Assembly: GCA_029531795.1 (NCBI GenBank)
Contig: JAPEIS010000006.1
Location: 1,426,001 to 1,490,000 of the forward strand
Direction: 5' to 3'
DNA from: Sclerotinia nivalis
Taxonomy: Eukaryota; Ascomycota; Leotiomycetes; Helotiales; Sclerotiniaceae
Length of the DNA: 64,000 nucleotides
Below, piece after piece: positions 1 through 64,000 of this stretch. The notes under the pieces are model-generated. The model made no database searches. It saw only the letters and a list, made by a program, of their open reading frames with translations, and was not told the DNA's origin. Position numbers and translations under genes: made by a program. Positions within the stretch are counted from its first letter, which is position 1. Every line of letters starts with the position of its first letter.

Positions 1-21
1 ATTATGTTTTTTTTTTTGCAG

Positions 22-1399
22 GCACAAGTTTTGTCATCACTAAAAAGGTACGGACATTCACACTTCAAATATTCAGTCACAATAATTTACTGACAGCTTC
101 CTTAGGGGTTAATGGATGCCGAAGAAAGACATGGCTTTGAGGGAGATGGGTTCACATATCTGAGGAGTCCGATATGGTGGGGTGGCATAATAGCATGTAT
201 GTATGAATATGGATACAGCGCGGGGAAATTAGCTAATAGGATGTGAACAGTAATTGTGGGAGAAATAGCAAATTTTGCAGCATATGCGTTCGCCCCAGCG
301 ATTCTGGTCACACCTCTCGGAGCGCTCAGTGTCTTGATAGGAGCGGTGCTAGGGTCATACTTTTTGGATGAGAAACTGGGTACGTTGGGGAAGTTGGGCT
401 GCGCAATATGCTTGATAGGATCGGTCATTATTGTCCTTCACGCGCCTCCAGACAAGGAGATCAAGAGAATAGACGAAATTCTTCATTATGCTATTCAGCC
501 GGGTATGCCGAAACAACATTCTCTTTTACAGGAAGATGCTGATATTTACAGGATTTCTTTTGTTTTGCCTCTTTGTTGCAGTTTTTGCAGTTGTTATGAT
601 TTACAGAGTCGCCCCAAAGTATGGCAAGAAGAATCCGCTTGTGTACTTGTCGATTTGTTCAACTGTTGGCGGTATTTCAGTCATGTCAGTCAAGGCGTTT
701 GGTATTGCGGTAAAGTTGACATTGGGTGGTGAAAATCAATTCATCTATCCCTCTACCTACGTTTTCATTATCGTAACTGTAGTCTGTATTTTGACACAGA
801 TGAATTACTTCAATAAGGCGCTGAGCCAGTTCCCCACTTCCATGTAAGTCATGTCTGTTTTTCAGCTCGTATATTGAGTCTGACTTCTACCCAGCGTAAA
901 CCCACTTTACTATGTTTGTTTTACGACTGCAACACTTACTGCTTCATTTATTTTGTACGGCGGTTTTAACACTTCTGATGCGGTCAACACGATTTCCCTT
1001 CTATGCGGATTCCTTGTCATTTTTACAGGAGTCTACCTACTGAACGTCTCGAGAACCGACCCCGAAGGAAACAAGATGATGTCCGGCACAGACGGCATAG
1101 CGACGGACCCTCTTTCTGGCATATCAACGAGACGAAGTATGCAAGCCCGACGAAGCAATGATCCACACAGGATGAGCATGGGAAGCAATGGGTATGGTCG
1201 AGGAGACAGAGAAGGGCTGATCCACGCGTACGACGAAGAAGAGAACGCAGGGTTTGGTCTTGCGGACCTAGGAGAAGACAGCGATGACGACCCGCTACCC
1301 CCGCGAGCTATGAATGGAAAAATCAATGGACATGGCAGTAAGAGGAGTATCAGCGAGCCATCAGAACAGGAGAGGCCGAGCAGATCATCCACTCGGTGA
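22..1399 (+). CDS. NIPA-type magnesium transporter, 5' end beyond the window
   Basis: Multi-pass membrane protein of the NIPA/DUF803 family, which transports Mg2+ in animals and is widespread in fungi. The visible exons are 22-47, 106-196, 251-502, 552-843 and 895-1399; every junction keeps the frame and restores the family sequence (GTSFVITKKGLMDAEERHGF at the first join, GEIANFAAYAFAPA, TPLGALSV, IQPGFLLFCLF at the fourth exon). Hydrophobic segments alternate with short loops up to about position 1050. A hydrophilic, Ser/Arg/Asp-rich cytoplasmic tail of about 115 residues follows and ends at a TGA. The N-terminal exon or exons lie left of position 1, so length cannot be compared with the family. 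Family assignment is firm; the substrate is inferred from animal homologues. Confidence 0.9.
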
Positions 1400-1904
1400 C
1401 CTTTTCCATAATAATAATAATAGCTGATTTGATGTGACGACACACGTTTCGAGACTACTTGCGGAAAAGCTTGGGCTGCATATGCTATTGCAAGGGTTGC
1501 GATTTTCTGTGCTCTTTTCTTTTTGTTTCATTAGAATATCATATTGGCGGCAGGCTGGTCTGCTGGCTAGGGCCATATTTCAAAGTACGACTGCATGAGG
1601 TTTAGGCGTTTGGGTTGCTATTCTGTACAAAAGGAGACGGAAAGGAAAGACATCTGTACGATATATACCTGGGTAAATTAAGGAATGGGCTTTCATGAGG
1701 CGCTATACGCTTAATTTGACTCACTTCGATTGCAATCCGAGGTGGTGGCATTTGATATCACATTTAATAGCATCATGTAACATTATTTTAAAGTGTTTTT
1801 TTAGAGCCGTAAAATTCGTTGGCTAAATATGAATACAAGTCCCTTCAAGTAAGACCCGCATGCAAATATTTGGAAACGCCCATCCTATTTTACCATTGCA
1901 TAAT
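1400..1904. other. Convergent 3' intergenic region
   Basis: Lies between the tail-to-tail NIPA-type transporter and RPS3 genes. It holds a short AAT repeat near 1410-1424 and AT-rich sequence suited to two 3' UTRs. I see no gene in it. Confidence 0.6.
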
Positions 1905-2769
1905 TTATTCCTCTTGAGGAGCTGGAGCAGACTCTTCACCAGCCTGTTCCGATGAGCGAGCGGCCTCAGCAGCTGCTTGAGCAGCGGCAGCCTTCGCACC
2001 GTAATCCTGGCTCATAGGTTGAACCACACTTTGCTCCTCCTTTGGCTCGATGATAGTGACGGAATCTGGGAGACCCTTGGATGGTCCGGACTTTCCTTCT
2101 GGGTCAGATCCTCTCATGATCTTGACCTTGATACCGAGAACACCTTGCTTGAGGAGAACGTGACGGGTAGCGTGGTCAATGAAGTCCTTGGCTGGTTGAC
2201 CGGAGTGGATCATGAAACCATCAGTGAACTTCATGGACTTGGCACGGGCAGCACGTAATTTTCCAGAAACGACAACCTCGCAACCCTTAGCACCAGACTC
2301 CATGATGAATCTCAGAACACCATAGCATGCTCTGCGGACGGCGAGACCGTTGAGGAGCTTGTATCTGAGGGACTCGCATTGAGCGACGGCGGAGAGACCA
2401 CGGTTTTGGACCTTGGCGGCGTAGAGGGAAACGCTGTTCTCGGGGAACTTGAAGCGCTTTTGAATGAGGGAGGTAAGTTCGCGAATGCGGCGTCCTTGCT
2501 CTCCGAGAACTTCTTGGGTGTGGGTTGCGCGGATGATAATGTCGGTGACAGTTGGGGTAACACGGACTTCGACACCGGAGTATCCCTCCTCAGCCAACTC
2601 GCGTTGGAAGAACTCGTTCAATTCGGCGTAGAAAACACCATCGGCGACGAACTTTCTACGCTTGGAGCTGTACACAAGAAATTCATCATTAGCCCCGCGA
2701 ACTTTTTGTTGGATGAGCTGTAGCAAGGGCAATTTCTTACATAACGGCACCTGGAACACCGGAAGCCAT
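1905..2769 (-). CDS. RPS3: 40S ribosomal protein uS3 (Rps3)
   Basis: Component of the small ribosomal subunit at the mRNA entry channel. Two exons on the minus strand, 2741-2769 and 1905-2667, with a 73-bp intron (GTAAGA donor, TACAG acceptor). Splicing gives [20 protein letters not shown], the normal fungal N-terminus; reading through the intron gives a non-conserved N-terminus instead. Predicted length is 263 aa, usual for the family. A type-2 KH domain ([18 protein letters not shown] region) is followed by the uS3 C-terminal domain ([20 protein letters not shown], then FMIHSGQP). The C-terminal tail is Ala/Gln/Glu-rich, as in other ascomycetes. The intron right after the start is common in fungal ribosomal protein genes. 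Confidence 0.97.
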
Positions 2770-3233
2770 ATTGTCTGATTTATGAGATTATGAACCGGTG
2801 GAAGAAAAGGTTCAACGTCGTCGTCGGTATTGTCGTGTGGTCGATGGTCGCAAGTTCGAAATTCAATCTTGTGAATTTCCTTAGAATTGCTAGCGTATGT
2901 GGGATTTTAAGCGAATTGGTCGATAACAGCCTTGGATATGAGGCTACATTTAGAATCATAAGGCTCAAAATTTGAGGCCCGATACGGCTGCAGGCCTTAT
3001 TGGAATGCCGGGATGGATGCTATGTAACTGATATCATATGATATATGGAATTCCAGTCAACGAAAGACAATAAAATATCCAAAATACAGCCAAAATTATT
3101 ATTCAGAAATAATTAAACAACTGCCCCAAGGATTCAGGATAAATAACGAAACGATCAAATAAAAAGAGGCTTTCAAGATTCCAAATGATTTATTATTGAT
3201 ACCAGAACTGAGTGCGCCGAGCCATAAATTACA
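2770..3233. promoter_or_regulatory. Divergent promoter region of RPS3 and the myotubularin gene
   Basis: A 464-bp gap separates the two start codons of divergently oriented genes, so it must carry both promoters and 5' UTRs. The myotubularin side is AT-rich (about 3040-3200). No specific factor site was identified with confidence, and the small ORFs here are chance. Confidence 0.5.
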
Positions 3234-5697
3234 ATGGCAGACAAGCTCAAGATATCAAAGGTTCGTCACATTGAAGTTCCGCCGCACAATGGAGGGTTGA
3301 CTGACCTTTGAAATTGCATCGCAGGTGGATGACGTCCAAGTAGTAGCTCGGGGACAAGCTTCCAACGTTACACTGCACTTAAGAGCTCACCATCTAATTG
3401 TCGTTCAAGCACCTCCTCCGTCGCCGGAAGCTTCGCAACAAGCATCGCAACAAGGATCGCCAGCGCAAAAACGAACAGCGCCCCAAGTCAGGTCGAGGGA
3501 GTCATGGATAGCATATCCTATGATAGCTTACTGCACATTTCGACCAACTCCGCCGGGATCTGGACAAGCTTCTTCCATACGTCTACGAGGTCGAGACTTT
3601 AATTTCTATACTCTTAATTTTGCGGATGACAAGCAAGCTCGAGACACCTTCGAAAGTATAAAGAGCGCAACATGCAAGTTGGGAAGTATCGAAAGGTTGT
3701 ATGCATTTAGTTATAAGGCGCATGGGGCAGAAAAGCAGATAAATGGTTGGGACATATATGATCCCAAGGCAGAATGGAAACGTCTGGGGATAAGTGACAA
3801 GGGAGTTGATAGAGGATGGAGGTTGTCTAAGATGAACCACGATTACGTTTTCTCACCTACGTACCCAGCCTTACTCCCAGTTCCTTCCGCTGTCTCCGAC
3901 ATCACAATCAAACATGCTAGCCAGCACCGTTCAAGGGCACGAATACCAGTCCTGACGTATTTACATCCTGTTAATAATTGCGCCTTGACGAGATGTTCAC
4001 AGCCCAGGACTGGTATGCGGGGAGCCCGCAGTATACAGGATGAGAGATTAGTCAGCGCATGCTTTTGTGCAACATCACAGGTGGATGAGGCGGACTCAGT
4101 ATCACCAGCGGGATCTAGAAATAGTCCAGATTCCAGTCAAGCTGATATTAGCACACCGAATAATGGGGAAGTGACAGAGACAGAGCGTTATGAGGATGAA
4201 ATGCTTGCATCTGCGTCGAATATTGAGATCATAACCGAAAAACCTCATGTGTATGGAGCACAACAGAACAATCTGATTGTGGATGCAAGGCCTCAGGTTA
4301 ATGCATACGCTAATCAAGTAAACGGTTTTGGTACGGAGAATATGGAATACTATCCACTTGCTAAGAAAGCGTATTTGAATATTGCAAATATTCATGTAAT
4401 GCGAGACTCATTGGCGAAAGTGATTGATGCCATTAAGGATGCTGATGTGTCCCCTCTTCCTCCAAATCGAGAGCTTTTGGCAAAGAGTGGTTGGATAAAA
4501 CATATCACTGGTATTCTTGATGGAGCCGCACTAATAGCTAGGCAGATTGGCATACAACATTCTCATGTTCTCATTCACTGTTCGGATGGCTGGGATAGGA
4601 CGAGTCAGCTGAGTGCTTTGTCGCAGCTGATGCTTGATCCTTACTACAGGACTATAGAAGGTTTTATAGTATTAGTTGAAAAGGATTGGCTAGGCTTTGG
4701 ACATATGTTCCAACACAGGTCTGGATTCTTGAACCACGAGAAGTGGTTTACAACACAGAACGATGCTCTCGCGGGCTCAGCAATACAACCAGGTGGGAAC
4801 ACCGACGGGCGTGGAGATGCTATTGAAAATGCTCTACTCAGCGCGAAACGATTCTTCAACAAGAGCAATCATAGCCAGGAGATTGTCGATGACGCAGATG
4901 AGGTTACAGTCGATCAATCTCCAAAGAAACCCATATTAGACACACTCCCTCAAAGTGATGTCACTAAACCCAAAGAAACTAGTCCAGTCTTCCACCAGTT
5001 CTTAGACGCAACCTATCAACTTCTCCGTCAACATCCCACCCGCTTTGAATTTAATGAGCGATTCCTCCGCAGACTCCTGTACCATCTCTATTCTTGTCAA
5101 TACGGGACATTTCTTTACAACAATGAGAAATCCCGTGTAGATGCCCGCGTTAAAGAGCGCACTAAAAGCGTTTGGGCGTACTTCCTATCCAAGAAGCCAG
5201 AATTTACCAACAAGGACTATGATGGGGGGATAATAGATGATCATGTCAAAGGTAAAGAACGGTTAATCTTCCCCAATTTAGATGGTGTGAGGTGGTGGCA
5301 TCAAGTCTTCAACCGCACCGATGAGGAAATGAACGGGCCGCATAATCCCGCCATGGAAAGATACCTAGCACTTAATGCAAATAGCAGTAATGGGCTTGGC
5401 ACGTCCACAAGTATAAGTTCACCACCAGCCGCGCCCCCCGGCCGCACTGTTCTTGCGGGTGTGGAAGCTGGGACTGCAACGAGACAGGTTCCAAATGGAA
5501 CTCCCAGTATTAGTGGCAACCCATTTGCGAGTTTAAGGGATGGAATCGCAGGATTGGGAATCGGGAAGGCAGGCGGATTGGGCAGTTTAGGGGTGGGCAT
5601 GGGTAGTGCGAGTAAAAGTACCCCAGCGGGTTTGAATGGGTTGGCTAATGGAAATGGAAATGGGAATGCGCAGGAAATGGAGGTCGAGATGCAATGA
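3234..5697 (+). CDS. YMR1: Myotubularin-family phosphoinositide 3-phosphatase (Ymr1-like)
   Basis: Predicted to remove the 3-phosphate from PI3P and PI(3,5)P2 on endosomal and vacuolar membranes, as yeast Ymr1 does. Two exons: 3234-3260 encodes MADKLKISK, then a 64-bp intron, then 3325-5697; total 799 aa. An N-terminal PH-GRAM-like region is followed by the phosphatase domain with RIPVLTYLHPVNNCALTRCSQP and the CX5R loop HCSDGWDRTSQ, with Cys about residue 428 and Arg about 434. LVEKDWLGFGHMFQHRSG is the typical segment after the loop. The catalytic residues are intact, so this is not one of the inactive myotubularins. A linker around residues 255-295 and the Gly/Ser/Asn-rich last 100 residues look disordered. 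The first exon is short, but its splice sites and frame fit well. Confidence 0.93.
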
Positions 5698-6143
5698 TAT
5701 TACATGATTGTTGGTTACGGAATGGATGATATGATTGGGGGATTGCCGATCCAGGCTGGCGTTTGGGCTGAGCTGGGGAATATATTTTGTTGGGATTGAA
5801 GGGATGAAGGAAATGGAAGGGAATGAAGGGAGAAGGCATTCGTCTTCTTACATCTATCGTACGTCTTAGCAAGGCATTGTAGGAGTAAGGCGTACTGGTA
5901 GATAAACATCACGTCACTCCACTTGGTGTTAGTCTTGTTTGGAGGAAGATCACACAAAACAGTTATGTTTAATGACTTCTGATGCTTTTTGATACTTTTT
6001 ACTCATTATTCATGCATCAAACACGCTATTCTAGTAGCTAAATAACAAAAGCAAAGCCGCAAATCATTACCTTCTTCTTTTGGAAATATTTTAGCTTGCC
6101 TTTTGGTCTATATGTGATGGATGTGTTTGATGTGTTTGATGGC
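5698..6143. other. Convergent 3' intergenic region
   Basis: A 446-bp gap between the 3' ends of the myotubularin gene and FRS1, purine-rich near the first and AT-rich towards the second. Nothing gene-like was seen. Confidence 0.55.
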
Positions 6144-8098
6144 TTATAAAAAGACTTCGAGATTGATCTCTAAAGTGCTGACGGGATATCTGGGACCTAT
6201 TAGTGTTTGTCTTTCAAATTTTTATACGTGAAAAATGGACTTACCTCAATTCAAATTTATCAAGAACAGTGGGATGCAAGATACCAAACTCCCCAACACG
6301 CACCTCCTTGCCTCCCAAACGCAAATAGATTGCAGCCGCATGACCGGCAAAGAAAGTTGGCTCGTCGATTTCCTCGATCCAGTATCCATCTGGCTTTGAT
6401 GGGTTTTCCTTGATTGAAAAATCCATTTTCTTGCCCTCTAATCCCTCTTCATGTGTAAGGAAAGCGGTTTGCAACATAAGCAGGATGCGATCAAGCAAAC
6501 CGTGAACGACTTCAAAACCACTGGTTTTGCCATACCATGCTGCTGCGAAATGGCGCTCATTTCGAGATTTGCGCTCTAAGCTCAAATCTTTAAAGGCAAC
6601 ATCGGATACTTCGAAGACTTTGAGGGGAAGACTGTGTTTCTTGTTTTCACGGATGGTTTTAAGGAGACCCGGGAGAAGAGATGTGCGAACAACTTGGTAT
6701 TCAGCGGTCTTGGGGTTAGCGAGGCGAACAGCTGTAGTGCCATCATCTTTGCGGTTGAGCCAGGCAAAGTTCTCGTCGTGAGAGCAGAGGATCAGAGGCA
6801 TGACTTCGCTCCAGCCTGCCATGGCGGTTTCGGTTCTGACGATGTCGCCAAGTTTGTTGATTGCGAGGGGTTGAGCAATTGTGGAGGCTTTGTTGGGGGA
6901 TGTGCGCGGAAGGTTGTTGAAGCCGTAAGCAATAGCTACGTCTTCCATGATGTCGCATTGGTGAAGAACATCGGCTCGGGTCGGTGGTATCGAGACATCC
7001 AGTAAATTCTTGTCCTTTGAGGATGGTTTCGCGGATAAACACATCTTCTTGAGAAGCTCGCAGATCTTTTCCGGAGTTTCTGAGAGGCCACAGCAGTTAT
7101 TGATATAGTCGACTTCCGCTTCAGTTTCTCGAGGGCTGAGATTAGGAGTTTGTCGGGTTTCCTGGTTGTGCTCCGAGATAATCTCCACAGGCTCGATTGT
7201 GAATGGTTCCGCGCAGTATTGAGAGAACATAGAAACAATGATATTGTTTACTATTTCCAACTTTGTGCGGTCCGTACCAGTCATCTCAATAAAGACATTC
7301 TTGGTATTCAAAGTGATCTTAGAATGATCTCCGTTGATAATTGGAGGCATAGACATGACAGTGCGATTTGAGTCGTAAATAACTGGATATACTGGTTTAT
7401 CTCGAATAATGTGTAGGTATTTCCCCAAGTGTTTATCAGTCTCATAAAATTGCATTAGTTCCTCCGCATTCATCTCCTTGCTTTGGTTCAAAGGCGTGAA
7501 AATGATATCTTTCGGGGGAAGTGCTTCGTAGGTGAAAGGTCCTTTAACAGTGTCCATATCATGTGTACCAATCGCAACTAAGGTGCGCTGCCGAGCAAGA
7601 TTCTGGTGAAGTTTGTCTTGTAGCGAAATGAAGGAGTCATAACCATCTTGAGTGAAGGTAACATTTCGCAGAATCGATGCCGAGACGTATGGTCGTACTT
7701 TCATAGTATCTTGGTGAACTGTCAAAGTCTCCAAATTTCCACTCTCAGGTTTAACCAATCTATAGTTTGGGAAGGGTGTCTTCTCTCTGAAGACATTCAA
7801 CATGAGAGCTATACCTTCGAAGCAGAGCATGTCATATCGATTCGCGGGGATTTCAATTTTGAGTTGTGCAGGTTCTTGCTTTCCGTTGACTATTGGCCGT
7901 TCCGAATTTGATGTGTCCTCGTCCAACTCAATTCCAAACTCGAAACATAACTCTTCGAACTCCTCTGTGGTGTACCTGAGATGTAATTTAGTTCTACTGT
8001 ATAATGTCTGGCAAAGTACGAAACCGCAGAAATTGTTTCACTCACTCTTGCCCGAGGGCTTCATAGAGCTTAGCTTTATCAACGCTGATGGTAGGCAT
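6144..8098 (-). CDS. FRS1: Phenylalanyl-tRNA synthetase beta subunit, cytosolic
   Basis: Beta subunit of the alpha2-beta2 enzyme that charges tRNA-Phe in the cytosol. Three exons on the minus strand: 8046-8098 ([18 protein letters not shown]), 6245-7975 and 6144-6189 ([14 protein letters not shown], stop TAA). Introns are 70 and 55 bp. Predicted length is 609 aa, close to the roughly 595 aa of yeast Frs1. Family segments seen are [15 protein letters not shown] near the N-terminus (B3/B4 region), [20 protein letters not shown] (B5 region) and the C-terminal catalytic-like core ending in [19 protein letters not shown]. Both terminal exons are needed to restore the conserved ends. Confidence 0.97.
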
Positions 8099-8792
8099 CT
8101 TGACTGATGTGTTGTGGTTGCAATATTTGCTTCACAGCTTCTCAAGTCAAATGTTGTGAGTAATGAGTGTATGAGTCGAAATAATAAATATTGGTGGGGT
8201 TGTATCAGAGGGGTCTTTGAATTGAGTGACTGGTCCGAGAAGCATATTGAGGCCTGAGGCCTGAGGCCTACATTTCTTTCAATGGAAGGTTGATGATTCC
8301 CAAAGTTCAAACTCACCGAGAGCTGTCACTGCCAACCAACATTACACTTAACAACCTCTTCTGAATTTTAAACCATTTGCCCAGCACCGGCACTTTGAAT
8401 ATCAATTTCATACTCTTTGCAGCAGTGTGTTTTTTTCAGGTATGTCTCAATAAATTCCTTTCACTATCAAATCAAGGCTCAGATCTTATTTACAATGAGT
8501 CCTTCGTTGCTTCCCCCACCATGTGCCGACTTGATATCTTTAAAACATACTGACATGTCATCGGCAAGTCGCAGGTTTGACTTATTATATCATAAGATTC
8601 ATTCACTTCTCCCGCTTTTCTTTAGTCCCGGAAATTAATTACGAAGTTCCGTCAAATCTATCAACCGCAACCAACGACCACGCGATAACCTCCTAAATAT
8701 TCTCAACCACGAACCCTAAAATTAACAAGTTCAACACCCTACTTTCTTGAACCTTGGAATTTACCTCATAAAGACCTGTACAAACCTTCATA
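8099..8792. promoter_or_regulatory. Divergent promoter region of FRS1 and TPD3
   Basis: A 694-bp gap between two start codons facing away from each other. It contains a triplicated 7-mer, GAGGCCT, at about 8248-8269, in which each unit holds a palindromic AGGCCT. The small ORFs here are not protein-like. Confidence 0.5.
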
Positions 8793-11031
8793 ATGGCGGA
8801 CGGTCCAGATAAGACTGACGAGCTCTACCCCATAGCTGTTCTCATTGATGAATTAAAGGTATTGAACTAAGGCGCATCCCCTTCGAAGGACAAGGCTCTG
8901 TTGCGCAGGTACTGATAGCTCACTAGCATGACGATGTACTCTTAAGATTGAATGCTATTCATCGACTTTCAACGATTGCCCTTGCGCTAGGAGCGGATCG
9001 CACAAGAGACGAATTGATTCCCTTTCTAGATGGTATGCTGCGCGATATCGAACTATACTTTGATACACTGGTTGATGATATTCTGCAGAATCCGTCGAAG
9101 ATGAAGACGAAGTTCTCACTGCTCTGAGCGAAGAACTCGGAAACTTTGTAGAATACGTTGGCGGTCCAGAGTATGGCCATGTTCTTCTGTCACCTCTCGA
9201 GAACCTTGCGGCTATCGAGGAGCCCCTGGTGCGAGAAAAGGTGAGTCGATAGCATTGGACTGAATTAATAGCTGTGCTGATTGAAGTAGGCTGTAGAATC
9301 TTTAAACAAGATATGCGAGGAGCTATCTTCACAACAAGTCGAAGAGTACTTCATCCCCCTCACGATTCGACTCTCAAAGGCCGACTGGTTTACCTCAAAG
9401 ATCTCCGCCACAGGATTATATAATGTACCATACAAGAAGGCGTCACCTCCGATGCAAGAGCAGCTCAGACAACAATTTGGTCTTTTGGTCCATGACGAAA
9501 CTCCTATGGTCCGAAGACAGTCTGCGAATAACTTGTCGAAATTTGTGAAGGAAATGCCCGCTACAATAGTTGTGGAGGAAATGATACCCTTGTTTCAACA
9601 CCTTGCCGGTGACGACCAGGATAGCGTACGTTTGTTGACAGTAGAGATATTGATTGCCATTGCGGAGGTTGTACCGAAGGAGCAACAGTCGAGCCATGGT
9701 GTTCTACTTACAGCCTTGAGGAGTTTAATCGAAGATAAAAGTTGGAGAGTGAGATACATGGTGGCTGATAGATTTGAGAAGGTTGGTTTTACTTGAAATT
9801 TGCGATTTGATGGACAATTCTAATATCATGTAGATTGCAAAAGCAGTAGATGATGAGGTTGTAACAAGAGATCTTGTACCCGCATTCGTGAAGTTATTGA
9901 AAGACAGCGAAGCAGAAGTACGAACGGCAATTGCTGGTCAAATTCCTGGTATGTCTGCTCATCTCTGTTTCTCTGAAGCATTTTACTAAATTAAAGGAAA
10001 GGTTTCTGCAAGCTTGTCGATCGCACCACCCTCTTAAACGATATCATGTCCACTGTCGAAGATTTGGTTTCTGATACATCCCAACATGTTCGGGCTGCTC
10101 TTGGAACACAGATCAGTGGCCTTGCCCCAATTCTTGGCAAGCAAGAGTACGTTTTTCACATCCGCACTTTATGATCTTTATACTTACAAGTCGTCATAAG
10201 GACTATCGATCACCTACTTCCTATGTTTTTACAAATGCTCAAGGATGAGTACCCAGATGTTCGATTACATATAATCTCCAAATTGGAGTTAGTAAACCAA
10301 GTTATCGGCATTGATCTCCTTTCACAATCCCTTCTCCCTGCTATTGTACAGCTTGCTGAAGATAAGCAATGGCGTGTTCGATTGGCAATCATTGAGTACA
10401 TTCCTCTTCTGGCCAGTCAACTCGGAGTTCAATTCTTTGACGAGAAGTTGGCTGCCCTCTGCATGGGCTGGTTAGGAGATACAGTCTTCTCTATCCGTGA
10501 TGCAGCAACAAAGAATTTGAAAAAGCTCACCGAGGTCTTTGGTGTAGACTGGGCAAATGAGGCGATCATTCCAAAGGTTATGGCTATGGGAGCGCATCCA
10601 AATTACCTCTACAGAATGACCACATGCTTTGCAATCACAGTGAGTTTTGGATTTTGCCCTTGCTCTAAACAAGCTGCTAACCTTAGTTACAGACACTTGC
10701 ACAAGTCGTCAGTCTTGACGTTGTCCAAAATTCCATTCTACCTATGATGGACAAGTTGGTAGCCGACGAGATTCCAAATATCCGTTTCAACGTTGCCAAA
10801 TCATACTCTGAGATCATCTCAGTTCTCAAGAGGCTCCCAGACGAGGGCACCGTATATTCGCTAGAGAAGTCTGGTAGCTCGGAACCGCCCTCGGCTAGAG
10901 GCCAACAACTGATCCAAGAAAGGATTTTACCAAATTTGGAAAAATTGCAAAAGGATGATGATGTCGATGTTCGGTTCTTTGCTACCACGGCTGCAGCTTC
11001 AATTTCTGGTGAGCCAATGGAAACTTCATAG
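8793..11031 (+). CDS. TPD3: Protein phosphatase 2A scaffold (A/PR65) subunit
   Basis: HEAT-repeat scaffold that holds the PP2A catalytic and regulatory subunits. Eight exons: 8793-8858, 8927-9032, 9089-9240, 9290-9781, 9834-9948, 10002-10146, 10201-10639 and 10693-11031. All junctions keep the frame and give 617 aa, against about 635 in yeast Tpd3. HEAT repeats run along the whole length, each with a repeat-internal Asp-x-Val-Arg-type motif ([84 protein letters not shown]). The acidic inter-helix loops that bind partner subunits appear conserved. It is the most intron-rich gene in the window. Confidence 0.97.
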
Positions 11032-11501
11032 ACGGGTGAATAAAGGTGTCGCATATGGGGAGAAAAATGTATCTTTTCTTGAGCCAGTAGCCTGAGCATG
11101 GTGGCCTTGCTGTTTTCCTGTTATTCTAGATCGGAGCATGAAATCCAGCATAGTCCCTTCTAATACATTTTTGATAAAGCGACCTGATATGCAGATGGTA
11201 GGCGACAAAACCGTAGATAAAAAAAATTAAATGAGAACGATATATTGAATATCCTGCTGCTTGTAAGTAATGATTTCTTGAATTATACGTCATCCGTATA
11301 AAACCCCCAACATCTGAACTCCGCGTCTTCGATACTCGCAGTCTCAGGGCTGTATGTAATTGGCCAGGCGGTGAACCAATTACCCCAGTCCAAATTATTC
11401 TGCCACCATCGAATTTCTGAATACCCTAATGCCATTATCTCCTGCACAGCGTTTCAATTCCATGAACTGATTAAGGTTGTTACTGAAAAGTGTAAGTAAA
11501 G
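11032..11501. other. Intergenic region, TPD3 3' end to methyltransferase gene
   Basis: A 470-bp gap between two same-strand genes that should carry the TPD3 3' UTR and the next promoter. A run of A and AT-rich sequence lies near 11219-11235. No gene was seen. Confidence 0.5.
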
Positions 11502-12537
11502 ATGACTTCAGAAACATCAAAACCGTCTCATCTCGAGCCATCACCTCTTGGCACAAAAGAATAGTAAGTACGTTTTGTGCGCTCTACAAATAATTTACCC
11601 CTCCATACTACCCCTCCATTGCACGATCTTTCATCCCTCCATTCACCATTCTTATGATTCAGCACATCTACTTCCTCTGATATCTTTCTCCTACATCGAA
11701 TACACATTTCTTAACGAAATAAATAGTTGGGATAACCTCTATAACCGCGAAATCTCAAACCACGCTCTCGATGCAACGGATGTCGGTACGATATGGTTTG
11801 ACGATTCATCTGCGGAAGATAAAGTTGTGGATTTCTTGAATGGAGAGGGTTTTGAGAGGGACTTACTTGGCCTGCGGGAGGGAAGGAGGAGGCAGGATTT
11901 CAGTTTGTTGGATTTGGGGACGGGGAATGGACATTTTTTGGTTAGGTTGAGGGAGGGTGAGGAGGACAGTGAAGGGGAAGAGGAAGAAGAAAAAGAAGAG
12001 GGGAGAGAAAATAGTGATGAGGGGAAGAAATGGGTTGGTAGAATGATGGGTGTGGATTACTCGGAGAGATCTATTGAGTTTGCGAAACGGATTGCGAAGG
12101 ATAAACAGGAAAGTGAACAGGGGGGAACAGAAGGCGGAAACGAAATCGAATTTATTACTTGGGATATAATGAAAGAAGATCCGTCTCCAAAAGTTTTGAA
12201 TGGAAAACAGGCAAACGGATGGGATATAGTACTTGATAAAGGGACATTCGATGCGATTAGTTTGTCAGAAGAGACAGATTCGAATGGCAAGAGGATTTTC
12301 GAGGGGTATAGGGAGAAAGTGCTGGCGTTGGTGAGGAATGGTGGGGTGGCGGTTGTTACTAGTTGTAATTGGACTGAAGAAGAGTTGATTGAGTGGTTCG
12401 CTGGGAAGAGAGAGGGGGAGAGGGGACACAGGTTTGAGGTACTGAGGAAGATTGAGTATAGGAGTTTTAGTTTTGGAGGGGTGAAGGGTCAGACGGTCTG
12501 CAGTGTTTGTTTTAGGAAGTGTGGGGAAAGCGAATAG
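11502..12537 (+). CDS. EFM4: Efm4/METTL10-like protein-lysine methyltransferase
   Basis: SAM-dependent methyltransferase; yeast Efm4 and human METTL10 methylate a lysine of elongation factor eEF1A. Two exons, 11502-11563 and 11727-12537, with a 163-bp intron, give 290 aa. The joined sequence PLGTKEYWDNLYNREISNHA is the diagnostic N-terminus of this family. SAM motif I is LLDLGTGNGHFL at about residues 78-89, followed by GVDYSERSIEFAKRIA and WDIVLDKGTFDAISL, the post-II region typical of Efm4. An acidic low-complexity insertion (Glu/Ser/Asp, about residues 97-118) sits just after motif I. A longer unspliced N-terminus starting at 11548 is possible on paper but lacks the family motif. Confidence 0.88.
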
Positions 12538-13526
12538 GAACGAGGAAAGTCGGACATATAAAGATATATGGGAGCCATGGTTCGGGTAGATGGTTCTTAT
12601 TAGGGATGGAGACGACCATGGCAATTAGATTTTGCCCATCGGTGCATGTTGAGCCAGTCAGTGTTGATTACTTTACAATTCAAAGTTCACAAACAATAAC
12701 TGGAATTTTTCAGTACTACACGATGAGAAATCTCCATGGAATTTCGTTCGAGCAGTGCATAAAGCAAGAGATCTTACCAACCTCAAAGCATGATATACAT
12801 CTAGAAGGAAAACAGAAGTACATCAGATTGAAATCAAGGTTAGTTTTACCACGGACATGGCCAACTGTTATGAAGAAGTTCCAATTTTGTTCTATACGTT
12901 CCAATTAAGCCTATATAAGATTACATGGTGGAGGGTTTGCGTCTAACTGATGTTGAAATACAATTCGAAATCTAGTCCACCTGGGATAAAATAATATCCC
13001 TTGCAATTAACAACTCAACACTATGGCTCCATACTTCGAATCCTAATAAGAAGTCTTCTCTCCAGCCCCCACGCTATGGACGAAGTGGAACAAATTCTGA
13101 ACTTTATGAAATGATTTATGTGCTGATTCATGAGATCACGAAACCGCTCACCGGGAGTAAAGTCGTGGAGAAGGCTCACCGGAAAGCTACCGGGGATTTC
13201 TTGTTATTGATCCTAGGCTCGTTATTTGTACGAGCATTAAACTTTTTCCAATCTAGCATTTATATAGACTACAACGACCCGTGCAATGTAACTTGAAAGT
13301 CACGCAATTATCCTATTATAAATCACTAATAACTTGGGTTACTGGATTTCCACATTACCACGTATTGAAGGAAATAGTTGTAGTAGCCTTGCAGCGAGGC
13401 TGACCTCGGCATTCTCCAAGCTTATGTAATCACTTTTGATGGGCATCAATGAGCTTCTTATCACCTCTCAATCGCAAGCATACAATAGTTTCTCAAACCA
13501 TTTTCTATACCATATCATCTGCGAAG
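12538..13526. other. Intergenic region with a possible coding relic
   Basis: A 989-bp gap between the EFM4-like gene and MED10. A frame stays open from about 12980 to 13296 on the plus strand, with protein-like composition near the end (HEITKPLTGSKVVEKAHRKA). It has no good start codon and no recognised family. The rest shows nothing gene-like. Confidence 0.4.
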
Positions 13527-14067
13527 ATGGCGCCTGTCAATAACGCAGATCACAATGTCGTTGCGAGTAGGTTCTCAATAATCCATCTTCTCTACATTCG
13601 TCATACTAACACTCACAGCCCAAATCAAAAATGTCATCCAAGACTTGTACGAAATAATGGTACAAACGCATAACTATGACAACTCCGGACGACCCTCTCG
13701 CGAAACGCTCGAAAAATCTCTCCTGCAACTCTCAAATTCCCTGCAAACAGTTTCTCGCACCACTATTCCCGCCGGTCCCCCAACTGGAAATCCCCATATC
13801 GATAGGGTAGCGGGAAAAGGCACAAACCTCGCATGGATTCCAGGGGATGTAATACATTATGTGGATAACGGGAGGAATCCGGATATTTATACGAGAGAGT
13901 TTATTGAGTTGGCGAGGAAAAATAATCAATTGATGAGGGGGAAGATGCAGGCGTTTGGCGATTTTAGGGATGTGCTTGCTGGGGAGATGGAGAAGGTGTT
14001 TCCGGAGTTGGGGGAGGATATTAAGATGGTTGTGGAGGCTACTACTGATGATAGTGAGGGGAAGTGA
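13527..14067 (+). CDS. MED10: Mediator complex subunit 10 (Nut2)
   Basis: Subunit of the middle module of the Mediator co-activator, acting in the nucleus between transcription factors and RNA polymerase II. Two exons, 13527-13566 and 13619-14067, with a 52-bp intron, give 162 aa, normal for Med10. After the join the protein reads VVATQIKNVIQDLYEIMVQTHNYD, the helical Med10 start, followed by ESLLQLSNSLQ-like helices and the conserved IPGDVIHYVDNGRNPDIYTREFIE segment. The last 40 residues are charged. Start chosen at the ATG within GAAGATGGC, the first in the spliced frame. Confidence 0.94.
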
Positions 14068-14927
14068 TTAAAAGGTGAGTGGGTCGGTGGGTCGGTGGGT
14101 GAGTTTCGAGGTTAGGTTAGGATGCGGCGAGAGCGGAGGGCGGGGGCTCGGATTTTGAGCTACAAGGTGGAATAATGGAGGGAAAGGGGTAGATCAGAGA
14201 GGAGATTCAGGTGGGTTACTTCGCTGGAATCAAGACATTAGGGTTATGGGTCATTCAAGGACTGGATTCGCATGGAGTTCCGGAAAATACAAATGTGGGA
14301 CATAGGCGTCATGGACAATCGGACGAATGGGAAACTATTCCAACCTCACGGTACTCAAGACAAAAGGAGTTTCGATACCACTACCGATCGGCATTCAAGG
14401 AAGTTGGGCAAGGTGTACTACAAGGGATAATCATGGTGCAGATGACATCTGCAAGGTACCTCGTCTTACTCATTTCAGATATGGGACGAGAAAAAAAAGT
14501 ATGCAAATCATGAGAATAATCGTTTTTAATTTATTTGGCTTTTTGTTTCCGTAGATAAGATACAGGATACAGATAGAAAGCAGTTCCAGGCATATATATC
14601 TTTATCGATGATGCAATAAACGCCTCCAGAATAGAGAAAAATAACGAAGATTCTCCTTCACGCCAAACTAACATCCCATATCGCTCAACACAGAAGAGCT
14701 TTGAAGCTTGTTTGCAAAAACCGATGGTGAAAAAACTTCAGGACATCCATCCCCATCCATCTGGATACCTAATATAACTCCGAATTCCCAAATCTCCCAA
14801 TCTCCATTCTCCAACCCAACCTCTTGTACTCAATCCCATCCTTTCGCAAGGCGCACCAAACAGCGAGACATAATATAAGATATAAACCCCAAACCCCGAA
14901 GCCAGAAACGTGAATATAAACTTGCGC
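14068..14927. other. Convergent intergenic region
   Basis: An 860-bp gap between MED10 and the aminotransferase, both ending here. A short GGGTCGGT tandem lies near 14078-14102. Two overlapping ORFs of 75-100 codons at 14211-14554 have no protein-like features. Confidence 0.5.
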
Positions 14928-16433
14928 CTACAGATTTTCAAAAACAGATTCAATCACTTCCACCGTAATCCTGACGATATATTCGACATCTTCCTTCGTA
15001 ACCAGGTAATTCGGCGATAACATTATGTGATCTCCACACATGCCATCTACAGTGCCAGCCCCGGGATACATTGTCATGTTGTATGGACGAGAAATCGCCA
15101 GGTCGTGTATCTTTTGCGCAACGCTTAGTTTGGGTTCAAAAGCCGCTTTGCTCTTTTTATCTTTGACGAATTCGATACCCCAGAATAGACCTTTTCCGCG
15201 GATATCGCCTACGTTTGGATGATCGGAGAGGTGCTGTTTGAGGAGTTTGCCGAGGTATGCACCTTGCGTGCGGACATTTTCGAGGACGTCGTGTTGGCGG
15301 ATAATATGTTGGACTTCTAGAGCTGCAGCGGCTTGCACGGGCATTCCTTGATATGTTTGACCGTGGATAAATTGACCTGTGCCGTTGTAGAGAACATTGA
15401 CGACTTTTTGCGAAATGAGAACACCGGCAACGGGTTGATATCCACCGGCTAGTCCTTTGCCGATGGTTTGTAGATCAGGGGCTACGTTTTCAGCTTGCCA
15501 TGCGTGTAGAGTACCAGTGCGACCCATACCGCACATGACTTCGTCGAGAATGAAGAGGGCACCGTGGCGATGACATACGTCGCGCATGGCTTTGAGGTAG
15601 CCAGGGAGAGCAGCCACACAACCGAGGGCAGCGCCTACGATTGGTTCGGCACAGAAACCGATGACGGTTTCCGGGCCGAGTTCTTGGAATTTGGCTTCGA
15701 GTTCGGCGGCTTTGCGCGAGACGAAGGAGGCGTCGGATTCGTTGGGGAGTCGTTGCCGATAGGGGTTGCAGGATGACACGTGATGGACGTTGGGCATCAG
15801 GAAGGGTGTGTAAGGGGCGCGACGCGCTTTGTGGCCTGACATGCCCAATGCGCCCAAGGTGTTGCCATGATATGAACCTTCTCGAGCAATGAAGTTGACT
15901 CGTGGTGTGGATTTATCTTTTTCGTAAAAATACTGTCGTGCCAATTTGCATGTGGCTTCCATAGCCTCGGATCCTACGTTGATTAGCTTGGGTCACAATA
16001 ACGGTGAACTGTGTAGCTTACCTGAACCAGTCAAGTAGACTCGGGCCATTTTTCGACCAGTGCCATTTATCAGTTCTTCGCAAAGATCGTCCACGGTCTC
16101 GTTACCAAAGAATCCTGAGGCTAGGTATGGAATGCCGGACGCCATTTGCTGATAAACGGCATTGGTAACTCGCTTGTTGCCATGTCCTAAACATGAGACA
16201 GCGGCGCCGGATGTGGCATCGAATATGACTCGTCCGTCTTTGGTGTATAGCTTACTTCCACTTCCTCCTACGATGACTGGGAATTCTTTGTGAAGATGTC
16301 GATCAAATAGGAATGTGGTTCTCTTCATGCCTTGTACAGCTCCTCCATTCATATATGATGAAGATCCATTGCTCACCGCCTTGGTGGTGACATACAGTTC
16401 ACTATGTGGTTCTGCGATGGCAGCTGGCGACAT
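14928..16433 (-). CDS. Class-III PLP-dependent aminotransferase
   Basis: Fold-type I aminotransferase, the family of GABA, ornithine and omega-amino-acid transaminases; the substrate cannot be read from sequence. Two minus-strand exons, 16022-16433 and 14928-15973, with a 48-bp intron, give 485 aa. Splicing restores VYLTGSGSEAMEATCKLAR, the phosphate-binding region. Other landmarks are REGSYHGNTLGALGMSGH, the cofactor aspartate in LFILDEVMCGMGRTG, and the Schiff-base lysine in TIGKGLAGGYQP at about residue 310. All catalytic residues are present. No mitochondrial presequence is evident. It stands next to a 4.4-kb gene-free region on its 5' side. Confidence 0.92.
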
Positions 16434-17273
16434 GATGAATGATATCTAAAGAGTAGGGCTTGGGATTATGAAATGAGGTGAAGGGTAGATGTAGATGTAG
16501 ACAAGTAGAATATGTTGTCGACGACAGGTATGTTCATGAGTTCCAAGTCCTGATATATAGGAATCAAAGTCGGTGAGGAATATGCAAAGTGATGTTGGGA
16601 AGTACTTGATAGAGAGGAGATTCGGAGGTCCCGATGGGAAATGGCACCTTAATATATGGTCAAGACAGCATACGGGTAGTAGCACTATGACGGAAGGAAG
16701 GGAAGAAAGAAACCTAGATGGGTCAACAGGAACCGGGCCAGGGCATACAAGATTGGGTCGAGGGAGTGCTAGATTCCGGAGTGGAGATGAGAATATAAAG
16801 TTGGGTGAGAGGTGAGAGAGTTGATAAGTTGAACAAGAAGATATGATAGGATGATAATCGATCAAAGTGGATTCAAACTTAGATGCAACTTGCCTTTAGT
16901 TAGATTAGCCTCACTGGAGAATAGGAAAAAGATCTGGATCAAAAAAGCATGAAATCCTTGCTTTCCACGGATAGCAGGGCGCGAGAGATGAAATTTTGCT
17001 TTACATTGGTGGGGGTGGACCGATGAAGGCATGTTTTGACGCTAAATTCGGATGGCAAAGTGACGTTAAACTTTCAATGGACGTATTAGGTTATTAGCTA
17101 GATAGAAGACTAGAGGAATGCTAGAAGATGTCATGACTAGCTGTTCACCAATGTGGTTAGTATGAAAGTATATTAAAAAATATTCTGTTATAAATGATTG
17201 AAAAAAGGGGGGAAGGAAGAAGAAAGAAGGAATGTGTGTGCTGTGTGAATTGACCCGATTGAGTGGTATGATA

Positions 17274-17347
17274 TGAGAGCATGAGCATGAGCATTAGCAT
17301 GAGAGCATTAGCATTAGCATGAGAGCATTAGCATATTAGCATGAGCA
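17274..17347. repeat. Imperfect GCAT(G/T)AG tandem repeat
   Basis: About 74 bp of alternating gcatgag, gcattag and gagagcattag units. A simple-sequence repeat with no coding content. Confidence 0.85.
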
Positions 17348-20300
17348 AGAAAATGTTAAGAACAATGTCTGGCAGCAAAGGAACAAGCTCGAGCCAAGAA
17401 GACGTGTCAATCAAAAGTCCCATCCGAGTGTTAGAATTTGATGCGCTGCTATGTGACCGCTCACCGCACTTACTCCCTTAACCATAGCCGGGTAAAGCTC
17501 ATTTTTCAGAGACATATGATCCGGGGATATGGGCGATGGCACGAATGGGCATATCTTTGAGGCACGTAAATCTGAGGAGGCACGACGCCCGGCCACATAT
17601 GCAGCCGGGAGCCCATAGCCGGTCTCCAATGGGATGCCTACCATATCAATTGCTCAGGAAATATTGTTGTTATGATATGAAGATCTCCGAAGGTGACCTG
17701 CTTTCTTTGTCAGGAATAGAAAGATTTGTGATTCGATCTGGTCACGATATCAAATATGATTGAAGATTGGGAATTAGGATTAGGATTAAAAGCCGAATTT
17801 TTCCATATTTTATCCTTGATCCGTTACGGTACCGTATCATTACTATCAACATGTTCTCCACTTCCCGATACCGACCAACCAAAAGCTTCTAGACCTACTT
17901 AGTACGTACCTTGCTTGAGTGCATGATGTGAATCATGATTGAGTACGGGCGGTGATTTTATTTCTTTTTTTTATTTTTCTTTTTTTCATCATTCAGTCGA
18001 TTGCCCGATGAACAGGGCAAGGGGCGGACAAGAACTAAACTAGTCAGTCGGTTCCATCATTGATGTGATGTGATGTGATTGATTTCAAATGATACGATTC
18101 AATTTGACTTTTTTATTTCCTGTTAGCAGCCATGCGAAAGGAAAAGAGGGTAAGGCAACGGGGGAAGGTCCATCCAGTTGAAACTCTAAAAGGATGGGGG
18201 AGGGGGTGTGAGAGTCGTTAGAACCTATTAGGAGATTTTCCACAATGCATGTAGTCAGTGGCATATCATTGCAGTTTTTAGAGGCTGTCGGATTGTGCAA
18301 ACGCCTAGAGATCGTAAAATGCGATTGATCATTTTTTTCTCTTTGGGTTACTCAAATGCGAAACCCATTATTGGGATTTTTACGCCCCCAAACGAAACTG
18401 TATAGATCCGTAGTCTTTTAGTTGTTGTACTCTGTCGGGACCTTTTTTCCCCCAATGACCTCTAATGATGCTTTATGAGGTGATGCAATATACCTAGATC
18501 GAGTGCAGGAACCATGCGATACATCGAAATTTTCAAAAAGAATATAAGTGTGAGATAGGTAGGTTGCCGAGATGTTCCATTTCGTGAATCTTGTCCATCA
18601 TGCCATATCGCACATATCGGTGCGGTAGTAACAGTCGGTTAATTTGTATTCTGCGAAAACCTGGTACAGAGATACTTATAGTCGTACTGTACAACTCAGT
18701 TCTTAGTTTTAAGATACAACATCTTCATTGTACGAGTCGTAGCCAGGTTCTCGTCAACTGGGTAGCAGTACAGAATTCCATTCGATCCGCTTTTCATTCA
18801 TGGCGAGACCTTAAGCTTCAATGAGGGAGAGCACGAAGCCGTGACATCTAGATCTCCGCATAAAGCGGTAGCCAACCGGGTCTGATTTATTGAAACGTTT
18901 TCGTACTCTTTCTCATCAGCTGATAATCCATCTCGCCATACCATAGAATGTGAGAAGCATTCTAGGTACTTTTCAAAAACCTAAGATCAATAAATGTAAA
19001 TAATTCTATGAATTTTCCATTCTCAAATTATACCAAAACATATCAATAACTTCACTTGTCCATTTTCCTTTTACGTCTGATGATGGAATGATTATTTTGG
19101 TCGAATTAAATCAAATCGAACCATCTATTCGTGTCATAGCCATATTAAGGTACGAGAACTGCAGGTAAGAGTGTTTTTTCCTATTCTGATGCTTGCTGGC
19201 CATGAACTAATGCCTGCCACCATCCTGCTACCTTACCATTTTTCATTTGTACGACGATCCGGCCCAAGTCCTTCCTTCCTTTACCAGCTGTCTACATAGA
19301 AATTTCTGATTTGCGGCCCAACAGCTCATGAATCACGCGGCCATGATTTATGCAACACTGCAGCTGCAGCTGCATGATAGATTATGGAAAAGAGTGTGGA
19401 AGGAAAGAGAAGTAGGGTCATGAAAGCATAATGCGTACCTATTGCAGGAGTTGGGTGATTTCGTATAATGTCATGGTCCGTCCACTTATTCATCGTTGCA
19501 GCAATGCAGCATATGTGGGATGAACGTGCAATCATTTGATGATCATACGCATACGCATACGCAGGATCAAAAACAAGGGTGGGTGGGAAGAACTGATATT
19601 CTTGACTTAGATCCATGTCAGTCCATATGTGATACCCAAGATGCAACGGACCCTCATTCGAATTCATTCCGGTCGTTTGGCACCATTTTAGAATCTTGGG
19701 CTTACTCCCCTGAATAATGGGTATCTGAAAAAGATACCTCGTAAGCTATGTAGCCAAAACATAAAGGAACGTAAACCATGCCGTTCAGATGTTCCGACTT
19801 TGACCGGCTTCGGGCACCATTTCTTCGGCATCCCGAGCATAGTCTTGCCGAGTACGGACATAGATACCAAAAAATTTCGAATAGTGGGGAATCTGCAAAG
19901 GCCTAGAATAACCGTATTGGAAAGCATCGTCATCAGACACCATCTTGATCTAGTCAAAGGTAAAATTTCCGACCATATGTTAGGTTATTGTAACCTTATG
20001 ATGTCAAGACTCAAGAATCGACAGAAAAAAGGGTGACATGCCTGAATAGCCTAAGCAGGTATCTAAGTACTGTCATATCAATGGATGTTTTGTTTGTGAG
20101 AAAATGGGGGTCCGCGGTTGACAGATTGTTGTTCTCGAACTCGGCTAAGAACGGTGAAGGGGTTTTGATCATAAGGTTAAGGTCCTGATGTGCTATTCGA
20201 GATGATATATTATAAATATGATTACACTGGAGGGAGAACCCCTTAAAATATCTGAGGTGTGGCGGTGGTGCCTTAAGTGGCTGCAGAATTTTGTTTATTA

Positions 20301-20422
20301 GCTTTGAACTTTTGGATTATCAGCCTTGAAGGCCACATCGGATCGACAAATCGTATCTGAATGTGAAATGGGGTTCGTACTTATTAATTAGTTCCTGGTG
20401 CATGCATCTACCACCCAATTTA

Positions 20423-20443
20423 TACTCCGTATAGTATGGAGTA
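20423..20443. repeat. Inverted repeat (TACTCCGTA / TATGGAGTA)
   Basis: Two 9-bp arms separated by 3 bp with one mismatch, about 450 bp upstream of the MFS transporter start. It could be a cis-element or a short hairpin; no known factor is assigned. Confidence 0.5.
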
Positions 20444-20889
20444 CCGTACCGATGCCGTATGTAAGGGCTGTTTGAGTAGAGTAGTGAAAATGCCGGTACT
20501 CAGATTTTTGTGGTGATTTTAATTCCGCGATTCGGATCAAAAGCAAGACATTGTACATATGAAGGGTTTATGAAAAAGCTTGTGACATGTGAAGTGAGTG
20601 AGGTTTGGAAATTAGCGTGTTTTGATATTATTACATAAGCCGTCTAACAGGATTCTATGGCAAAGTGAATGATGCACGGGCGTTTTACACCTTCCAATTG
20701 CACTTCATACTTGCTCACACTACCACCTCGTACTCATATAGCTCATTTGATAACTTCCTGCAATCTGCAATTCATCTTATCTGGATTCTGAACAGGGTTC
20801 ACATTCCTCTTTCAATTATCAGCTCATGATAACCAGCTGTTGTTGATTATTTTCCGGTTTACCCGGTATACACACGATTCGGGGAAAAT

Positions 20890-22874
20890 ATGTCACTATC
20901 AAGATATCTCCCGTTTGCTTCAAGGACAACAGATCTGCAAGCGGTGACCTATCTCTTGGCCGTGTGTCTCTTTTCTATCTCCTTTTTAGTATTCCTCAAT
21001 AGCAGCGTATCATTCGTCATCACTGATCTCATTGGAGTAAAAGAAGGCGTGGGGGATTTGGTGGGAACTCTCGTACGACCCCTTGATTGTCAATTATCTT
21101 TAAGAATTGAAAATACTTACGCATTTGTTAGGGGTTTGTGGATGAAGTGGTTGCTTTACTAGCTTGTCCCGCGTGGGGAATTCTCAGCGATAGACTCGGT
21201 GTTCGGGTGGTTTGCGTCCTAGGGTACCTTATTGTTGGTCTTGCATTGATCTTATTCGTGCAAGCAAAGAATGTATTCCCACAGCTCTTGCTTGCGAGAT
21301 TGTTCTTCTCTGTGGGGGGAGCTGCTACGTGAGTCTATTCCGAGCGACATCATACGCGCATGCTAACCGAGATTGAAGTGCGACCATGGTGACCGCAATC
21401 CTACCTTCGATGACAGCCCGAGAGGCCGATGATTCGGACAGTGCCCCTATTTCGAGATCAGCGTTGCCGGAGAACGTCCGCCATAGTATTGCGACTGATT
21501 CTATAGATTCCGAGATCACCATAACACCTACCAATTATAATGATAGACGTGGGAGTCCCCCTGGCGACTATTCAAAAGCCACGAAGCAAAATGGATCGAG
21601 CCCCCCGCGGTTAGCCGGCTTGGTTGGTGTATTTACAGGCTGCGGGGCACTCGTGGCACTAATAGCATTTTTGCCATTGCCAGCGCAATTTTCACGGATG
21701 GAAGGGGTTTCTCAAGGCCAGGCGGTGGCCGATAGTTTCTACGTGGTTGGATTTGTATCACTTATGGTGTCTTGCTTCTGCTTTTTTGGTCTTCGAGGCT
21801 TGGCGGGCGAGGAAGGTAAAGGGTGGCGCCTACTTCTCGGTAGACCAATTGTTAGAGACACTGCGGAATGGGATCACTCTCATGAAGGACGAGAAAACAC
21901 GGAGAAGTTTCAGCCGTACTGGAAACTAATCTCAGACTCAACGATCCTAGGGTTTGAAGATGCACAAATTGGTCTTGGATATCTGGGAGGATTTGTCGCA
22001 CGTGCATCATCTGTTGGGATATCGCTTTTTATTCCACTTTATATTAACTCATATTTCATTGGCCATGGATTTTGCCAAGGATCTCCAAACGATCCATCAC
22101 CTGAACTTAAGAAAGAATGTCGTAGGGCATACGTTCTTGCGGCCGAATTGACCGGAGCATCCCAATTAATCGCTTTACTTTGTGCTCCGCTATTTGGTTA
22201 TTTCTCAGATCGTTACCGTCGTTTCAATGTACCACTTCTTACAGCGAGCGTTTTTGGTATAATTGGATATATAGGTTTTGCCCAGCTCAATAGCCCTGAG
22301 CCACAAGATATTAATGGTAGAGGAGGAAGTCCTGTAGTATTTCTTCTGGTCGCTTTGATTGGCATCAGTCAGATAGGGGCGGTAAGTTCCTTCGCGCAAC
22401 TTTTTTTTTTCAATCTGCAGACTTCCAAGCGATTATACATGACCTTTCGCATCAAGATGTAGTTATGTACCAAGCTAATATCTTGAATAGATTGTCTGTA
22501 GTCTTGGTTTACTAGGAAGAGGTGTACTTGGTGATGAAGGTGGCTACAATTTATCTTCTCAGCTTCAAGATACAGCGAGCGATGCGAATTCAGACTTGCG
22601 CGATACAACAGCTGAAACAGCACCACTCATTGCATCTCCATCAATACGTAAGATCTCATCACGGAATCACCTCAAAGGATCTATAGCTGGTGTCTACTCT
22701 TTATCCGGGGGTGCTGCGATTTTACTACTCACAAAACTTGGCGGTTACCTTTTCGATAATCTTTCCACGGGTGCTCCATTTTACATGATGGCAATATTTA
22801 ATGCGGTACTTCTAGTCATTGGAATTGGAACTGGAATCTACCGCGAAATCACAACAGCTCAAAAATATCGATGA
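20890..22874 (+). CDS. Major facilitator superfamily transporter
   Basis: Integral membrane transporter with about 12 predicted membrane segments. Four exons, 20890-21072, 21132-21328, 21379-22381 and 22491-22874, give 588 aa. The first cytoplasmic loop carries WGILSDRLGVRVV, a clear MFS motif (G-x-L-x-D-R-x-G-x-R), and the second half repeats it as GYFSDRYRRFNVP, as expected from the internal duplication. A hydrophilic segment rich in Ser/Asp/Pro (about residues 140-200) interrupts the N-terminal half, and another lies before the last two membrane segments. The sequence resembles fungal vesicular-amine/tetracycline-type MFS proteins; the substrate is unknown. No metabolic cluster is evident beside it. 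Confidence 0.88.
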
Positions 22875-23089
22875 GCTCACTATCTTGGTTTGCGACATCG
22901 ATATCTTCACTTCAGATACGTTTGATCAGATCTCACTTGGGAGTTTAAAGTTCTGGTGGATTTTTAAGGCCATTGTTATTATTGACCAAAAAAGAATCGC
23001 AGATATTCTGGGCTCTATTCCGAACGCCCGTTGATCCAGCCCTCTATCAGATAACATCAACAACCTCCATTGGTATGCCTTGCTCGAGC

Positions 23090-23752
23090 CTACGCTGCAA
23101 AGCTGACATGTCGACCACTGGGCCGGCGTTTTTCGTTCGCGACTCGTCTAAATGTCGTATATCGATAATCCGAAGGCATTTCATTAGAAAGTGAAAGATA
23201 CTCCATGTCATCTTCATCATCACCTGTCTTGGTCCTTGACTTATTCCTCGCCTTTTTCTGCAGACGATTGCGTCTCCAACGAGGCTCTGCTGTTGTCTCC
23301 TCGTCAGAAAACGTGTCATCGTTGGGAGTTGATACAAAACGGTCAGAGTAATCGTTGCGACCGTCAGATGTGGTGGGATGATATGGATTGTCCGCAGAGG
23401 CGTAGGCGTTGGAGATGACTCGGGGTTTAGGACTCTGCTGTAGGGTCGGCCGGTTTTTAAGCCCCTTGTTTGCGTAGTTTGGATGAAAGGCTCCGCTAAC
23501 TTCGGGGCCGAGGTCCACGAAACTTGCTACTGAATTTCGACCGTTAAGCACGATGATATCGCAGTGTAGGCATGTGCGCCATTCAAGGAAGTAGCCATGC
23601 AGTGGGCATGCATTTGGATCGTTGTAGGCAATGTCGTCGTCCCGATTGTACGTATCGACAGGGGCCTTGAATTTGTCTATTAAAGAGGATAAAAAGTCCT
23701 TGAAGTCCAAAATTGTAGCCACAGCCATATTTATAAAGTCCTCGAGAGTCAT
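23090..23752 (-). CDS. Uncharacterised protein with CPLH...CLHC motif
   Basis: Single-exon ORF of 220 aa; I do not recognise the family. The N-terminus is helical and hydrophobic (FINMAVATILDFKDFLSSLIDKF). A CPLHGYF...RTCLHC segment at about residues 49-63 has spacing C-x2-H ... C-x2-C and could bind zinc. The C-terminal half is polar, with Ser/Thr/Asp stretches, a basic block (RWRRNRLQKKARNKSR) and an RRPSGRHVSF tail, and is probably disordered. The start has a good fungal context (TCAAATGAC). Its 3' end faces the MFS gene 215 bp away. Length, composition and motif favour a real gene, but no homologue is known to me. Confidence 0.6.
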   Translation of the reverse strand: MTLEDFINMAVATILDFKDFLSSLIDKFKAPVDTYNRDDDIAYNDPNACPLHGYFLEWRTCLHCDIIVLNGRNSVASFVDLGPEVSGAFHPNYANKGLKNRPTLQQSPKPRVISNAYASADNPYHPTTSDGRNDYSDRFVSTPNDDTFSDEETTAEPRWRRNRLQKKARNKSRTKTGDDEDDMEYLSLSNEMPSDYRYTTFRRVANEKRRPSGRHVSFAA

Positions 23753-24718
23753 TTGAGAATTGTTATGTTTTTTTTTTTTTGGTTGTGAGGTTTTGGTTGT
23801 AAGGTTTACTTCACTTCAGTGTATAAAGGTAAAAAGAAATGGAAACAGCTACTTGTATATATACACCAAATTCCATCCTCCTTTGAAGGCTCTCTTCCCT
23901 CTCTTTGTCCTTGGATTCACTTTCATCTCTCATTACCTTGCCTCGATTGCCGGCGCAAACTCCAAACCTACCTTGTTTTCCTTGGTATTGCTCATTCCAT
24001 TATTCTCCATCGTCAGAAATTCACGAGCATTGAAAGATATACCTCAATGCTCAAAACAACCTCTGGTAGGACAAAGCATCTCAACAACGTTTCTTTCAAC
24101 TCAATCAAGAGATCACATGTTCTGTACGTAGCAAGTACTACCTAGGTTGGTAAGTTGAATAGAAAGATCCTAGAAATACCAAAAACTCTCCTAAACCTTC
24201 GGAATCGGAATGATTAACAAACTCGAGTATCTGAGTTATACAAAGTTCTCGGAACGGAACATAGGAGATTTTTCTTATGAACCTGAAATTGATAACATGA
24301 TTTTATTTATTTATTTGATTGATCACCATAGTATTCCCCGTTCCTGTTTCTTGTGATACCGACGAATTATATGTACTGTAAAATTACAAGTATTAGATTT
24401 CCGGGTTGACGTGAGAATGGAAATGGAAATGCAAATAGAATTTGATATGAGGGAGTTCATACTTCGATTTCCAGAGAAACCTCCGATGGTGTTTTGATAT
24501 CAGTATATGAATGAATCGATCACATCCAATTGTTAGAATTGGGACTCGTGCCTCATACTTTACAAGATGTGGGAAGTGAATGGAAGGAACTAACTTGGTA
24601 TGTAGGTTGGAAGAAAAGTATACCTGGTTCCGATAGGATAGGAGGAAAAGTATATGTAGACTTGGCTTGGGTGAAACTAATACTCAATACTGTGCTCGAG
24701 ATAATAGACTCGAGAAGT

Positions 24719-24764
24719 GGATGTGATGTGATGTGATGCGATGTGATGTGATGTGATGTGATGA
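24719..24764. repeat. GATGT pentanucleotide microsatellite
   Basis: About nine units of GATGT, one changed to GATGC. A simple-sequence repeat. Confidence 0.9.
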
Positions 24765-25043
24765 AGTACAAAGTAGTCAGTCAAAGTAAGGCAGTACTCG
24801 AGTATTACAAAGAAAATAAATTGTTGAAGGGGCAATAAATTTCCTCAATTGGAGCAGATGACCATAAGGCCGACCTTGATCAACCACCACTGAACTCCAC
24901 TCAACTAGACCGACCGAGGCATTTTGTAATCTTAGATCTTCCCCAAGTTTGTCTCTTCCGAACGTCATCAAAACACAACATACTGGTGATACATACATTC
25001 ATTCTGATACTTTTGCAATAACTTCTTGGTGTCAACACTTACT

Positions 25044-25072
25044 ACCTCCCTCCCTCCCTACCTACCTACCTA
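25044..25072. repeat. CCTC/CCTA tetranucleotide repeat
   Basis: Pyrimidine-rich run of CCTC units followed by CCTA units, about 430 bp upstream of the 312-aa gene. Confidence 0.85.
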
Positions 25073-25490
25073 ATCAGAAACCACCGATATTTTATGAGTA
25101 ACACCTTCCGTGCCGTACTAAATTGAACACCCGTCGGAATAAATTATTGACAGGTGGTAAAACAACATAACCCATTTCTCGTTCCAAAACACAAAGCACT
25201 GCGCTGCTAACAACAAAGTAAAAGATACAACATCTTGAATTTAAACCACTTTGTCAAACCAACCTGTCAAACTTACATATTTCCGGTTTACGAATACCAA
25301 TCAAACCCAATTTAAATAACAACAACTACTACACACCTACCAATAACCAGTTTTCCTTCATTTCTCATCTACATCAACATCAACACTTCCGATCCTGCAG
25401 AAATCTATCCCAAGGATAGCCTCCGCGTGTCATTCAGGAACCTGATAGATATCTTCCCATTATCTCAGAAGCACATTTAATTCGCAAGAA

Positions 25491-26429
25491 ATGTCGGGCA
25501 TACCACGATATAACAATGCACCACTAAATGCGCGATCGGGTGTTCCTGTCCCTCCCACCGGGCCTGCAACATCCTCTCAAACGGCCGCACCTGCATCAAC
25601 ATCAGATCCTATGAGCAACCATAACCCCACCACCACATCATCTTCATCCTCCTCGTATCCACGAGCGCAACCCGCAGCTGCCGTACCCCTTCCTACCGGG
25701 CTTTCAAACTCTCAGCGTTACGCGCCCCCCGCTGCAGCAGTCACGACAGCAAAACCAGAGCCAACGCGCACGATAAAAGAAGATTCCGATGTGCCTCCTG
25801 CACCGCAGCCAGGTGCTTTTCCTAAGCCGACTACTGGGTTCGCGGGAAATAGGAATGCGTTGCAAACCAAAACTGTACCTCCTCCTCCGAGAGCGGGGTC
25901 TTCTTATGCTGCTAGCAACGATGCGACTACCACAATGCCACAAAATACGAGTGCGGGGCAAGTGGGGATGGAGAAAAACGATTCAGGATACCCCCCTCAA
26001 ATGATAATCCCGCCGCCAAGTATCACCCGCACACCGCTTTCTTCCACGATGACTATGGATGCGGCCACGGCAGCTCAGACAGAGAGTTCATATAGGACAA
26101 TGCATCCTCAACCGGTTTCTGTTAGGGAAGCATATGGTCAACGTACACAACAGGAGAATGAGGGATATGGATATGAGAGACGCAGTTTGGAACACCTGGA
26201 ACATCCACCGGGGTATGTGCAGAATGCGTACGCGGCTGAAATGAGCAGTGATCAGAGGAGAGCAATGGATGTTTATGAGGGGCAGGAGGGGAATGGAAGT
26301 CATGGTGGGGCAAGTGGTGGGGGTGAGGAGGAGGGTATTTGGGGGAGTGCAAAGAGGTGGGTTGGGAGTGCGGGGAGTAAGTTGAGTGAGGGGGAGAAGG
26401 AGGTTTGGAGGAGGATTAATGAGGAGTAA
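25491..26429 (+). CDS. Uncharacterised Pro/Ser/Thr-rich protein with conserved-looking C-terminal helix
   Basis: Single-exon ORF of 312 aa. The first 200 residues are low-complexity (Pro, Ala, Ser, Thr) and probably disordered. The last 30 residues (GIWGSAKRWVGSAGSKLSE, then EKEVWRRINEE) form a likely amphipathic helix with spaced Trp residues, a pattern I associate with conserved filamentous-fungal proteins of unknown role, though I cannot name the family. There is no signal peptide or membrane segment. An A/C-rich leader and the ATG in GAAATGTCG support the start. The gene lies alone between two gene-poor regions. Confidence 0.72.
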   Translation: MSGIPRYNNAPLNARSGVPVPPTGPATSSQTAAPASTSDPMSNHNPTTTSSSSSSYPRAQPAAAVPLPTGLSNSQRYAPPAAAVTTAKPEPTRTIKEDSDVPPAPQPGAFPKPTTGFAGNRNALQTKTVPPPPRAGSSYAASNDATTTMPQNTSAGQVGMEKNDSGYPPQMIIPPPSITRTPLSSTMTMDAATAAQTESSYRTMHPQPVSVREAYGQRTQQENEGYGYERRSLEHLEHPPGYVQNAYAAEMSSDQRRAMDVYEGQEGNGSHGGASGGGEEEGIWGSAKRWVGSAGSKLSEGEKEVWRRINEE

Positions 26430-29400
26430 ATGGGCTAGGATGGTGTTACTTTTGGTCTCTTGAATCTAAGGTCATGGGATAGGATAGGGTGTACGATTTG
26501 ATATGATGATGCGATACGATGGTGTACGGTACGATGGTATACGATGTGATGGTGTACGATAGTGTATGATCAGATAGCGGTAGATTGATACACATACAGC
26601 TACAAACGATATCCGGGTAAACTTCCTTTTGAGCAAGGTAATGATATTTTTATCATACTTTATAGATAGCCTATTGTGGTTGTGGTGTATGAACAAGTGC
26701 GTAAGCCACCTCAAACTTATCAATCTAAATATTGCGCCTACAATACTCGAGGACAATATATACAATAAGTATCAATCAGCCTCTACAAATGAAGTAAGTA
26801 GAAGGCTTAATAATCGATAAGAATAGACATAGTACCCCTATTATTGAGGCCTACATGATCATCAATGGATTTGAGTTTGTGGGTGTGTCGGTGGTATTAT
26901 AATGTGGTATTATAAGTCTTATATATATAGATGATAGAGTTTCGTCACGGTATTATCATGATTCGAGACTTTTGAAAATCGTATACATACATGTACAGGC
27001 ATTGTATATATATATAGATATCGTTCTTCATATTAACACAGCGGGAGGATCTGCACAAGGTGTGGACGACAATACCCAGACGGAAAAGGAGAAGAAACAG
27101 AAGCTTTAGGGAAATCTTAGAAATCGGATGCCCGGTCCGTTGGAGCATTCTTACCTTCTAACCTTCCAACCTGGCGGATGATCAATCAATCATCAATCGT
27201 GACGGGGTTTCCAAATTCGGGAAGAGAGATTTAGATTTATGTTTATGTGTATGTATATGTATGTATATGCACCTGGTATATCACTGACCAATCAGCTAGA
27301 AAGTAAAATACTATGACTTGATGGTGAGGAGAATACGCGCATACCCGCGTCATCGATGCCTCCCCCCCCTTGTCTTGTTCACAAGACAAGGGGAGAAATA
27401 TCCCGGTATCTAAGATCTTAGAAAGTAATGAATGGATGGGTGGGTAAGTGGTGGATAGGGCGGGTTGATCTTCATATTAGGTGTGTGATATTGATAGGGA
27501 TAAAAATGGATTTCTAGTGGAGAAATGAGAAAAAGAGAGGGGATTAACGCCGAGTCAGTCGGTATACCTGCATGAATTTGGAGTATGGATTGGGGAGATT
27601 GTGGAAATGAAATTGGGATGCATGATTGAAATTTGGTGCTGGAAGCGAAGGATGGATTGGGAGGAAACGGGAAAGTCCCCGTATGAGAGCTGGATTGAGA
27701 AGGATGATGTATGCATGTTGTGGCTGTGGAGATATGGGATGATGTTCGTCTTGCCTGTGGAGGATAGCCAAGTGTGAAGATGATGTTAGTTGCGGCTTGA
27801 GAAAGATTGGTATGTTGTCGTCTGATAGCGTTGGAGGTAGATTTGGAAATGGCATTTTGGAGATAGTGCGGTATTGGTGTCTGTTAGTGGAGATACGGGA
27901 TGACAGAATCGTATAGCAGCCGTTTGGAATAGATAGATGCATCACCCGTGAGGTTTAGTCCGAAAATATATCTGCTAGAAGGATTTTGAAGAATTCTAGA
28001 AGAATTCGCTGCACGGGATGATACGGTGGTGGATTGGAAAAGGCTAGAGCTAGAGCTAGCTGCTGCCCGTGCCCTACCCTGCCCTACGAAACAGCTGAGT
28101 CCCGAAACAGGTACTGGGTGGATGAGATAAAGTGGAGTGAAGTGGATGATCGGATTTCGGATGGATGAGAAGAAGGTCATAGCGGAGAATTGTTTGTGAA
28201 ACTATAGTGGTGCTGTAGGTTGAGTTGAGGGAAAGAATGTCATTAGACGTTTAGGATGTGAAAATAGATGAAGCTTGTGAGATGGAAAGTATCTAGGTAC
28301 CCACTTGGGAAAAGTGTGTGTGAGTTTGAGTGCCGGAAATTGATATCTAGTTGCCTAGTATCTTAGTGTGTGTAGTGCGAAGTGGACATTATGATGATAA
28401 TTTGAAATCAGTTTGCGCTAGAAATCCTTCTTGACAGCTTTCGATAAGTTTTCCTCTTTTGGACAAAGTACGTTTAAACGTATTAGATCATAAAGTAGTG
28501 AAAACTAATTGTGAACATGAATGGGATATACCCATCTGCCCATTAGTTGTTCATTCTTGTCATTTTCAAGTCTCACTACTCCTGGTGTGGAACGAATTGT
28601 AAATCACGGAAGCGGTCAATCAAAGTGATCGGATGCCAGGTAATATATTAATATGCCCGTGAGGAACGGCGAGGCCAGCCGAATTGACATAGGATTGGAA
28701 TAGAGTTGTATATCTGTACCTGTGCTGTCAGTTTGTGATCGATGAGCTGGGATGAGAAGGGCTGCTGAGGCAAGCCACAGAATATTTGAGGTATGACGAA
28801 TCGGACATTTAATCGATCACCAGAATCCCGGTCAAGAGTGAGGGATGAAGAGAGTACCGGTAATGTAATGGGATACACGGTGGGGGTCGCCGACTATTAT
28901 GTGACAGGTATCAAGGTTTCTCGGCATCAATCGGTACCTATTTGAAGGAAGGAAGGAAGGAAGGAAGGAAGAGCTTTATATAATCAACTAATGAGTTGGT
29001 TGCCCAGCCAGTAATCAAAATTGGTTTCTTGGTTTCAGTGAATGAAAGCAACTAGAAAGAAATGGGTAAGTCGGCAATTTGTTACAAACTAAGTAGATAC
29101 TATATTTCAGAAAGTCATGAGATTGTTTTCCTTTCATCTAAAGTATCCTTCCTGTTGTATAGAAGTTTTAGCTTCATTTTACGCTCAGACTTACTCATAG
29201 AATCGGTTCTTTCGGGACGTCTACTTCAATAAGTTAATTGGTTCGAATCTCTTACTTCCCTTACTTGGATCTTCCCCTGTATTGAGTTTCATGATGCTTG
29301 TCCCAAACACTACCGAGTATGCACATTACATGGATTCGTAACAAGGATGAAGGAATCCTTTAGCTTGCCAAGATGTTCTTGTAAGAGTACTTTGAAGTGA

Positions 29401-31843
29401 GTTTGGAAGTTTAGGTTCTGGTGCTTCATTTTGTGGAGTGATGGAAGTTATAAACAATGATAGAAAGCGAGCAAAACCGACAGGAGTTAAACTTCACAAT
29501 AGTAAGGTTTGAAACTGATTCAGTCCATTTTTTAATATTTTTCTTTTCGATTCTCCCGCAAGATCTTACTCCGATGGAAGTAACAAACAAAGTATGAGGA
29601 AAGGATGGATGGCTGGATGGCTGGATGTATCGATTACTTGTCGCTCGTGCCAAAAAAAAAGTAAGAGCTAGCTTTCAAAATGATGAGAGGTTGGAAGTGA
29701 TTTCTAAAAATGATAATAATTATTTTTATATCTTTTTTGCTTTTATCAGCCATCGATCATCACTCGTCAAAATACGTTCGGTACTGTACGTCCATCCATC
29801 TAGCTTAAAATAGACACACTCGGATTGATTTCAGGTGGTAAAGAAGGCCGGAATGTGGAAATGGTTGATTGAAAACCGTTATCAAATAAGAAATAACTGA
29901 GGAATGATTGGTTATCAATAATTGACAGTTTTCTTGTCTATTTTCTACTACATAACCAGCCAAGCTGTTATATTGTACTCTTACATACGACCTACGCCGA
30001 AATATCTATCCCATCTGTGATTCCAGACCTCAGATCAATATACTTGAGCTTTTACTTTACGTCGCCCAAACGGTGGTCCCTAATCCTTATACTTTTTGTC
30101 CCAACCTTTTTTCTTGAGGATTCCTCATACTAAATAGATATATTACTTGGTATTTTAACTACGAGCTCGTATTATATTATATATTATATCATATTAGGGC
30201 TGATATGCTTTGCTGTACAACTAAATCGTGGAGTACCCCTGTTCCCGTGTGGATAAGATCCTCAAACAGCACCTGATCTTCTAACCAAAATATAATCCCG
30301 GTTTCTATCCTTACCCGCACAACTAATCTAACCATCTAACCATAGTACATTATCATCTAACTCACCACCAAAAAGAGACTTAAAACTACCCAACTTTACA
30401 TCTACCACTCACAGACTTCCGAAATGCTTTGAACTGGATTTACTAATATACCTTGTCCGGCACTGTCTTCGGCCATCATTGGTTGTCCGTTGATCTCGGA
30501 CTTGTTGACAGTCCTCAATTAGTTACCCTGGACGTTACAAATTCATCACCACATCACCCCGTTGGGATAGTCCGTGAGCCCATGAAGCTCAAGTGGTTGG
30601 AAACAGGACAACATCCTTTGTATCACAGTCACAAAAGTCACCACTTTCATCATCACCATCGTAGCTTCTAACTCTTACCAACCTTCAGGGGAAAAAAAGA
30701 TTTTCCTAAAATGGGACTCACGGCATCGTCATATACTCACTCGGCCTACCTGCCTTACCCCGGATACTGCACCTTTAAGGTGTAGTGGTGTCTGTATGAG
30801 ACAAGACAAGCCACCCCCCTCTACTTGTAATCCCTCTAAACTCTCTTGCTGGATGAACACATATCTACATTTTTCGCATCGAATATTGCCTTTCCATGAT
30901 GGGTCAGCGGTAGTGGACCCGTCGCTGGACCCAACCAGCCTTGCAACTTCGATACTGCAACCAAGTGTAACTTTGCTCACTCATCTATTGAACTCATTAC
31001 TCACTACTCTAACCCACTCAAACACTGACTTCAGCTACTATTCGCACAGCTCATCTGTCCTTCCCACCACCCCCCCCCACTTCACCTACCCATGCAAAGC
31101 CAAGCCTTTCCGGCAAAGCGTACTTTCCAGACCTCGACCACACAAGTTTTGTGAGGTTTGGCTTGTATCAGGAACGACGCTGGCATGGGTCCAACAACGA
31201 CATCCCGATCCCGGGCAGGGCTGCAAACCACGACAGGCGTCCCTCGACCTTTTCAAGTATTTTCCTCTCTTATACCTCATGGATCTCTGCACTGCCCCTC
31301 TTCCACCTTTTTCGCGTTCGTCCCAATCGCATCTCTTCCTGTTCTATTTGACCAGTCACTCCTTGAAGGTCTTTTTAATTTCGCTTTTCGCTCATCTATA
31401 TACTGGGAGCTGGCTCTCATCTACTCCAAGCCAGGCTACGTCGATCACCAAACGAGTTTGTTTCTATATTACTTTTTCCCAAGTGCATAGCTCAACTCAT
31501 CACGCTCATTTCCGCTGCCCGACACTATCTACCTGCAGACGCAAAGTAACCATACCCACATATCCTCATCGCGAGGCATCGTTGTTTTAATTTCGTTCCA
31601 CCGGAAACTTTACGCATTCCCTACGTATACATATCAGAGTTGCGCATCCCTCGGATCTTATCATATCTGGTAAAGTTACATACAAATCCTTATAATCCTT
31701 CCCGGATATACATCGACCTTACCGACCCCCCGGATCGGTGGATCATTATATATTACTTTCTTTTACAAAACTATCCACCGCTGACGACGATCCTGATAGT
31801 CAATCGGCCATTAACTATAATCAATTGAACCTGATCCGCGGTC
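26430..31843. other. Gene-poor region of about 5.4 kb
   Basis: Between the 312-aa gene and the Rua1-like regulator. It includes a degenerate TACGATGGTG-type repeat at about 26503-26570, a GAAG microsatellite at 28944-28971 and a C/T-rich stretch from about 30300 that is probably promoter and long 5' leader of the regulator. The longest ORF (30796-31590, plus, 264 codons) has low-complexity Ser/Thr/Leu/His composition and is not accepted as a gene. No RNA gene was recognised. Confidence 0.55.
28944..28971. repeat. GAAG tetranucleotide microsatellite
   Basis: About seven GAAG units in a row within gene-free DNA. Confidence 0.9.
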
Positions 31844-34015
31844 ATGGGTTCCATTCAAACGCAATCGTAAGAACATCAACTCCTCTTTACGATAGCGTCT
31901 TTACTTACATCTAGCACTAGCCGCCATTCATTTCATCCACAATCTTCTTTTGCTTTTAATCCCAACGATAAGTTTAGAAGAGATTGTCCCCCACGATCAT
32001 TCCCATCAGCTTCTACCATGAATCCCAACGAGATATCTATGAAGCGAGAGCCTATTGGACTGGGTATGTGGTCTACAACAACACCACCAAACCCAACTAC
32101 GAGACCTCGACCAGCAACTATACATGAGACTGGGTTCTCATATTGTATGTCAGGGCAAGACAACTATTCTTTACCAGCATGGGATTCTTCGACGATGCCA
32201 ATGCAACTAATGCACGACGGATTGTCGCAAAACTATGCAATTCAGCACGATTACTATTCACCATCATCAGGAGGGGAACGTGGATCACATCAGAACCATG
32301 CCATTTCCGTTAGCGGTAAAGCTTTTTCTGACTTTGATTTCACAGATCATTGGAGCACGAAACCTTGTGATGATAGTGTGGAAATGCAAGGTCTCGATAC
32401 AGATATGCATATGGGCCAGGCTTATACCACGGACGAGGCCGTACCGATTTTGGATTTGAGATGTGGACCTGGAATGGATTCCGATCGATCTAATATGGAT
32501 CAGCCATGGAGTTCGCGCAGGATGTCTGGTTCTTCATTCACGTTATCAACCACAGGAGCTCTTTCTGAGATGCCATCATATGAGGACTTTTCTACTACAT
32601 TATCAGAAGCACCTTCTTTTACTTCAGACTATCCACCTACGTCAAATCGGAATTCATTAATGTCATCAACACAATTATCGCCAGTAGCGTCCCCTAGAAT
32701 GACGCCACAAAATAGATCCGAATTGGTACGAACTCAAAGCAGAGGTAGAGCAACTCCTTCGCCTCGGCCAAGTATGCGCTCAGCACCTTATAATATGGAT
32801 AGCAATCGAAACAAGAGATGGTCTACAGGATCATACGCACCTGCACCAAGTAGACGACCTTCCCCATTTGTCTACCATCAAAGTCATGAATCGTTTCAAC
32901 CACCTCATCCACCTCACATGTCACCTCACATGTCATCCCGACATTCTTCACCCACGATAAATAATCCTCATTTGCCTCTCAATATGACTAATTTACAGAC
33001 GCAACAACATCCATTCATGATGGCCAATAACGCAGCTTATCAACGGAATAGCATGCTTCTGCCTTCTCATACATATCATGAGCCGCATCAATTTGATACG
33101 CCCCCACCTTTACTCTCTCACGGTCTTTTCCGCATGCTTCAGAGTAATGCAGATCCACATTCATTGCATACTCATTATTCGGATCTGAGTGACCCCCCTG
33201 ATCTTTACGCATCCCTACATGAAGAACAATTGGCACCTCCACCTGAAGATATGAATCCATCGGATCCTGATCTTATTCCTCACGAGCAAGAACTACGATT
33301 TGACGGAGATTTGTATACCCCGAGATGGGTACGAGGTCATGGAAACAAGAGAGAAGGGTGGTGTGGTATTTGCAAACCAGGACGATGGCTAGTACTGAAA
33401 AATAGCGCGTTTTGGGTATGTTTCTTTTCTTTTCCCCCGGGCAATAGTTTACCTCCAAAAAAACTCGCTTACTAATATGTTATGACCCACAGTATGATAA
33501 AAGTTTCACTCATGGCATTTCAGCCGCAACTGGACAGCCTTTTCAAGAGCCGCAAGAAACGCGACGCATGGACGGAAATCCAGATGTATGGGAGGGTCTG
33601 TGTGGAAGCTGTCATGAATGGGTTGCTCTAGTTAGTAGCAAGAAAAAGGGAACCACATGGTTTCGACATGCTTACAAAGTAAGTTTCATATCTTTCACTT
33701 CAAAAGTCTGAGCACAATCCAAATCATGTTCGAGAATGAATTTTGACATTCAGTTAAATTGAACTTGAGACTAATATGAATAATCAACAGTGTCACTCTC
33801 ATCCAAAGATTAAAGATGCACCAAAACGCCGACGCGAATCTAGCCATTCTCGTGCATTGGGCGCGTCAAATATGGCAAAGTCAAAAGCTCATGATTCAAT
33901 TACTTCGAATCCGCATCAATCTTCACCAATGACGCCTAGTGTTACTTCCACACCTTTGTATCAGAGGAAATCTCCTTTAGGTAGTCCGGTAGACGGTTTG
34001 AGTAGTATGATATGA
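31844..34015 (+). CDS. Rua1-like zinc-binding transcriptional regulator
   Basis: Nuclear regulator with the Rua1 C-terminal domain, named after the Ustilago maydis activator of ustilagic acid genes; the target genes here are unknown. Four exons, 31844-31866, 31915-33415, 33493-33678 and 33791-34015, give 644 aa. The first 450 residues are Ser/Pro/His-rich and disordered. The C-terminal domain (about residues 470-590) reads LYTPRWVRGHGNKREGWCGIC, then GRWLVLKNSAFWYDKSFTHGI, WEGLCGSCHEWV and HAYKCHSHP, giving paired Cys and Cys/His ligands. It can only be read after removing two introns. A basic segment KRRRE follows. The first exon is only 23 nt; starting at the later in-frame ATG (32018, residue 43) is an alternative. 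Confidence 0.85.
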
Positions 34016-34690
34016 TTATGATTTTGGAATGATTTCCTTCTCTTCTATCATTGTCACGCCCTTGTTTTTCTTATCGGCGAGTTTATGTTTACATGATTTG
34101 ATTTGATGTACGCTGCGAAAGACTTTGTATTTTATATTTTTCTTTCATTCAAGAACACAGACTATCCTTTTATTTGATTGCATTTTTTTTCTTTCAGCAG
34201 AACGAGAGATCTACGAAGCTCAAGACGAGATTTTCATACACATGTTTGTTTGTACATGGAGTATAGTGATGAGACGCGGGGCAGGATACCATTCTCCACC
34301 TTTAACTTGAAACATTCCACTTTCATTTATGGTTTTTGGGCTCAGAAGCTGGGTCGGGGATCTGTTAGTGCGATGGTATGCTGGTGTGATGGTATGGGAA
34401 AGAGATGACAGATGCAGGGCAAACACGCCAGGGAGAGGAAAGGGAAACTTCAAACTCGGGACAGACTTTCTTTCACATCTACAAGTACAATTTATAAAGT
34501 AGGAGATGAGTATCTGCGGGCAGGCGTGTGTTACGATTTTATGAGAAAGGATCAGAAGAAGATGCAGGAACAGATTCAGATGGGTGAACAATGAAGGCAA
34601 AAGGCGCACAAAGAAGAGGAAAAAATAATTGATTTTTGGTACTGGTTAGATATTTTTCTTTTCGTTGGGATTTTGGTCGGCGGTATATAG

Positions 34691-34865
34691 GTTAGGATAG
34701 GTTAGATTAGGATAGGTTAGGTTAGGATAGGTTAGGATAGGTTAGGATAGGTTAGGATAGGTTAGGATAGGTTAGGATAGGTTAGGATAGGTTAGGATAG
34801 GTTAGGATAGGTTAGGATAGGTTAGGATAGGTTAGGATAGGTTAGGATAGGTTAGGTTAGGTCAG
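34691..34865 (+). repeat. GTTAGGATAG decamer tandem array
   Basis: Thirteen perfect consecutive 10-bp copies at 34721-34850, flanked by degenerate copies on both sides. It lies about 700 bp past the stop of the Rua1-like gene. The unit contains TTAGG but not the TTAGGG telomere repeat. Confidence 0.97.
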
Positions 34866-37800
34866 GTAGCATAGCGATGGGTTGGTAGGGTAGAGTCCTA
34901 TCACGAGATTGGTGCTTAGCACTAGGCGGGCGGGCTGGCGATGGCGATGGCAAATTAGTTGGGGAGTTGGGAAAATGAAATTCTTTGATATGAGACATAT
35001 TTTTATTTATACATGTTGGCGTGGTTTGACTTGTGATTTTAGTCTTTTGATTTTAGTCTTTTGATGTTCGAAGTGCCGAGCGAGCGTATGGATGGATAGG
35101 TTGATGGGTTGAGTGATGGCCATTATTCTTTCAATTATACACCCATCGGAGAAAAGTTAAAATTAACATGTTTGCATTCAGCACTATACTCTCCTTAATC
35201 TCATATATCAATCACAATATCTACCTCGTCAGTACCCGTAGACAATTAGATACGCTGCTCATCTTGTTCTTTCCGCTGTTCTATACATCGGGCTGCTTGC
35301 TGTGCTTTTTGTTTTGTTTTGACTTCTGCTTAGCTATCGCTGTCAGTCTTCTCATATGTGGTTTATTATGCATTCAGTGTTCACAGTATGGCTATGTATA
35401 TTTCCAATCGATTGATGGAGATAGTAGGTAGGTAACTTAACTCGCTTGCTTGCCCATCGATATCTTCCTTGTATGTGAAGGAATATATTGATTGAGCCTA
35501 TAGGTTAAATACTCCGTTCTAGGAATAGCTCGTTGATCGTTTCTACATTTGGGTTTCTGCATGGGGGTTGTGCATCTATAGCTACCTAGATACATACTTA
35601 ACCTTACTGTCTAAGAAGATAAGAAGAGCTCGAAGTACTGGGTATACATCTTGTAGAAGGGGGGAAGGAAGGGGGGGGATGATGTGATATAGTGATTGAT
35701 TGTGATGTTTTGTTTATTTGTTTATTTCTATCTTTCTTTCTATTTATCTATTTGATCTATTTGATCTACTGGTGAAGTGAACTGTAGATGTTATTTTTGT
35801 GTAGTTTGGTTTGGTATGGTATGTTGTATATGTTATTGGTTTCGTTGGTAGAGGATATTATTGTGGATTCTTATGTGGTGGGTGTATTTATGTGTGAATC
35901 ATCTATTTCAGCACGAAAAGAGTGATTCGTTGCTAGGATATCTTAGTACCTAGATGTAGAGGGAATCTGTGATTAGCTGTATATAAAGCTTCAATACAAT
36001 TTGTTAGATGTTGGATAGCGGGTAGCGGATGATATGTTTCTAGAAGTTTACGGAATCTTTTTAGGGGTGGTGTATGTGTGAAGTTTTAAGCGCGCTGGGA
36101 TTAGATGGAAGAGTTTCGGTGAAGTTGCTTGGGTTTGTTAGGGTGTAGGAGGTTTGGTGGTTATGAAGGGCTAAGATTGAAGAAACTTCTTTTTCGTCTG
36201 AAGATCCCACGGGTTGGGATGTTAGGTATGAGTCGTTGGCGAGTAATGAGTGTGTTAAGTCGATGGATGGATGGTTGGGTGGGCTCATACGTTTGGAGGT
36301 TTATGCAATGAGTAGTGTGGTATTGTTGAGGGACGAGATGTGAAATGGTGTGGTGGGAGCTGGGAATCACAAGGGGTATGTGAGGAGAGATAGGGACAAG
36401 GGTTTTAAGATGGTCGGAATACTGGATGATGTAGAAGGTACTTGAGGCTAGAAGGCAAGATGGCGCGATACAATACAAGGTATGAAAGTAGCAGGACTTT
36501 AGCTAGAAGTCCAAAAGTGTTTGAAAATGGTACGGAGTGCAGGGTATAAGATATAACTGTGAGCTAGAAGAGTCATAGGGCGGAATAGAAAATCTCGATA
36601 ACAGGTTCCTGGGGAGAATTGGAAGAAGTCAGAGATGGTTGTAGCGATCTTGCAGGGAAGGGAGTGGGAATGTGATATGGAGGTTTATGCGTTGCGATTG
36701 TGGATCTGATGAGAAGCGGAGGCAGTCTGTATAAGAGTAAGGAAGTCGAAGATGGGAAGGGAAGGGAAGGAATGAAGATACTGATTATAATTGAGAGGTT
36801 GAGGTAGTAAATGTAAATGATGATGATCTACTTTTCAAAGTCAGAGTCAAAGTCAAAGTGTCAATTCAAATTTGACAATCAAACATCTTGAATATTCCAA
36901 TTCGGGATCAACAATCAAATGAATGATCTTAACTATTCAGAGCGTGTGTGCAGAGATAATGGGATGAAAGCGGATAGAGCTTTGGATAGAATAAATAACG
37001 TTGTGCCGATGGTATGGTTCATATCGAGATGGTGTATGTTAGCCTTGAAGGTATGTGTTGATATTCATTTTTGACGTTGGTGGTAGTTGGACCAATTGGG
37101 AAATGGGGCAATGTTGTGCCGATGATTCAATGAGAGGATGATTCAAGGCATTAGCTAAGCTGCTAAAAGTGTACATTTGAACCTCAATTCATGCGATTGT
37201 CTTGTATTGAGAAACTAAGTAGTCTATCGTGACGAATCTTGTGAAGGATGGGTGACTGATGTCTTACTTCTTAAGAGTGTTGCGCCGTTCATCTTGTTAT
37301 CGGAGAGAGGGAGCGAGAGTTATGAGAAGAGGTGTGATGAAATGGAAGCGGAGCTAAGGAGGTTAATTGAAAAAGCCGGGAAGGTTTGGAAGAAGATTGG
37401 ATAGATGAAATCATGAAAAGAAGGGTTGGCTCGAGATTGGCGAAGGCGCATGTAGGTGCAGGTGGGATTTGTGAGAGCATCACCGGTGACTCTGGGCCAA
37501 TGATCTGGTTGCCATTTTCTAGGGATGGAACTGAGCGACGATAGTAATAGTATGATATGTGAAACTGCCTAATGAACGACTTGACTATCTTGTGGCTGCT
37601 CTACTGCGTAAAATGGCTCTCGCGTATTGACAACCAATAACTATATCAAAATTGAAGCCATTCACAATCTAATTTTGATTTCTTGAATTCAGACACATAA
37701 GACTTTTGTTTGTAACATCCTTTTTGACTTTCTTGATAGAAGGGCCAAGATAAATTCTTCCTAGGATACATACATTTCTTGAGTAGATAACTTGAATATT

Positions 37801-38130
37801 AGGAACAACGAACTACTACGAGTAGAGATGGTTGGATGGATGTTCAGAGCCGTTGAAAATGGATGACACGGGTTATGAGCGTATTAAAAAGGCCTAAGGA
37901 TCTCGACTACCTCTGTAGCACAGGCATTAAATACGCCAAGACAGCAACCATTCTTATGAGACAACCTTAAGCTTAAGCTTACACATTCCTACTTTTGAAG
38001 TCATGATGAGTACAACATAACCAACTGAATACAATATCTAAAAGAGTCCACAGCTCTCAAGATGATTTTAAATGTTATTACCAATATAATATGATTGATC
38101 TCTGAATTCCCATCGTCATTTACTTGATTT

Positions 38131-38160
38131 CTCACCTCACCTCACCTCACCTCACCTCAC
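38131..38160. repeat. CTCAC pentanucleotide microsatellite
   Basis: Six perfect CTCAC units within the C/T-rich region upstream of the PHD-finger gene. Confidence 0.95.
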
Positions 38161-39217
38161 TGTAATCTTTCATTCTTATCCATTCATTTGCTTCCCTCAG
38201 CTCAAATCCTTTACACACACACAAACTTATCCGGCTCCAACGCGCCCGGCCATCTCTTAGAACGGGAAGAAACCCCTTCGTTCGCTCGGTCAAAAAGTTT
38301 CCTTGATTTATTTTACACCACTTTCTCTTCACTTCAAGCCGTCTTCAGACTATTCAGACTATCTTAGTTTGCTCGAGTTTTGTGTTAAATTGGCCCAGCA
38401 ACACTCCAATTCTATACCGCCATCTTCAAAACTTCCAGCGAAAAAAAGGCTTGCTCCACTTTCATTTGACCTATTCTAGGCATTTGAAGATCTCCAACAT
38501 TTGGTAGCTCCCCGCCTAGGTCTCAGTGTCTTTCTGTTCTTACCATCCCTCGAGCAACTCGACAGACCAGAAGTCAATCATTTGTAATGCAGTACAACAA
38601 TCACTAATCACGTTCGTTATGATCTTGTACCTTTCGTTTGAACAAGAAATCTTTCACAGATTCAGCACCCTTGCCTATGACCCCGACACCAAGTGCAAAG
38701 CATCTGAAGTAGCTAGCAGATTGAGAGTGGATATACCTTCAGGTTGCCTGGAACAATCCCCGCTATTCTGGTAGCTGGAGTAGACGACTCAATTTCAACC
38801 TCTTGCTTCAGATTTGGCACCTTTTCTCTAAATCATCTGTTACTTTTGCCATTATCTTTCGATTATTCTGGTAAGTGCGAATCTTTTCTATTATTCCCTT
38901 GTCCAACATCCTAAAGAGCTATGCTGACGTGTGTGAAACCAGCTTCAAGAAAAATCAAACAGATACACATCCTTGCCATGCTGTAAATTATTAGCATCCT
39001 CGACACCCATAGTGCTCTGCACCTATACCGAGTCCTTACTTTCGAATTACCTTGGCCTGCCTCTGCGATAAAGTTTGAGAATCGATCATTTCGGAAGCGT
39101 GTGGCTGGCTGCGGGTAGATCAAGGAGAATTCCATTTGCTAAGCAAAACTGAAAAGAGCTCCACTTCGCAGAAAAAGTCTTGTTATCTGGAAATATCTTT
39201 CATCAATTGATGAAGCT

Positions 39218-39244
39218 TTGGGAAACTTGGGAAACTTGGGAAAC
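39218..39244. repeat. TTGGGAAAC 9-bp triplication
   Basis: Three perfect head-to-tail copies about 125 bp upstream of the PHD-finger start codon, probably inside its 5' UTR. Confidence 0.95.
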
Positions 39245-39369
39245 TGGATCAAAGTTAAATTCAGCAAAAGGATTGGAGCACCAAGGTCTGAATGTATGCA
39301 GTATAGAAGGAGGCTGGACAGACTCGATTCTCAAAACCCATTTCGAAAGGGTGAAAAGGAGGAGTTGCA

Positions 39370-41580
39370 ATGAGTTGGGAGCAGCAAGCAAATTACGAAG
39401 GGAGCCAAGGAGGATGGACCCCACAATTTGCAGAAGATTATTCTATGTTCAACGCAACACCTGGACGTCTTGTTAATGGACAGCGGCCGTTTGTTGATAC
39501 TTCAACAGTACAAGCATTGTCATCCATGACACAAAATGGACAATTTCATGTTGAGGGAGATATGATGACAGATCTGGGAATGCATATGCATCAATTATCA
39601 CCAAATTCTGCTCTTGCAATAGCTCCTGCCATATCTTCCAGCAAACAAATTCCTTCTTCTGCTGTCCCGCAATCTGCTTCCAGAGCACAATTTAGTGATG
39701 TTTCCAAGACACCCCCAAGGTCAAAGAAAAGGTTGGATGATCCTTTCAGTGGTCAAACTGCTACACCTCCACATTCAGCTGGTAAAGGTGCCAGGAAATT
39801 AGCCCCGAAAATATTCACTGTACCAAATGATGTTCAAGTCCAAGGCGGTGGCTTTGGATCTTCTAACTCAAATAATCATCATCCTCAACTAATGGCACAA
39901 TCCTCAACAACAGATATGGACCCATTTGGATATCCAATGTCCGCACCGGCATCGGCTCCTTTTTTTGCCAGCAATAAAGCAATGTGGGATACTAGTATAG
40001 ATGGTATGGATTTGGACTTTTCTAATGATTCAGCGGGCATCTTTCACCAAGGGCATAGGCCAAGCAATTCTATTGATTGGGGACGAAACAATCAAATGTT
40101 CCAAGATTCTATAAATTTATCGCCGCAAAAGTCGAGCGAACCTAAAGCTGAACCCCGCAAACGACAGAGACCGATAGCCTCAAAATCTTCCTTGCCAATA
40201 ACTTCAGCATTACCTACATCACTTCCATTATTAGCTTTTAGTAGTGCGACAGCAACTTCAAATTCATTAGCCATGGAGAACTTTCCCGGCGCAGTTGATC
40301 CTGGTTTGGTATACAGCCGACCTAATACAGGCAATATGTCGCACGGAGACTTTGAAGATGCGATGTTACCAGCACCAAGAGCAGCTACAAGCCCGATTCG
40401 AAATTCAGAACAACTCGAACCGTATCAACACCAAGTTCGAGAATATACTCGCGAGCAAGAAGAACTTCGTCGATCTAGAAGTTTTAGAGAGAGTAGTTTT
40501 GGATATCGAATAGATAGAAGAACTGCCAGTTCACCAGTAAAGGGATCTGCAAGACCTGGTTTTCGACGCAGTGTTAGTGAGAGCAGGGAGAAACGTAATA
40601 ATGGTATAGTTAACATACTCTAACGCGGTGAACCCAAGCTGACTTTTTTAATAAGAGCCACCACGCTTTAAATCTGGACGTTTATCACCTGTGAAGCAAC
40701 AACGTCATCCAAATCTTACTTCTATCCCTGAATCTCCAGTTACATTGCCAAAACTTCGGCGAGGTGTAAAGCTAGCTGTTGGCAGTAATGGTCGAGCTAC
40801 TGTTGTAATTGACGATACACCGGTGAGAAGTTTACGACGATCATCATCTCAAGCCATCGATTATGATTCTGAATATGATTCATCTACCGATGACGAACCA
40901 ATTATCATTCCAAGCCGAAACAATTCTTTCAAACTACCACGGCAGAGGCCACCCAAATTTGATTTATTCGACACTTCTTCTAGTGACTTTCGAAGACCAA
41001 GCACAAGTACAAGCGGTTATAGTCGGTCTTCGGGTCAGCACACAAGTATCGATGAGATGAGTGAAGCAGATACAGTACTTCATGAGGTCAAGGCCGGAGA
41101 TGCAGCTTCTGCCCTGCGGAAAGTTGTTAGAGAGCGCCGAAACAATCAACAAATACCGAAGAATGGAAGACGCCTTCGTCTATATTCTGATACTACCCCT
41201 AGACCAGGTCGCTATGCAGAACACACTTCGTCGTCTAATAATTCTTCGGATGGGGTGACACCATCCAGCTCGAGAAGCGGTAATACTCGATGTATTTGTA
41301 ATAATCCGGATGGAGACTCTTTCATGATTCAGTGGTGAGTTTGTTATTCTTGCTTTGATCTACATTGTCTAACTCATCTTTCAGTGAATCTTGTGAGAAT
41401 TGGCTTCATGGACATTGCGTCAATATTCCCGATCGAAGGGCTCTCCCCAAAGTCTACATCTGTGCCTTTTGTGCTCAAACACCAAATATGCGCAATGGTC
41501 GTATGCGAGAGTCTGCAAGAGAAAAGAGGAATTTGCCCTCCTCCCCACTTGCTCATAAATCTTACAGATCATTTCGTTGA
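39370..41580 (+). CDS. PHD-finger protein with long disordered N-terminus
   Basis: Probable chromatin or transcription regulator in the nucleus. Three exons, 39370-40603, 40656-41334 and 41385-41580, give 702 aa. About 600 residues of Ser/Pro/Asn-rich sequence contain basic Ser-Pro motifs (KTPPRSKKR, EPRKRQRPIA, VKGSARPGFRRSVSESREKR). A C-terminal PHD finger follows at about residues 622-670: RCICNNPDGDSFMIQCESC, then NWLHGHCV and VYICAFC, a complete C4HC3 ligand set. The second intron falls inside the finger, and its removal supplies the cysteine of MIQC. PHD fingers often read histone H3 tails; the ligand here is unknown. I cannot link it to a named yeast protein. Confidence 0.85.
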
Positions 41581-42247
41581 TTCAGAGCAGTTGGTTCATT
41601 CAGGTCTTTGGTTGATTCGAGATTGGATTGACATTCCAAATCAAATCGAGGGAAATCCATGGATGATACTTTAAAGCTTTATTCATTCCTTCAATCAATA
41701 TTTTTTTCCGCCAGAGAAACAACCACAGATGGAGAATATTTTCCAAATCACTTGTTTTTAACGCCTGTCAGCGTTTCTTTTTCATATTTCTTTTGTCATC
41801 ACTGATACCCCCTACTAAAGAGCAGATACAATACAAATCAAAGTCACGATGCATGGCTTCCAAGAAGATTTAATACAAAATAAGATTTACGACCGAGAAG
41901 AAAGGGGAAAAGGGAAAGGAAATATAGGGGAGTTAGGGATGATTTATTGCAATATTCATGAATGTAAAATGATTTAAGGATTCCTAGGATACTTAGCAAT
42001 AGTACCAAATGCATACATGTATCTTTATTCCTCGAGCCCATTTATAGATTATCCAATTCTCAAAACCATGTCTAATTATCAATCGCTTTGAATATTCAAA
42101 TTGAGTTAAATGGACAAGATGTTTGAATTGATTTGAATGTTCAAAACTGCTTGGTTGAATATCTAAACTTCTCAATGACAATCATAAATTCTGGCTGGTA
42201 GGATTATGTTCATGGTGTTCCTGACCTCAATTCGCTATATAAAAATC

Positions 42248-42257
42248 CCGACGTCGG
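42248..42257. promoter_or_regulatory. Leu3/LeuB-type site CCG-ACGT-CGG
   Basis: Palindrome CCGACGTCGG, 176 bp upstream of the LEU2 start codon. It matches the CCG-N4-CGG pattern bound by the zinc-cluster regulator Leu3 in yeast and LeuB in Aspergillus, which respond to alpha-isopropylmalate. Assignment rests on motif plus location. Confidence 0.65.
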
Positions 42258-42275
42258 GCACAATAAAGCTTCATT

Positions 42276-42285
42276 CCGAAATCGG
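42276..42285. promoter_or_regulatory. Second Leu3/LeuB-type site CCG-AAAT-CGG
   Basis: A second CCG-N4-CGG match 28 bp downstream of the first, about 148 bp before the LEU2 start. The two-site arrangement strengthens the case for leucine-pathway control. Confidence 0.65.
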
Positions 42286-42432
42286 ACATAGTGGGGGCGG
42301 GGCATACAATAAAGTTCCTGTTCCCCAAAGCTTTTCCCGTCCCTGAACACAATTCAATCTTTTCTTTTCTTGAATACCCATTGTACTTCAGTTTGTTGAA
42401 TATTCATTAAAAAAAGTTTACTACTGCAAAAT

Positions 42433-43826
42433 ATGGCAACTCACAATATCGTGGTTTTTGGTGGTGATCACTGTGGTCCTGAGGTAAGTTTGTTCACTGG
42501 TTGCTGAGTATAAAGTAGCTGTTTGCGGAGAGAATATGGAGCAGGGAATTGGGCATATAACCCCATCAAGAGCTACAAATCGAAAAACGAGGGAAACCTG
42601 CTAAATCATTTTTGCATATAGGTTGTAGCAGAAGCTATCAAAGTTCTGAAAGTTGTAGAAAGCGATAGATCATCAGCTGGAAAGTTCAATTTCCAAGAAC
42701 ATCTCTTGGGCGGTGTAAGTTTTCCAGTCATCAAGCCCCTAGATTTCCCAATCCATATACTTACAGCCCTTCTCCAATACAGTGCTCAATTGACGCCCAC
42801 GGCGAACCTCTCACAGCCGAAGCTCTCGAAGCTGCCAAAAATGCAGATGCTGTTCTCCTCGGCGCAATCGGTGGTCCCAAATGGGGAACCGGAAAAGTAC
42901 GCCCTGAACAGGGAATCCTCGCTCTCCGCAAACAAATGGGCACATATGGAAACCTCCGTCCCTGTAATTTCGCATCACCTACATTGACCGAAATCTCCCC
43001 GTTGAAAGAAAAGGTCTGCGAAGGCGTCGATTTTTGTATCGTGCGAGAATTGACCGGAGGCATTTATTTCGGAGAGAGAAAGGAGGATGAGGGGGATGGA
43101 AAGGCTTGGGATACAGAACAATATTCCAGAGAGGAGATTGAGCGTGTGACTAGATTAGCTGCTAATCTTGCACTTGCGCAAGATCCACCAGCACCAGTGT
43201 GGAGTTTGGATAAGGCAAATGTTCTTGCGACATCGAGGTTATGGCGTAAAACCGTTACGGACGTTATGGCGGCGGAATTTCCGCAATTGAAGATTGGACA
43301 TCATTTGATTGATAGTGCGGCCATGTTGATGGTAAAGGACCCAAGAAAGTTGAACGGCATTGTGGTGACGAGTAATTTGTTTGGAGATATTATTAGTGAC
43401 GAGGCTAGTGTTATTCCGGGTAGTATTGGACTTTTGCCAAGTGCAAGTTTGAGTGGTGTGCCGGATGGAAAGAGCAAGTGTAATGGTATTTACGAGCCAA
43501 TTCACGGTATGTTTCCATTTTAGCTTCCCTTTCTCTATTTTACCTTTTCCCGCCATATTTTATTCTGTACCTAACAAAACCTTCTAGGCTCCGCCCCGGA
43601 TATCAGCGGCAAAGGCATCGTAAACCCCATCGGTACCATCCTCTCCGTCGCCATGATGCTCAAATACTCTCTCAACCTCCCTGTCGAAGCCAAAGCGGTC
43701 GAAGAAGCCGTCCGCAGAACCATCGAAAAGGGTGTCAGAACTGCCGATATCGGTGGTTCGAATAAGACTGTCGAAGTAGGTGATGCTGTAGTTGAGGAAT
43801 TGAAGAAGGTCTTGAAGGAGCTTTAA
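42433..43826 (+). CDS. LEU2: 3-isopropylmalate dehydrogenase
   Basis: Third step of leucine biosynthesis: NAD-dependent oxidation and decarboxylation of 3-isopropylmalate. Four exons, 42433-42483, 42622-42714, 42783-43506 and 43588-43826, give 368 aa, the usual length. Conserved parts are [62 protein letters not shown], the catalytic-region lysine in [28 protein letters not shown] for metal binding, and [20 protein letters not shown] for NAD. The last is completed only by splicing exons 3 and 4. No mitochondrial presequence is seen, in line with a cytosolic enzyme. Confidence 0.98.
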
Positions 43827-46800
43827 ATGCATCCAAAAAAAAATCGGCCAGAGATACTAGGTATAGCTGGAGTTGCAAAATCTGTCATCATACAGCTGGT
43901 CATAGTCAGTCATAGTCCGTCATATCATGGTAACAATGCGATATTGACGGAAAGGATATTTCCCGTGAAGGGAACGATTGCTTATGGCGTTAAAAAGTAC
44001 CTATAGTTAGCAATTAGCAGGTAAAAAAAATGGAGATACCAATTAAACACTGTACCAGTTTATGCTGCTTTTCTGGTGGCATAGTGATTAGCTAGGCTAT
44101 TCAAAAATGCTTGCGAAGGAAAGGAACTATATTTTGGCTAATGCTGCTATTGTACCGGTGGCAATGGTACCTTTTCCATCATCCGCTCAAATCTCCTGAT
44201 GCCTCTCGCCAGTAATCCAGGCCGAGATTAAGCTCAGTGTCGAGGCGGGAGACGACTGACGCCGAAGATTTTGTTGCAACGAGAGAAGTAGTTTTATATG
44301 TTTGTGTAGATGAGGTTGCGCGTGGCATTTTGTTCTCACTGGTACAAACATTGCGCGATTTGTCCACGTTGTTTCAGACTTGTGAAAAATGGGAAATGTG
44401 CAGCATATCTCCGTGTCAAATCACAATTCGTGTATGCAATACTTGAATTCTAAAAAGGTTTGTTTGTGAAATGTCTACAACAAACTCTCGTACAATCTTT
44501 GCGATATGGTGAAATTGATTTAAATGGATCCTGAGAAGCTGGGCTCTTGAATGATACTGCCAATACTTGTGTCGCTCTCCTTCATTCGTACTATTGCAAA
44601 GCTATAGTACTCTTCATTATTCTTTCACAGTTCACGCTATGCAAGTCCTTCACTTAAGCTAGTCTACGAGTTAGGACATGCCACTAATTCTAGACTACGC
44701 TTTCCTATGAGAGGGGGATGATTTAGTAGTGGGATTCTAGATATGGGAATGATGATTGGGAAGGAAACTGGCACAGGTGTATAGGCTTAGAGAGGTAATT
44801 GTTTTATGCCTTGAAAGAAAACTATTTATGACTCACAAACCCGCAGCCTCCTCACCGTTCCCACCATTCCACCCAGCCGATTTCATCGAAGTCGTTCCAC
44901 CCCTTTCCCTCTATTCTGTCATCTGCTTAGGCAATGTGATATGCCCTTCATCGAATACAAGAGATTTTGTCATACTTTTTTTTTACATGAACAATGTGCC
45001 GAGGCTTTAAACTGGCATCGAGCATATGGATAAACATGATATTTTGCAACCCTGCTTGCTACCCCGTCATCGTTTATATCTTTACACTGGGCCGATTTCC
45101 CTAGAAGAGATCGAAACATCTAGAAGTCGTGACGCATTCTTGCTACAGTGTTCGAACAAGTCGACGATCCACCACCTTTTTTTTCTATCATCTGATACAG
45201 GTGGTACACAACCTCCGACCGGTTTCCTGCCATTCTTTACCTGGACAACTTACCTCGAAAGATGCCTCCCTAAACTACAATCAATCAATCATACACAAAA
45301 AGCCTCTCCTCCACAATCCCACAGTCTCGACAATATTATTGCTGTAATCTAGCCCATTCAAAGAGGGCGTTCTTCACTCTTCTCTCAGTCAAGGTGATTT
45401 GTATTTTTTTACACTATGCGTGATTGCTTTATTTATGCCTTTTTTTTTACCATTTATGCTACTGTTCCTGGGTATCCCTGTAGATGAGTTGTCGTCTAAG
45501 CTTTAATTAACTGTCGACTAACTCGAAAATCGACGCAATGCGAATATGATAGATAGAGGTTGTTGGGTTGGAAATACTAGGTAGGCTCGAATGTGATTGA
45601 TCTTAACGAGGCTTGATTATTGCTTAGGGTTCTACTTAAGCTGATTTACAGCTGGCTATCTGGCTGGGCAATATACCTCGTGATTGATACAATTCCAGGT
45701 TCAACTAGATCTAGTATGAACGCGGAATGGGTATTCAGTATCAGATTCAAGTACAGATTCTTCTTAACATATTCGGATTACCATACTAGTACCTCGATGT
45801 GCGCTATCACTGTACTACAGTATACTAATACAAACATTATTCTCATACACTTCATCTCTAATCTTATTAGGGGTGATTAGCTGCGTGACACTCGAGTCGT
45901 CTCAGTGGATTTATATCCACCGATCTTCATCTACTCTCCACTATTTTTGGTATGGAAATACATGATTAAGGCCACTGTTATCGATAAACTGTATCTGAAT
46001 TCTACACAATGAGTGGTTAAGGTGGTCCGGAGCCCTCACTTTTGAGATATATAGACTTATGAGGTAGGTATAGAGAGTGACCCAAGGAACATGGTGACAA
46101 GATGGTAATATCTATCTGGATCTTCAACCAACTTTACTCGCACCAGAAACGTTGTAAACAGAGAGGATGAATTGATATCTGAAATGTACGCTCGATCTGG
46201 TCATCTGCTTCATTTCATGATAATCCGACATGTCAGTGAGCAGTTAGGATCTATAGAGCATCAGGGATTTGCCGAGCTGTCAACGCTTTGTTGACTTGTG
46301 CTGATGTACAGTATAGTGAGATGAACAATGAAAGTATATAAATCCGGGTGTAGTTTGCCTTCTGTGCGTACGCCATCTTCTCGTGGATTGTGGCCCGAAA
46401 TCAGGAACTCATTTCTTCCAAAATAATGTCTAGTGTCTTCATGGTATTTGAGACATCGACACAAACCACACTTTCTTGATTACATATGCATCGATCAGAT
46501 TTTACTATCCTACTTGATTGAATTTGATAAATTTGACATACTCTATAAGATGCCAGGAAGCCTAATCTTACCATTTATGATTGATGGGCGGGAGATGATT
46601 GAGTATTGCATTTGTGATGCGGTTGGCCATCCGTGCCGTAAAAAAAAAGATATTCGCTTATTGCCCCTTCATCATCTCCTTCGAATTTCTCCTTCCCTCT
46701 CCGTCTCCCATCTTCAAACCCTCCACTTAATTCATTCTAATTATCTTATTATTAAAATACCATTTCCCCATCAATCATTTCCTTGAGAGAGAAGTTTTAT

Positions 46801-47603
46801 GTACTTAAGAGACACTAGAATCTTTTTCGCGGCCGGAATCGGGTATGTGGCTAAGAAAGTGCATCAAAACATATTCCACTTATTAGATGAGGGCACATTT
46901 AGTACGAAAAACAATCGTTGAAAGCATTAGTTATGTTGGATGATTTTATATTGCATTTTTGATAATTTTGCCATAAGAATTCATCTGTTTACTGCCAGTG
47001 CCATGGCACTAGCCTCAAGTGATGCAGAAGAATGGATCATTCTTTGAGAGTCGCAGATGAACTTCATTTAAAAATGTTCGTATTAATATGGTTCGACAGA
47101 TATATGTCTCTGCTCGGTCTCAGTATTATGTACCAATGCCCATCCATCAAAAATATCGGACGAATACTCGGAAATAGCTTGCAGGTATTTTTACACACCT
47201 CTTAAAATATACACAGGTGATAATCTAGAGGTACAGTATGGGTGATGTCCGCAGATAGATCTCCTAGTGTCCAAAACTTATCGGCCTATGTGAACTCCTC
47301 CTTCTGTCGAGCCAGTCTCCGACCTACTTATTAACAGAGTCCATTGAGATGCCAGGTTACTTCTCGTTGTTACATTATAGGTAGTACACGGAATTTGTGT
47401 ATATATATCCCACAAGCTTCCGGAACTGTTATATCATTACATATGATGCCTTGATTATATCCATTGCAGTAATTGTCTCATATTCTCTCTAACTTTGTTT
47501 AGAACATCTACTCCCGATGCTGTAAAATTTCTTACTTTATGTATATCAGCAGGGAGAAAAATTAGATCTCTGTATTTCTATATATTTCCAAGTTGTCTTC
47601 TCC

Positions 47604-47692
47604 TTTACATCCACTGAGTACCTATTCTTGTATTGTTCGAAATATATTTGTGCTATAGATCTGAGCCAAAACCTGGAACCAGCTTCGATATC
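47604..47692 (+). repeat. Diverged direct repeat, copy 1
   Basis: Aligns with 48223-48311 over about 89 bp without gaps, roughly 82% identical by eye count. Most differences are transitions. Confidence 0.8.
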
Positions 47693-48222
47693 ACATCAAG
47701 ACTTCGAAAAGATATCTACCGTAAACAAAGTAGACAACATCAGAGCTGTTGTCGGGTAGGTATACATTGGCAGCTCTTTCATCTATCTTTCACCTATATC
47801 AAAATTTGCACGACGAAAATGCTTAAGACAATGCCCACGTAGCTTCGAACATTACTAGAATTTAAACACCTAACTACAAACCAGCAATAAGAACACCCAT
47901 GACTATGACTCAAGATCCTGTGCACTGAGCAAAGAAATTTCAACCTCCCCAACACAACTATGTATATACTTCCCTGGCAGATATAGTTGGAAGTAATTAA
48001 TCAGAGAATGTAAATACTGATTAGTATGAACTATCATTTCCATATTCAAAATCCAGATTCCAATATTTAAATATATTGAAGCTCTAGAAAGATTTGAAAT
48101 TTCCAACCACCGAAAAGTGATTCATTTTCTGTTAAAATTGTCTTTCGCGAATTCATCTATCGGAAAAATCTTCTTTCCCTGTCTCCCTCCTTTCCTCATC
48201 GCCTATTCACATTCACTACTCT

Positions 48223-48311
48223 CTTACATCCACTGAGTACTCATTCTTGTATTGTTCGAAATAGGTTTGTGCTGTAGATTTGAGCTACAATCCAGAATCA
48301 ACTTCTGTATC
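48223..48311 (+). repeat. Diverged direct repeat, copy 2
   Basis: Partner of 47604-47692, in the same orientation and offset by 619 bp. Both copies contain ACATCCACTGAGTAC and CTTGTATTGTTCGAAATA. Similarity fades on both sides. Confidence 0.8.
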
Positions 48312-48718
48312 TGCAGAAAACTCAAAAAGTTTAAGTAACAAGTCCTATATACCTATCACAAGTAAGAAAATATTGATATGTATTATATACACCGTCAGAA
48401 AAGGTATGTCTCCTAGGACGAAGATAAAAGAGATAATACCTAAGCATACACTCATACACTCATCCGTCATGCTCCGCTCGTCACATCCCAAAATTCGAAC
48501 CCCATTCACATCACAAAAGATACAAACATAATAGAAATATGGTATTAGTAGGTATAGGTTCCCAGGTTCTCATTGAATTCCCTACTTGATGCTCATAGCA
48601 CTATCCATTATCCATATCAATTTCCTTCCTGTCACACAATTCCCCCCTCCATCAATCTCATCCCCCACCTTATTCTCTTTCCTCACATTCCCTGCTTACA
48701 AACCACCGAGCTCAATCT

Positions 48719-51619
48719 TCACTCCTCACCAAACAACCCCTTTAACTCTTTTTTCAATTTCTCCCTATTTCCCTCCTCTCCCATCTTCTCTTCTCCTTCT
48801 ACTTCCTCTTCCACCACAATCTCCTTATCTATCTCCTTTCCCTTCCCCTTACCATCTCTTCTTTCCAACTTCTCCCTCCCTCTCTCTTTTCCCTTTTTAC
48901 TGCCTGTCCTACTCCCCGTCCTACTCCCCATCCTAGAACTCTGCCCCCTCTCTTCACTACCTCCTCTCCTCCCCAAACTCCTCTTACTACCATCCCTCGA
49001 CAATTGGCTTCTCTCTTCTTCACTAGTTACCCCTCGATTTCTTCTCGAGCTGGCCCTGCTATTCATTTGTGTATTTCCTTCTTCCACATTTGGATTTTCT
49101 GATTCATTATCTGTCCAGTTCCATTCTATTTGATTATGAGTTTCTGCTCGTTTTTTTTCCTTTTCCTCTTTGACGTTTTGGGCTACTTGTCCTAAACTTT
49201 ATATTTTATCAGTTTCAGTCAATACCTCAATCAATCAAAGGTCCCTTTCTCAAAGACCATCTTTCTGGCAAAACAAACAAACAGATAAACAAACCTAACA
49301 GTCCCAACCCTCTGCCTCCTAATCCTGTCCACAATTCCCTCCTTCTCCCTGTCCCTCTCTCTCTCCCCCTCCTTCGCACCCCCACCAGGCAACATAACCC
49401 CAGGGACATACCTCTCCAAATATTCCGAGCCCCTATCCAAAAACCCCAAAGTGGGACTCATACGCAAGCTAGTCGCATAATTACTATTACTCTTACCGAT
49501 TTCCGGTCGTGGAAAACTCTCAAACGTAGAATCAAAAGAGGATTCTCCCCGTTCTCTTCTCTTTATTTCGCCTACCGATGCGGATTCTAAACTCGTGCTA
49601 AGACCACAACATGAACCTTTTCGCGGTGTGATGAAATTACTCAGTGGAGAGGTTAAGAGACTGGGTACTTGTGCTCTAGGGTGAGGATTATTTGAATTGA
49701 AAGGGCTGGCTTGGAATGGATCATTGTCTTTGGGATAGGGTGTTAAAGGTCTCTCTGAGACATCTTTTGGCGGATGTTCAGGATACTGTACGGTTTGTAT
49801 GATACTGCCAGGTTTGATAAATGCAGATTCAATAGTGCTGGAGCGGTTTGCACGACGATATGCAGATGCGGGATGTTGATTTGGACGGGGAAGTTTTTCT
49901 TCGATGGAGACGGAGCGGGGACGAGTGGTTTTGGGGGCTCTTTGTTGGGGGCTGGGAATATTGAGCGAAGAGAGGGTTGATACAGATGGTCGGCGGGTGC
50001 TGGTTGATGTGCTGTCGGAGGTGGACTTGGCGCGCTGGCGGGTAGGGGTTCGATCTGTGGTGTGTTAGATATTTTCATAAAGAAACATACGAACAGCATG
50101 TATATCCAGCAAGTAAAACTCAAAAAAAAACATACCTTTAGGCGTCACATCCCCCGAAAGCCCACTGTTAGAGCCCCCCTTACTCTCCTCCTCCGTCGGA
50201 CACGGCGTCAACGGACTATGACCTCCAGGACAATCCTCCGAATGACTAGACGAAGCACCATCGGCATACGCATCGGGAAGTGTAGCTCTCGACACTGCCA
50301 CCCCCGCTTTTCTTTCACAATAATCGCCACGCGAATCTTCGCGTTCGCGATGTACATTATTGGGCAGCAATGACATCCATTTTGGAAGCGGTTTGGTTTT
50401 ACTAGGAACGAATGCTCGACCAGCAGGATCGTAGATGGAGACGTAGATATTGGAAGGACTGGAGGGACTAGAGAGATTTGATGAACTAGATGAATTGGAG
50501 AGTCCGCCTTGCCCAAAATTTGCAGGTTCGGTGTCGCTATGGGAATGAGTGGAGTCTTCTGGGTTTCCATCTTCAGATACGCCCATTTTTGAGGCGTCGC
50601 TGAGGAGTGCGATTTCTTCCTTCAGAGTAGTGTTAAAGCGTGTAGTCAAAATTGGATTAAAGTAGGAAATGGCATACCTGAGGAGTCGAAGAATCCCTTA
50701 TTAATTTCCTAATCTTCCTTTCATTCATCATAGTCGATCTCGTTGATTTCTTCTTCGTGTCCATCGGTGATATGCTAGAAGATGAAGAAGGCGTAGAGGG
50801 CACCATTTCCTCTCCGTCCAATCCCACCACAACATCCTTCTTCCCACCTAATCCCTTATCCTCATCCAACTTCTCCAATCTACATCTTGTCAACCCGCCA
50901 TCAGATTTCGTCACATTTTCCAATCCCCTCTCCAACACCTTCTTCTCTCCATACCCCTTAATCTTCGTCTCTGTTTCACACCACTCACAGAGGGGAATTT
51001 TATCTAATTCCGTACCTTTCTTTCCACTCCCATCGCCAGTCCCATTTCCATTTCCATACCCATCCCCTTTCTCACTCTCACTCTCACAATCCCTTAAAAA
51101 CGCCTCTCCCAACCTCACACCACAAAGCAAACAACCAAAACAACCGCGATGCCAAAAACACCATCCCAAACTAACCACTTCATCACCTCTCACAATACAT
51201 TCCCCACAGACCCAACATATACTTAAATCCAGCACTGCTCTCCAACACTGATGACACACGATTCTGGACGAACGACCAAGAACGCGTGGTTTGGAAGGTG
51301 GATGTTGTGGGGACCAGCAGATTGTACATATGAAAGATGGATCTGACGACTTTTGGATTGTGCGTATGGCGGTTATTGTAGATTTTGCTCTGGCGGGAAT
51401 GGGTGGTCGAGGAAGTGGAGGCGGAGGCGGAGCTTGAGCTTGGGCGGTTGAAGTATGAGAATGAGGAAGTGAGACAATCGGTGTACCGATTGTTTTCAGA
51501 GAATCCGATACAGTGCTTGCCAACGAAAGGGGTGGAACGGAGATAGTATGGCGAGTGCGAGGACGAAGCTCAATGAAGGTTGAAGTAGGTGGACGAGGAG
51601 TTCCTTGACGGCCGGTCAT
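48719..51619 (-). CDS. LIM-domain protein with long low-complexity tail
   Basis: Probable adaptor or regulatory protein, since LIM domains bind protein partners. Four minus-strand exons, 50678-51619, 50136-50619, 49295-50054 and 48719-49196, give 887 aa. The start is the ATG reading MTGRQGTPRPP; upstream in-frame sequence lacks an ATG. A CTIC...CHQC pair (about residues 98-120) precedes a LIM-like domain at about 132-213: CWVCGEC, then WHRGCFGCLLCG and a final CEWC. The last pair is separated by a Gly/Glu-rich insertion, longer than in classical LIM domains. The remainder is Ser/Pro-rich, and the last 120 residues are highly charged (Glu/Lys/Arg). The last intron is the least certain because its donor is GTTTGT and its acceptor AAAG. 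Confidence 0.78.
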
Positions 51620-52271
51620 GTTTATTCGTTCAGGAGAAGTGTGGAAATATAGATACAAGACCGGAATTTGTTTAATATTGCGGTTTTATGTGTATAATGG
51701 GTAATGAGCGAATGAATGATAGAAACGATGAAAGAGAATGTCTAGTGATAATTCAAATAATAAAAGAGCAAACGAATGTGTGAAGGTGCCAGTATGGTGT
51801 CTCAGTCATCCTGATTGACGCGGCCCCTACTTTAGGTATATTCGATGTGGATTGAAGAGATGAAATTCGAGGGTCAAGGTGAGAAGAACATGTCAGGTCA
51901 CGATTCTTTTGAATAGGCAAGTACGAGGAAACTTTAAGAGAGGAAACTTTAAATATGTAGCTTCTTATTCATTCGTCATTAACTAAAAAGAGTAATCTGG
52001 AGTATTGACTTAACTACACAAACATCAATCATGATATCCTACAACTCCTGTATCGAGAAAGAATAACCTAAGCAAAGCTCTTTCCAAATGTAGTAATCTT
52101 GTAAGTCCAGCCACCCACTTTGAAGCACACACATGCGATATTTTCGGGTTGACGCCAACCATATACTCCAATCCCATTAAAATCAATCCTGAACATACAT
52201 GAGTTGTATGAATGTATAAACAAGAATAGAACAATGGACAATTGCCATTTAACTGAAAATCGTCGAATCGA
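51620..52271. other. Intergenic region upstream of the LIM-domain gene
   Basis: A 652-bp gap between two minus-strand genes that should carry the LIM gene promoter and the 3' UTR of the 668-aa gene. An ORF at 52025-52297 overlaps that gene's 3' end and is not credible. Confidence 0.5.
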
Positions 52272-54545
52272 TTATTTCCGGGCCTTTGGTCGTGCAAGCA
52301 TATTGAGTCGGCTGAGAGTTAGACCTCTTTTTTTGGCAGGACTTGGAGTCGAAGCAGTAACGTTCTTTCCAGCTTGAAGTCTTGGAGCCATTAGCATAGC
52401 ACCCTCTGGAGCCTTGTGCTTCTTTGGTGATCGTGCTTCATCCTCGCCATCAGATTCAACTCTTCTACGCTTCTTGTTGGACATTCCATGAGGAACAGTA
52501 GGGATAACTGATAGGTTAGTGGGCTTCTTGCTCGACTCACGGACAGGAGGGTCAGTGTTCTCTTTGTTGCCATCAGGAAAGCTGCCAGGCATACTATCCG
52601 GGAAGATACTGCGTCGAACTTGGCGGACAGTAGCCTGACTAGGGGATGGACCAAATCCCTTTGGAGAAGCACCGAAGCTGATAGTGTGGTCGCTGCGGAA
52701 GGTAAAGGTACCAGGAATTGAGGGAGGAAGATGTGGAGGAGGAGGAGCTTGACGAGGTGGTTCTGGAAGAGGTCTAACACCAGCAAGGGAAGGATACTCG
52801 ACCGTATCAGTTCCAGACATCTCAGCATCTTTTGCTTGTCGCTTAATAGGTCCTTCTTGAGGTACAAGTCTGCGAGGGGCAATTGAAGAACCGATTTTGA
52901 TATTGGGCTTTGAGGTGGAACGAGGGATGCCAGACTTTACTGGAGATGGAGATTGTGGAACAGTGGTTTCATTGTGCTTAGCTTCGTTGTGCTTTCTCAT
53001 CTCAGGCGTGAATCCAACATGCTTCATACTCTTAGAGCGGCCGACCCCAATAGGAGTTGTAGGAACAGAGGGCAGGTCGTTCGCAAGGTTGTGCTTGCTT
53101 GAACTTCTAGCAATTGAAGGAATAGCTGACGTCTTCTCTGTTTTCTTTGTGCTGAAGCTCGAGCCCGGATGCTTAAGAATAGACTTAACACGATCGAATC
53201 TGCTTGGAGTTCGGAGCATGGATTTACTTGGTGCTGTCATTGATCCAGCGATATTGTTCATCGTAGCAGATTTCGTCATACCGCGAGGTGTGCTTTGTAG
53301 ATTTGGCTTTGATGGTGATTTGGACAAGCTGGGAATTTGAGTTGCAGGATGTTTGACACTTTGGGCACGAGCCATAGATGCTTGTGTGGGTGTTGCCAAG
53401 TGTGCAGGAAAGCTGGAAATCTGGTGACGTGGGGTAGAAGGCATTGGGATAGTTTCAGACTTGCCACGGGACACTGGTCGTAGAGATGAGGTATCATCCG
53501 TCATGCGCTGACGAGCACGCTTGGCAGGTGCAGTATTTTCAAGTCGTTCACTATCAGCATCTTGGGAAGAATCTTCACTATGGCTGGCATCTCTATCACC
53601 CAGCTTAGCTTTAGATCGTGTGCGCTTGATAGCGGTAGTAGTAGGAGTAATTCGACCTGGCTGAGCACGGAAAGAGGATGGATGATTGGCGATGCTGTCC
53701 ATCTTTTTGAACCTATATGAAGTCAGAAATCATGGCCGAAAGAGTAAAATTTGAAACAAATATGGAAGGCTTCTTAAACATTGAAATCATTTCAAATATC
53801 GAAATAATTTCAGACACCAGAATCGACATTGAGATCATTCCAGACATTGAAATAATTTAGACATCGAAACCTCTTTAAACATCAAAAGCTCCTTGAACAA
53901 GACTTACTCTGCCATATGAACATTACTGTACCTGTTAACTTTGCCCTTTGCTTGTGCGATCTTTCGGCCTCCCATATGGCTACCCTCTGGGTTGTTCTTT
54001 CGTTCCATTTCTCGTTCCGCAGCAAGCTTAGCTTTGATACGGAGTGCCTCTTCACGTAGTTCATCCATCATGCGTTGAGCTTCGGGGCCAAGATTGGGTG
54101 CAGGACGCGCGAATTTAAAATCGAAAGTTGGTGAGCTGATGCCAATCTTCGAGGGGGTTTTTTGTTGGACACCAGAGGGTTGGTCATCGCCCTTTGCGTT
54201 GATGTCAACAAAACCATGACGGAGTCCTGAGTCGGGCTTTTGGGTAGTAGATTTATGTGCCATGGATGGATGCATTTCCTCTTGAGGTGGGACAAGACGG
54301 CCAGAAGTAGCTGGTGTTTGAGGCGTTTGGACTGGTGACGAAACGTTCGGAAGGGAAGGATAAATAGGAGCTTCATCATCCTCAGCCAGAGATGTGAGAT
54401 GGGTATTTGTATTTGGGAGTGTCTAGAACAAAGGATAAGTACATCTTCTCAATAGACGTTACAATGATAATAAAGGTAGGTGTGCTATACATACTCTGGC
54501 TGGAGTACGAAGTCGAGATGATCGGCGACGCGGAGGAGATGCCAT
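52272..54545 (-). CDS. Uncharacterised basic, Ser/Pro-rich protein, possibly spindle- or chromatin-associated
   Basis: Three minus-strand exons, 54495-54545 (MASPPRRRSSRLRTPAR), 53908-54422 and 52272-53712, give 668 aa. All junctions keep the frame; the second joins NRYSNVHMAE to FKKMDSIANHPSSFRAQ. A short charged helix (about residues 110-145, EAQRMMDELREEALRIKAKL) is followed by KGKVNRYSNVHMAEFKKMDSI, which looks like the best-conserved part. The rest is rich in Ser-Pro/Thr-Pro, Lys and Arg, with many possible CDK sites, a TFTFRSDHTISFG segment and a basic C-terminus (SPAKKRG, ARPKARK). This composition suits a spindle- or chromatin-binding protein, but that is inference and I cannot name the family. 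Confidence 0.78.
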
Positions 54546-55648
54546 AGTTAATAGCGCACCAGTGTGCGGCGAATATCGATTGGAGGTATGTCGCACAATT
54601 GCGTTTGCAATGTAATTAATTGCAATGAATTTGCAAATAATGAAGTATCACTCAAAAACAAGGGACAAATTCACCCTTATCGTTGATTAGAATGAATATT
54701 GTAGTTGGAAATTCCAAGGTTGGGATTATGAAATCATTTGTTTTAAAGTTCTGGGGTTTGTTGACATTTACGGAGTAGGCAAGCGTACATGTAAACAAGG
54801 GTAAAACGCGCTAAATTTAGAGGTCACATGATTTAGCATCTATTTCTCAAGCCAACCCCATGTGTTCAGCGTTTTGGTAGCGGGACCATCCAGGCGTGCT
54901 GGGCATCTCATTTTATGGAGTATATCAAGCTTAGGGAGTTCAGAAACAGCAAATAGAATGCTCAATTTGAATTCCGACAGTAATAATATCAAGTCATGAA
55001 GAGCAAGCGATCTCCGCTTCCGCTTCAAGGGGGATCTAACGCTATTACAAGTTACAGTCATGAAGCTTCTAAAATCTCTTGTCCTCGCTGCGCTCGCTTA
55101 CGCATTGTCAATGTAGTTAGTTATGGTATGTATTGTTGATTCATTGACCAATCGCTCTAACATCTTATTATTTCCCTAACTGGTTTGCATTCTAGATCTC
55201 ACACTTCTTGGGGTAAACAAAACAAAAGACATTATATTGAATAACTATATAGAACTCAAAGTCAACATCATATGTAAAAGGTGGTTTCACACTTCGCTCA
55301 AACCTTCACTCAAACCTTCACTCATGACGTGCCTCGGATTCTGGTAAGCTTCCGGGAAAGGAAGCTTGGACCATCACAGCTTTCTTGTCGATCATCATGT
55401 AAGGGATACCTAGGTAACCTAAATCCTGATGTTGACGCGAGACAAGGATCGATATTTTGAACCGGATCTTTCATATCCGAATGACACGATAATTTACACT
55501 TTTTTGGTGCCTCTTTTTCGCTTTATATGAGGCTCCAAAGTTAAGGTATATCTTTTCGACTTTACTCCTTGAACCATACTCAAGTTGGGAAGACCTCAGC
55601 ATTCAACAAACTTGACAACCTTCCAATAGTGATTGACAGGTTCACGAA
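54546..55648. promoter_or_regulatory. Divergent region upstream of ERG24 and the 668-aa gene
   Basis: A 1.1-kb gap carrying both promoters. An 18-codon ORF at 55060-55116 resembles a signal peptide core (MKLLKSLVLAALAYALSM) but stops at once. A short ACTCAAACCTTC duplication lies near 55298-55321. A 73-codon minus ORF (54840-55061) has no recognised features. Confidence 0.45.
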
Positions 55649-57255
55649 ATGGCTCCTAAGAAGACTACTACGGTCTCTAAAGCGGCTGAACCTCATGGGT
55701 ATGAATTTGGTGGACCGTAAGTAGCACAATCCCTTGCAGATTCACTGATCTGTACTGATTGCCTCGCAGAATAGGAGCTTTTGGTATATCCTTCGGACTT
55801 CCCCTTCTCTGCTACGCGACGACGTTTCTCTGCAATGATATTTCTGGATGTCCAGTTCCCTCCTCGCTCTCTCCCTCGACCCTCACAATCAGCAATCTAA
55901 AACAAGAGGTTGGATGGCCAGAAAATGGACTTGCAGGCTTGTCAAGCTGGGATGTATTTCTCAAAGTAGTAGGATACTACCTTCTAAGCATGGTCTTGCA
56001 TAGGATCTTGCCGGGTGAGGAGAAGCTAGGTGTTGAGCTTGCTAGTGGGGGAAAACTCAAGTACAAGTTCAATAGTACGTGTGTCTGCTATACGCGCCAT
56101 TGATCGGGACGCTGTTCGCTAATGCATACCACAGCTTGGTCCTCTACAATCTTTACGTTCGCTCTATGCGCAGCAGGAACTATTGCCCAGGGAGCAGACT
56201 TTCCAGTCTGGACTTTTATCTACGACAATTACCTACAAATTCTTACAGCCAATATCATCATCTCCTACGGTCTTGCCACCTATGTATATATCCGCAGTTT
56301 CAGCGTCAAACCTGGCAATCCCGAGCACCGCGAATTGGCTGCGGGAGGTCATACTGGAAATATGCTATACGATTGGTTTATTGGACGAGAACTCAACCCA
56401 AGAGTAACTCTCCCTCTGCTTGGCGAGATTGATATTAAGGAATTTTGTGAGCTACGACCAGGTCTTATGGGATGGCTTTTGATGGATTACGCATTTGTTG
56501 CCCATCAATACAAGACTTACGGATACGTTACCGACAGTATCTTGTTAATTACAGCTTTCCAAACACTATATGTGCTTGATTCATATTGGATGGAAAATGC
56601 CATCCTCACCACAATGGATATTACCACTGATGGGTTTGGACTCATGCTATCATTTGGAGACTTGGTCTGGGTTCCATTCATCTATTCTCTCCAAGCACGT
56701 TACCTAGCCGTTTACCCCCTTTCTCTCGGCGTTCTTGGCACCAGCGGTGTCCTCGCTGTTCTAGGCACAGGATATTACATCTTCCGTAGCTCCAACAACG
56801 AAAAGAACCGCTTCAGAACCGATCCGACAGATCCCCGTGTCGCACATCTTAAACACCTCGAGACGAAATCCGGCTCCAAACTTCTCATTTCAGGCTGGTG
56901 GGGCGTAGCTCGTCATATCAACTATGCTGGTGATTGGATCATGGCTTGGTCTTACTGTCTTCCTACCGGTATCGCTGGCTATCTCATTAATCACAGCTCG
57001 ATAGCCCCCACATCAGGTCAATCTCTCTCCAATGGTTCATTTGTGTATAGTGGACCAGCAGTACATACGGAAGTCACACAAGGTGCAGCTAGAGGCTGGG
57101 GAATGATCGTTACATATTTCTATGTGGTTTACTTTGGTGTCTTGTTGGTGCATAGAGAAATGAGAGATGAGGAGAAGTGTGAGAGGAAGTACGGTGAAGA
57201 TTGGAAGAGGTACAAGGAGATTGTTAGGTACAGAATCATCCCGGGAATCTATTAG
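55649..57255 (+). CDS. ERG24: Delta(14)-sterol reductase
   Basis: ER-membrane enzyme of ergosterol synthesis that reduces the C14=C15 double bond left by lanosterol 14-alpha-demethylase, using NADPH; it is a target of morpholine fungicides. Three exons, 55649-55716, 55770-56074 and 56135-57255, give 497 aa. Family features are many membrane segments, NMLYDWFIGRELNPR, LRPGLMGWLLMDYAF, SYWMENAILTTMDITTDGFG, and the signature SGWWGVARHINYAGDWIMAW, then YCLPTG, followed by the HREMRDEEKCERKYGEDW tail. The 60-bp second intron restores KYKFNTWSSTIFTFA. All expected parts are present, so it should be functional. It is the last housekeeping gene before the polyketide synthase, which ends 372 bp away in the opposite direction. 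Confidence 0.97.
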
Positions 57256-57627
57256 AAGTGCTGGAAAAATGGATACGTTCAGAGGGATGGAAGGGAGGAC
57301 CGGGCGATGGGATGGTTGACAGGATGGTTACAGAAAATAGAGAACAGCGGATTTACGAGAGATGTGTAAACTGTATAATAATACTTATATAATATATGAG
57401 ATCTTAACCTTTTACTGTCTGGCTATTTACCTCCATTACCTAGTGAGGTTAAGCGCCACACATTCCCAAATTCTCTTCAATTCCATGCATAAGCATAATT
57501 ATTTCGAATTCTCCCTTTTCCTCCGCCGGGCAAATGAACTAGAACGGTAATGCATAGATGAGAATTTGTTGGTTTGGTTGTGTTAAAGATTATCTCAGAT
57601 TCGAAAATTGGAAAATTGGAAGCCTCC
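57256..57627. other. Convergent 3' region between ERG24 and the polyketide synthase
   Basis: A 372-bp AT-rich gap with room for two 3' UTRs only. No gene was seen. Confidence 0.6.
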
Positions 57628-60600
57628 TCAATAATCATCAAGCAAACTCCGTATCTGATCTCCAGCAATCTCAAGAAGTTCCCTAAACCTTTCCACATCC
57701 GAATCATTACCGAAGACAGAAAACGAAACCCTAGAAAGAAAATTAGTACACAAAATTACACACAGCAGGACCATAACACATAACATAACATGCAAACTTA
57801 CGCTTCCCTCTTAACCTCAAAATACACTAAAATACTCCCCGGAAAAGGATACACGAATCCACCCTCCAGCCACCCCGTATTAAAACAACTCGTAACCGCC
57901 CGTTCCGGTTTCATCCTCTGATAAACCGCATCCAGGAATAACGAAGGCGTTTCTTCTCCTTCCTTGATCATCCATTCCAGAGCTAATAAGTGTCGGCTAA
58001 ACCCTCGCCCCTTACTAGCCCGCGTAAGCGATTTCGCATGTTCTTTCGCGGCTTCGTATAGCAATTCTCGCGAATGGATGTTGATGGCGTGTTTGTTGGT
58101 CGCTAGGAATTGGGCCATTAGTGGTGTGGTTATGTGGTGTACTTCTACGCGTCCTTGGCGAAATTGCGCGAGGGAGACGGTTTCGATGGCGCTGGGGTTG
58201 TGGCCGAAGAAGCGGTGATTTGCTAGTTGGATTGCGAGCTGGATTCCGGATTGTGTTGGGAGTCCTTTTTTGGAGAGGAAGTTATGATTTAGATTGTTCA
58301 TTTCTAGATGGGTGAATGAGTATTTGGAAGTTTGTCGTGCGAGACTTTGCCGGATATGTTGTGTGCGATTCTCGAGAATGGGACTAGGTACCAAAGGCAG
58401 GATTTCTGGCGTGTCAGGGTCAGCAGAAACGATTGATCCATTTGTATTCGTGGGGGATTTATGCGAGATGATAGCCTCGTTTATGAATTCATGAAGGACT
58501 TCAATTGTTATACCATCTAATACTGAATGCTCGCAGACGGAAGCCGAGACACCGTTCTTACAAATGACAAATTGTAGTGACTTGTCATACCATCTGTTTG
58601 AGCCATCTCCGAAAAGAAATTGGGAAAATCGTTGTGATGGGGTCTCCGGTGTTGCATCATCGAGACAAACGACGAATGCCGCTGCTTCGATGGTTTTTAT
58701 CGATACTTTGTTGCGTTCGTTTACTTCTAGTAGTGTATTTCTGGCCTATGGCTGATAAGTGATTGTTTGGGAAGATCAAATTATGGAACATACCTTAGCC
58801 CAATTATCCCGATCGTCGGCAGTCAAGATTCCCACCCATGATTTCGGTTCTATTGGTTTATAGATGATCTCCTCAAACTTCGTTTTCAAATCAGAGAATG
58901 TGATGGCTTCGTGATTCTTGGTAAGGTTAATCTTATATCCATGGCCATTGTTGAAGACGACAATGTAGTTCTCATTTGGGTATTCGCGGACAATATCTTC
59001 GTTCAGGTGCGGCTCTCGACAAACATTAAAAAGATAACGATATGCATATGTATCGATCGATTGCCCGTATAATTCTCGTTTGGGTAAAGATTCAGTTTCA
59101 TAACGTTGCTTGAACTTAAGAGCGGCCAATGTAACAATTGTTGCCCTCTCGGCCTGGGTATGAGCGCTGCGACCATTTGGATGTGTGCCAAAGTAACTTT
59201 GAGTCGCGACCAAAGGTGCGCGTTGTCGTAGAAATCTTCGAGTCAGATAAATATCTGATAACCAATTGTCGATCGTCGGATCGTTCTTTCGCTCCAGCAG
59301 ACGAGCTTGTAACATTTGTCCTTGGCCACCAACAAGTTTGAGCTCTTGTGCCAACTGCTTAGTTCTTTCTAGTTCCTCGCTGGAGCAAAATGGACGAGCG
59401 GCATTCACATAGTGTCGAAGAGTGTCTTCTAATGCTGGTAGGGGCTGCTTCGGCAACAAATTTGTGTGAGATTTTGTATGGAACCTTGATGGGCTAGTTG
59501 GTTCAAAAGCGTGCTTATGTTCGGCAGATTGCTCCTGATTGGGAAAATTCTTGATAGATAGTATCCTAGATGCAAGATCGTCAATACTCTGGGCACTAGT
59601 AATAGCTCCGACATCCAAATCAGCACGGAAATTTTGAAAGATCCAATTCCTGAACGTGAATATAATTAGCGAATCCAAGCCAAAGTCTTCAATGGCCATT
59701 TTCATATCAATTAGTTCATAATGCACGGCCATCATAGAAGCGATCTTCTTTTGTACTGTTAGCTTCACAATCCTGTGAGCTTGTGCTTCGGTCTTAGCAT
59801 CTTCCAGGCTGTCATCTGTGGTTCCGGGGGTAGCTTTGTCAAGAGGAGCATTAATAGAAGACTCTTCTTGCTTCCAGATTCCTGGTAGATATTTCAATAA
59901 AGACGAATGAAGCGGAAGCTTGCGTGCTCCACTCAGTTTCGAATCTCGAAGTCCAGTAATGATCTGAGAATAGTATCCGTTCTCATTATTTGAAATTATT
60001 TCAGACTCCAAAATTTGAAACATTTCCCTACGAGAATAAGAACTTCGACCGAGGGACAACTCTTCCTGTTCGGACTGATAATTTTTGGACATAGGTGATA
60101 GATTAGCCATATCCACATGAATGAGTTTCGTTCTCGGGCGCAAGTGTGATTCTATGAAAGCTTTTCTAGAGGAAGATATAGCACATTCGATGGATCCATT
60201 TCTTGCTCTAGGAAAAACAAAGGAGCTGGAGATTATGATGAGGAAGTCTAAGATTTCTGGGCTTATGTACGACATTAAGACATCGATATAGTTGAAGTCT
60301 CCCTCAATATAAGCTGCTGCATCGTCTGCGGTGGCCGGATTAACCTTAGTTAAAGATTAGCTGAATGTTACTATCAGATTTATGTGGGATGTAATAACTT
60401 ACTGTCAAAAATAATTCAGTCCATATCATGCCTCTAATTGGAGGAGCATCATGTAAATGAGTCGAAATGTCGTCAATGGATGAGACAATTCTAATATTTC
60501 TTTCTTCATGGGCCAGCCACTTCTCGATTTTAGTTTTTTCTTCCCAAGATCCCGTGAAAAGTATCAAGATATTCCTTGCTCCATGTAATAGAAGGAACTT

Positions 60601-63600
60601 GTACATATCCACAGTCAAGATGATCGAGTTCCCAACGACAAAATACGTGGCCTCGTCGGTGAAGATTAATGGAGAGGGCATTGAGACTAGATTCACCGTT
60701 GCAGTATCACTCGCTTCTAAAACAATTTGACCAGTAAGATTCTCTTGTTCGATACGATTGACGGCACTGTCAACATCTCCAATATTCATCGTGAGGACTG
60801 GTCTAATTGAACGAGGATTATGATTCTTGAACATTAAGTTGACATGCCTCATGAGCTCTGCCATTCTTTGGGGTTGTAGTTCAGATGTTGCCGCTAGATC
60901 TAACGAAATGAGAGAGATTTTTTTCTCGAATATATCTGAGCTGGTTGATAATTTGGATGATATATCAGAGCTTCCGATTTTAACAAAGGTACCAAAGCGA
61001 GCCAAACAGGCCATGCTCTCCTCGATGAATTGTATGTCTTCCGCGCTTAAATGGAGAATAACTTGCGGTCCTTCAATACCCGCGAGGCGCAGGATAGCCA
61101 ACTTGTACGTTGAAACGTCACGTGGAAAGACGATTATATCGTTAGATAATTTATAATTATCTATTAGAGACTGTCGATGTTCTGATCTGGTGATAACCGC
61201 TATTATATTGGCTCCGATATATCTCGCAACCTGAATAGCGGCATGGCCAACAGGGGAATCTGCATCATGAATCACGACCATCTGCCCCTTCCTAATCCTT
61301 GCAACCTCGAGCAAAGCATGGAAGGCCATCATAAATGTCGTCGGTATACATGCAGCCTCGCCTAAAGATATCGATTTAGGATACCGACACACGTCGTCGG
61401 CATTTACTCTGATGCTGTTGGCAAAAACAGCTTTCGACCAGCCGCATATTTGGTCCCCAACTTTCCAATAATCTTGGTGGCCAGCGGCGATCACAGTTCC
61501 GGCAAATCCACCGACGATTGAATGTCCAGATTCTGGTTGTGAATTGCCAAAACTAGCCGAGAGTTCTTCTGTATATACACTCCATGCTTCTACCTTAACC
61601 TCAATATCACCAGGATTCAATGTAGCCTTTGACAAATTGTTTGCGGTAAATTGAAAAGTAGCACTATTGGTGCATCTACCTCGTAGCGGCTGGATAATAT
61701 CTTTGGGTTGATGATAGAGTACTGACTGCGTGGTCGCATCAGAGAGTGATGTCATTTGGTATTTTCTTTTTGGTTTCAACCGAGGAATGAGAATTTTCCC
61801 ATCTCTGTATATGTAATCTGTGTCGGTAGAAGATTTTTCTCGAAAAAATGACGCGTTGAATATACTATTAATCTTTTGGTCAAGGTCATCAAAGTTAATA
61901 GATTCCCCCTGAATGTCAAGTGTGACGAAGTTGATCGCTTGGTTCTGAATGCGAACTCCTCGCGCAAATCCTGTGGCAAGGCCAGAAAGCCTCCTAGAAA
62001 GTTTTGGTGGGTATCTAGCTGTAATAATCCAGAGAATGTTTTTTGCTTCTGCGATGACTTTTAATAGACCGCCAATCACTTGAGATGAAGAGCTCAGCAA
62101 CGAACTATTGAGGGAATCATCAATAATCACATACACAGCTTCCTTATCGGTGTTCTGTGATGAAATATGCGGTGTAGAAGACCGGAAAGAAAGCTTCTGA
62201 AGCTTCTGTCCCAGAAGACTTCGGACAGTCCCGCTATCATCGTGAACTAAATATGAAGGGCGAATTGTTGACTTTTCTTGGGACAATGGAATAGCCTTAG
62301 ACACAATCATAGATGTCGTCCTACTTGGCCCGTCTTCGTCATGCTTAATAAACTCGCAGCCATTAAATCCTCCCTGCAAGAGTCGAAAATTCCATTGTTC
62401 AGTTGACAAAAGAGGAGCGCCCTCTCTACCGTCCGTTCGATCTGAATTCGTCATCAGCTAAACAATCCGGATAAAAAGAGGTTGAATGTGATACTTACTC
62501 ATGTACCAGCCTGGAAGCAAGCCAAATATAGCACTGACAAATGGCTCGAGCCGAGTAATCTCGATGAGTATCAGTCTACCACCTATCTTAAGTAATTTCC
62601 TCACGTTTGTCATCGACTCATCAATGGATCTGCTAGCGTGAATAGAATTGTATGCTATAATCAAATCGTACGTCCCAGCCTCAAACTTCTGTTCCATAGG
62701 GTCTTTGCTGCAGTCGAACGTTTTGAGGCATAGATGATTTTGCCATCTTTGAAGCAAAGCTCTAGCATTTTCGAAAAACCAAGGTGATATATCGGTAAAG
62801 TCATATTGTCTGAGAGGAAGATTTCCATCTTGGCTTAATTTTTCGAAGAGAGGTAATGTAGCCGATGCTGTACCTGCGCCAATTTCTAAAACTTTCATAT
62901 TTGGGTTTTTGAATGCGAGCTTCTTCACATATGTACCCAGGAAATGGTGGCACTGTCGTGCCCCCGTACCTTCTGCATATATTCGTCGTAGAAGGTCATG
63001 TTCCAGGAGAAGTTGTAGTGGATCTATCCTGCCCGATAGAATTGACTTTAGATTCGTCCCTATACGCATTACAGCCTCTGCATCCACCCCAAGACCTCGT
63101 ACGTCTTGCACGGGAAATTTGGAATGTTTGACACGTGACGAATTAGTTTTGAAGCTTTTTAATTGTACCATCCATTCGTAGTACATGGCATATTTGCTTT
63201 CAACGTCTTTCTCGTCGATTGTATTCAGGCATGCATCAATATAGTACCACGCCTGATCATTCAAGATTTTTAGCCTGTTCTCTGGTGTGAAAACAGAACT
63301 CTGGTGTTTTTCGACTTTCGAATGTAATTCAGGCTGGGAATAGTCCAGGTCCAATCCCCACTCTACGTTGTAACAGAAAGACGGATCAAAACCTATAGAG
63401 CAATATCCTGACCCAGCCGTCCTTCGAAACCCAGCTTCCCTAATTTGCACGCATTTCAATCTCTTTTGTGATGATGTCCTTTGGAAAGCAGAAACATCGG
63501 ATGAGGTAGAGCTTGAGGTTGTCGATTTCAACCTCGTCATAAACGAAAGTCGTTGTCCGGGATTGTTCAAGACATTCGCTGAAATAACGACTTCTCGTAT

Positions 63601-64000
63601 ATAAATAGGAACCATTACATCCGAACCAGACGATTGTGTAGACGTCGACAACACCAGGCCTGAGTGAATAAGAGCATCTAACGTAGTAGGGTGAATGACA
63701 TGTGGTTGCATAAATCCTCCAGGCATCGTCTCTGCAACATTTGGTACAGTTATTTTACCGATAGCTTCAGAGTCTCCAAGCATGAAATCTGTAATTGCTG
63801 CAAAACTTGGTCCCCAATAGTTTCCAGTCGACTCGAGTTGTTGGTAGAAGGTCTTTTCGTCGAGTTTGTGATACAAATTATTTTCGAGATCCACCAGACG
63901 TTCTTCCGCAACTCTCGCCGCATGGTCTTGTTCTTGCTTAAAATCACCCAAAGCAGAATCGTCTACGTTTGAAGGAACATCGTGAGCGAGCTCTATCTTA
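57628..64000 (-). CDS. Highly reducing-type polyketide synthase with C-terminal carnitine O-acyltransferase, 5' part beyond the window
   Basis: Iterative type I synthase on the minus strand; its KS, AT and DH start lie past position 64000. Visible exons are 62499-64000+, 60403-62441, 58794-60344, 57802-58745 and 57628-57730, all frame-consistent. In protein order: DH end (HPTTLDALIHSG, Asp codon 63676-63678); a YNVEW linker and C-methyltransferase with SAM motif VLEIGAGTASATLPLFEKL; ER-like domain (GGFAGTVIAAG; cofactor motif changed to HDADSPVGHAA); KR-like domain with the Gly-rich loop replaced (VVGNSIILT) and GSIECAISSS where the active-site Tyr and Asn belong; ACP with FGLDSL (Ser codon 59670-59672); then a cAT of about 580 residues with RWYDKSLQFVI and the catalytic His in CEHSVLDG (His codon 58527-58529). 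The cAT probably releases the product by transesterification, as shown for a Trichoderma virens synthase. Product unknown. Confidence 0.92.

What the first reader, a model, noticed from the sequence alone, without database searches (positions are those of the whole stretch)
60100..60660. Ketoreductase domain of the synthase appears catalytically dead
Where KR domains carry a Gly-x-Gly-x-x-Gly loop the sequence reads VVGNSIILT. Where the catalytic Tyr and Asn are expected (a Q-A-N-Y-A-A-G-N-type motif) it reads GSIECAISSS. The surrounding fold is recognisable (GARNILIL, PPIRGMIW, then FLIIISSS) and the frame is open, so the domain was kept while its chemistry was lost. The synthase may leave beta-keto groups unreduced or need a reductase in trans, which would change the expected product class.
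Basis: partly seen in the sequence, partly recalled or inferred. Interest (0 to 1): 0.75.

Follow-up and report, generated by a model that had tools for sequence, protein, structure and literature searches.

The report
Fungal polyketide synthase with dead ketoreductase
A large fungal enzyme that builds small molecules has kept the fold of its ketone-reducing part but lost that part's working residues, as have its closest relatives, while the dehydratase that normally acts just after it looks intact, so its product and mechanism should differ from those of its known cousins.

Summary
The window's minus strand carries most of a 3,137-residue KS-AT-DH-MT-ER-KR-ACP-cAT polyketide synthase (8 exons, no frameshift). 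Its KR lacks the glycine loop (GGLGGLG becomes VGNSIIL), the LSR Arg, the Lys, the catalytic Tyr (now Glu) and the Asn (now Ser); the Ser remains. A Rossmann fold is still predicted. A 58-bp intron splits the domain.

The loss is old. All five Sclerotiniaceae orthologues lack the loop; the four whose models cover the active site also lack Tyr and Asn. Among 65 cAT-ended synthases the KR is eroded in 20, in two clades; 45 of 45 others keep GG and Tyr. In clade I the ER loop is lost too.

The surprise is what was kept: the DH His/Asp pair survives in 19 of the 20, DH profile scores match those of KR-intact relatives, and clade II also keeps its ER. A profile found no short-chain reductase in the 103 kb examined around the gene.

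Most likely this is an in-cis non-reducing, C-methylating synthase on a highly reducing scaffold, released by the acyltransferase, whose DH has another job. A trans-acting reductase is the main rival. Product unknown. New variant of a known kind.

The parts
57628..64000 (-). Part of the PKS gene inside the window (most of exon 4 and exons 5-8; the gene starts beyond the window at extended coordinate 67665). Eight exons, 3137 aa, KS-AT-DH-MT-ER-KR-ACP-cAT
   Evidence: gene model with seven GT-AG introns; 100% match to P0001 over residues 1600-2560; Pfam domains
60066..60663 (-). KR domain, catalytically dead by sequence (aa about 2186-2365)
   Evidence: alignments; profile scores; AF2 Rossmann fold
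60613..60648 (-). Degenerate NADPH loop, TYFVVGNSIILT in place of T-Y-x-x-x-G-G-L-G-G-L-G
60345..60402 (-). 58-bp intron (gtaagt...ctaag) inside the KR
   Evidence: protein P0001 uses the same junction
60168..60197 (-). Degenerate active site GSIECAISSS: Tyr position is Glu, Asn position is Ser
63496..64000 (-). DH domain, part inside the window (includes HPTTLDALIH with the catalytic Asp at 63693-63664; the His motif lies at extended coordinate 64296-64267, beyond the window); conserved
   Evidence: 21 of 21 near-invariant columns kept; AF2/Foldseek match to PsoA, CurK and LovB DH
62420..63258 (-). C-methyltransferase domain (approximate ends), SAM motif VLEIGAGT present
60709..61641 (-). ER domain, degenerate (NADPH loop IHDADSPVGHAA where KR-intact relatives have e.g. 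IHAAAGGVGQAA)
   Evidence: 19 of 32 near-invariant columns kept
59556..59798 (-). ACP with phosphopantetheine Ser (EDFGLDSL)
57628..59468 (-). C-terminal choline/carnitine O-acyltransferase (cAT) release domain, catalytic His in VCEHSVLDG
   Evidence: Pfam PF00755, 7.8e-131 in P0001

Best explanation
The KR is a pseudo-domain: a Rossmann fold kept as architecture in an intact, conserved synthase that can no longer bind NADPH or reduce a beta-ketone (shown by sequence; not assayed). The synthase therefore extends and C-methylates its chain without in-cis keto reduction and hands it from the ACP to the cAT, which releases it onto an alcohol or water (inferred from characterised PKS-cATs). The chain keeps most of its beta-keto groups, so a C-methylated pyrone, enol or aromatic product is expected (inferred). 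The conserved DH acts on something other than a KR product of its own enzyme, most simply the cyclodehydration of the keto chain (inference; the weakest step).
For: Catalytic columns: Tyr present in 2 of 12 clade I, 3 of 8 clade II, 45 of 45 others; loop second Gly 0 of 12, 3 of 8, 45 of 45; Arg 0 of 12, 0 of 8, 45 of 45; Lys 1 of 12, 0 of 8, 44 of 45. All seven of G1, G2, G4, Arg, Lys, Ser, Tyr are kept together in 44 of 45 others and in 0 of the 20. KR profile medians are 10, 21 and 170 bits, against DH 203, 229, 201 and ACP 53, 63, 58. The gene is whole: 8 exons, no frameshift; KS 66/68, AT 51/55, DH 21/21, ACP 5/6, cAT 30/33 near-invariant columns kept, against ER 19/32 and KR 7/18. Orthologues in five other species share the lost loop, four of them also the lost Tyr and Asn. 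Two paralogous PKS-cATs in the same genome keep KR motifs, so the loss is specific to this gene. The ER loop is lost with the KR in clade I (0 of 12 keep either of the first two Gly, two of them gaps), so no later reductive step seems kept in cis. No short-chain reductase found in the 103 kb examined.
Against: DH His/Asp conservation (11 of 12 clade I, 8 of 8 clade II) is most simply explained by a beta-hydroxy substrate, which argues for reduction by another enzyme. Clade II keeps its ER as well (median 306 bits against 313 in others), which makes little sense for a fully unreduced chain. Erosion is not uniform: 5 of the 20 keep the Tyr (P0012, P0121, P0158, P0160, P0170), P0121 also keeps Asn, Lys and part of the loop and scores 79 bits, above the lowest KR-intact protein (57), so loss of activity across clade I may not be one event. 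No product is known to me for any KR-eroded member.
Confidence: 0.55

Rival explanations
1. A reductase encoded elsewhere works in trans: a stand-alone ketoreductase, or the KR of another synthase, reduces the ACP-bound ketone, and the intact DH then makes the alkene. In clade II the intact ER would follow.
For: DH conserved at the level of KR-intact synthases, and ER conserved in clade II. The one clade I protein that lost the DH pair (Flavoplaca P0123) also has an ER score of 0 and a KR score of -2, as if the DH is dropped when truly idle; its model may be incomplete.
Against: No short-chain reductase found in the 103 kb examined, where the same profile found 6 of 6 held-out genomic reductases. 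No fungal trans-acting ketoreductase turned up in the one paper search for that phrase. The ER loop is lost in clade I.
Confidence: 0.33
2. The gene is a decaying pseudogene and the KR is simply further gone than the rest.
For: Several catalytic losses in one domain; KR is the least conserved domain among orthologues (mean identity 0.695, against ER 0.72 and KS 0.90).
Against: Intact 3,137-codon frame with canonical introns; high conservation of KS, AT, DH, ACP, cAT columns; orthologues in five other species with the same degenerate loop and, in four, the same S-[IV]-E-C-A-I active site.
Confidence: 0.03
3. The KR is still an enzyme, using a new residue set (for example the conserved Glu in S-[IV]-E-C-A-I) for a non-reductive task such as enolisation or epimerisation.
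For: The Glu is present in 5 of 5 Sclerotiniaceae sequences that cover the site; non-reducing bacterial KRs exist (recalled), and a C2-type KR (3qp9) is at rank 22 of the Foldseek list.
Against: KR is the least conserved domain among orthologues; other clade I members do not share the motif. The C2-type comparison rests on recall plus one fold hit.
Confidence: 0.05
4. Gene-model or assembly artefact: the real exon carries the active site elsewhere.
For: The domain is split by an intron; the S. sclerotiorum model P0004 lacks the stretch altogether.
Against: No intact Tyr/Asn or loop motif seen in the region; the same residues in the assemblies of four other species; a continuous KR alignment across the junction.
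Confidence: 0.02

Closest known systems
PKS-cAT synthases: Tv6-931 (Trichoderma virens), LtbA (luteodienoside A, Aspergillus luteorubrus), MaPKS17a (Metarhizium)
   Same: KS-AT-DH-MT-ER-KR-ACP order with a fused C-terminal carnitine acyltransferase (LtbA: PMC10901484, parts 1-2 of 4 read; Tv6-931 and MaPKS17a seen only through citing papers). The window protein keeps a cAT His and a SAM motif.
   Different: LtbA makes a 3-hydroxy diene acid and MaPKS17a polyunsaturated products, so their KRs presumably work; here KR and ER look dead. I did not align these three proteins.
Lovastatin nonaketide synthase LovB and PsoA (solved fungal PKS structures)
   Same: Best matches in the PDB to the KR-region profile (that profile mixes dead and KR-intact rows) and among the best to the DH profile; the DH model's fold matches both.
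   Different: PsoA and LovB keep the Tyr-type KR as far as recalled; the printed PsoA alignment shows SSISV...QANYVAANN. LovB needs a separate ER, LovC (passage in PMC6158276).
Fungal non-reducing PKS (SAT-KS-AT-PT-ACP)
   Same: Expected chemistry: no beta-keto reduction.
   Different: No SAT domain in the Pfam scan of P0001; DH, MT, ER-type and KR-type regions present; cAT at the C-terminus.
Non-reducing (C-type) KRs of bacterial modular PKS
   Same: A KR fold kept without ketoreduction (recalled; fold hit 3qp9).
   Different: Those sit in one module of an assembly line (recalled); here every cycle of an iterative enzyme would be affected.

Membership tests
PKS-cAT (HR-PKS with C-terminal carnitine acyltransferase) | KS-AT-DH-MT-ER-KR-ACP-cAT domain order | tested here: met
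   PF00755 at 2573-3087 of P0001; the KR is recognised below Pfam's cut-off only
PKS-cAT (HR-PKS with C-terminal carnitine acyltransferase) | cAT catalytic His, ACP Ser, KS Cys-His-His, AT Ser present | tested here: met
Highly reducing PKS (by function) | KR with GxGxxG loop and Lys-Ser-Tyr-Asn | tested here: not met
   only Ser of the four kept
Highly reducing PKS (by function) | DH His/Asp | tested here: met
   HAVDGRLVFP and HPTTLDALIH; 21/21 columns
Highly reducing PKS (by function) | ER with NADPH loop (not required: the loop's second Gly is missing in 21 of 45 KR-intact PKS-cATs) | tested here: not met
   loop DSPVG, 19/32 columns
Non-reducing PKS | SAT domain | tested here: not met
   none among the 19 Pfam families of P0001
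Non-reducing PKS | PT domain | tested here: inconclusive
   the region matches Pfam's DH models and DH structures; no PT model among the 25 best of 43 NCBIfam matches, a bacterial and archaeal library
Non-reducing PKS | Unreduced poly-beta-keto product | not testable with these tools
   needs product chemistry

The most novel reading that the evidence does not exclude
Fungi have turned highly reducing cAT-synthases into non-reducing ones at least twice, not by losing the reductive domains but by killing the KR and re-using the DH (in clade II perhaps the ER too) for a step that needs no ketoreduction in cis, such as cyclodehydration of a C-methylated keto chain: a second route to unreduced fungal polyketides, independent of the SAT/PT non-reducing synthases.
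Probability: 0.3. Interest if true: 0.75.

Novelty: new variant of a known kind. Interest (0 to 1): 0.5.

Why it matters
Product prediction for fungal synthases often starts from domain names; here the architecture says 'highly reducing' while the residues say no in-cis keto reduction. Two clades of KR-dead synthases with conserved DH give a natural experiment on what a DH does without its KR, and on whether fungi use trans-acting ketoreductases. The Sclerotiniaceae members include crop pathogens (recalled); no held paper names the S. sclerotiorum orthologue SS1G_07098 together with Sclerotinia and polyketide synthase.

Tried and rejected
Pseudogene: rejected; my first guess at intron 1 seemed to give a frameshift in the KS, but that was a mis-set acceptor, and the correct one (CCATAG ending at extended coordinate 66949) gives an open frame. 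Catalytic Tyr to Cys, my first reading by eye, was off by one; the alignments place Glu there. A stand-alone reductase: the PF00106 genome search listed none on this contig, but only 19 of 177 candidates were scored, so a local profile was used. The neighbouring ERG24-type sterol reductase (56104-57255) was considered as 'the reductase' and rejected: an ERG4/ERG24 family member, one of three loci with such matches in the genome. dN/dS by domain was not done: I held no coding DNA of fungal relatives. The pdb_via fold comparison was unavailable and not repeated. KR-eroded labels rest on MAFFT alignments; the independent check is the profile scores, where P0121 (79 bits) overlaps the KR-intact range (57-193). 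An NCBIfam scan for a PT domain was uninformative. Rows dropped: 38 of the 120 proteins listed entered the first alignment; left out were P0030, P0032, P0034, P0040-P0042 and P0045-P0120, many of them bacterial or hybrid by their labels. The near-invariant columns use the other 30 rows of that alignment (P0012 and P0014 left out as suspected KR-dead; cAT columns needed only 6 rows). The PKS-cAT census took the 65 proteins with PF00755 that I found in the lists (120 of 157 hits shown); several are partial models, and 21 of 65 have a gap at the KS Cys column. The first tree used 52 of the 65.
Full report
What is there. The finding lies in the minus-strand gene that runs off the right end of the window. 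With the flanking contig I built a model of eight exons and 3,137 residues, from extended coordinate 67665 down to 57628, with seven GT-AG introns and no frameshift. A database protein of a contig of the same length (P0001, 3,104 aa, listed as the window's own) matches at 100% over the searched part and lacks my last short exon; that exon's translation resembles the C-termini of P0002-P0004 and P0006. Domains by Pfam are KS, AT, DH, methyltransferase, zinc-dehydrogenase type (ER), ACP and choline/carnitine acyltransferase: the PKS-cAT architecture. The contig length given for a paralogue found by search (P0126, Sclerotinia nivalis, 2,425,423 bases) equals that of contig C12 of this genome, so the source is probably Sclerotinia nivalis (inference).

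The observation. The KR spans about 60663-60066 and is split by a 58-bp intron at 60402-60345, so the claim that the frame is open is not quite right. Against KR-intact relatives the NADPH loop GGLGGLG is VGNSIIL, the LSR Arg is Thr, the stretch around CDV is deleted, the Lys is gone, Tyr is Glu and Asn is Ser; the SS motif is kept. Pfam's KR model scores 15.3 bits, below its cut-off of 22.6, where the segment of a KR-intact relative (P0124) scores 177.6. That it is a KR remnant at all is beyond chance: 17.2 bits with a profile of 17 non-cAT fungal synthases, 0 of 1000 shuffles as high. AlphaFold2 on a 10-sequence alignment gives an alternating Rossmann-type fold, mean pLDDT 69, pTM 0.72; the first nine 10-residue blocks are at 78-91, but later parts are weaker and the loop just before the former Tyr (135-142) is below 50. 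The best Foldseek matches in the PDB are Rossmann enzymes of the short-chain reductase and nucleotide-sugar kinds, with the human fatty acid synthase psi/KR at rank 5; TM-scores by query are 0.41-0.60 in the 50 rows listed. So the fold is kept with moderate confidence.

The rest of the enzyme. Against columns at least 90% conserved in 30 other synthases, the window protein keeps KS 66/68, AT 51/55, DH 21/21, MT 3/4, ACP 5/6 and cAT 30/33, but ER 19/32 and KR 7/18. The ER loop reads DSPVG where KR-intact relatives mostly read GGVG or similar. Both NADPH domains thus look dead, while the others look usable. The DH is the odd one out, since its normal substrate is the KR's product. Its model (pLDDT 78, pTM 0.81) matches fungal PsoA and LovB and bacterial CurK DHs.

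Orthologues. Five Sclerotiniaceae proteins (Stromatinia cepivora, Sclerotinia trifoliorum, S. sclerotiorum SS1G_07098, Ciborinia camelliae, S. borealis) are 67-87% identical over the searched residues 1600-2560, and none has a precomputed Pfam KR. All five share the VxGNSxIL loop. Four of five also show the S-[IV]-E-C-A-I active site; the S. sclerotiorum model lacks that stretch, so it neither supports nor contradicts. Among the six proteins the KR is the least conserved domain (mean identity 0.695, against 0.72 ER, 0.77 DH, 0.80 cAT, 0.90 KS).

Breadth. Three protein searches gave 65 proteins with the cAT domain. On a tree from AT, DH, MT, ACP and cAT only, KR-eroded members fall into two groups: clade I of 12 (the six Sclerotiniaceae, Loekoesia and Flavoplaca, which are lichen fungi by recall, and four unnamed) and clade II of 8 (Aspergillus californicus, A. 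cavernicola, A. spinulosporus and five unnamed), each with FastTree support 1.0. Support was weaker in the IQ-TREE run on 52 of them: clade II 100, but clade I as a whole 58 (71 without P0150). There clade I groups with KR-intact P0124 and P0130 at 100, and clade II with other KR-intact proteins at 88. Profiles trained on 17 non-cAT synthases give KR medians of 10 bits (clade I, range -2 to 79), 21 (clade II, 4 to 37) and 170 (45 others, 57 to 193); ER 197, 306 and 313; DH 203, 229 and 201; ACP 53, 63 and 58. Residue counts say the same: catalytic Tyr 2/12, 3/8, 45/45; Arg 0/12, 0/8, 45/45; DH His 11/12, 8/8, 43/45 (two gaps); DH Asp 11/12, 8/8, 45/45. G1, G2, G4, Arg, Lys, Ser and Tyr are all kept in 44 of 45 others and in none of the 20.

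Points against a simple picture. Flavoplaca P0123 has lost the DH pair and scores 0 for ER. ER erosion is not special to clade I: the second Gly of the ER loop is kept in only 24 of 45 KR-intact proteins, and at least 14 of them score 58-153 bits for ER, below the clade I median. Five of the 20 keep the Tyr, and P0121 in clade I keeps Tyr, Asn, Lys and part of the loop (79 bits), so clade I may contain more than one loss of activity; two losses in all is the simplest count, not a proven one.

Rates. Between the window protein and P0121, identity is AT 0.49, DH 0.45, MT 0.47 but psiKR 0.24, ER 0.32, KR 0.19; between KR-intact P0124 and P0130 it is AT 0.51, DH 0.60, MT 0.51, psiKR 0.38, ER 0.63, KR 0.52 (two of the 17 pairs computed). 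I read this as the reductive core being released from constraint while the DH was not.

Same genome. Two other PKS-cATs (contigs C3 and C12) keep KR motifs: GGLGDLG and GQANY in C3, where the Asn lies past an apparent exon end and was not checked; SQANYAAGN in C12, with GGLGGLG in its protein P0126. The loss belongs to this gene, not to the organism.

Surroundings. Right of the gene lie a methyltransferase-like ORF pair (by eye; no Pfam hit in either piece), an alpha/beta hydrolase, a fungal-rhodopsin-domain protein, a second hydrolase and a probable transcription factor (by eye), then a SET-domain-like ORF (by eye) that looks housekeeping. Left lies an ERG24-type sterol reductase; of six further ORFs scanned, one is an isocitrate/isopropylmalate dehydrogenase, one matches a Rua1-type regulator and four have no hit. 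A short-chain-reductase profile found 6 of 6 held-out genomic reductases and the C12 KR (E 6e-5) but nothing with E below 1 in the 103 kb examined. Introns could hide a small-exon gene, and other reductase folds were not scanned for.

Mechanism. Shown by sequence: no recognisable NADPH loop or catalytic Tyr/Asn/Lys in the KR, a degenerate ER, and present residues for extension, methylation, dehydration and cAT transfer. Inferred: no in-cis keto reduction; release by the cAT onto an alcohol or water, as reported for LtbA, Tv6-931 and MaPKS17a (PMC10901484, parts 1-2 of 4 read). Open: why the DH is kept. Repurposing (cyclodehydration) and a trans reductase both fit; clade II, which keeps its ER as well, leans towards trans reduction, and clade I, which lost it, leans towards repurposing.

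Literature. Searches for inactive, degenerate or non-functional KR in fungal or highly reducing synthases, and for trans-acting ketoreductases, showed no paper in their listings or in the passages I read that describes a KR-dead PKS-cAT. Only open-licence PMC papers were searched; one search listed 20 of 50 papers, of which I read into PMC10901484 and, earlier, passages of PMC9495618; PMC6158276 and PMC10512364 were seen as passages. The S. sclerotiorum metabolite-cluster and genome papers do not mention 'carnitine' in the main text (passages only). Hang 2017 on Tv6-931 is not held.

Verdict.

Noticed in passing
window 60709-61641 (-): The ER domain of the same synthase has also lost its GGVG NADPH loop and 13 of 32 near-invariant columns.
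   Followed up: yes
P0125, P0127, P0014, P0168, P0158, P0170, P0132, P0160 (clade II, incl. Aspergillus californicus): A second clade of PKS-cATs has an eroded KR but intact DH and ER, which would fit a ketoreductase in trans; a C-methyltransferase motif was absent in three of the four examined and off-consensus in the fourth.
   Followed up: partly
L013 (C3:1040001-1050000) and L014 (C12:1944001-1954000): The genome holds two more PKS-cAT synthases with KR motifs.
   Followed up: partly
P0143, P0145, P0147, P0156, P0161, P0162: Six of the 45 KR-intact PKS-cATs lack the cAT catalytic His in the alignment (Asn in five, Leu in one); their release domain may be dead or misaligned.
   Followed up: no
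window 56104-57255 (+): An ERG24-type sterol reductase gene ends about 370 bp from the end of the synthase gene, convergent with it.
   Followed up: partly
P0004 (S. sclerotiorum SS1G_07098): The public gene model skips the KR active-site stretch; possibly a false annotated intron, not checked on DNA.
   Followed up: no
P0123 (Flavoplaca sp.): This relative has lost KR, ER and the DH catalytic pair in one PKS-cAT; the model may be incomplete.
   Followed up: no
L009 5662-7709 and L010 5742-8125: Possible cluster genes next to the synthase: methyltransferase-like ORFs, alpha/beta hydrolase, probable fungal transcription factor.
   Followed up: partly
intron 2 of the PKS gene, extended coordinates 66422-66154: A 269-bp intron with repeated TTGAATGA-like units, longer than the other six (48-71 bp).
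   Followed up: no
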